Positions 1 through 31,571 of a stretch of DNA of 31,571 nt are shown here, piece after piece; the first letter of the stretch is position 1; each line of letters opens with the position of its first letter. The notes beneath the pieces were generated by a model. The model was not told the origin of the DNA. It worked only from the letters and a program-made list of their open reading frames with translations, and did not search any database. This DNA comes from a virus: positions 1 through 31,571 of IMG/VR virus record IMGVR_UViG_3300042922_000054; one strand, written 5' to 3'. The translations under genes were made by a program, and so were the position numbers.

Positions 1-70
1 ATATTATATTTTGCAATGAGCCCATCGATATTTCCATAGCAAAGCACCATGAATAAAATCAGAAAGCTGA
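1..70. other. Flanking DNA outside the phage end
   Basis: This stretch lies outside the terminal TG at 71. It has no gene and no match to the phage termini. It is probably host DNA next to the tail-gene end of the phage. The last five bases (GCTGA) do not recur just outside the other end (CTTTC), so the expected 5-bp target duplication is not seen. Confidence 0.6.
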
Positions 71-112
71 TGTAGCGCGACAAAATTTTTGAGAAATTCG
101 GACAACATAAAT
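71..112. repeat. Phage terminus, tail-gene end (attR-like), two transposase sites
   Basis: The end starts TGTA and carries two GACAA cores, at 79-83 and 101-105, exactly 22 bp apart. MuA end sites are also about 22 bp long, and R1 and R2 of Mu are adjacent. Compared with the reverse complement of 31507-31543, 24 of 37 positions match without gaps. Identical blocks are TGTA, GACAA, TTGAGAA and CGG. The second core, read outward, is TTGTCCGA, the same as the elements at 30922-31030. The sequence similarity is direct; transposase binding is inferred. Confidence 0.8.
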
Positions 113-130
113 GAGAAAAACCATGCTATT

Positions 131-222
131 TTCTTAGAAGAATTTCCGAGGCTAATCCTCTTGCATAATCTATCTTTTTTTAAATAGATTATGCAAAGGG
201 ATGAACCTCAACCCCTTTGCAT
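131..222 (-). terminator. Hairpin cluster after the late operon, probable terminator region
   Basis: Read leftward after the protease gene, the RNA can form a 10-bp stem (213-222 with 191-200) or a 13-bp stem (184-196 with 161-173). The two share bases 191-196, so they exclude each other. Smaller hairpins follow at 148-160 (GAGG/CCTC) and 131-142. None has a classical long U-run directly after it. It lies between the last gene and the phage end, so it most likely stops or stabilises late transcripts. Confidence 0.5.
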
Positions 223-232
223 TGTCGGATCG

Positions 233-1180
233 TTAGTCTTTAATGATTGGCATCTTCCGTGACGAGTCATATTCCACATCTACAACATTTAATATATCTT
301 CGTAATCCCTCGTGCGTATATGATTTTCGTCTTTGTATAAGATACTCACGACCTCTTTTTCAACGCCATCAACCTCAACCTTAATAGTACCTCTAAGTGC
401 TTCAATTTTTTCCCATTTGACTTCTTTCACGGTTTCCTCCTTCTTTTCGTTTGGTTCGCCCATGATAGGCACCCCCCATCCAAATTTATTTTTATCGCCC
501 AAATTGAGACAATGGCTTTTAAGGTACTGATATGCCTCATCCTGCGTTATACCCGGCCATTTGCTCCGTAGCATTGCAGTCAGTGCCAGTAAAAACGGCG
601 CCGAGTGGCTTGTACCACTCTGGTAGCCGCTGAAAATGGCAAAGTCAAGGTTTGGGCCGCAAGCCTTTTTTGCATCAGCAGGGCGTCCGTTTTTAAGTGT
701 GCAGCTTGTGACTATTATACACGCTCCATTAAACCGCTGTGTTGTCGGCTGGCCGTAACCATTTCCCGCAGCTCCGGTGACGATGAGATTATACTGCTTG
801 ATCTTGTCTCGCATCCACAATGCGTGAGGCAGCACCTCGGTGCCATTACCGCCGTCTGTGCTATTGTTGATCAGCCCGACATTGTACTTAGTCACAAACT
901 CGTCAAACGGCAGCTGCTCCCCCGTCTCCACGCAGAGTACGGATACACTGGTTATCACATTAGACTTACTCGCAAAGTTGATTCTCCCACTCAATATCCG
1001 GATATCCGGGAGCAGTGATTGGATGACATCCTTTGATGTGGCGATGTGCCCTGGATTGTTTACTACATCGTCCAAAAATACTGTCTGCCCCTTACCGGTG
1101 TACCCTGCTGCTATCCATTTTGAAGCGTTAACAAACTGCATCTGTGCGATGCATTCTGCGTCTGTTGAAAATCTTCCCAT
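233..1180 (-). CDS. Subtilisin-like (S8) serine protease with C-terminal stalk-like domain
   Basis: A 315-aa protein with subtilase features: GYTGKG followed by a hydrophobic strand ending in D37-D38, AAGNG at 137-141 (oxyanion Asn140) and GTSHSAP at 189-195 (nucleophile Ser191). The usual HGT histidine motif is not obvious. H45 in PGHIAT is the only nearby candidate, just 8 residues after D37, so activity is uncertain. There is no signal peptide. A charged linker at 242-258 leads to a C-terminal domain of about 55 residues resembling the stalk domains of phage and cell-wall enzymes. The start follows AAGGAGGT with good spacing. It is the last late gene, 20 bp after the fibre gene. Mu has fibre and fibre-chaperone genes here, so a role in fibre maturation, host-surface digestion or the virion is possible but unproven. 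Confidence 0.75.
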   Translation of the reverse strand: MGRFSTDAECIAQMQFVNASKWIAAGYTGKGQTVFLDDVVNNPGHIATSKDVIQSLLPDIRILSGRINFASKSNVITSVSVLCVETGEQLPFDEFVTKYNVGLINNSTDGGNGTEVLPHALWMRDKIKQYNLIVTGAAGNGYGQPTTQRFNGACIIVTSCTLKNGRPADAKKACGPNLDFAIFSGYQSGTSHSAPFLLALTAMLRSKWPGITQDEAYQYLKSHCLNLGDKNKFGWGVPIMGEPNEKKEETVKEVKWEKIEALRGTIKVEVDGVEKEVVSILYKDENHIRTRDYEDILNVVDVEYDSSRKMPIIKD

Positions 1181-1200
1181 TAACTGTTTACCTCCTTGAA

Positions 1201-2964
1201 TTATTGGTTACGTGAAACATTGAACGACGGGTATGATGCCAGCGTGCACAGCCTAAACTGGTCATACCATCCTTGATATCCGTTATCCGTCCTACACCAG
1301 AATTCGATACGTTCCCCAGCAGTAACCGGTATGTCTTCCGCGAAAATAACGCCACTTGAGTTATAGCCCGATACTGTGCGTTCAGTTCCAACGGGCACCC
1401 CATTTTTACGTATCTGACCATACATTGTAGTGCTGCTTCCTCCGAATAATCTCATTTTTACACGCACAGTACCACTAACACCGACAACTATTTCTTTTTT
1501 TATTGTGTAAGATGTAGAGTTGACATAGGAGTTGTTGTCAGCACTCGCCCATACGTTTTCACCCGGCAGTAAGTCAAGCGGTGTCAGTGTGCCCGTCACT
1601 CCCATTATAGTTGTCCCTGCCTTTATGTACTGAGCGCCTAAGTACGGTTCTGGGTACCGCGCCCAGCTGTTCACGCCGTCGTAATACCCTTTTGCTGGCA
1701 TGACATAGGCGTAGTTAACGCCCGGTGTATCTCCGCTGAGTGCGCCTGCTGTGCGCTGCGGTGCGGTTATATGCGCGTTCCCAATAACCGGAATGTTACC
1801 CGTCACCAAGTTGCCATTTACGTAAGCCTTTTTACCGGAAAGCAGGTCACCTGCTGCTGCCGTAGCGTCCGAAGTAAACGTGCCCACAATACCGCCGACC
1901 GTTGTACCTGCCTTTATCACGCTTGCAATCAATCCAGAAATTACAGCCTTAACTTTCCCAAGCCCGCTATGATATCCTGCGGGTATGGTGTATTCAGCGC
2001 CTTCCGTGGTGAGGTTTACCGTTCCTACACTTCCGCGATTGACCATTGTTCCAGTCAGTCCGGTATCGTCATCGTTGCTGAAAGTCTTGCCCGCCAGCAC
2101 GTTTGCAGCAACCGCATCACCTTCCGCACTGGCTTCAAGAAAAAAATGGGATAGATCGGCGTTTAAAATCAAGGTGTACGGCTTTCCGGCCTTAAGTGTT
2201 GGGGCCGTTGTTGTGTTGGCCTTATATACTGGCTTTGCGGCGAGCGAGTTTATCTTCAACGTCGTTGCCGCACCTCCGTTGTTGGCTATCGGTATGATTG
2301 TCAATTTCATGCCACCCCGGTAACTATTTACGTTTGGCAGTGCAACATATAGAGCGGTTGCTGTCCCTGTAGGAACTTTTGCATCCAGACCATCAAGGCC
2401 GGACTTGACTTCGTTAACTGCTCCCACAACGTCTGACTTTTGTGATGTATTAAGTTCGTTCAGATCGCCTACGTAAGCCTGGATGATCGGCTCCACATCC
2501 TCAGCGCTCAGATATAACGGATTCCCAGAAGCCTCAAAGCTCACGCTTCCTGTGTTCTCCAATGTAATAATGATTTTAAGACGTTCGTAAACCAGCGTAC
2601 CAGAGTTTCCGTCTGGAATAGGCTCTCCTTCGGTACCCGCATGAGCATAAAGATATAAAATTTCTTGATGCGTGTCCGGGTCTTCCGCGAATACCCCGGC
2701 TTCACGCGCAATAAAGCCGTCGAGCAATCCAACATTGCTCAGTGTGGCTATAACTGCGGCGTTAGTGCTATCATTTACGAGTTGAACCGCATCGATCAAT
2801 AGAGACATCCTCTCGCTGATCAGCGCGGATCGGTTTACCATAGAGCCGCCACCAAGAAGGCCGTCACCGAGCGCAACTCTCGTGAAATGGAGTTGCTTTC
2901 CTTGCTGTGCCTTTGCATATAGCGTCATCCCGCCTGTTGTTAACATGAATTTACTGAATGCCAT
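1201..2964 (-). CDS. Tail fibre protein
   Basis: A 587-aa tail fibre. Residues 1-150 look like the tail-collar fibre N-terminal domain (DUF3751 type) that docks on the baseplate: FMLTTGGMTLYAKAQ near the start and TLVYERLKI around 123. Residues 286-460 hold repeated units of the form (V/I)(L/K)AG(K/T)T...GTM or GTF (289-307, 350-363, 374-392, 447-460), typical of Bacillota phage fibres. The last 120 residues form a Gly/Ser/Thr-rich beta domain, probably the receptor-binding tip. It follows the gp48-like gene by 4 bp. No fibre-assembly chaperone or invertase gene is visible, unlike Mu. Fibre identity is secure; receptor and exact domain limits are not visible. Confidence 0.88.
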   Translation of the reverse strand: MAFSKFMLTTGGMTLYAKAQQGKQLHFTRVALGDGLLGGGSMVNRSALISERMSLLIDAVQLVNDSTNAAVIATLSNVGLLDGFIAREAGVFAEDPDTHQEILYLYAHAGTEGEPIPDGNSGTLVYERLKIIITLENTGSVSFEASGNPLYLSAEDVEPIIQAYVGDLNELNTSQKSDVVGAVNEVKSGLDGLDAKVPTGTATALYVALPNVNSYRGGMKLTIIPIANNGGAATTLKINSLAAKPVYKANTTTAPTLKAGKPYTLILNADLSHFFLEASAEGDAVAANVLAGKTFSNDDDTGLTGTMVNRGSVGTVNLTTEGAEYTIPAGYHSGLGKVKAVISGLIASVIKAGTTVGGIVGTFTSDATAAAGDLLSGKKAYVNGNLVTGNIPVIGNAHITAPQRTAGALSGDTPGVNYAYVMPAKGYYDGVNSWARYPEPYLGAQYIKAGTTIMGVTGTLTPLDLLPGENVWASADNNSYVNSTSYTIKKEIVVGVSGTVRVKMRLFGGSSTTMYGQIRKNGVPVGTERTVSGYNSSGVIFAEDIPVTAGERIEFWCRTDNGYQGWYDQFRLCTLASYPSFNVSRNQ

Positions 2965-2968
2965 ATTA

Positions 2969-3535
2969 TCACCCCTGTCTTATGGTTATCTGTTTGCCGA
3001 CAACAAGGCCCCCGGCAAAATAAAGCTGTGCTTCGTAGCGCTGTTCTTTCTCGAAAGTCAGAACTGTACGAGCGGGTTTTATCTTATTGAGCTCCTGCAA
3101 GAGCAGCTCGCGATCGTCAAGGACAATGTCACCGCCAATGAACCTGACCTCTGCCTCGGCCCACCGCTCCGCGTCATCAAGGAGATTAACTTCTACATTG
3201 TCATAACCGAACGAGCGGGCTAGATAACGAATTCCTGTGTCCATTCCTGCGGCCTGGGCAATAACGCCTTTTGCTGCAAGGCGGTTTCGGTATCCCTCAA
3301 CGGTCTCTCCTGCAAGGCGTTGCATTTCTCTGTCCTGTCCATGGACTGGCAGCATCACCGGGCTTGCTGTCACGACCGAAGCTTCCGCACGCACGCGCAT
3401 GATATCGTCTTTAATGCTTTGCATGACTCGCCCAACGACTCGGAAAAATATCCGAAATTGGTTTGTGTTATCACGGGCCTTTTTTAGCGGAGCAAAAAGC
3501 AAACTCGTCATATATTCGCCGAAATCATATCTCAT
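2969..3535 (-). CDS. Baseplate/tail protein, Mu gp48-like
   Basis: A 188-aa protein in the position of Mu gp48 (P2 gpI-like), which connects baseplate wedges to fibres. The N-terminal half is helical and the C-terminal half contains LNKIKPARTVLTFE, a phrase common near the end of this family (X-KPAHT-X). The start codon overlaps the stop of the gpJ-like gene by 4 bp (ATGA), so translation is coupled, with AAGGGG upstream. Position and the C-terminal motif support the call; the exact family is less sure. Confidence 0.75.
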   Translation of the reverse strand: MRYDFGEYMTSLLFAPLKKARDNTNQFRIFFRVVGRVMQSIKDDIMRVRAEASVVTASPVMLPVHGQDREMQRLAGETVEGYRNRLAAKGVIAQAAGMDTGIRYLARSFGYDNVEVNLLDDAERWAEAEVRFIGGDIVLDDRELLLQELNKIKPARTVLTFEKEQRYEAQLYFAGGLVVGKQITIRQG

Positions 3536-4668
3536 ATTGCAACCCCTTGGACTGTGACCGTGATCTCGCCGGGCATGATGACCTTATCATTCGAGAGGGC
3601 CACGTCTGCGGGCGGTGTGGTGATGATTACATTGCGTACTGCCGGAACATCGCTCTTGATCTGGTGAATCAGATCGGCGCGGGTCAGCTCGTAGAGTACA
3701 CGGCTCTTGGACAGCTTCAAAAGGTCGCCGATCGCTTGGGTAACACGCTCCTCAATATCCGAGTTGTCATTTGACTGAGGTACCGTGACTGTGACTGTAA
3801 TGTCCTGCGTGACGATTTCAGAGCTCATTACAAGGATGTTATCATCCGGTGCCTTAATCTCATTACACGCGGCTCTGCATTGATCCAGCAAAGGTTCCGA
3901 AGCAGCGCCAGCGGTTGAGGTTATAATGACGTCAACGGTTCCCTGACCTCTTGGGTGCAGATCATTGACGGTTACATACAGAACCCCGGTAATATCTTCA
4001 CAGGCGTTAATGTATGCGTCTTTCACTGCGATGCGAGACAGCTCCGACCAGGAGCGCAAGCCACGAGCGCGGGCCGCTTCGTCGACTTCAACGTCGCTGC
4101 CTTCCTGGGCGATCCATCCTTCGGCGTTTGAAATCGTATCAACGCCGGAGATATAGGTCAGGCTCTTTGTGATCTGGCCCGCAGGAACGTTATACCGGGA
4201 GCCTTCTTTTTCAGCTTCGACCAGCACGTCCACCGAGAGCGCGCCACCTTGCAGCACCGCTCCCGCCAGAGCAAAGAAGCGGAGCTCCTCGCCGTTGATG
4301 TCCTTCTCAGTCTTGAAGACCTGACCCTTTGCGATGGTGATTGCTCCTGCTGGTGCTGACCGGGAGAGAGTGACAAGTCCTTGCGTCTTTTGCGGCTTCT
4401 TGCGTTTCTTTCCGTAGTCCGCGAGCTTAATGTCGAGCCATGGGCCAGTAGCATGAGAGAGGAACATCCCATTCAAAACTGTTCGAAGCAGTTCGACCAT
4501 CTCAATTTTCAGCCGGAGAACAATCATCAAGATCGTGTAGAAGACGCCGCCAGAATTGAAGTTTGATATAACAAAGCCCTCGTCTTTAAGCTCTTGAATC
4601 TTCTCCGCTGCCAGTTCCTCAAGGTCGGGGAGGGGCAGAACCTCGTCTAGTATTTGTTTGTCAATCAT
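3532..4668 (-). CDS. Baseplate J-like protein (Mu gp47)
   Basis: A 378-aa baseplate wedge protein of the gpJ type. The N-terminus has LEELAAEKIQELKDEGF. The middle contains WLDIKLADYGKKRK and a beta-rich core, and the region around residues 220-260 (YVTVNDLHPRGQGTVDVII) is characteristic of the family. Length is normal. It overlaps both neighbours by a few bases, as expected in a tightly coupled baseplate cassette (spike, gp25-like, J, gp48, fibre). Confidence 0.88.
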   Translation of the reverse strand: MIDKQILDEVLPLPDLEELAAEKIQELKDEGFVISNFNSGGVFYTILMIVLRLKIEMVELLRTVLNGMFLSHATGPWLDIKLADYGKKRKKPQKTQGLVTLSRSAPAGAITIAKGQVFKTEKDINGEELRFFALAGAVLQGGALSVDVLVEAEKEGSRYNVPAGQITKSLTYISGVDTISNAEGWIAQEGSDVEVDEAARARGLRSWSELSRIAVKDAYINACEDITGVLYVTVNDLHPRGQGTVDVIITSTAGAASEPLLDQCRAACNEIKAPDDNILVMSSEIVTQDITVTVTVPQSNDNSDIEERVTQAIGDLLKLSKSRVLYELTRADLIHQIKSDVPAVRNVIITTPPADVALSNDKVIMPGEITVTVQGVAI

Positions 4669-5074
4669 TGTTTACCACCTCCACACTAACCGCATCAATT
4701 ACGACATTAAGCTGCTGATCCGTTGAGTCTTCTGCAAATTGAAATGAGCAGAAAATCTGAAATGCGTCGTCGCTATAATCCACGCTTATTACAATTGATT
4801 CCGAGTTTATCACGGCTCTCTTTGTTAACCCGATCCGGCATCGCTGCGCGATCTCGATCCTTGTGAGCTCGTCGTCCTCAGACTGGATAAAATCGTATAG
4901 GCTCCACCCGAAGTCAGGATCATAAAACAGATCGCCTTTCTGTGTCACCGCCTCAAGGGCGATATTTTGATAGAGGCATTCAAGGCCGGAGCAGAGAGGC
5001 GCGTCGCCGTCTGCCGCCTGAGTGAGTCTCCAATCATCCGAAAGAAGGATGTCGGTATCGTTGAGTCCTGTCAT
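4661..5074 (-). CDS. Baseplate wedge protein, gp25/gpW-like (Mu gp46)
   Basis: A 137-aa protein matching the compact gp25-like lysozyme-fold baseplate family in size, order and layout: GDLFYDPDFGWSLYDFI in the first half and the conserved pattern TRIEIAQRCRIGL in the middle. Members help start sheath assembly around the tube. Start 5074 overlaps the spike gene stop by 4 bp and follows GGAGGTGG. Confidence 0.8.
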   Translation of the reverse strand: MTGLNDTDILLSDDWRLTQAADGDAPLCSGLECLYQNIALEAVTQKGDLFYDPDFGWSLYDFIQSEDDELTRIEIAQRCRIGLTKRAVINSESIVISVDYSDDAFQIFCSFQFAEDSTDQQLNVVIDAVSVEVVNND

Positions 5075-5439
5075 AAAACCACCTCCCCAATAATTACGGG
5101 TTCGACGTCGCCGTGGGCGAGGCCAATCGCAACGACGGCCCCGGTCTCTAGTTGAATCTTAGAACGAATTCCCGGAAGCTCCGGGAAGGTGCTATCCTCA
5201 TTCCCAAAACGATCAATCACCCTGAGGGTGTATTCGTACCAATGGGCGGTATAATGGGCGTTGAAAGTACGATTGTTATCCTCGTCGGTGATCATAAGCC
5301 CCTTCACTTCGTAGGTTGCCGATAGCTCTTTTACTCCTGAGACAGTGGCATACACGACGGAGGGGAGTTTGAGATGCGGGTATTCCTCTGCGAATATTCG
5401 CGTGATCACGCTCTTTACAAACTGTTCCATTGAACCCAT
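5071..5439 (-). CDS. Baseplate spike / gpV-like protein (Mu gp45)
   Basis: A 122-aa protein between the hub and the gp25-like gene, the position of the Mu gp45 central spike. The C-terminal half (PELPGIRSKIQLETGAVVAIGLAHGDVEPVIIGEVVL region) is consistent with the OB-fold seen at the base of spikes. It is shorter than Mu gp45 and has no obvious needle or metal-binding HxH tip. Either the tip is reduced or this is only the OB-fold adaptor. The start follows AGGAAAGGA. Confidence 0.68.
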   Translation of the reverse strand: MGSMEQFVKSVITRIFAEEYPHLKLPSVVYATVSGVKELSATYEVKGLMITDEDNNRTFNAHYTAHWYEYTLRVIDRFGNEDSTFPELPGIRSKIQLETGAVVAIGLAHGDVEPVIIGEVVL

Positions 5440-5459
5440 GGTGCGAATCCTTTCCTGGT

Positions 5460-6218
5460 TTAATTGAAGTTGATAAATGTACGAATGAAGCCCTCGTCGT
5501 TGGTGATAAAAACCACCTTGGAGACTTCGAATGTTCCGCTGATCTTCGGGTGAGTAACGGCGATCTTGTGCGAATGTTTTACGAATGGTGCTGATACTGT
5601 TTCAAGTTCCCACACGCCGCCAGTCCTGATCAGGTTTAGAATATTGACTCCATACTCAAAGGAGTATATCTTATCTTGATCCGGCTTCGCTCCCCAATAG
5701 AAGACGCCTCCTGAGAAGAAAAACTTCTGTTTGATTCCCCATGCGGCATGAACTGCGTTGATCGCTTGGATTGCCGACATTTGCCGGATAGGGACTTGCT
5801 TACGCTCTGGGTATACCTGGGATGAGAGCTTCGCCGCAGTGATGCCCGCTTGAGCAAGAAAGTAGCTGATCATTTCTTGGGGAGTGGTATCCCTGAATGT
5901 ATCGTTGATCTTAGTTGTTTCCAAGAGCACCATATCGTCTTTAAGGATTATCTCGTTTGCCAGACTGCCGCTGTTATATGGCTGTGCCACATATCCCGAA
6001 AAGACCACGTCATACACGCTGTTGTATCCGAGTTCGATCGAGGCCGGGTCTTTGCGGCTCAGAGCCAGCGTTGGCTGAAATTGCTCTGTGAAACAAATCT
6101 TCCCCCAATCATAAAGGGACTCCTGAGAAGAATGGATCTCAATCTTTATCCCTTTATCGAAGGAGTACAGCCCAGCGTGAGCCATGATCTGAGGATAGAA
6201 TAATTCTGCTGCTTGCAC
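5460..6218 (-). CDS. Baseplate hub protein, gpP/gpD-like (Mu gp44)
   Basis: A 252-aa protein with the arrangement of Mu gp44 and P2 gpD hub proteins, which form the trimeric base of the tail tube. PQEMISYFLAQAGI (around 109-122) and AIQAINAVHAAWGI (around 148-161) resemble the conserved helical parts of hub domain 3. The start is GTG at 6218, with TTAGGAGGTTAACC upstream; the ribosome site lies in the last codons of the preceding gene. Confidence 0.75.
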   Translation of the reverse strand: MQAAELFYPQIMAHAGLYSFDKGIKIEIHSSQESLYDWGKICFTEQFQPTLALSRKDPASIELGYNSVYDVVFSGYVAQPYNSGSLANEIILKDDMVLLETTKINDTFRDTTPQEMISYFLAQAGITAAKLSSQVYPERKQVPIRQMSAIQAINAVHAAWGIKQKFFFSGGVFYWGAKPDQDKIYSFEYGVNILNLIRTGGVWELETVSAPFVKHSHKIAVTHPKISGTFEVSKVVFITNDEGFIRTFINFN

Positions 6219-6220
6219 GG

Positions 6221-6796
6221 TTAACCTCCTAACGGCATTTGCGCCAGCCGGAACATTGCCATTGTTGGGACTTCATCGTCCACGGCGGGCGATTTCCCCC
6301 GGTTTGTCGATAAGTACGAGCTATATCCTGATGTCACCGAGCTACTGCTTGAGTTGCTGCTTGAGTTACTACTCGATTTTTTAGTTGTCTTGATGGTCTG
6401 AGGGATATACTCCCAAAACTCAAGAGAGACAGGAAGCTGTCCGGCCTTATTTTCTGCCTTGTGCGACAAGCCCTTAAAAAGAACCTTATCAACACCATGC
6501 GCCGCCGTGTCTTCGCAGACAATCGGAATCGGCTGCGGGACTGATTGACCCGGCTTGCGGAAGATGGCCCGGAGGGTGGAAAGCCGCTGATACTTTGTTT
6601 GCGTCGGAGTATCGTCGAGGATCAGCTCAATGTTGATCTTTGCATCCTCATACCCCGTAGCCTGTTTTGGCTTTGCGGCGCTGCCCTCAACTTGCTGTTC
6701 ATCGATCTGGGCCGACTCCTTGACCTCAATGCTTTTGACAAGGCCGGGAAGGACGATCCCGTTGAGCTTGATAGTCTGGTCTTCGACGTATATCAT
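6221..6796 (-). CDS. Tail protein following the tape measure (Mu gp43/gpN position)
   Basis: A 191-aa protein in the position of Mu gpN (gp43, formerly called DNA circularisation protein), which links tape measure and hub. The first 130 residues are beta-rich, with an SLEFWEYIPQ ending. A low-complexity serine linker follows at roughly 140-160, then a short tail. It is much shorter than Mu gpN (about 490 aa), so it is either a minimal version or an unrelated adaptor such as a LysM-less distal tail protein. Spacing to both neighbours is tight. Confidence 0.6.
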   Translation of the reverse strand: MIYVEDQTIKLNGIVLPGLVKSIEVKESAQIDEQQVEGSAAKPKQATGYEDAKINIELILDDTPTQTKYQRLSTLRAIFRKPGQSVPQPIPIVCEDTAAHGVDKVLFKGLSHKAENKAGQLPVSLEFWEYIPQTIKTTKKSSSNSSSNSSSSSVTSGYSSYLSTNRGKSPAVDDEVPTMAMFRLAQMPLGG

Positions 6797-6813
6797 GAAA
6801 CCGCCCTCCCTTC

Positions 6814-9126
6814 TTATGCGGGGTTAAATGCAGCATCCGGGTCATAACCCGAGTCACTGCCATTGGTATAATCTTCGATCTCCTCAAGGAGCTTAAGGAG
6901 CTGCTGCAAGTCTTTTATCTTTTTAAGATCGACTTGTAAGAGGAGCTTTTGGATAATAACGTTCTTGCCGCTGCCAGAGCTGCTGCTCTCGCTTCCGAAC
7001 GTATCATCCTGATCATCAGTTTTGCCAAACCTGACCTTTTTGACAGGCTCGCGTTCAAGTGCCGATCTGGCTCCGCCAAGCCCTTTTTCGACTGCATCGC
7101 CAGGGGCATCCTGTGCGAGTGCTACACCCTGGGCGTAGGTCGTCATTGTCCGCTGGCCTGAGAGAGTGAGCGTTGACAGCGGGCCTTCCTTTGCGTCCGA
7201 GAAGGGGAGAAGGTTTCTCACCTTCTGGAAAATTCCTTTGATCGCTTCAACCGGGTTGTTTGCTACGGACTTGATTCCGGCAACAAGCGTGTCTACAATC
7301 TTTTTTCCGGCCACTCCAAACCAAGCAATTTTTCCGGTGATCCAGCCGACAAGACTACCAAAGCCGTCCATGATCCACTGAATACCAGCGCCGATTCCTG
7401 CGACGGCTACGTCCCATGCAGTTTTAAGCCATGCGGTAACGGAATCCCAATTGCGCCAAAGCAGAATCACTGCTGCCACCAGCGCGATGATTGCGAGAAT
7501 GATCCAGGTGATGGGGTTCGCCAGCAGCGCCGCTGTGAATGCCCACACCGAAGCGATTAAGCCGGGAAGTGCTGTTACTGCCGTTATAATGGCTTGCCGT
7601 GCCATTCCCACAAGTCCGATGGTCATTCGTTTTAGTGCACTGGCCCCGCTGATCGCAGCGGTCTTTGCCATGCTTGCCACGCTGACTGCGACTCTTCGGA
7701 TGCTTGTTACTGCCGTTGCTCCCGCCGTTCGGATGGTGGAGAAACCTTTCTTGAGTCCGTCACCCGCGTATAAGGCCTTGAGGTATATCGTTTCAAGTAG
7801 GCCAGGTAATCCGCTTAATGCACGAGCAAATCCGAATACAAGTCCAGCACTTTTCGTGAATATAAGCCCCACACCTCCAACCACTGCGATTGTTGTGCCC
7901 GCTACGGTAAGGAATCCACCAATCGCAAGAATCGTAAGCATAATAAAACGAGTCAATTCCTGATTCTTCGATACCCACGAGTCAAGCTTCGTGATCATTT
8001 GCTCGCCGCGATCCATAAACTGGTTGTAAGTCGGCAGCAGGATATTTCCCACACTTTCTGCCACGTTATGTATTTGCTGCTGCAAGCGCTCAAACCGCTC
8101 TGGCTCAGTCGTGTTGATTGCTTCCGCCATCTGTCGAGTAACTGCGGAACCCTGACCCATAGAGTCGTAGAGCGTCAAGATATTATCTTGCAGCGAGTCC
8201 GTCTTGGAGTACATTAGGTCAATGAGGGCGACGGCTTCGTCGCTTCCGAAGGCGGTTTGTATCTGCTGCTTTTCAACAGCATCAAGCGTCTCTCCATATT
8301 TGGATTTCAAGGTGCTCAGTATCTCCGGCATAGAGCGGAGCTGCTTGTTTGCATCAAGGAATGATAGCCCGAGGTCTTCGCCCGCCTTAGCCGCAGTTCG
8401 CAGGAATGCACGGTATTTTGTCCCTGCCTCCGAACCACTCATGGTTGCTTGCAGCATACCGAGAACGGAGAGCTGCTCTTCCAGGGGAACGTTAGCTGTC
8501 GTCGCTGCACCGCCAAGGGCGGTGATCGACTGGGCCATACTTGAACCCGAGGCTTTGAATGTCAGGATCGCTTGCGCAATGCCAGCGGAGAAGATCTCAC
8601 CAAACTGGATATCAGACAGATCGTCATAGTAATCCTTGTAAATCCCGTATCCGGTAGCAAAGAGGCTTGTCATCTCTGCGATGGTTGCGCCTGTTGCCTT
8701 TGCCGTAACGCCGGATAGTTCGGAGTATTTGGCAATGCCTTGCTCATTAAGAGAATCAATTCCGCCTTTGATATCAACGGCAGCGGTGAGAAACTCTGCT
8801 TTTGTCGTTCCCGCCCAGGTTCCCGAGAAATCTTTCGCGGCGCTTTCCAGCGTCTTTAGGTCTTTGACTCCCATGGAAGCCAGCTCGCCCAGGGCTCGCT
8901 TTGTTTCAAAAGTTGCCTCGACGGGTTTTAATGTTGCATCGGTGATCTGTGCCCCGATACCCGCCATGGCTGCTCCGGCTTTTGTCATATCTCCAAAGGT
9001 CTGACTGATCCCGTCTAGTTTGGATACAGAGCTGCTGACCCCGGAAGAAACCCGCGCCATGGGGCCTGTCAGATGGTCAACCATATTCATGATGAGGGAT
9101 AGTTTAAAAACAGATTCCAGACTCAT
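6814..9126 (-). CDS. Tail tape measure protein
   Basis: A 770-aa tape measure that sets tail length and leaves the tail on infection. The first 370 residues are helical, with a TP901-type core (ELSGVTAKATGATIAEM; SEAGTKYRAFLRTA around 230). Long hydrophobic segments follow near 385-430 and 520-560, including the typical LLANPITWIILAIIALVAAV region and NWDSV. The C-terminus is Ser/Gly-rich. At about 1.5 angstrom per residue, the length predicts a tail near 115 nm. The start at 9126 has AAGGAGGTG upstream. Upstream on the other strand lies an unrelated membrane gene that separates this gene from its chaperones. Confidence 0.92.
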   Translation of the reverse strand: MSLESVFKLSLIMNMVDHLTGPMARVSSGVSSSVSKLDGISQTFGDMTKAGAAMAGIGAQITDATLKPVEATFETKRALGELASMGVKDLKTLESAAKDFSGTWAGTTKAEFLTAAVDIKGGIDSLNEQGIAKYSELSGVTAKATGATIAEMTSLFATGYGIYKDYYDDLSDIQFGEIFSAGIAQAILTFKASGSSMAQSITALGGAATTANVPLEEQLSVLGMLQATMSGSEAGTKYRAFLRTAAKAGEDLGLSFLDANKQLRSMPEILSTLKSKYGETLDAVEKQQIQTAFGSDEAVALIDLMYSKTDSLQDNILTLYDSMGQGSAVTRQMAEAINTTEPERFERLQQQIHNVAESVGNILLPTYNQFMDRGEQMITKLDSWVSKNQELTRFIMLTILAIGGFLTVAGTTIAVVGGVGLIFTKSAGLVFGFARALSGLPGLLETIYLKALYAGDGLKKGFSTIRTAGATAVTSIRRVAVSVASMAKTAAISGASALKRMTIGLVGMARQAIITAVTALPGLIASVWAFTAALLANPITWIILAIIALVAAVILLWRNWDSVTAWLKTAWDVAVAGIGAGIQWIMDGFGSLVGWITGKIAWFGVAGKKIVDTLVAGIKSVANNPVEAIKGIFQKVRNLLPFSDAKEGPLSTLTLSGQRTMTTYAQGVALAQDAPGDAVEKGLGGARSALEREPVKKVRFGKTDDQDDTFGSESSSSGSGKNVIIQKLLLQVDLKKIKDLQQLLKLLEEIEDYTNGSDSGYDPDAAFNPA

Positions 9127-9128
9127 GC

Positions 9129-9162
9129 TTGCTTTTCACCTCCTTGTGTGATACTCTATAGA
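9129..9162 (+). promoter_or_regulatory. Possible promoter for the rightward membrane gene
   Basis: TTGCTT (9129-9134), a 17-bp gap and TACTCT (9152-9157), or the nearby TATAGA (9157-9162), could serve as a promoter just upstream of the ribosome site at 9172-9178. The match is weak. It is proposed because the gene it precedes faces against all its neighbours and has its own terminator. Confidence 0.35.
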
Positions 9163-9184
9163 AAAAATTGGAAGGAGGTTCGTT

Positions 9185-9430
9185 ATGGTTTTAATTAGTA
9201 CAATGATTCATGTTCTCGTTTTCGCTCTGTGTGCCGGAGCAGTTATCTCTGTCTTGGTTTTAGTTCCGACGTTCCTTTACACCATCCCTTATACTTTGTG
9301 GGTTGGGGCTCAACAGACGAAAGGGAAGCATAAGGATAAGCTCCAAAAGGGGCAAAGCATCTTCCGTGCTGCGAAGGATGCAACAAAACTATATAAAGCA
9401 TGGATTTCAAAGAGCGAGCCGACCTTCTGA
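9185..9430 (+). CDS. Small membrane protein, moron-like cargo gene
   Basis: An 81-aa protein with one long hydrophobic segment (about residues 6-37, possibly a hairpin), then a short basic tail with GKHKDKLQKG. The start has an excellent GAAGGAGGT site 7 bases upstream. It faces rightward, against every surrounding tail gene, and ends inside a strong intrinsic terminator. Such self-contained inserts in phage structural operons are called morons and often change the lysogen, for example by blocking superinfection at the membrane. No specific family is recognised; the superinfection idea is inference from topology and context. Confidence 0.75.
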   Translation: MVLISTMIHVLVFALCAGAVISVLVLVPTFLYTIPYTLWVGAQQTKGKHKDKLQKGQSIFRAAKDATKLYKAWISKSEPTF

Positions 9431-9447
9431 TCAAGGTCGGTTTTTTT
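9419..9447 (+). terminator. Intrinsic terminator of the membrane gene
   Basis: A perfect 8-bp stem, CCGACCTT/AAGGTCGG (9419-9426 and 9433-9440), with loop CTGATC and seven Ts. The gene's own stop codon is in the loop. On the opposite strand no T-run follows the stem, so late transcription should pass. Confidence 0.9.
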
Positions 9448-10044
9448 AATCCGAAAACACTTTTGCGATGGCTCTTGCAAGAATATCCTCCTCAAGCCCC
9501 TGGATGTATCGGGCCTTTGCAACAAAGCCCAAGAATGTATCAAAATCCTCGATTGACTCAGGGTCAAATTTCTCTAAGAGAGTGGGAGGGAGGAAACGGT
9601 ATATTTCCAAGAGGCCACTTTCGACCAAACTCCCCCTTATCTCCGTGACCTTCTCTCTTAGAGTTTCTTCAAATTTGCGGTGTTTGTCAGTCCGAGAATT
9701 TCAGTGAGCTTTCCTCCGATGGTGATCGCAATTCCGGGGTTCTCTTCCATATCAGCCGCCAAGCGCTCCTTGTCTTCGTCAACGACTGCGTCCAACATAA
9801 AGACCTTGCTAGCCTTTGTAATCCCAGCCTGAGAAGCACTTTTGATGTATCGGTCATAGCTCGGCACGGATGGGCGTTTAAAGCAGTATGAGATTTCTTT
9901 CTCCTCGGTGTCGTCAACCGGGACAGTCATTCCAACACGGTATACGTTTCCGTATTTTGTTCTGAGCTGCGCGTCCTCATCGGGCCGCTTTTGTTCTGCG
10001 ATTTCCTTGCCTTCAAAGGCCTCAATTCTTCTGCTGTCTTCCAT
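9446..10044 (-). CDS. Tail assembly chaperone fusion made by -1 frameshift
   Basis: The reading frame of the first chaperone can shift at heptamer A_AAT_TTG (9676 down to 9670) into an open -1 frame that runs to 9446, giving a product of about 199 aa. The added 74 residues are acidic and helical (FEETLREKVTE, LPPTLLEKFDPESIEDF, GLEEDILARAIAKVFSD). This mirrors the G/GT pair of lambda and the gp41 pair of Mu, which load the tape measure for tube assembly. A separate start at 9628 exists but lacks a good ribosome site. The slippery site and frames are read directly; frameshifting itself is inferred. Confidence 0.8.
9658..10044 (-). CDS. Tail assembly chaperone, unshifted form (DUF6848-like)
   Basis: A 128-aa protein recognisable from RPSVPSYDRYIKSASQ and the ending GLTNTANLKKL, as in DUF6848-type Bacillota phage proteins. 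It lies between the tube and tape measure genes, where tail chaperones are found. The start is ATG 10044, because AGGAGGATG lies just upstream; the earlier in-frame ATG at 10068 lacks one. It terminates at 9658, only 10 nt after the slippery site, so most product should be this short form. Confidence 0.82.
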   Translation of the reverse strand: MEDSRRIEAFEGKEIAEQKRPDEDAQLRTKYGNVYRVGMTVPVDDTEEKEISYCFKRPSVPSYDRYIKSASQAGITKASKVFMLDAVVDEDKERLAADMEENPGIAITIGGKLTEILGLTNTANLKKL

Positions 10045-10084
10045 GATTTCATCCTCCTGATCTATCATTTATTTTGAGATAACG

Positions 10085-10522
10085 TTATAACGGCTCAACG
10101 CCATCCTGCACGATTCCGCCGACGATCATCAGATCGATATCAACGGTGAGACTCTTGTCGCCCTGAGCAGCTTTGTTGGATCGCTTTACCATCTTGACTC
10201 GTTTCAGCTCATCAATGCGGGTGCGATCGCCCTCATTGGCGTAAGAGACCACAATTGACGGGATATCAAGATTGTAAAAGGGCGTTTTCTTGGCTTTGCA
10301 GTAAGCAAGCAGATCGTCGTAGTCATCACGGAGCAGAGACAGCTTTCCGGACGCCTTATAGTTTCCGACGCCGTAGCCTCTGGGCTTGTTGCCCTTACCA
10401 TATTGCTCTTCCATTTCCTGCTCGTCGTCATAGCTGATTTCCTGGACGGTAAGCACAAGGCCCGGAATCTTAACATCAACATCGCCCCAGCTATAGGCTT
10501 TTCCATTTACTTTCAATGACAT
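10085..10522 (-). CDS. Tail tube protein
   Basis: A 145-aa tube protein, placed right after the sheath as in Mu (gpM) and related contractile tails. Beta-rich, with KPRGYGVGNYKASGKLSL and VDIDLMIVG segments typical of tube proteins of Bacillota Mu-like phages. Start with AAAGGAGG upstream. Hexamers of this protein would stack inside the sheath. Confidence 0.83.
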   Translation of the reverse strand: MSLKVNGKAYSWGDVDVKIPGLVLTVQEISYDDEQEMEEQYGKGNKPRGYGVGNYKASGKLSLLRDDYDDLLAYCKAKKTPFYNLDIPSIVVSYANEGDRTRIDELKRVKMVKRSNKAAQGDKSLTVDIDLMIVGGIVQDGVEPL

Positions 10523-10537
10523 TGCTTTTTTCCTCCT

Positions 10538-11968
10538 TTAGCTGCTCGGCGGTGTCCGTCCGAGGTCAACTTCGATCTCGCGGATGTAGCCCCTGGAAAG
10601 ATAACGGATTTTGATTCTCATTTTTTCAGTTTCCAGCAAAGATTCTTCCTGTCCCTCAGGAACGGTGATCTCGGCAGCGCTGATTTCGTTTTTGTCGATC
10701 ATCTTTTGAAGTGGCGTGAAAAGGAACCGCGCTCTGGTCTCAAGTTCGCCCTGGATATCCTCAAGATCGATGTCGTCCTGAAGGAGCAACAAGGCCTCCT
10801 TGCGGGTCTCCCTGATGATCTTATTCAAAACCCGGATATCCTCGGCATAGCGGTAATCACTTCCGTCTGGGCACATCATTTTCGTATGGTAGACGTAGAA
10901 GCTATCAAGACCGTCATACTCCCGGAATGTGAGATAACCCATGAGGTCGAGGTTTTCAATGATGCCCTCAATTCCTGTTGGTCTCAGTTCCAGGAGCTTT
11001 TCTTTGGGAACTCCGAATCCCGCTTCCTCGCGTGTCTTTCCAATGCAGACTTGCACCGAAGCTTTCGCATAAAGGCCGGAAACAAGGCCAGCAAGATTCA
11101 CGTCTTGCAGTGTTCCATCCATTTTGACCAGCAGCCCGCGGGCCGGGACAACCTCGATGTTATAGTTTCTGATCTTCTTGCGATCGTCTTCCAGACGGAG
11201 ACTATAGTCAAGCATTTCCTCGTCGGTGTTTGGCTTATATGCTTCCAGCAGGAAGAACATCGGCTTTTTATAATCATCCTGCAATTCAAACTGTGCCTCG
11301 CTCACAGCCTCCCAAAGAGCGGCGGTACTCTCTCCAACGATATGAACAAATTCATAGACCGCAGAGAAAGTCTTGAGCTTGTCGATTGCGGCAAGGACAT
11401 CGCCGTTGCTCATGGTGGGGGCGGTTGTTTTGGTGTTGTATGTGTCGCCAACAAGGAATGAGTTCTGAGGTTCTGTGACTGCATCGGCAAACTTGAGCTT
11501 GATGCCTGTCCCGGTCAGCTCGTATTCCCCCGAAACGGGAACCGTGAGCTCATCGGTATAGCTGTAGCCTCCATTGATCGAGGAGATGAATGCAGCGGCG
11601 TTTTTGGCTCCCTTGGCGGTAATCTTCACGATAATATCAAAGGAGTTTGTCGGGTTACCCTCAATGGTCATGGTTCCTGTTCCGGTTCCTGTTTTGGCGA
11701 CATCCTCGATTGTACCCTCGTTGCTTGCGGGAACCGGGATACAATAAATCCGGTTTGCTCCCCATTCGACGGAGTCCATCGCTGCATCAGCCAGAGGGGA
11801 GAGACCGAGCCGCTCCTTGATCTTAGTTGCGGTCATTTCCCCAGTGATCAGGATCGGCGTATTTGAAACAACCGGAGAAGCACCAATCTTAACATGGAGG
11901 CCGTCTCCCTTTGCGGAATCAAACCCAAGAAGTCCGTCTGTGACTTTATGTATTACATCTTTGAGCAT
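10538..11968 (-). CDS. Contractile tail sheath protein (DUF2586-like)
   Basis: A 476-aa sheath protein; its presence shows a contractile (myovirus-type) tail. The N-terminal arm and the segment around GASPVVSNTPILITG fit sheath proteins. The C-terminal third has FREYDGLDSFYVYHTKMMCPDGSDYRYAEDIRVLNK, matching the conserved sheath core (residue run described in parts: FREYDGLDSFYVYH, then SDYRYAEDIRVLNK). The closing region (KIRYLSRGYIREIEVDLG) forms the strand-exchange end. It starts next to the stop of the preceding small gene, after GAGGTG. Confidence 0.88.
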   Translation of the reverse strand: MLKDVIHKVTDGLLGFDSAKGDGLHVKIGASPVVSNTPILITGEMTATKIKERLGLSPLADAAMDSVEWGANRIYCIPVPASNEGTIEDVAKTGTGTGTMTIEGNPTNSFDIIVKITAKGAKNAAAFISSINGGYSYTDELTVPVSGEYELTGTGIKLKFADAVTEPQNSFLVGDTYNTKTTAPTMSNGDVLAAIDKLKTFSAVYEFVHIVGESTAALWEAVSEAQFELQDDYKKPMFFLLEAYKPNTDEEMLDYSLRLEDDRKKIRNYNIEVVPARGLLVKMDGTLQDVNLAGLVSGLYAKASVQVCIGKTREEAGFGVPKEKLLELRPTGIEGIIENLDLMGYLTFREYDGLDSFYVYHTKMMCPDGSDYRYAEDIRVLNKIIRETRKEALLLLQDDIDLEDIQGELETRARFLFTPLQKMIDKNEISAAEITVPEGQEESLLETEKMRIKIRYLSRGYIREIEVDLGRTPPSS

Positions 11969-12238
11969 TTACTTTTTCACCTCGCTTTCTTTCTTGGTAT
12001 TCTCAAGTTTCCCGTCAATGGATGCCCCAGAGAAACACTCAACCGCTTTGAGAAACTCTTCCTCAGTGACCGCCTTTCCGGGCTTCCAGCCATTCACGGA
12101 GCATACACCCGCGAAGACGGCCCGGCTGAGCTTGTGCTTCTTGCAAAGCTCCCCGACGTCGAGGAACTCCTTGGCCTTTGCTTCCGGCTGCTGCTCTGTA
12201 TTAGCGTCAGCGTCCGGTGACTGATTTTTAATTGCCAT
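11969..12238 (-). CDS. Small phage protein between gp37-like and sheath genes (Mu gp38 position)
   Basis: An 89-aa protein with a disordered acidic/glutamine-rich start, then a helical domain of about 50 residues (FLDVGELCKKHKLSRAVFAG, GWKPGKAVTEEEFLKAV) like the small YqbF-type adaptor folds found at this point in Bacillota phages. Its start overlaps the previous gene by 11 bp, with AAAGGAG upstream. Position suggests a tail-joining or assembly factor; no enzymatic motif is seen. Confidence 0.65.
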   Translation of the reverse strand: MAIKNQSPDADANTEQQPEAKAKEFLDVGELCKKHKLSRAVFAGVCSVNGWKPGKAVTEEEFLKAVECFSGASIDGKLENTKKESEVKK

Positions 12239-12737
12239 CTGTAGGCTCCTTTCTTTCTACGGACTCAACCTCAAGCTCTGTGAGCTTTGCAAAGCCCGTG
12301 TCTTTATATACGCCGCCGTCAAAGTTGATTTTAACCTGGACGGCGACCTTAGCTTTTAAGATAGAATCATCTTTATCAACCCAATCCGCGCCCTCTGGCT
12401 CGATCGGAACAAAGTTTCCGTTGATGTCGATGCCGTTTTCAAGGCTTCCGAGGAAGCGTTCAAACATTGCCTCGACTGCTTCCTCGGTGTATTCTCCGAT
12501 GATCACGGTAAACGCGAGTTTACGGTCAAAGACCTTTCTTCTCTTTTTCTGCGCTCCCACTTGGTCTTTATATATGGTTTTGGAGCCGTTTCGAATAAAA
12601 GACTCTGACTCAAACAGTACCGCGCCGATGTGGCTCTCCATGCTCTTTTCAAGAGTCTTTTCACTTGTGTGAGGTATGGTCTTAAGGCCCGCCTCTTTGA
12701 GCTTGTCGATGAGGTATTGCTTGCATTCTATAAACAT
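12228..12737 (-). CDS. Tail terminator-like protein (Mu gp37-like)
   Basis: A 169-aa protein in the slot between the gpG-like protein and the sheath, where Mu gp37-type tail terminator proteins lie. Alternating strands and helices (FDRKLAFTVIIGEYTEEAVEAMFERFLG) agree with the terminator fold that caps the tail tube. Start after GGGGAG. Assigned by order and layout rather than by a diagnostic motif. Confidence 0.62.
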   Translation of the reverse strand: MFIECKQYLIDKLKEAGLKTIPHTSEKTLEKSMESHIGAVLFESESFIRNGSKTIYKDQVGAQKKRRKVFDRKLAFTVIIGEYTEEAVEAMFERFLGSLENGIDINGNFVPIEPEGADWVDKDDSILKAKVAVQVKINFDGGVYKDTGFAKLTELEVESVERKEPTDGN

Positions 12738-12739
12738 CG

Positions 12740-13231
12740 TTAATCTCCCCGTGATACAAATTCTTCGACCGTCGCCTTGATTTCCTGCATATCTTCATCC
12801 GAAAGCCCGAGATAAGGGCGGGCAGGAATATTGATTTTGACAGCCTTTTTGCTGACCCACTGATCCCCGACACGGAACCGTAGGGCTTTTGCTCTTCTTG
12901 CCCGGATGGTGCGACCCTCCGCGCCGTACTGATGCGTTGCTCCATATTTAACATTGGTGCCCAGGGCGAAGCCTGTTACATCCGACTTGGTTCTTATGGA
13001 GTTGCGGAGCTGCGCCGTCTTGATCAAAGTTTTCCCGCCTTCGGCTGCGGCCCTGATTGAGGTCTGCCAACGCTTGCCCTCCGGAGTTTTGCCTCGCTTA
13101 AAGCGATCCAGCGTTGATCTGCGGGTAACTTGCCCGAGAACGGAATTGATTTTCTTTTTGTCAATCTCAGAAAAGCTCTTTATCTTTTTTAGCATTCTCC
13201 GGGTGTCGCCTTCTAATCGGATGCTATACAT
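12740..13231 (-). CDS. Virion morphogenesis / tail completion protein (Mu gpG-like)
   Basis: A 163-aa protein with the family signature: FKRGKTPEGKRWQ in the middle, LIKTAQLRNSI, then GTNVKYGATHQYG and the ending IPARPYLGLSDED. Members join heads and tails. In Mu this gene follows gpF; here it follows the gp36-like gene, a known alternative order. It is 4 bp from the preceding gene, with GAGGAATG as ribosome site. Confidence 0.9.
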   Translation of the reverse strand: MYSIRLEGDTRRMLKKIKSFSEIDKKKINSVLGQVTRRSTLDRFKRGKTPEGKRWQTSIRAAAEGGKTLIKTAQLRNSIRTKSDVTGFALGTNVKYGATHQYGAEGRTIRARRAKALRFRVGDQWVSKKAVKINIPARPYLGLSDEDMQEIKATVEEFVSRGD

Positions 13232-13234
13232 GGT

Positions 13235-13690
13235 TTACATTCCTCGCATCTGTTCTCGGCTGAATAGTCTCGGACTTGATGCAACCTTGAAGCCTGTCGA
13301 TGCTGCTGCCTTTGGATTATCAGCAGGAGCTCCGAGAGAAACCTTTCCCTCCGCAACGAAGGTCAGAAACTTAATAGCAGCGTTGTAACGAGTGAGAAAG
13401 TTCTTTTCTTCACTGTTTTCGTCAATTCCTCTGCGAGAGAAAAGGTTATACACCGCCATGTCCTTTGCAAACTTGTTGATGACCTTGGGGACGGGGGCGA
13501 TGGGAGTCGGATACCTCTTCGCGAGATACCCGTCAATCTCTCCGTCAGCGTCCGCAATAGCTTCATCAATCAGAAGGCCGACTTTTACCTCACGCTCCTC
13601 CGGGTCTTCAATGAAGGTGTCTCCGATGATTGCATTCAAAGCGTCATCTTTGATCATGTCCCGAACATCCTTTTGTGTGCAGTAGCCCAT
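13235..13690 (-). CDS. Head-tail joining protein, DUF1320 (Mu gp36-like)
   Basis: A 151-aa protein with the DUF1320 pattern: CTQKDVRDMI at the start, IDEAIADADGEIDGYLAKRYPTP (central, in two parts) and YNLFSRR. Typical length. In Mu-like phages this is a head-completion (adaptor) protein next to the major head gene. AAAGGAGG upstream. Confidence 0.9.
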   Translation of the reverse strand: MGYCTQKDVRDMIKDDALNAIIGDTFIEDPEEREVKVGLLIDEAIADADGEIDGYLAKRYPTPIAPVPKVINKFAKDMAVYNLFSRRGIDENSEEKNFLTRYNAAIKFLTFVAEGKVSLGAPADNPKAAASTGFKVASSPRLFSREQMRGM

Positions 13691-13727
13691 GTTGACAGCC
13701 TCCTTTCATTGCGAGCTGAGACGTATC

Positions 13728-14618
13728 TTATTCGTCCGCGCCTGTAGAGCCAAAGGCCATTTGCCAGAAGCCATACCCAGCGTTACCACGTGAGTCTACG
13801 CCGTAGTAATATGTCTTACGCATGAAAACATTTTCATCCGTATCGTTTGTCAAGGCGACGAATTTCGGAGCTTGACGCTTCTGCCAAATCAGCGGTTTTA
13901 GCGGTCTCTGGGTGCAAAGCAAATACCAAGCGTCATCTTTTCCGGCAAGCTGCGGAGCCATGAGAGGCGTTGCCGTATCCTTCATTGTGTTCTTTGTTCC
14001 GTTGATGAAATCAGCAAGCAGGATATCGCGAGCAATCGCGTCATTTTTTGGAGCATAAACAAGCGTGTCAGGGATAAGTCCGAGGGGGTCTCCTTCGCTG
14101 TTTGTCAGCGACATGATTGCGGCACGGGCTTCGATGTAGGCAGCAAGAGACAGCTTTTTCGTTCCTTTGTTGGACGCAGTAGTCTTTTTGTTTACAGGGT
14201 GATCTGTGGCGAAGAATGGCTTTCCATCGTAGCACTTTTCTGAAAAGCCGGAAGCAAGCAGTTTGAAAACGATCTTGTCCGGGTGCATTGCCGCTTCCTG
14301 TCCAAGCATCTGGATGGATGGATTATACAGGCCGATCTTGTCGTCTTGAATTGCATTGCGGGGTACTCCCACAGTGAGCTCAAAATCCTTGTTTTTGACG
14401 GTGTAGTCGGATGCACTCAAGTTCTTGATCTCACGGTCTCCGATCCACTCCCTCATTCCGGGGATATCACCAAGCCAGGCATAAGTTTCAGCGTCAGTGG
14501 TTGAAGGCGTTTCGGTGGCGACCTTTTCATAAATCGGGGTTTGAGATGCAAATGCCTTGTTGTATAAGGTATTAAATGCAACATAGACGCCTCTCAGATT
14601 GGATGAATTAATAATCAT
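13728..14618 (-). CDS. Major head (capsid) protein, Mu gpT-like
   Basis: A 296-aa capsid protein. The gpT hallmarks are clear: AYVAFNT-like start (VYVAFNTLYNKAF), ETYAWLGDIPGMREWIGDRE, FELTVGVPRNAIQDDKIG and GKPFFATDHPV. Length is close to Mu gpT (305 aa). Strong TAAGGAGG ribosome site, as expected for the most abundant virion protein. Confidence 0.95.
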   Translation of the reverse strand: MIINSSNLRGVYVAFNTLYNKAFASQTPIYEKVATETPSTTDAETYAWLGDIPGMREWIGDREIKNLSASDYTVKNKDFELTVGVPRNAIQDDKIGLYNPSIQMLGQEAAMHPDKIVFKLLASGFSEKCYDGKPFFATDHPVNKKTTASNKGTKKLSLAAYIEARAAIMSLTNSEGDPLGLIPDTLVYAPKNDAIARDILLADFINGTKNTMKDTATPLMAPQLAGKDDAWYLLCTQRPLKPLIWQKRQAPKFVALTNDTDENVFMRKTYYYGVDSRGNAGYGFWQMAFGSTGADE

Positions 14619-14645
14619 GTTGTTGTTCCTCCTTAGTCATGATGC

Positions 14646-15059
14646 TTAGATGCCGATCTCTACGGCAACGCCGTCGTCGTCGACTCGGATGACGCGTCCA
14701 GCGGCAGAGGCCCCGGTCGCGAGTGCTGTCACAGTCTGGTCATCTTCGATGTAGCAGTTTTTAAGGACATGAGCAGCAGTGACCTTGTTTGCGGTGGTGG
14801 CGGTATTGTCAAAGACGAACACACCTCTCGTAATCCTGATGCCGACTGCTCCGTCTGCTCCTGTGTTTTCGACCGTCTCCTCAGCTCGCCCCGCTGCGGT
14901 CAGGTCTGTGGCTTTCTTTCCGGGGCTGGCGAAGCCGTTCGCATCCAAGACGACCATGGAACCTTGATAGATTGTGGTTGTTCCCTTAACAGGAAGGACA
15001 AGGGTTTTTGCACCGTTTGAAATTTCACTTGTGTTTCTTTCGGAAGTTAATGCTGACAT
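14646..15059 (-). CDS. Capsid decoration (cement) protein
   Basis: A 137-aa beta- and Ala/Gly/Thr-rich protein between the scaffold and major head genes. YQGSMVVLDANGFASPG and GIRITRGVFVFDN fit the capsid-stabilising protein family common at this position in Mu-like phages. Start after AAGGAG, 3 bp from the protease stop. Cement function is inferred from family and order. Confidence 0.72.
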   Translation of the reverse strand: MSALTSERNTSEISNGAKTLVLPVKGTTTIYQGSMVVLDANGFASPGKKATDLTAAGRAEETVENTGADGAVGIRITRGVFVFDNTATTANKVTAAHVLKNCYIEDDQTVTALATGASAAGRVIRVDDDGVAVEIGI

Positions 15060-15062
15060 CGC

Positions 15063-15632
15063 TTAGGACTCCTTTCCATATTTCTCAAGGTCTTCGCTGC
15101 TGACGCCCAGCAACTTACACGCGATCAGGGTTGATTCGTCCTGCTGATCATTCTTGAGTGCCTTTGTGTCTTCAAGATCGATCTCGCCCAAGGGTACTGC
15201 CTGGGGAGCTTTCTCTACAAAGGATGCAAATCCTTTGGGGTCGGAAAGGGCGTAACTCTTGGCCCAATCCTTTTGTGCGGGGGTGAGCTTACCAGCTTTA
15301 AGCGCCAGAACGACAGCCGCATCAGCATCGCGCTCCGCATTCTTCTTTTTGAGAGCATTGAGTTCCTCAATGACATTGACGCCGCCAATGTTTCCGCCTT
15401 TAAGCGCCATGATCTTTGCGGCAACTTCGTCGGCAGGAGCTCCGGCCTTGAGATCAAGCAGCTCACAAACTGCTTTGTTTGCAACAATTTTGTCGTCGCT
15501 TCCGGAAGCTGCTGCTGAATCCTTGAGAGCCTTTGCCTCATCAAGAGCTTTTCCCAGGGCTTCAAAGACCTGTTCCTCGGTTGAATCTTCGGTAAGGCCA
15601 AGGAGCTGCGCGAGTTTCTTAATAATGTCCAT
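15063..15632 (-). CDS. Scaffold protein from an internal start (Mu gpZ-like)
   Basis: An in-frame ATG at codon 158 of the protease gene (15632) is preceded by AAAGGAGGAAC, a stronger ribosome site than the protease itself has. It would yield a 189-aa protein beginning MDIIKKLAQLLGL that holds exactly the scaffold domain. Mu makes its scaffold Z in the same way from inside I, giving excess scaffold over protease. The start signals are seen directly; use of this start is inferred. Confidence 0.8.
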   Translation of the reverse strand: MDIIKKLAQLLGLTEDSTEEQVFEALGKALDEAKALKDSAAASGSDDKIVANKAVCELLDLKAGAPADEVAAKIMALKGGNIGGVNVIEELNALKKKNAERDADAAVVLALKAGKLTPAQKDWAKSYALSDPKGFASFVEKAPQAVPLGEIDLEDTKALKNDQQDESTLIACKLLGVSSEDLEKYGKES

Positions 15633-16103
15633 GTTGTTTGTTCCTCCTTTTGGATCATCGTAATTGAGAGAGTTGACGATCGGGGTCATGCCTTCGATCG
15701 CCGGGGTATTGGTTAGCGCCAGAGAGTGGAGGCCAATTGCTTTGCCGTCCGTCTTTCGGGCAGAGATAACAGGGGAGAGGTAGCGGTATTCTTTGTTTTC
15801 GAGGTATGCCTTGGCTGCTGGTGTCCATTCCACGCGGGCAGCAATGCAGCTATCTCTTAGAATCAGTTCCTTAACCCATCCGGCAGCGGGGGCCTGTACT
15901 CCCTTAAGTGTCTGGTGCTCATAATCAACAACCACGTCCACGCCACGCTGCGCGATCTGATTCAGCATTGCCTTGTAACTTTCGGCATCGACATCGAACT
16001 CGCCCTTTGCGCTGACGACATGACCAAGGGGTAAAATGGATATGATTTCGGGGGCGCCCGATACCTCGACATCGGCACTGTTTATATAAAGATGGTCTTT
16101 CAT
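15063..16103 (-). CDS. Head maturation protease with C-terminal scaffold (Mu gpI-like)
   Basis: A 346-aa protein combining a phage Mu I-type protease (residues about 1-145) and a scaffold domain. The protease half has VDYEHQTL, WTPAAKAYL, YLSPVI and the family phrase LTNTPAIEGM. The second half (from 158) is helical and acidic, with coiled-coil character. The start follows AAAGGAGTG. Between this gene and the upstream gpF gene is a 119-bp gap with a 20-bp palindrome. The scaffold is thought to be cleaved out during head maturation. Confidence 0.9.
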   Translation of the reverse strand: MKDHLYINSADVEVSGAPEIISILPLGHVVSAKGEFDVDAESYKAMLNQIAQRGVDVVVDYEHQTLKGVQAPAAGWVKELILRDSCIAARVEWTPAAKAYLENKEYRYLSPVISARKTDGKAIGLHSLALTNTPAIEGMTPIVNSLNYDDPKGGTNNMDIIKKLAQLLGLTEDSTEEQVFEALGKALDEAKALKDSAAASGSDDKIVANKAVCELLDLKAGAPADEVAAKIMALKGGNIGGVNVIEELNALKKKNAERDADAAVVLALKAGKLTPAQKDWAKSYALSDPKGFASFVEKAPQAVPLGEIDLEDTKALKNDQQDESTLIACKLLGVSSEDLEKYGKES

Positions 16104-16138
16104 TCTGGTGATTCACTCCTTTGATCGGTTCTGCTTGC

Positions 16139-16158
16139 CGTTAGCACGCGTGCTAACG
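16139..16158. promoter_or_regulatory. 20-bp perfect palindrome upstream of the protease gene
   Basis: CGTTAGCACGCGTGCTAACG reads the same on both strands. It sits in the only sizeable gap of the head operon (16104-16222), 36 bp before the protease start. Mu has its late promoter PI at this point, so this may be an activator site or part of a promoter region. No U-run follows on either strand, so it is not a standard terminator. Confidence 0.5.
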
Positions 16159-16222
16159 CCGTTATTACGCATTTTTTGTCAGGGTGCAGGGGGAAATTGC
16201 CAAGTGCTATCATAAAACGGAT

Positions 16223-16978
16223 TTAGGGCTCTTTTTTTGTTTGGGCTTTTTTTCCTTCCTGCTCCCGTTTTTGATAGGCTCTAACAAGTGGTTCGGGATA
16301 GCCTTCCAGGTCTGGGTTAAATCGTACCTTTGCCGGATTCGTCGTAAACTGCGGATCAGGCAGAATATTTATGTATCGACCGGAGAGTTCTGCCGCTCTG
16401 GGAATCTCAGTCTCTATCTTGAGGTTCCTTTGTTCAACTTGGCGTTTTGAAAGAGCTCTTACCGTGCAGCGGCAGCGAAAACCGTTCGGAGGATACCACA
16501 CATCCCAAACCGGAGAGTCTGCCGGGAACACCTTACCGTTCATTGCAAGGTGACTCGGGCGGGTGTGGGAATCGTCTACAGCGTCATACTCCCAGTATGG
16601 AAGTGATTCTAAGATTTCCGGCTGTGTAAGCTGATCGTAATGTCCGACGCTATAGGCCGTCTGGATATTCGTCCGAAAGATGTTGTCGGCCTGAAAATCA
16701 GACAAGCCCTCATAGCCCTCAGACTCAAGAAAGTCGTTCATGTTTGCCCGGAACTCACCTATGCTGTTGCCTTGTTCAATCGCTGCCAGCAGCTCGTCGT
16801 AAAATTTCTTTAGTATCTGTGCCTTGGTGTATCCGCTGACCGTAAATGCGAGACTTCGATAATCGTCTGCAATCTTGTAAAACTGAGCGGCAGTGACCGG
16901 GACACGATCCTTGAAGTAATCCGCCGCCTCCTCGAAGGTCATGTCCTCGCGGGTGAGAATACTGTCAATGTCACTCAT
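16223..16978 (-). CDS. Minor head protein, Mu gpF-like head morphogenesis protein
   Basis: A 251-aa protein with the Mu F domain: FEEAADYFKDRVPVT near the start, DNIFRTNIQTAYSVG around 113-127, then the diagnostic DSHTRPSHLAMNGKVFP and YPPNGFRCRC (cysteine pair near 194-196). It binds the portal and is a minor capsid component. Its ATG overlaps the portal stop by 4 bp. It is shorter than Mu gpF, consistent with many Bacillota versions. The C-terminus is Lys/Glu-rich. Confidence 0.92.
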   Translation of the reverse strand: MSDIDSILTREDMTFEEAADYFKDRVPVTAAQFYKIADDYRSLAFTVSGYTKAQILKKFYDELLAAIEQGNSIGEFRANMNDFLESEGYEGLSDFQADNIFRTNIQTAYSVGHYDQLTQPEILESLPYWEYDAVDDSHTRPSHLAMNGKVFPADSPVWDVWYPPNGFRCRCTVRALSKRQVEQRNLKIETEIPRAAELSGRYINILPDPQFTTNPAKVRFNPDLEGYPEPLVRAYQKREQEGKKAQTKKEP

Positions 16979-18543
16979 CGCTGCATCCGCCCTTCAAGGT
17001 CTGCGTAGAACATGGCCTTTTGCAGAAGTTCTTCCACGCTTGCAATGTCCATTTCTTCAAAGAGTGCTACAACTGCTTCGTCATCTTCCATCATGTCCCG
17101 GAGCTCTTCAAGGCTCTGCGCTTTCTCAATTATTTTGAGAACAGGGCTGAACGCCTTTTTGAAGGTTCCTGCGCTTTTTCTTGTGGCAGCGTCGCTTATA
17201 CGATCGATGCGCTCCTGGGAACCGTGAGCCGGATCGACGCCGGATTTGAGGGCGAGCTGCCGGGCTCCAAGCTTTAAGGGGGTAATGCTCCCGCTATAGG
17301 GAGGTGTTGCAATTTCTTCTCCCTTCTCGGGAATTGGAATGCTGAACTTTTTATACAAGAACGACGTCGGTACTTTGAGCCCGGTCTTCTCGATTAGTGT
17401 GCCTATGATGTTAGCATCCTGCTCAAGGTCTCCGGCTTCTTCGTAATCGTATTTTATGGACGGGATGCGTTTATCCTCCCCAAAGTTGTAGAGCACCAGG
17501 GGACGAATCAGGTAGCGCCTCAGAGTGGAAGCAAGGGCTTTGCAGTCAGCGACCGTCAAATCGTGACGGACTTCATTATGCGTTTTGCTCTGTGCATAGC
17601 TGCCCCCGCCAGAGTCGGACGTAAGCGTCTGACCGAGTACCGCCTTGCTGATCTGTTCATCACAATACCGGGCAAGCTTTTCGTAAAGATCAGTCGAGCT
17701 TGTTTTCTCCGTGGTGATGAATTCGATCGTCGTCCCGTCTGGGATGATTCCGGCAGCATCCGCGCCGATCTGGATCAGCGCTTGCATGAGAGCCTGTTTG
17801 TCATCTTCACTCGCTCCTTGCTGGTATTTGCCTAGCCTGAGCGGTAAGCCGTAGACTTCCGCGAAACTGACCCAATCCTTGACATCGTAATTTTTAAAGA
17901 GATACATCCAGGCTACAACTCGGAGCACTCCGGCCCGCGAGGGGTGTCCGCTACGTGCTTTGTATCGATGGAGTATGAATTTGTTCTCAGGGAGGAGGGT
18001 TCCCTCCGGGTGTTCCAAGGTACGCACCTTGAAAGAATCGTCTATGCCGTCCCAGAAAAACCGCTTCTGATGCCGGGAACGAATGTCTTCGATAACGACA
18101 TGACCTTCATCATAGCCCCATATGATTTCCGAGACCGCGAAGCCTTTCCCGATGGAGTCCAAAAGATCGAGCTGAATCTCTTCGAAATTCTCCAGGGCTT
18201 TGATCTGCTCTCTCACAAACTCAGCAATTTCCTTGTCACGAGGCTCGTCACTGAATGGATTGATTTCGTAGTCCAGGCCTGTGACAGCGTTCTTTCGCGT
18301 TTGGAGCTGGCTGAAAAGGTGAGGGTCTTTTTCTTCCATCTCCTCAAACAGTTCCATCTGCCGGAGGACATCGCCCGCGTCGGCTTCTCTAAAGATTGCC
18401 GCAAGTTTTACAGGGGTAAGCCCGTTTGATGGGTACTCACTATATTTGTCTGTGACCTGAGCAACGGCGATCTCGTTTAGGTCAGGCTTTTTTCTTGGCG
18501 GAGTGCTTCCGCTTTTAATTCTTGATAATGGATTCCAAGCCAA
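16975..18543 (-). CDS. Portal protein (DUF935, Mu gp29-like)
   Basis: A 522-aa portal protein forming the dodecameric DNA gate. DUF935 features include PDLNEIAVAQVTDKYSEYPSNG (early, in parts), FSQLQTRKNAVTGLDYEINP, HRYKARSGHPSRAGVLRVVAW and QTLTSDSGGGSYAQSKTHNEV (in parts). I choose TTG 18543 as start, because AAGGAGGT lies 7 bases upstream; the in-frame start at 18588 falls inside the terminase gene and lacks a site. The gene then begins 13 bp after the terminase stop. Confidence 0.93.
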   Translation of the reverse strand: MAWNPLSRIKSGSTPPRKKPDLNEIAVAQVTDKYSEYPSNGLTPVKLAAIFREADAGDVLRQMELFEEMEEKDPHLFSQLQTRKNAVTGLDYEINPFSDEPRDKEIAEFVREQIKALENFEEIQLDLLDSIGKGFAVSEIIWGYDEGHVVIEDIRSRHQKRFFWDGIDDSFKVRTLEHPEGTLLPENKFILHRYKARSGHPSRAGVLRVVAWMYLFKNYDVKDWVSFAEVYGLPLRLGKYQQGASEDDKQALMQALIQIGADAAGIIPDGTTIEFITTEKTSSTDLYEKLARYCDEQISKAVLGQTLTSDSGGGSYAQSKTHNEVRHDLTVADCKALASTLRRYLIRPLVLYNFGEDKRIPSIKYDYEEAGDLEQDANIIGTLIEKTGLKVPTSFLYKKFSIPIPEKGEEIATPPYSGSITPLKLGARQLALKSGVDPAHGSQERIDRISDAATRKSAGTFKKAFSPVLKIIEKAQSLEELRDMMEDDEAVVALFEEMDIASVEELLQKAMFYADLEGRMQR

Positions 18544-18556
18544 ACGCTCTACCTCC

Positions 18557-20329
18557 TTAATATGCTCCGCGCCCAAATCCAAGGGCACGGGCTGCGACTG
18601 ATCTATAATCGACCTTATTCCCGATCTTGATATCTCGGGCCAGTTTAACCATCATCTCTAAACCATCCGGGCCGTCATCATTCTTTCCCATCGGGTACTC
18701 GAACATCTGCTTGAGTAAGGTCTTATGCTTTTTACTGAACTTGAGATATCCATTTTTTACAAAAGGCTGCAAGCTCTGTATCCGGGCGTCCTTGTTCTGG
18801 ACACTATTGATCTCCACGATGGGGAGGTATTCTCCCTCTTCGGCAGACTTCTGGGCCATAACTTCTGCGAAATATGCCTGGAACTGCACCGACTCGACGC
18901 CGAACTTGTAATAGGGTTTCTTGTATTCACGCTTGAGTCTGCGGCTGTTTTCAATTGCATCGTTTATGATCTTGTCGGGCTTGCGTTTCTCAATGTCGGC
19001 GATAACGACATACATATAACCAGTGACCAAGTCTTTTGCCAATGCACCAAGAAATGAGGTGTCTGACTTTTTGTTTTTCCCGAGTGACGGGTCATTCGAA
19101 CCGATGAATACAAAGCGCGACTCTGAGAAGTCCGGTGGCTCTTTTCCGTCATCGTAGAAGTCAAACCATTCCTCCTGGAAGGTGCAGCTCTCTGGATCAA
19201 TCGGTTCGTTCTGAATCTCCGAGTTGAAGGAAGCCTCGCCCTCGGATACCCTGATAACCATCAAGTCATAATAGCTGAGCTTCTGCTCCCACAAAACCTG
19301 AGTGCCTTCGAGCATTGCCTCGCGGTTTTGATCAAAGAACTCCTTCGCTTCTTCCTGCCGATCGTCATTGGTTAGATCAGTGTAGATCGTTTCCCATGCG
19401 TCCCATAGCTCCGTATTAGCAGCGAAGCTGATAACGCCCTGGTACTTGACCGTTTTATAGCTCGGGTTATTCGCAACGTTGGCGAGCAGTGCGTCGAAGT
19501 GGAGGAGCGTCCCGATATACACAATGTCAGTGTAAGTGTCGCCCGCCTTCGATACTGCCTTGTAAAACCAGTTGCGGAGCTTTTTCCTCTGATCGGAGGT
19601 ATTGACGTTCTCGTCATTTTCGAGGTCATCGCATAGGATCAGGTCGGGCCTCCATTGTTTGTGCCGCCGTCCTCTGATCTTTTTACCAGCGCCCAGGGCT
19701 TCGATCTTGGTGCCGTTGCTTAGCAGGATGACCTGGGCTTTCCAGACCTTCCCCTCAAGTTCTCCAAAGTCATCTCTGATCGCGGCGTTTTCCTCGAACT
19801 CTGTTTTGATATCGGCGAGGAAACCCTCGGCCTGATCCGAGCTGTCGGATAGGATGATTTCATAATGCTTGTAGCCATAGACCGCGCTGTGAATGCTGTC
19901 CTTGAATGTAAAGGTGGTACTCTTGGCATGACCACGAGGGGCCTCGATTGCCCGGCGGCAACCGTCCGTTCTGCTGATTTCTTTTGCACCAGTGTGCGGA
20001 TTGAGCCCCTTCATGACACCCTCGCGCCATATGCGGTCAAGCTCTGCATGGAACTGCGGCGACTCCCTGACAAAGTAGTGGGGGAGGTAGGCACGCCCGA
20101 AGTATTCCAGGTCGATTGCCCCGAGCTTCCGGCGCAGTCCCTTCGTTCCGGTCAGTTCTGCACCATCCCGGTACTCCCGGAGGAGCTCCGCCCGGAGCTC
20201 TGTAAAATTGTCGCCCCTGACGACATACTTTTCAAAAAGTTCCTTTTGGTATTCCCGATTGGCTATTGCTTCACGGTCTCCCTGTTCGTCGAGGGTATCA
20301 ATAAATTCTTTCAGATCAATCTTCGCCAT
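18557..20329 (-). CDS. terL: Terminase large subunit (Mu gp28-like)
   Basis: A 590-aa packaging motor and nuclease. The ATPase half has Walker A APRGHAKST (130-138), Walker B LILCDDLE (230-237) and a coupling motif YIGT (271-274). The nuclease half has acidic residues in SNDPS (D413), VES (E479) and GPDGLEM (D555), the usual RNase H-fold triad. A Mu-like terminase would cut replicated phage copies together with flanking host DNA. The start overlaps the small subunit gene by 14 bp. Confidence 0.95.
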   Translation of the reverse strand: MAKIDLKEFIDTLDEQGDREAIANREYQKELFEKYVVRGDNFTELRAELLREYRDGAELTGTKGLRRKLGAIDLEYFGRAYLPHYFVRESPQFHAELDRIWREGVMKGLNPHTGAKEISRTDGCRRAIEAPRGHAKSTTFTFKDSIHSAVYGYKHYEIILSDSSDQAEGFLADIKTEFEENAAIRDDFGELEGKVWKAQVILLSNGTKIEALGAGKKIRGRRHKQWRPDLILCDDLENDENVNTSDQRKKLRNWFYKAVSKAGDTYTDIVYIGTLLHFDALLANVANNPSYKTVKYQGVISFAANTELWDAWETIYTDLTNDDRQEEAKEFFDQNREAMLEGTQVLWEQKLSYYDLMVIRVSEGEASFNSEIQNEPIDPESCTFQEEWFDFYDDGKEPPDFSESRFVFIGSNDPSLGKNKKSDTSFLGALAKDLVTGYMYVVIADIEKRKPDKIINDAIENSRRLKREYKKPYYKFGVESVQFQAYFAEVMAQKSAEEGEYLPIVEINSVQNKDARIQSLQPFVKNGYLKFSKKHKTLLKQMFEYPMGKNDDGPDGLEMMVKLARDIKIGNKVDYRSVAARALGFGRGAY

Positions 20330-20888
20330 CGGTGATCACCTTCTCTCTTGCTCTGGCGAGCACATTACGAAGCTCGCCCGCAAGTTCAGGGTGCTGCTTG
20401 ATTGCCGCCATGAGCTCGGCCTCCATCTGTTCAAAGGCAAGCTCTGCCTTTTTCTTCATCTCCTGCCTGACCCGCTTTTCGTAGGTGGCGTTTCGTGAGA
20501 GGGATGCAATCAGACGTCCCGCTTTGTCCAGGGGCATTTCTGCGAAGTCATCCTCTGCGGTGCTGACCCGCTGCATCAGGCCGTCCATGAGCACCATGCT
20601 TGCGGCCTTGGTGTAGTCAAGATCAGGGTGGGCTTCAACGGCCTGGGCGATTGCCTGGGTACGCTGCAATGTTTCTGCGACGCGCTGCGCTGCCTTACTA
20701 GACCGTATGGCATAACGACCGATAGCCGACTTGCTGATTTCAAAACCCGACTCTTTCAGCCATGCAGCCAATTCCTCATAGGTGTTAGCAGTATCGGAGA
20801 GCTTAAGGTCGAGCTGCCCCTTAATATCATCCGGGAGCTTATCGATTGTTGAGCTCACCCGCGTTCTGCGTCGCTCCTTTTTAGACAT
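20316..20888 (-). CDS. Terminase small subunit (DUF3486, Mu gp27-like)
   Basis: A 190-aa DNA-recognition subunit. RRTRVSSTIDKLPDDIKGQLD at the start and a helix-turn-helix in YEELAAWLKESGFEISKSAIGRY (both in parts) define DUF3486. A long helical C-terminus (120-185) probably oligomerises. Its start overlaps the preceding gene by 8 bp with no clear ribosome site, so translation is likely coupled. Confidence 0.92.
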   Translation of the reverse strand: MSKKERRRTRVSSTIDKLPDDIKGQLDLKLSDTANTYEELAAWLKESGFEISKSAIGRYAIRSSKAAQRVAETLQRTQAIAQAVEAHPDLDYTKAASMVLMDGLMQRVSTAEDDFAEMPLDKAGRLIASLSRNATYEKRVRQEMKKKAELAFEQMEAELMAAIKQHPELAGELRNVLARAREKVITDGED

Positions 20889-21207
20889 CGACGCCGGGAT
20901 CGTCGATTGTACCTTCGACCAGATCGACGCCTTTCTTTGTTAGCTTAATGACGGAATCGGTTCTGTAGGCCTGATAAGCGTTTGCTTGTTTGCCTGTAAA
21001 AGCAATGTATCCGCCTTCGTTCAAATACTCGAGATACTTCGAGATATCCGGTGAGTAAATGATTCCATCGCCCACAAGGGCATTTGCTACTTGCCGGATG
21101 AGTAGGGCGTTTTGATTGCCTTTTGCCAGAGCCCGGATGATATAGCCCCGCACGGCCTTGTTTTTGCTGACTTCCTGCTCCTGCATTTCGTCCATAATGA
21201 TGCTCAA
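20881..21207 (-). CDS. Winged-helix phage protein (Mu gp26 / VpaChn25_0724-like)
   Basis: A 108-aa protein whose order of elements (RGYIIRALAKGNQNAL, LIRQVANALVGDGI, KYLEYLNEGGYIAF, then LTKKGVDLVEG and DPGVDV) matches the winged-helix proteins found just before the terminase in Mu-like phages. The start is TTG 21207, with AAGGAGG seven bases upstream. Function unknown in the family; DNA binding during packaging or late regulation is plausible. Confidence 0.78.
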   Translation of the reverse strand: MSIIMDEMQEQEVSKNKAVRGYIIRALAKGNQNALLIRQVANALVGDGIIYSPDISKYLEYLNEGGYIAFTGKQANAYQAYRTDSVIKLTKKGVDLVEGTIDDPGVDV

Positions 21208-21209
21208 GG

Positions 21210-21638
21210 TTATTCCTCCTTCCCCTTGCTGCCTTTGCTGTAAAGTAGCTGGTCAAGTTTGTCCTCGACCCGGTTCATAATCCTGATATAATCTTCTCGC
21301 GTGACGTAGATCAGCGGTAAATCGGCTTTTAAATCGTTGAGCTTTTCTTCAACCTTTGCAATCTGCAAGGCGTTTTTTTCATCAACTTTGACAATCTGCT
21401 CTGAAATCTGTTTTGTAATCTTTTCGAGCTGCGAGACATTCTTTTGATCAAGCTTTCCGATCTGTTCTGCAATCTGCGTTGCGATCTTTTCAATTTGTTC
21501 TGCGTTGCGCTGATCGGCTGAGTTTAGGTCAGTGAACATTTTCTTGATAAAAAACGCTATGACCGAAATGATGATTGTGCAAAGGATTGATGCAACCGCG
21601 CCGATTATCCCGACAATCTGCGGAATTCCGATTTCCAT
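21210..21638 (-). CDS. Membrane-anchored coiled-coil protein (Mu gp25 / DUF2730-like)
   Basis: A 142-aa protein with one N-terminal membrane segment (about 6-31), then a long coiled coil made of 22-residue repeats: AEQIEKIATQIAEQIGKLDQ, VSQLEKITKQISEQIVKVDE and ALQIAKVEEK. The 22-residue spacing equals two hendecads. The same topology and position occur in Mu gp25. An Rz-like or lysis-accessory role next to the holin is an alternative. Start after GAGGGGG. Confidence 0.72.
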   Translation of the reverse strand: MEIGIPQIVGIIGAVASILCTIIISVIAFFIKKMFTDLNSADQRNAEQIEKIATQIAEQIGKLDQKNVSQLEKITKQISEQIVKVDEKNALQIAKVEEKLNDLKADLPLIYVTREDYIRIMNRVEDKLDQLLYSKGSKGKEE

Positions 21639-21649
21639 GCGTGCCCCCT

Positions 21650-22123
21650 CTATTCGTTAGTGGTCAGCAGCTCACCGGGTAGGGTGATATATGGTTCTTC
21701 CTGCTTGACCTTGCGCACGGCGTTTTCAATGAGCTTTTCAAGGTAAAGATCAAAGTTGCCGAGATTGTCGGTAATGATTCTCTGTGCCTCTGGCGTAATT
21801 GCTGCCTTTACCTCATTAAAAGCTTGCTTTCCGAGATTCACGAGTTCGGTGCGATCAGAGGTTCCCGCTTTGACAGCAATCCGGAGCGTCGAGGCTGTTG
21901 TCTGCTCAATTGCTCCGACTGTAACACCCACAAGTTCATTCACATTTTCAAGGGCATTGGTAAAAAGCTTTCTGGCTTCTTCGTCCTTGATCTGCGCGGT
22001 CTGTGTTTTAGCCTTCGCGATTGCGGTTTTGACGAACGACATCGCATAAGCACTAAGCAGAGCGATGACTCCGAGAGCGACATTCGTCAGTACGTCAGTC
22101 GCAACGGTTTGAATTGTTTCCAT
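21650..22123 (-). CDS. Holin, LLH-type
   Basis: A 157-aa protein with a single membrane segment near residues 9-30 (VLTNVALGVIALLSAYAMSF), then a helical, charged cytoplasmic part with Lys/Glu pairs, as in the holin LLH family. I choose ATG 22123 because AGGAGGATG precedes it; upstream in-frame codons lie inside the terminator hairpin. It is the first gene after the mor terminator and so opens the late block. The matching endolysin is two genes upstream, beyond the terminator. Confidence 0.78.
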   Translation of the reverse strand: METIQTVATDVLTNVALGVIALLSAYAMSFVKTAIAKAKTQTAQIKDEEARKLFTNALENVNELVGVTVGAIEQTTASTLRIAVKAGTSDRTELVNLGKQAFNEVKAAITPEAQRIITDNLGNFDLYLEKLIENAVRKVKQEEPYITLPGELLTTNE

Positions 22124-22146
22124 GGTTTCACATCCTCCTTTTGGGC

Positions 22147-22185
22147 AAAAAATTAAGACTATGAGCATAGCTCATAGTCTTAATT
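22147..22185 (-). terminator. Strong intrinsic terminator after mor
   Basis: A perfect 16-bp inverted repeat (22151-22166 with 22170-22185), loop of 3, followed on the leftward strand by six Ts. It separates the early/middle genes ending with mor from the late genes. It ends only 28 nt before the holin start, which leaves little room for a promoter downstream. Late transcription may therefore need read-through or antitermination. Confidence 0.88.
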
Positions 22186-22249
22186 TAAAGCATTTCTTAT
22201 GAAGTTAATATTTGTAGTACTTCTGAGATTTTCCGCATATTTCCAGTAG

Positions 22250-22564
22250 TTAAGCCCCTGGAATAAGGTCAAGGAGTGAGACTTGTCCTTCGAGGTTTCC
22301 CTCGCCGCATATTTGCCTAACCCATCTCTCGGTAACTTCGTATCTTTTCGCAAGTTCAAGGTGATTATACCCGTTAAACTCTTTCCTGATGCGAGCATCA
22401 CGGACAGGCCGGACAAGGCTCTCGGCTTTCGGTATGTAGACAGTAGCTCCTCCGACAACCTCAGCAAGTTTGACAAAGTTCTCCGGCCCGATCGCCTCGG
22501 CGATATCCCTATAAAGGCCTTCGGGAAGCATCTCCGGTTTCAAGTCCTTTGACAGCTCGTTCAT
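22250..22564 (-). CDS. mor: Mor-family transcription activator
   Basis: A 104-aa activator of late transcription. The N-terminal dimerisation part (LYRDIAEAIGPENFVKLAEVVGG) precedes a beta strand (TVYIPK) and a C-terminal helix-turn-helix (ARIRKEFNGYNHLELAKRYEVTERWVRQI, in parts), as in Mu Mor and C. Only one such gene is present, so it may do both jobs. It is the last gene before the terminator at 22147-22185. AAAAAGGAGG upstream. Confidence 0.93.
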   Translation of the reverse strand: MNELSKDLKPEMLPEGLYRDIAEAIGPENFVKLAEVVGGATVYIPKAESLVRPVRDARIRKEFNGYNHLELAKRYEVTERWVRQICGEGNLEGQVSLLDLIPGA

Positions 22565-22579
22565 GTCCGCGCCTCCTTT

Positions 22580-23383
22580 TTACCTTTCGGTTGTCTTAAC
22601 CAATTTGCCCAGGAGGCCAACGAGCTCTCCGACCGTGGCAGACCTACTGTAGCGACTTTCCCAATACTTCGCGTCTCCTACGACTCCGGCTTCAACAAGA
22701 GCTGCAAGGCCTTCCTGCTGCCAGAGGGGGGCGTCTGAGTTTGTCTTTGCTGCGCTTTCCGCTTCAATCTCTTTCAGCTTTGCAGCGACCTTTGCCTTAA
22801 ACTCAGCCCAGCGGGGGAGAAGATACACAGGGCAGTTCTTTTGAGCGCCGCTCTTGATCGAGTCAGGTAACCCCATCCAGTGGTTATGTGTGTATAGCTC
22901 GTTGATGGTTAGTCCGTGGCGGTGCAGCAGGATTGCTGCAAGCAAGGCTCCATTTTCTTCTGCGCCTTGATCCTCCGCACTTCCCGAACCATTCATGATG
23001 ATTTCGACCGCAAGGTTAGTGGAGTTTCCTGGGCCGCTTCCGTCCGCTGCGTGCCAGCCGATTTCATCCTCGCGAAGGTTCTGCCATGCGTTGACATCAT
23101 CAACGTAATAATGGACTCTAGCGTTGCTCATGTTGGCATTGGGCCACGTCGCCCGAGTGTACTGTTCGGCGTCCTCATGGACGTTAACCAGATCGTTAGT
23201 ATTATGTACCGTGACGCCTTTGACTTTGCCTGTTCCGTCAGACAGCAACTTGTCGGCTTTGTACTTGCTGCCCTTTTTGTAGCTGCCTGAGTCTTTGGGC
23301 CAAGTGGCTCCCCAAGGTATAATTTTTTCGTTGATCGTCAGGCCGTGTTCGATCCTGACTTTATCCGGCGTTAGTATTGCCAT
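22580..23383 (-). CDS. Endolysin, N-acetylmuramoyl-L-alanine amidase (Amidase_2)
   Basis: A 267-aa lysin that cuts the bond between muramic acid and the stem peptide. Zinc and catalytic positions: H60 in TVHNT, H168 in THNHW and C184 in KNCP, with GWHAADG near 109-115. The catalytic domain is about 1-200. A short C-terminal domain follows a linker (WQQEGLAALVEAG, then VGELVGLLGKLV), as found in many Bacillota lysins. No signal peptide, so it needs the holin. It lies upstream of mor, in the transcript with Gam and GemA, not with the holin. Confidence 0.93.
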   Translation of the reverse strand: MAILTPDKVRIEHGLTINEKIIPWGATWPKDSGSYKKGSKYKADKLLSDGTGKVKGVTVHNTNDLVNVHEDAEQYTRATWPNANMSNARVHYYVDDVNAWQNLREDEIGWHAADGSGPGNSTNLAVEIIMNGSGSAEDQGAEENGALLAAILLHRHGLTINELYTHNHWMGLPDSIKSGAQKNCPVYLLPRWAEFKAKVAAKLKEIEAESAAKTNSDAPLWQQEGLAALVEAGVVGDAKYWESRYSRSATVGELVGLLGKLVKTTER

Positions 23384-23395
23384 GATTGTTACCTC

Positions 23396-23665
23396 CTAAC
23401 TTTTTACCCCTTTGGTTGGGGCATTTTTTAGCTCCTGCACTGCGATGATTTGACGTGTGCTCTCGGCTGCTTCCCTCTGCTGGCGAAGCATTACAGCGGA
23501 AGAGATAAGCTGTGCGTCATAAATAAGTTCCATCGGGTCTTTTTCTATAAGCAGCTCTTTTTGTTCCTGCGTGAGCGGCTCGATACCAAGAAACTTCTGT
23601 GCCAATGATATCTCTACAATCAGAATGTTTGCAGCGATTGAATCCTTCTTTGTTTTGCTATTCAT
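23396..23665 (-). CDS. Small unknown protein of the middle operon
   Basis: An 89-aa protein, mostly helical and soluble (LTQEQKELLIEKDPMELIYDA; SAVMLRQQREAAEST). I choose ATG 23665, preceded by AAGGGAG, over in-frame codons that lie in the gemA tail. It overlaps gemA by 8 bp and is 12 bp from the endolysin gene, so all three are co-translated. No domain is recognised. Confidence 0.65.
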   Translation of the reverse strand: MNSKTKKDSIAANILIVEISLAQKFLGIEPLTQEQKELLIEKDPMELIYDAQLISSAVMLRQQREAAESTRQIIAVQELKNAPTKGVKS

Positions 23666-24110
23666 GAGAATTTGCTCCCTTCTGGCGATCCACCATCTTT
23701 TTAAGAGCCTCAATGATCTTATAGCATTGTGCCATCGTCAGCCATTCAATACGCTCTACGCCGCACATCTTTTTAGCAAAGCCGTTGATCCTGCGAACGT
23801 CGTCGTTCCATCCAAGCTCTTCGCAAAGAGCATAGATTTTGCGGCGCTGGCTCTCGGTACGCGGATCGCCTCCCTCGTCAGTACGTTTGTTCTGCGTGAC
23901 CGGGGTGCCGTCCTTCATGTTTTGGAGGACACGCGCGATCTGATTAATTTCGCCCTGGGTAAGCTTTTTCATGCTTTCCTTGCCCGTCTGCCCGTAAACC
24001 AGGGCATGAAGGTCATCATCAGAGAGCCCTAGTTCCTGCGACTTTGCAATCGCCCACAGGGTACGAATGGAGGCGGGCTTGCGCCCACCTCTGCTTGCTG
24101 CTGTTCCCAT
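23658..24110 (-). CDS. gemA: GemA / Mu gp16-like protein
   Basis: A 150-aa protein with the gp16 family pattern: IRTLWAIAKSQELGLSDDDLHALVYGQTGKESMKKLTQGEIN (seen as separate motifs) and RRKIYALCEELGW near 86, then LTMAQCYKIIEALKK. In Mu, GemA affects host gene expression and supercoiling during lytic growth. Order gam-gemA is as in Mu. Confidence 0.9.
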   Translation of the reverse strand: MGTAASRGGRKPASIRTLWAIAKSQELGLSDDDLHALVYGQTGKESMKKLTQGEINQIARVLQNMKDGTPVTQNKRTDEGGDPRTESQRRKIYALCEELGWNDDVRRINGFAKKMCGVERIEWLTMAQCYKIIEALKKMVDRQKGANSHE

Positions 24111-24124
24111 CCTGTGCCTCCTTC

Positions 24125-24649
24125 CTACAATGTGCCGGATTTCATCCGTTCGAGCTTCTCAACATAAATGTCATATCCGAAGGCGTCCTTCTGCTTCCAA
24201 GTGGCTCCGACTGCATTGACCGTATCTTCACCATACTTTTTAAGGCTCTCCTTGCTGATTTCCTCCTTGACGACAATGCAGTCAGTCATTCCACGCGCTT
24301 TGAGCTTCCGTATAATGTCCGCGACCTTTTCTTTTGCCTTCGGTATGGATATAGAGGTTGAAAGGCGATATCCAACTTCTCCAAAATTAAGCGCTTTCGT
24401 TTTAGCTTTTCCCAACTCGTCCCTGTGATCTTCAACAAAGTCTTTGAGGTCACGTTCAAGTTTCGATATACGGTCGGCATGGGGCTTGCTGCTCTGCTCG
24501 GCGATTTTCTTCGCTCCGATAATCTGCCGCTGCATCTCGCTTTCGATGTCCTGCATTGCGATCTGATTCTCCGCAATCTCACGGAGTGCTGCGTCCGCTT
24601 CTTCCCAGGTCTTAATTGCTGGGACTTCAATAATGCTTTTTCTTGCCAT
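24125..24649 (-). CDS. gam: Host-nuclease inhibitor Gam
   Basis: A 174-aa DNA-end binding protein of the Mu Gam family, related to Ku. IKTWEEADAALREIAENQIAM at the start, a long coiled coil (40-80), GEVGYRLST and the ending KQKDAFGYDIYVEKL are typical. It protects linear phage DNA from exonucleases. Length equals Mu Gam (174 aa). Confidence 0.94.
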   Translation of the reverse strand: MARKSIIEVPAIKTWEEADAALREIAENQIAMQDIESEMQRQIIGAKKIAEQSSKPHADRISKLERDLKDFVEDHRDELGKAKTKALNFGEVGYRLSTSISIPKAKEKVADIIRKLKARGMTDCIVVKEEISKESLKKYGEDTVNAVGATWKQKDAFGYDIYVEKLERMKSGTL

Positions 24650-24662
24650 GTTAGGCTCCTTT

Positions 24663-24860
24663 CTATACTCTACAAGCGCGCTTTGACTTTAAAATTTGCT
24701 CAATCTTGAATTCGTTAAAGATCGATACCTTGTTTCTTTCTTTCTGGATCAACTCCCGCCTTTGTTTGTTTGCAAGGTCTTGAGCGATTCCAATTTCACA
24801 GTGGCTTTGACAAGCCGGATACCGTTCTAAACAATCCTTACAGGGGTTTTGCTTTATCAT
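24663..24860 (-). CDS. Small cysteine-rich zinc-binding phage protein
   Basis: A 65-aa protein with CKDCLERYPACQSHC near the start, a four-cysteine/histidine cluster of a kind frequent in small early proteins of Bacillota phages. A charged helix follows. I choose ATG 24860, which has GAGAGGT close by, over the in-frame ATG at 24875 and the longer frame that runs into the upstream gene. Function unknown. Confidence 0.7.
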   Translation of the reverse strand: MIKQNPCKDCLERYPACQSHCEIGIAQDLANKQRRELIQKERNKVSIFNEFKIEQILKSKRACRV

Positions 24861-24883
24861 GTTGACCTCTCTCATGAACAAAA

Positions 24884-25246
24884 CTATTTCGGCAGCTCTT
24901 CTCTGCAATACGGACAATATTTAATTTCATTAGCTATGATTCTACTGCCAGTATCTACTTCGTAAAACCACCGTGCTTTTCCGTTTTGCCAGCGTTTATT
25001 AACAAAGACCGTGTTCTGATTCTTCATACTGTCACATTCATGCTCTTCTAAAAGTTTCATTTCTTCCGGTTCCGCTGAATTAAGCTTATCTGCCGTCGTT
25101 TGAGCTACTTCTCTGCTTTCAACATACCCACCAGCATATTCACGGTTACCGGAATGATCGACTTGACTTGTGTCCTTAATCCGATATACGCCGTACAGAA
25201 TTTCACCCCCAACGGGGTTTGAAGTTACTTTCCACTTACTTTTCAT
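24884..25246 (-). CDS. Unknown early protein with C-terminal zinc-ribbon-like CPYC
   Basis: A 120-aa protein in two parts. Residues 1-57 (GEILYGVYRIKDTSQVDHSGNREYAGG) match a domain often seen in Bacillota phage and mobile-element proteins. The C-terminus has KYCPYCREELPK, half of a zinc ribbon, and C71 may supply another ligand. AAAAGGAGATTG upstream. Possibly a natural fusion of two small phage domains. Role unknown. Confidence 0.7.
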   Translation of the reverse strand: MKSKWKVTSNPVGGEILYGVYRIKDTSQVDHSGNREYAGGYVESREVAQTTADKLNSAEPEEMKLLEEHECDSMKNQNTVFVNKRWQNGKARWFYEVDTGSRIIANEIKYCPYCREELPK

Positions 25247-25287
25247 TTCAATCTCCTTTTGCGCACAACTCCAACTTGCTTGACAGA

Positions 25288-25554
25288 TCAGTGTAATTCT
25301 GTCGTTTCGCTTTCGCCGATTTTTACGGGGCAGATATCCTGCCTATGCTCCTGATCCTCTGCGTTTCTGGCATCAAAGTCAGTCATTATGTATTTCTTCG
25401 TTGTCATGGCATAGATGCCTAGAGGGAGGAGCAGGACAACGGAAGTGACGTCCCGCTCCTCCGTCGTGGTTCCTTGGCTTGCCAGAGCCACACACAGGAC
25501 GCAGATTACAACCAGGGCGAACCCCGCAAGCCGTTGTCTCATCATTTTTGTCAT
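25288..25554 (-). CDS. Small membrane protein, early operon
   Basis: An 88-aa protein with two hydrophobic segments (about 8-27 and 38-50) joined by TTTEERD, then an acidic soluble tail with DFDARNAEDQEHRQD. Could be an antiholin-like or host-takeover factor; nothing specific is recognised. GGAGGG precedes ATG 25554. Confidence 0.6.
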   Translation of the reverse strand: MTKMMRQRLAGFALVVICVLCVALASQGTTTEERDVTSVVLLLPLGIYAMTTKKYIMTDFDARNAEDQEHRQDICPVKIGESETTELH

Positions 25555-25588
25555 TGTCCGTGCCCTCCATTTCTCAAATATTTTGTCT

Positions 25589-26560
25589 TTAGAGCATCAT
25601 CATGCTGGATGCTTGCTCTATGACTTTGAGGCTGATCCGGTCGTTGCCAGTCTCAGAAAGGATTCTAAACACGTTCTGCAAAGTCCGATCAAGGAGTCGG
25701 AAGCAGCCGGACTGCATATCGCAAGCGCGAGTCTTGAGTTCTGCAAGTGCATCCTGATCAATGTCATAGCCGGAGAGGTAACTATCAACTTCTGCCGAAG
25801 TCAGTCCGCGAAGCGAGGCATAAAAGTCAACCCGATTAGCCATTCGTCCGAGATAGCTCTTGATCTGCGCTTCGAGCTTTGGTTCTCCGGCGATTACGAT
25901 ACCAACATCGGACTGATCGAAGATTGCCCGGAGTATCTCCATTTTCTTCTGTGTAAACTTACTGACAAGCTTGTCGGCCTCGTCAATGACAATGAGATAT
26001 CCCTTGTTGGTGTTGCAAAAATCACGAATTCCGTTGACTCTACGCCAGATACTTCCATAGCCGGAGGGGATACCGAGAGACCTTTCGATCGCTTCCACAA
26101 GATCGCGGCAGCCCATTGTGTCGTCGCACTCGATATAAGCGACGCGGGGGAGCTTGGCGTATTCTTTGAGTGTGTGGGTCTTTCCATAACCGGAGCGACC
26201 GACCACGATCCCAAGGCCTATGTACTCCTGGCAGCTCTGGCAGACGCCGAGTATTGCCTTTGCATCCCGTGAATCGTAGAAGCGGGGGCGGCTCTTTGTT
26301 GGTGCCTTCGGAGCAGGAGCGAGGGCAATCACTTCGCCCTGTCTCGAAAGGTAATCTGCAAGCAGTTTCTCAATGCCGCTTGGATCGCTATCATATTTTC
26401 CGCTGAGATACCGGGATACACTTGTGCGTGAATATCCGATTTCGCGGGCGAGTTCTGCAATGCTCTTTCCAGTGTTTCTGAGATGAGCGTTGATTTTTTC
26501 AACGAGGTCTTTCGTCAGTGTATAGGTGTTAGCGTTTCTTTCTGCTGCTGTGACTTCCAT
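25589..26560 (-). CDS. MuB-like transposition AAA+ ATPase
   Basis: A 323-aa target-DNA chooser and transposase activator. An N-terminal helix-turn-helix (33-55: IAELAREIGYSRTSVSRYLSG) is followed by the ATPase with Walker A GRSGYGKT (121-128), Walker B LIVIDEAD (189-196) and sensor 1 VIAGEP (222-227). MuB coats DNA and gives target immunity. I choose ATG 26560, 10 bp after the transposase stop, because AGGAGG lies just upstream. The first 20 nt of this frame (26558-26541) are perfectly complementary to the candidate small RNA at 31251-31268. Confidence 0.94.
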   Translation of the reverse strand: MEVTAAERNANTYTLTKDLVEKINAHLRNTGKSIAELAREIGYSRTSVSRYLSGKYDSDPSGIEKLLADYLSRQGEVIALAPAPKAPTKSRPRFYDSRDAKAILGVCQSCQEYIGLGIVVGRSGYGKTHTLKEYAKLPRVAYIECDDTMGCRDLVEAIERSLGIPSGYGSIWRRVNGIRDFCNTNKGYLIVIDEADKLVSKFTQKKMEILRAIFDQSDVGIVIAGEPKLEAQIKSYLGRMANRVDFYASLRGLTSAEVDSYLSGYDIDQDALAELKTRACDMQSGCFRLLDRTLQNVFRILSETGNDRISLKVIEQASSMMML

Positions 26561-26570
26561 AATAATCCTC

Positions 26571-28649
26571 CTATTCATTCATGGCTCTCAGGCGAGAGAG
26601 CGCATCATCTGCTTTTTTGCCGAGAAACTCGTCCCCAGCTCCATTTTTCTTTTTTGATTGCTTGCCCGCTGCTGTTGCCCGGAACTCCTTATCATTTGGC
26701 AGTGCAACAACTTTCGAGCTTCTTTTGGCTTTGATGGTAAGATCGATCTTCCCGATCGCGTCGGAGGGGCGACCTTCTTCCTCGAATCGCGCTTTATATG
26801 GGCGGGTCATGCTTTCCAAAATTTCGCGCATTTCCTTTTCCTGTCGCTTTTGGTTGCGTAAGTGCTTTTCAAGTGCGACCTGCGAACAGTGGGGGCCAAA
26901 CTGCAAGAGCTCGGCGGAAACGGCTTCGCATATCCTCCGGCCTGTTTCGTCATAAACGTAGAGCTTTGTCACATCGTCGATATCCCACTTGATACCGACC
27001 TTCTTGCCGATATAGTGGCACAGCTCGTAGTCTGTGTAGAGGGTTCCGAACTTCTGGATACCCTGATTACGGACGAGGGCGGTGTCAGCCTTCATGAGCA
27101 GCATCGCCGCATACTCGCGGGGTGGAGCGGCTTTCTCGTAACGAGGGCCGTTCTCAAACATATCAATCGGCGTGATCCATTTTTCCCCGGCGTCTTTAAG
27201 GCCGCGATGTTCACGAGTGTGGTACTTCTCATTCTTCCACTTCGTCCAGAGCTCAAAGAACTCGCCCATCGTGAGCAGTTCGCCACGCTCAAGCATTTTG
27301 TCGATGTCTTTCTGTCTCTTGGCGTAGGTCTTGGAGCCTGTGAGCGTGCCCGTATAGCTTTCGAACCAGCGAGAGAACTTGTCGCATACCGTTTTGAAGA
27401 GTCTCTCGATCGGCTTATCCCATGGTTGATAGGGGAGCGATCTCCCGACTTCCTGGATTCCGATGCTCTGGTAAAAGCCTATCGTCTCAGAGTCAAACTG
27501 AAAATCAATGTTACGCTGTGTTCGGCTTTGCCCAGTCAAGGTCTTCGCGGTGTAGTCCTTGCCGTTGTCGATATGGAGTATCTTCGGTACGCCGCCTGGT
27601 TCATTTTCGCTGTAGATCATTTTAACCAAACTCTCTTTGAGGGTCTGGTTGTTAGCATTGATACAAGCCACGTCTCCGAGGATCGTCCGGCTTTTCATGT
27701 CAAGCCAGGCGGCAAGGTGCGGGCGAACTGCCTTGATCTTTCCATTCGGCAAGGTGACTTGCACCCAGAAATCGAAGGTGTGCTCGTCTCCGATGACGTA
27801 CTCCATAACTTCAAGGGTAGTGGCGTCACGTTTCGCCTTGAGCATTTTCTTATTCTTCCAGTCTCGTGAGCCGTTGGCAGCGAGATAACGGGCGCTTTCG
27901 GCTCCGGGTTGATCCATGAGATGTTTTATGTACCTGGCGACCGTCTTGATAGAGGGGTATCCCTCCCAGCTTCGGACCTCAGCGATTTCCTCAAACTTTT
28001 CATAGAGCATTTCGATTGTTCCGAGGTTTGCGGCAAAGTGCTTATCGAACCAGATATTTTCGATCACTGCTTTCTGTTCGTTGGTAAGGCTTGGAAAGCT
28101 TCCGACTTCCTTCGGCTTCCGGCAGAGTGAGAGAGCTCGAAAATACTCCCGGTTCTTTCCATCTCCCTTTTCCAGACGAAGCGCCCAGGCATTAGCTTCA
28201 AGAACGCTTGTGACGTATCTGTAAAGGGTTGGTGTGCTCACTGCAAGGCTTAATGCAAAGCGGTCAGCAAAGGCGGTGCGGTCTGGGCCTGAGTAGTCGA
28301 TATATTCCTGCACACGCTTTGCGAGTTCAACCGCTTCATAGTATTGTTTCTTGTGCGTCTCGATGAAGTGATTCAGGTCAATCTCCATATACCAAGGTAT
28401 CGACGACACTGTTTTCTGTTCGATGATGACATCCCTCCCGTCTATTTTCTGAGCGGCCTTGTGCGCCTTCTTGGCCTTTGCAGACAGAGAGGCGACGGAG
28501 ACCATGATATGTTCTTTCCCTCCACAATCGCGGGGTTGTGATTTAGTTTTGAAAGCCATGGGGCTGCGTTTGATTCGCTTTTGCATAGTATCGTAGGTTA
28601 TCCCTTCAAACGCTGCCGCCTCCTCAAGTGTTACGTATAGCTCCGGCAC
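26571..28649 (-). CDS. MuA-like DDE transposase
   Basis: A 692-aa transposase (MuA is 663). N-terminal DNA-binding region: LEEAAAFEGITYDTMQKRI (8-26), then a second helical end-binding domain (about 100-250). The catalytic core has D288 (GDEHTF), D361 (HIDNGKDY) and E415 (KPIERLFK). Spacings of 73 and 54 compare with 67 and 56 in MuA. The C-terminus is basic and probably contacts the MuB-like partner and ClpX. Start GTG 28649 with AAGGGAGG upstream. It should act on the ends at 71 and 31543. Confidence 0.96.
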   Translation of the reverse strand: MPELYVTLEEAAAFEGITYDTMQKRIKRSPMAFKTKSQPRDCGGKEHIMVSVASLSAKAKKAHKAAQKIDGRDVIIEQKTVSSIPWYMEIDLNHFIETHKKQYYEAVELAKRVQEYIDYSGPDRTAFADRFALSLAVSTPTLYRYVTSVLEANAWALRLEKGDGKNREYFRALSLCRKPKEVGSFPSLTNEQKAVIENIWFDKHFAANLGTIEMLYEKFEEIAEVRSWEGYPSIKTVARYIKHLMDQPGAESARYLAANGSRDWKNKKMLKAKRDATTLEVMEYVIGDEHTFDFWVQVTLPNGKIKAVRPHLAAWLDMKSRTILGDVACINANNQTLKESLVKMIYSENEPGGVPKILHIDNGKDYTAKTLTGQSRTQRNIDFQFDSETIGFYQSIGIQEVGRSLPYQPWDKPIERLFKTVCDKFSRWFESYTGTLTGSKTYAKRQKDIDKMLERGELLTMGEFFELWTKWKNEKYHTREHRGLKDAGEKWITPIDMFENGPRYEKAAPPREYAAMLLMKADTALVRNQGIQKFGTLYTDYELCHYIGKKVGIKWDIDDVTKLYVYDETGRRICEAVSAELLQFGPHCSQVALEKHLRNQKRQEKEMREILESMTRPYKARFEEEGRPSDAIGKIDLTIKAKRSSKVVALPNDKEFRATAAGKQSKKKNGAGDEFLGKKADDALSRLRAMNE

Positions 28650-28667
28650 TTCTGTCCCTCCCTTCTG

Positions 28668-28892
28668 TTATGCTGCTTTGAGTCGTTCTACTTTCGTTGG
28701 GTCAAGCTCAAGAGCTACGACGATCGCCGAGAGGTATTTCTCGCCCGAGCGGGTTCCGTAAAGAATGTAGCTCAGATATTGTGGAGAGGTTCCAACCACC
28801 GCGGCGAGCTCCGTCTTACTCATGTCTTTATCGGTCAGAGCCTTGATCACGTATTTTCCAAATGGGGTGAGTTTCTTGTTCCTGCCTTTCAT
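28668..28892 (-). CDS. Ner-like small HTH regulator
   Basis: A 74-aa protein that is almost only a helix-turn-helix: MSKTELAAVVGTSPQYLSYILYG at about 24-46. It lies directly upstream of the transposase gene, like Mu ner, which represses early transcription. It is divergent from the 71-aa gene at 29008, with a 115-bp gap that holds two ACTATT repeats. Start after AAAGGAGG. Confidence 0.85.
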   Translation of the reverse strand: MKGRNKKLTPFGKYVIKALTDKDMSKTELAAVVGTSPQYLSYILYGTRSGEKYLSAIVVALELDPTKVERLKAA

Positions 28893-29007
28893 CGCGCTCC
28901 TCCTTTCTTATGGAACTATTTCTAAGTACTATTACATCTGGTTTCTTCATCCCCCAATGCTATATAATGAAGCTGTCACGAATCATTCAGGAAAGGGGGT
29001 GAATGAC
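28893..29007. promoter_or_regulatory. Divergent control region between Ner-like gene and 71-aa gene
   Basis: Rightward there is an extended -10 (TGCTATATAAT, 28958-28968) with only a weak -35, then GAAAGGGGGTG as ribosome site for TTG 29008. Leftward TTGGGG-17-TAATAG is a weak promoter candidate for the Ner-like gene. The repeated ACTATT (about 28913-28934) could be an operator. Direct evidence is limited to these words. Confidence 0.5.
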
Positions 29008-29223
29008 TTGTCAAACTGGATTGATACAGGGAACCCATACGCTGACGATGTGCTCTATAAGCGTTTTATGGATGACCCTGTTCTACAAGCCCTTATTGAA
29101 TACCTTGAGAGAAAAGGGTTGCTCAATAAGGTTGAGTTTGCAAAGTTTCTTAACGATCGCTGTCGCGTTGCCGTTGAGGAGAGAGAGGAGGCCATCCGTG
29201 AACAGCGGCGAGAGAGTCAGTAA
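29008..29223 (+). CDS. 71-aa unknown protein on the opposite strand (moron-like)
   Basis: A 71-aa acidic, helical protein (SNWIDTGNPYADDVLYKRF, then DPVLQALIEYLERKGLLNKVEF). Start TTG 29008 is chosen because GAAAGGGGGTG, nearly complementary to the 16S end, stands at ideal distance; GTG 28999 overlaps that site. It faces against the early operon and its last 74 bp overlap the 3' end of the 313-aa gene. Codon structure and the ribosome site suggest a real gene. Function unknown; expression in the lysogen is possible. Confidence 0.72.
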   Translation: MSNWIDTGNPYADDVLYKRFMDDPVLQALIEYLERKGLLNKVEFAKFLNDRCRVAVEEREEAIREQRRESQ

Positions 29224-30091
29224 GCTTATTCTCATATCGTAGGAATTCTCTGAATTCCTGGCGATACTCCTCGGCTTGATCCTCCTGTGGTGCCGTCTGA
29301 ATCTCAGGCGGCTCTCTTTTTATGCCTGTCTCCATTTCTCGCCGATACTGGCGGATTGCGTAATTCGTCATAAACATTCGATCAAGCTCCATGTAAAGTT
29401 TTCGGAGCTCTGCCACCATAACCTGACGAGGCCATCCGTCAAGGAGGTTAATCTGTTCATCCATTTGGCGGCTCATGTTAAATATGTTAAGGTAGATTTG
29501 ACAATCGTTTTGAGGACAATCCTTTGAAAGATCATTGCCGAGTTGATAAATTCTTGGGTTGTAGCCCCTACGCTTATATTCTTCCGGCAAATTCATGAAT
29601 CGGTCTGGTCTGGGTCTGACGTCCTCAAAATAGTTCAGATCAAGATAACAAGCATCAGGGTCGAGAATACCAAGTTCCCTAAACGCTACCATAAATCCGT
29701 AAAGTTGATGACGTGCTGTGGCGGGGGTTACTGTTGGGTATCGATCACTTCCAATTTGATAAATAAGGGCCTTCTCCCATTCGGAGACCATCTTCACGGG
29801 ATCGATCGGCTTCTCCTCAATATCGTTGTCTGTCTGTTTGATGATGCTATAAATTGACAACTGTTCGTCCATATCAAACTCAGAGTTAAGCCCGCGAGCT
29901 TGATCGATGGCTTCTGTAAGAGTTTCAGCATTGTCAAACTCCATGATATGGCGGTCAAGGCCGAGGTTCCCGGTGTAGTCTTCTGCATCAATAACACCAT
30001 AGTTTCCAAGTCCTGTGCCTTTCCATTCTTTGATCTCGCGGTCGTTAAACTTGACAACGAGATATCCATTGATTTTCTTAATTTTTCTCAT
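29150..30091 (-). CDS. Unknown 313-aa early protein
   Basis: A 313-aa soluble protein. The N-terminal 60 residues (NGYLVVKFNDREIKEW, GNYGVIDAEDYTGNL, IMEFDNAETLTEAIDQARGL) resemble a domain seen in small proteins of Bacillota mobile elements. The middle is helical, with conserved-looking aromatic residues (YPTVTPATARHQLYGFM) and a cysteine pair in DCPQNDC. It is the second gene of the early transcript, after the DUF6906-like gene. No catalytic motif recognised. AAGGAAGGAG upstream. Probably early host takeover or regulation, but this is a guess. Confidence 0.75.
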   Translation of the reverse strand: MRKIKKINGYLVVKFNDREIKEWKGTGLGNYGVIDAEDYTGNLGLDRHIMEFDNAETLTEAIDQARGLNSEFDMDEQLSIYSIIKQTDNDIEEKPIDPVKMVSEWEKALIYQIGSDRYPTVTPATARHQLYGFMVAFRELGILDPDACYLDLNYFEDVRPRPDRFMNLPEEYKRRGYNPRIYQLGNDLSKDCPQNDCQIYLNIFNMSRQMDEQINLLDGWPRQVMVAELRKLYMELDRMFMTNYAIRQYRREMETGIKREPPEIQTAPQEDQAEEYRQEFREFLRYENKLTDSLAAVHGWPPLSPQRQRDSDR

Positions 30092-30115
30092 TTCTGCTGC
30101 TCCTTCCTTACTCGC

Positions 30116-30280
30116 TTATACGAGCTTTACGGGGATGACCTTTACGCGGTCAGTTTTCTTATGTAGGGCAATGAGTTCTCCGTCTGGCTTCTGGCGGATG
30201 ATTAGCCAGTTCTCCGGGGCTAGGCCTGCTTGTCCGAGCCTGATCTTTTGCTTAAGGGTCGGTTTCTTGCCATGCTTCAC
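30116..30280 (-). CDS. DUF6906-like small early protein
   Basis: A 54-aa protein starting at GTG 30280 after AAAAAGGAGGCG. MKHGKKPTLKQKIRL followed by GLAPENWLIIRQ and a short beta end fits the DUF6906 family, small basic proteins widespread in Bacillota phages. It is the first gene from the early promoter, with a leader of about 70 nt. Function of the family unknown. Confidence 0.8.
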   Translation of the reverse strand: MKHGKKPTLKQKIRLGQAGLAPENWLIIRQKPDGELIALHKKTDRVKVIPVKLV

Positions 30281-30328
30281 GTAAATCGCCTCCTTTTTAT
30301 TTCCATTTTCCTGACTGTTGTGTTATGC

Positions 30329-30357
30329 TTGTTTTGATTTAGTTTTTAATCTAAAAT
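30329..30357 (+). promoter_or_regulatory. Rightward repressor promoter
   Basis: TTGTTT (30329-30334), 17 bp, TAAAAT (30352-30357). The transcript would start near 30364, cross both palindromes and reach the repressor's TTG start at 30434. The first palindrome sits at its start point, so the repressor may limit its own synthesis. Confidence 0.6.
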
Positions 30358-30358
30358 T

Positions 30359-30387
30359 AGTATACCCGGATTTACGGGCGATGTCAA
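30359..30387 (-). promoter_or_regulatory. Leftward early promoter
   Basis: On the leftward strand TTGACA (30382-30387), 17 bp, TATACT (30359-30364). The -35 is perfect and the -10 differs by one base. It points at the early operon (DUF6906-like gene onward). The spacer contains palindrome O1, so repressor binding would block it directly. Confidence 0.88.
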
Positions 30388-30410
30388 CGGTTTTCCGGGT
30401 GAATTGCCCG
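30365..30410. promoter_or_regulatory. Repressor operators O1 and O2
   Basis: O1 is CCCGGATTTACGGG (30365-30378), with CCCG and CGGG arms 6 bp apart, inside the spacer of the early promoter. O2 is CGGGTGAATTGCCCG (30396-30410), with the arms in the reverse order. Together they place GC-rich half sites in an AT-rich region between divergent genes. Binding by the HTH repressor is inferred. Confidence 0.72.
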
Positions 30411-30433
30411 TATTTTTAAGGAGGAGGATTTTT

Positions 30434-30883
30434 TTGTTTGTCGATATTTTAAAAGAACTAAGAAACAAGAAAGGCATATCTCAAGGGCGTTTAGCAAAGG
30501 AGGTTGGTGTTTCTGCGGGCAATGTGAGTGATTGGGAGACAGGGAAGACTAAGCCTGGTTATAACGCTCTCGCCGAGCTTGCCCGTTTTTTCGGGGTGTC
30601 GGCTGACTATCTGCTTGGGATTTCGGTCGGAAATACGGGTGATATAGCTCGATCGACATTACAATGTGACGGTGTCCCTCTCTCAGAATCAGAAGCTGAT
30701 TTAATAGCTATGTTGCGTTTAATTGATGAGGGGGATATGCAGACAGTCTTTGAATTGGTAAAGCTAAAATATGAGTTGAAGACAGGGGGAAAGGTCTCAT
30801 CTTATTCAATGTATCCCGACGTGATAGAGAGGCGAAAGAACAACACCGAAAGCGATGATAAATCTTCTCATGGAATTGCTTAA
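30434..30883 (+). CDS. Phage repressor, XRE/cI-type
   Basis: A 149-aa lysogeny repressor. Residues 1-60 are an XRE helix-turn-helix (ISQGRLAKEVGVSAGNVSDWE; GYNALAELARFFGVSADYLLG). The C-terminal part (LSESEADLIAMLRLIDEGD, then FELVKLKYE) is a short dimerisation region. There is no S24 peptidase domain, so SOS self-cleavage is unlikely. The start is TTG 30434, which has AAGGAGGAGGA six bases upstream; the in-frame TTG at 30404 lies before that site, inside O2. In Mu, c has the same outermost position. Confidence 0.9.
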   Translation: MFVDILKELRNKKGISQGRLAKEVGVSAGNVSDWETGKTKPGYNALAELARFFGVSADYLLGISVGNTGDIARSTLQCDGVPLSESEADLIAMLRLIDEGDMQTVFELVKLKYELKTGGKVSSYSMYPDVIERRKNNTESDDKSSHGIA

Positions 30884-30897
30884 TTTTTTTTACGGTA

Positions 30898-30922
30898 ATG
30901 ATTAAAAAGTTAATCATATTTT
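30898..30922 (+). terminator. AT-rich hairpin after the repressor gene
   Basis: ATGATTAA/TTAATCAT (30898-30905 and 30910-30917) with loop AAAG is followed by ATTTTTG. The stem has little GC, so it is a weak terminator candidate, 15 bp after the repressor stop. Confidence 0.5.
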
Positions 30923-31030
30923 TGTCCGATTGCTTACATACATTTTTCACGGCTTAATATTGCCTAAAACCCGCATGAATTGGTCAATCGGACAAAACGG
31001 ACTGCTTTTTTCAAAAATGTCCGATTGCTT
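30922..31030. repeat. Three TGTCCGATTG elements, candidate internal transposase sites
   Basis: TTGTCCGATTGCTT occurs at 30922, TGTCCGATTGCTT at 31018-31030, and the inverse CAATCGGACAA at 30985-30995. A degenerate copy lies near 30998. The core TTGTCCGA also appears, read outward, in the second site of the opposite phage end (98-105). They are therefore probably bound by the transposase, as L2/L3-like sites or as a transposition enhancer, although they lie 510-620 bp from the end. Confidence 0.65.
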
Positions 31031-31189
31031 TTTTATATTTTTCCATCGTTTGATTTGCTGGTGCGCGTATTTTCTAACGGGGCGCGTAACGGCTTGTTTT
31101 GCTGTGATCTATTTAAAACACTTGCTTTTATGCTTTTTATGACATAAAAAATTGCACGCTGTAACGCCACGTTCGCACGGTTACGCTAC
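31031..31189. other. Non-coding stretch, no gene seen
   Basis: No credible reading frame with a ribosome site. Short GCGCGTA/TAACGG repeats at 31060-31095 and a weak hairpin (GTAAC/GTTAC, about 31161-31184) are the only structure noted. It leads into the small-RNA promoter. Confidence 0.5.
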
Positions 31190-31218
31190 TCGACAAATGC
31201 GGCTGTTTTTGGTATACT
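31190..31218 (+). promoter_or_regulatory. Strong promoter of the candidate small RNA
   Basis: TCGACA (31190-31195), exactly 17 bp, TATACT (31213-31218), with TGG directly before the -10 (extended -10). Both hexamers match consensus at 5 of 6. There is no good reading frame with a ribosome site behind it, so its product is probably an RNA. Start expected near 31225. Confidence 0.78.
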
Positions 31219-31224
31219 CAATTT

Positions 31225-31350
31225 AAGGGTCGTGAGACCGTCTTCATTGGTCTGCTGCTGTGACTTCCGAGACGTTTCTCTCGACTCTTATGTTTTATAC
31301 ATCGTTGATGTCATGCGGTTTCGCGGGTCTCGCGTTGATTAGCTGCATTG
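31225..31350 (+). ncRNA. Candidate antisense small RNA against the MuB-like mRNA
   Basis: The predicted RNA begins with hairpin GGUC-GUGA-GACC, closed by a GNRA tetraloop (31228-31239). Next comes UCUGCUGCUGUGACUUCC (31251-31268), perfectly complementary over 18 nt to the MuB-like mRNA from the G of its AUG into codon 7. Hairpins follow: CGAGA/UCUCG (31268-31283) and ACAUC/GAUGU (31299-31311). CGUGAGACC (31231-31239) can also pair with GGUCUCGCG (31326-31334), closing the whole element. No clear 3' terminator is seen, so the end is approximate. The match is direct; regulation is inferred. Confidence 0.55.
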
Positions 31351-31371
31351 CTTGACTTCTATCTTTTCTAG

Positions 31372-31406
31372 CAAAATAAAAAGACGCCGATCAATTCGAC
31401 GCCTCT
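31372..31406 (-). terminator. Leftward terminator inside the phage end
   Basis: Read leftward, GAGGCGTCGA-ATTGA-TCGGCGTCTT forms a stem of about 8-10 bp with two or three G-U pairs, followed by TTTTTATTTT. On the rightward strand the G-U pairs become A/C mismatches, so it is one-directional. It would stop host transcription entering the phage from the right and protect the switch region. Confidence 0.6.
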
Positions 31407-31506
31407 ATCTCAAAATATTTAATAATCAAATCATTTTATCCCACTTATAAATCGTTCAATCCCGCATAAACAATGGGTTTTCTCATTTTTTCCCGGGCCG
31501 TCCCGC

Positions 31507-31543
31507 CGTATCCCGTAATTCTCAATTTTCTTGTCTCCGTACA
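31507..31543. repeat. Phage terminus, repressor end (attL-like)
   Basis: The reverse complement begins TGTACGGAGACAAG, with the GACAA core at the same offset (8 nt) as at the other end. TTGAGAA and CGG also line up, 24 of 37 positions in all. Further in, GAGAAAA followed by CCAT recurs at both ends with an offset of about 18 bp. The phage would end with ...TACA at 31543. Confidence 0.75.
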
Positions 31544-31571
31544 CTTTCCATTACAACTCACTCCTTTTTAC
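31544..31571. other. Flanking DNA outside the repressor end
   Basis: These 28 bases lie beyond the terminal CA. They show no relation to the left flank and no gene. Probably host DNA. Confidence 0.5.

Follow-up and report, generated by a model that had tools for sequence, protein, structure and literature searches.

Replicative transposition of the Mu type is controlled by a repressor, by Ner and by proteolysis. The plasmid copy-number RNAs RNAI and CopA are cis-encoded, complementary to their targets along the whole hairpin, and follow a copy-dependent inhibitor logic. Phages, too, make RNAs that act on phage mRNA for lysogeny or timing, the CI RNA of P4 being one. Others are sar of P22, OOP of lambda and c4 of P1, which hold lysogeny or set timing (PMC12197685). 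In the RNA-OUT/RNA-IN system of IS10 (Tn10), a short stable hairpin RNA pairs with the start of the element's own transposition mRNA and stops ribosome binding (PMC5006887).

The window analyzed here, the whole 31,571-nucleotide stretch of IMG/VR virus record IMGVR_UViG_3300042922_000054, spans a Mu-like phage end to end. A sequence-only reading had proposed that it encodes an RNA brake on MuB, and relatives support this proposal: the stems of the RNA covary, and its loop follows the MuB start. We consider it very likely that the phage encodes a trans-acting antisense RNA of ~70 nt which, once transcribed, would pair with the MuB start, block MuB translation and damp transposition. The features on which this account draws are as follows.

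25589-26560, minus strand: MuB-like transposition ATPase, the target gene, with N-terminal HTH and AAA_22 (Pfam)
26541-26558, minus strand: target, G of the MuB AUG to codon 7 (exact match; best site among 12,482 windows of the phage)
26571-28649, minus strand: MuA-like transposase, same operon, upstream of MuB (Pfam Mu-transpos_C, DDE_2)
30404-30883, plus strand: HTH_3 repressor-like gene near the left end, on the same strand as the sRNA and upstream of it (Pfam)
31162-31179, plus strand: conserved DNA element TAACGCCACGTTCGCACG, TAACGCC-CGTTNGCACG, just upstream of the sRNA promoter (in most relatives, including distant ones)
31190-31218, plus strand: putative sRNA promoter TCGACA-17-TATACT, extended -10 with TGG before TATACT (sequence; TGnTATAAT/TATACT in nearly all relatives)
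31225-31292, plus strand: predicted small antisense RNA gene, start probably near 31225, hairpin 31225-31289 (covariance model match, fold, stem covariation)
31225-31232, plus strand: 5' arm of the outer stem, pairing with 31282-31289 (fold; covariation)
31239-31244, plus strand: 5' arm of the middle stem, pairing with 31269-31274 (fold; covariation)
31249-31265, plus strand: apical stem-loop, GGUC-9 nt-GACU, presenting the antisense sequence (fold; stem replaced in distant relatives)
31251-31268, plus strand: antisense sequence, 18 nt (exact match to the MuB start; pairing in relatives)
31520-31543, minus strand: left phage terminus 5'-TGTACGGAGACAAG..., read inward from 31543 (aligns with relatives and the FP_Mushu terminus)

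Setting and fold of the RNA gene

With the left terminus at 31543, the sRNA gene starts ~320 bp inside the phage; a reading of 31060-31571 as host flank was rejected, as relatives and the Mushu terminus show phage sequence up to 31543. The likely termini, read inward, are 71 (TGTAGCGCGACAAAA...) and 31543 (TGTACGGAGACAAG...). The 5-bp flanks, 66-70 and 31544-31548, do not match each other as a duplication would, so this record may represent virion DNA or a mixture of insertions. Faecalibacterium phage Mushu replicates by transposition and carries variable host DNA at its ends (PMC5883640).

The near-consensus promoter noted at the outset stands: TCGACA (31190-31195), 17 nt and TATACT (31213-31218), with the TG of an extended -10, give 10/12 matches, and an extended -10 promoter, as judged by sequence, precedes every homologous RNA. 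Encoding in trans was likewise borne out, the sRNA locus lying ~4.7 kb from the MuB start behind its own promoter; by sequence, a promoter of its own, separate from the target gene, marks the RNA as a trans-encoded base-pairing sRNA, as do a structure maintained by selection and a conserved complementarity that changes along with the target mRNA. A U run sits directly behind the outer stem in relatives L186, L187, L178 and L028. The window hairpin has a weak U tail, so the 3' end of its RNA is unsure.

Several other elements surround the gene. TAACGCC-CGTTNGCACG (31162-31179) is retained by most relatives, including ones with a diverged RNA, and is probably a regulator or transposase site. Between the repressor gene and the sRNA, TGTCCGATTG occurs three times, twice direct and once inverted (30923-30935, 30985-30997, 31018-31030); these repeats are probably a phage-specific operator set, since at the corresponding positions L003 carries another repeat, TGTCACTTTG. 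On the minus strand at 31380-31406, between the left end and the sRNA, a conserved inward-facing terminator-like hairpin may shield the phage from outside transcription, and the early region holds a small DUF6906 protein (30119-30280; Pfam PF21847). A leader peptide was considered and rejected: L003 could encode MGREAVLLGLLL, but the ATG is absent in many relatives, the window included.

The whole window RNA folds as one 65-nt hairpin (-28 kcal/mol, z -4.5). The apical 9-nt loop closed by GGUC/GACU that had been suggested proved real in this fold, set atop two further stems. Across the RNAs folded the architecture is an outer stem, an internal loop, a middle stem, a second internal loop, and an apical stem with a small loop. 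Since distant RNAs were misplaced by MAFFT, an alignment based on the covariance model was used, in which 97.1% of stem cells are paired and 10/15 stem pairs show double-sided changes. Double-changed stem cells number 29; shuffling gives 8.0 +- 2.3 and never reaches that count (0/500), and sliding the partner gives no more than 7. Being fitted to the structure, this alignment lends stem covariation some advantage, but the difference is wide. Outside the model, the apical stem is swapped wholesale between groups and still forms (GGUC/GACU, CCUC/GAGG, CCCG/CGGG, CCUUG/CAAGG). Taken as comparative sequence evidence, these patterns indicate that the RNA gene, its promoter and its structure are under selection.

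By regular-expression scan and then covariance model, the ~70-nt hairpin was found in 19 distinct related prophages or contigs—Clostridia viral contigs and prophages, including those of Ruminiclostridium papyrosolvens, R. sufflavum and Lutispora thermophila—as well as in the active phage Mushu. The window RNA scores 75.8 bits (E 1.5e-17) as one of the model's own 8 sequences, and the FP_Mushu RNA 77.1 bits. Relatives were gathered by MuA searches. Two align with the window's left end; in one of these, ~70% identical over 390 bp, a block of strong conservation coincides exactly with the proposed RNA. The RNA lies ~270-395 bp inside the phage terminus wherever that is visible, and on the strand opposite MuA in every locus where both are known. 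Whole-genome searches gave one RNA place per genome, the few second rows being the other strand of the same hairpin. The RNA was present in 3/394 genomes of one order and 3/291 of one class (G004, G005 and G008, all with a close MuA). The exact 26-nt DNA pattern of the window had no match in viral contigs, while a looser 17-nt pattern hit 80 stretches, of which only two further loci were the RNA. Judged from these sequences, the RNA appears to be carried by Mu-like phages of gut and soil Clostridia, just inside the left end. In the Mushu record the sRNA strand carries no annotation; the hypothetical CDS HOS66_gp01 on the opposite strand (L240:43-363) is absent from the sister record BK063464 and is probably spurious.

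The loop and the MuB start

The match that drew attention to the locus was found as described: 31251-31268 is perfectly complementary to MuB mRNA from 26558, the G of AUG, to 26541 in codon 7. TCTGCTGCTGTGACTTCC has exactly two copies in the window, at 31251-31268 and 26541-26558, and shuffling predicts 0.02 matches with up to 3 mismatches. An original estimate of about one in a hundred for such an 18-nt match has to be raised to a few per cent, as 2/60 second-order Markov sequences held a direct repeat at least as long. Taken alone, the match is weak to modest evidence; the evidence from relatives is not weak. The MuB start codon used is the ATG at 26560-26558, with a Shine-Dalgarno sequence, GGAGG (26571-26567), in front that the MuA stop codon touches. 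A longer MuB frame from 26578 was rejected because it begins ahead of that Shine-Dalgarno sequence.

Covariation of the RNA with the MuB start had been named as a check, and is seen: the loop changes where the MuB start changes. In the first set of relatives the best RNA:MuB duplex begins at the G of AUG in all 16 phages with both parts, and a phage that keeps promoter region and MuB start while losing complementarity was sought there and found in 0/16. For example, L027 has GGAAGUCGUAGCAGG against CCUGCUACGACUUCC, maintaining 15 pairs via three compensatory double changes, and L052, with a differing MuB start, has GGAAGCAUUAGCAGCA against UGCUGCUGAGGCUUCC. In more distant phages the loops are quite different, yet each fits its own MuB start: GCUAC(A) meets GGAAGC(U/A)GUAGC in L186, L178, L183, L187 and L028, UAACUG meets CAGUUA in L220, and RNA UGCUACUUCC meets MuB GGAAGUAGCA in L209.

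With row and column effects removed, 0/50000 shuffled RNA:MuB pairings matched the cognate fit, both for 27 pairs and for 15 representatives, in permutations that treat phages as independent and ignore shared ancestry; the result holds with the constant GGAAG:CUUCC part cut away. Three members (L209, L187 and L220) were first picked by criteria that included MuB-like loops. A search by the upstream DNA element alone recovered L187 and L220, not L209, and also gave L196, L198 and L224, which have a hairpin or part of one with only weak complementarity. In a same-register subset, the intermolecular helix shows double changes at 4/15 pairs, against 1.1 +- 0.8 when shuffled and none when slid. Since the RNA is encoded in trans, its match with the target had to co-evolve, whereas in cis a match is automatic, and these sequence comparisons indicate that RNA loop and MuB start co-evolve.

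A scan for other targets across the window phage likewise favoured MuB, whose start is the best of 12,482 windows; among the 14,422 of the whole Mushu genome it is again the best. Over both strands of the 16 loci it takes first place in 10 of them, while L021 (second), L017 (tenth) and four Ruminiclostridium/Lutispora members (69-258) rank it lower. The pairing of that group is bipartite, and other sites of the locus stand above MuB: many outscore it by plain duplex energy, with no alternative target common to the top sites. A second phage target was rejected, no better site being present in most core phages. Synonymous re-coding of the MuB start equals the fit in 0.2-21% of draws for core phages, and fits as often or more in 3/4 of the Ruminiclostridium/Lutispora pairs in that test. 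Protein-level constraint thus explains part of the target-side conservation but cannot explain the RNA side. L064 has the phage end and promoter with a hairpin that is not significant (z -1.8) and no loop match, its MuB start being changed too.

Two oddities deserve separate record. In L224 the same element is followed, on the minus strand and upstream of MuA, by a very long, short-looped hairpin, GAGAGTAAACACT...AGTGTTTACTCTC, perhaps a remote member that pairs in another way. The Lutispora thermophila prophage is probably decaying, because its MuA (L030:7001-9076) has an internal TGA; its RNA:MuB fit is weak as well.

Mode of action and competing accounts

A likely course of events begins with transcription of the sRNA from its own promoter, ~320 bp inside the left end and in the direction of the repressor gene, an arrangement by which it could be made in the lysogen. 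The apical loop, together with the 3' strand of its stem, would pair with MuB mRNA from the third base of AUG into codons 5-7, and this pairing should stop the 30S subunit from initiating MuB translation. sRNAs that pair over a start codon and codons 2-7 block 30S binding. When the entire window RNA is co-folded with the MuB leader, the 18-bp helix forms and the net energy is -21 kcal/mol; alone, the mRNA (-11 kcal/mol over 85 nt) has its start region only half open. The duplex may also make the MuA-MuB mRNA a target of RNase III. A low level of MuB would dampen replicative transposition, both in the lysogen and as copies accumulate, and the sRNA would form a second, post-transcriptional layer beneath the repressor. 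More tentatively, and with the balance somewhat against it, the RNA of a resident prophage might silence the MuB of incoming relatives and of new copies, giving Firmicutes transposable phages a second, RNA-based system of immunity and copy control. As the RNAs fit their own MuB better than that of other groups, changes in loop and MuB start would define RNA immunity groups.

Granted a real RNA that pairs with the MuB start, its main output could be a different one: cleavage of the MuA-MuB transcript, activation of MuB, or a sponge titrated by MuB mRNA. MuA and MuB do share an operon in which the stop codon of MuA touches the Shine-Dalgarno sequence of MuB, the mRNA by itself has a start region only half open, and long perfect duplexes are cut by RNase III. 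We nevertheless find such an output unlikely, since pairing always falls over the start codon and codons 2-7, the classic place for an initiation block, and since the mRNA start is not locked in strong structure that pairing could relieve by activation.

Accounts that dispense with an RNA fare worse. The locus might be a DNA element of the left end, made up of binding sites for transposase or a regulator or of a hairpin bound by protein, which resembles an RNA gene; the MuB copy of the motif would then be a second DNA site. Its position within 270-395 bp of the phage end, a region of transposase sites, and the conserved element just upstream would suit this idea, but a DNA-binding site would keep its sequence, whereas the loop is totally different between groups yet fits its own MuB start; together with the compensatory stem covariation and a conserved promoter in the right place and direction, this makes a DNA element very improbable. 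We give least credence to chance or recent duplication, an 18-nt repeat without function. Such a repeat is not very rare in a window of this kind (2/60), but the block is conserved though left ends are ~70% identical, recurs in FP_Mushu and covaries with its target; the comparative data contradict chance.

Relation to described RNA regulators

We found no description of an RNA brake on phage transposition, or of a trans-encoded antisense RNA on MuB, in Rfam or the open-access papers searched. Rfam gave no match above the curated gathering threshold, nor at lax thresholds; searched by term, a 2025 review on sRNAs of phages mentions neither phage Mu nor transposition (PMC12197685); and searches of the open-access literature yielded no sRNA in Mu-like phages. 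Escherichia phage Mu likewise has a left-end repressor and a MuA-MuB operon, and holds nothing comparable in its left 900 nt, where complementarity with the B start reaches 6 nt at most, against a mean of 7.2 in shuffles. If the account is true, antisense RNA on MuB is a new control layer for Mu-type replicative transposition. The RNA has been retained across deep divergence among phages that are common in the human gut, Mushuvirus mushu among them. It offers a rare trans-encoded antisense pair whose RNA and target can be traced as they co-evolve, and one open to direct test in a known lysogen.

The locus combines traits of several described systems. Like sar, OOP, c4 and the P4 CI RNA, it pits a phage-made RNA against a phage mRNA. 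To our knowledge, the targets of those RNAs are an antirepressor, cII or early read-through, and never a transposition protein. With RNAI and CopA the sRNA shares a long hairpin with a complementary loop and would share a copy-dependent inhibitor logic, although in those cis-encoded RNAs the whole hairpin is complementary, and here only the apical part. As with RNA-OUT, a mobile element's short hairpin RNA faces the start region of its own transposition mRNA; unlike RNA-OUT, which is cis-encoded, overlaps its target and acts on the transposase, the phage sRNA comes from a separate locus ~4.7 kb away, and its target is the MuB ATPase.
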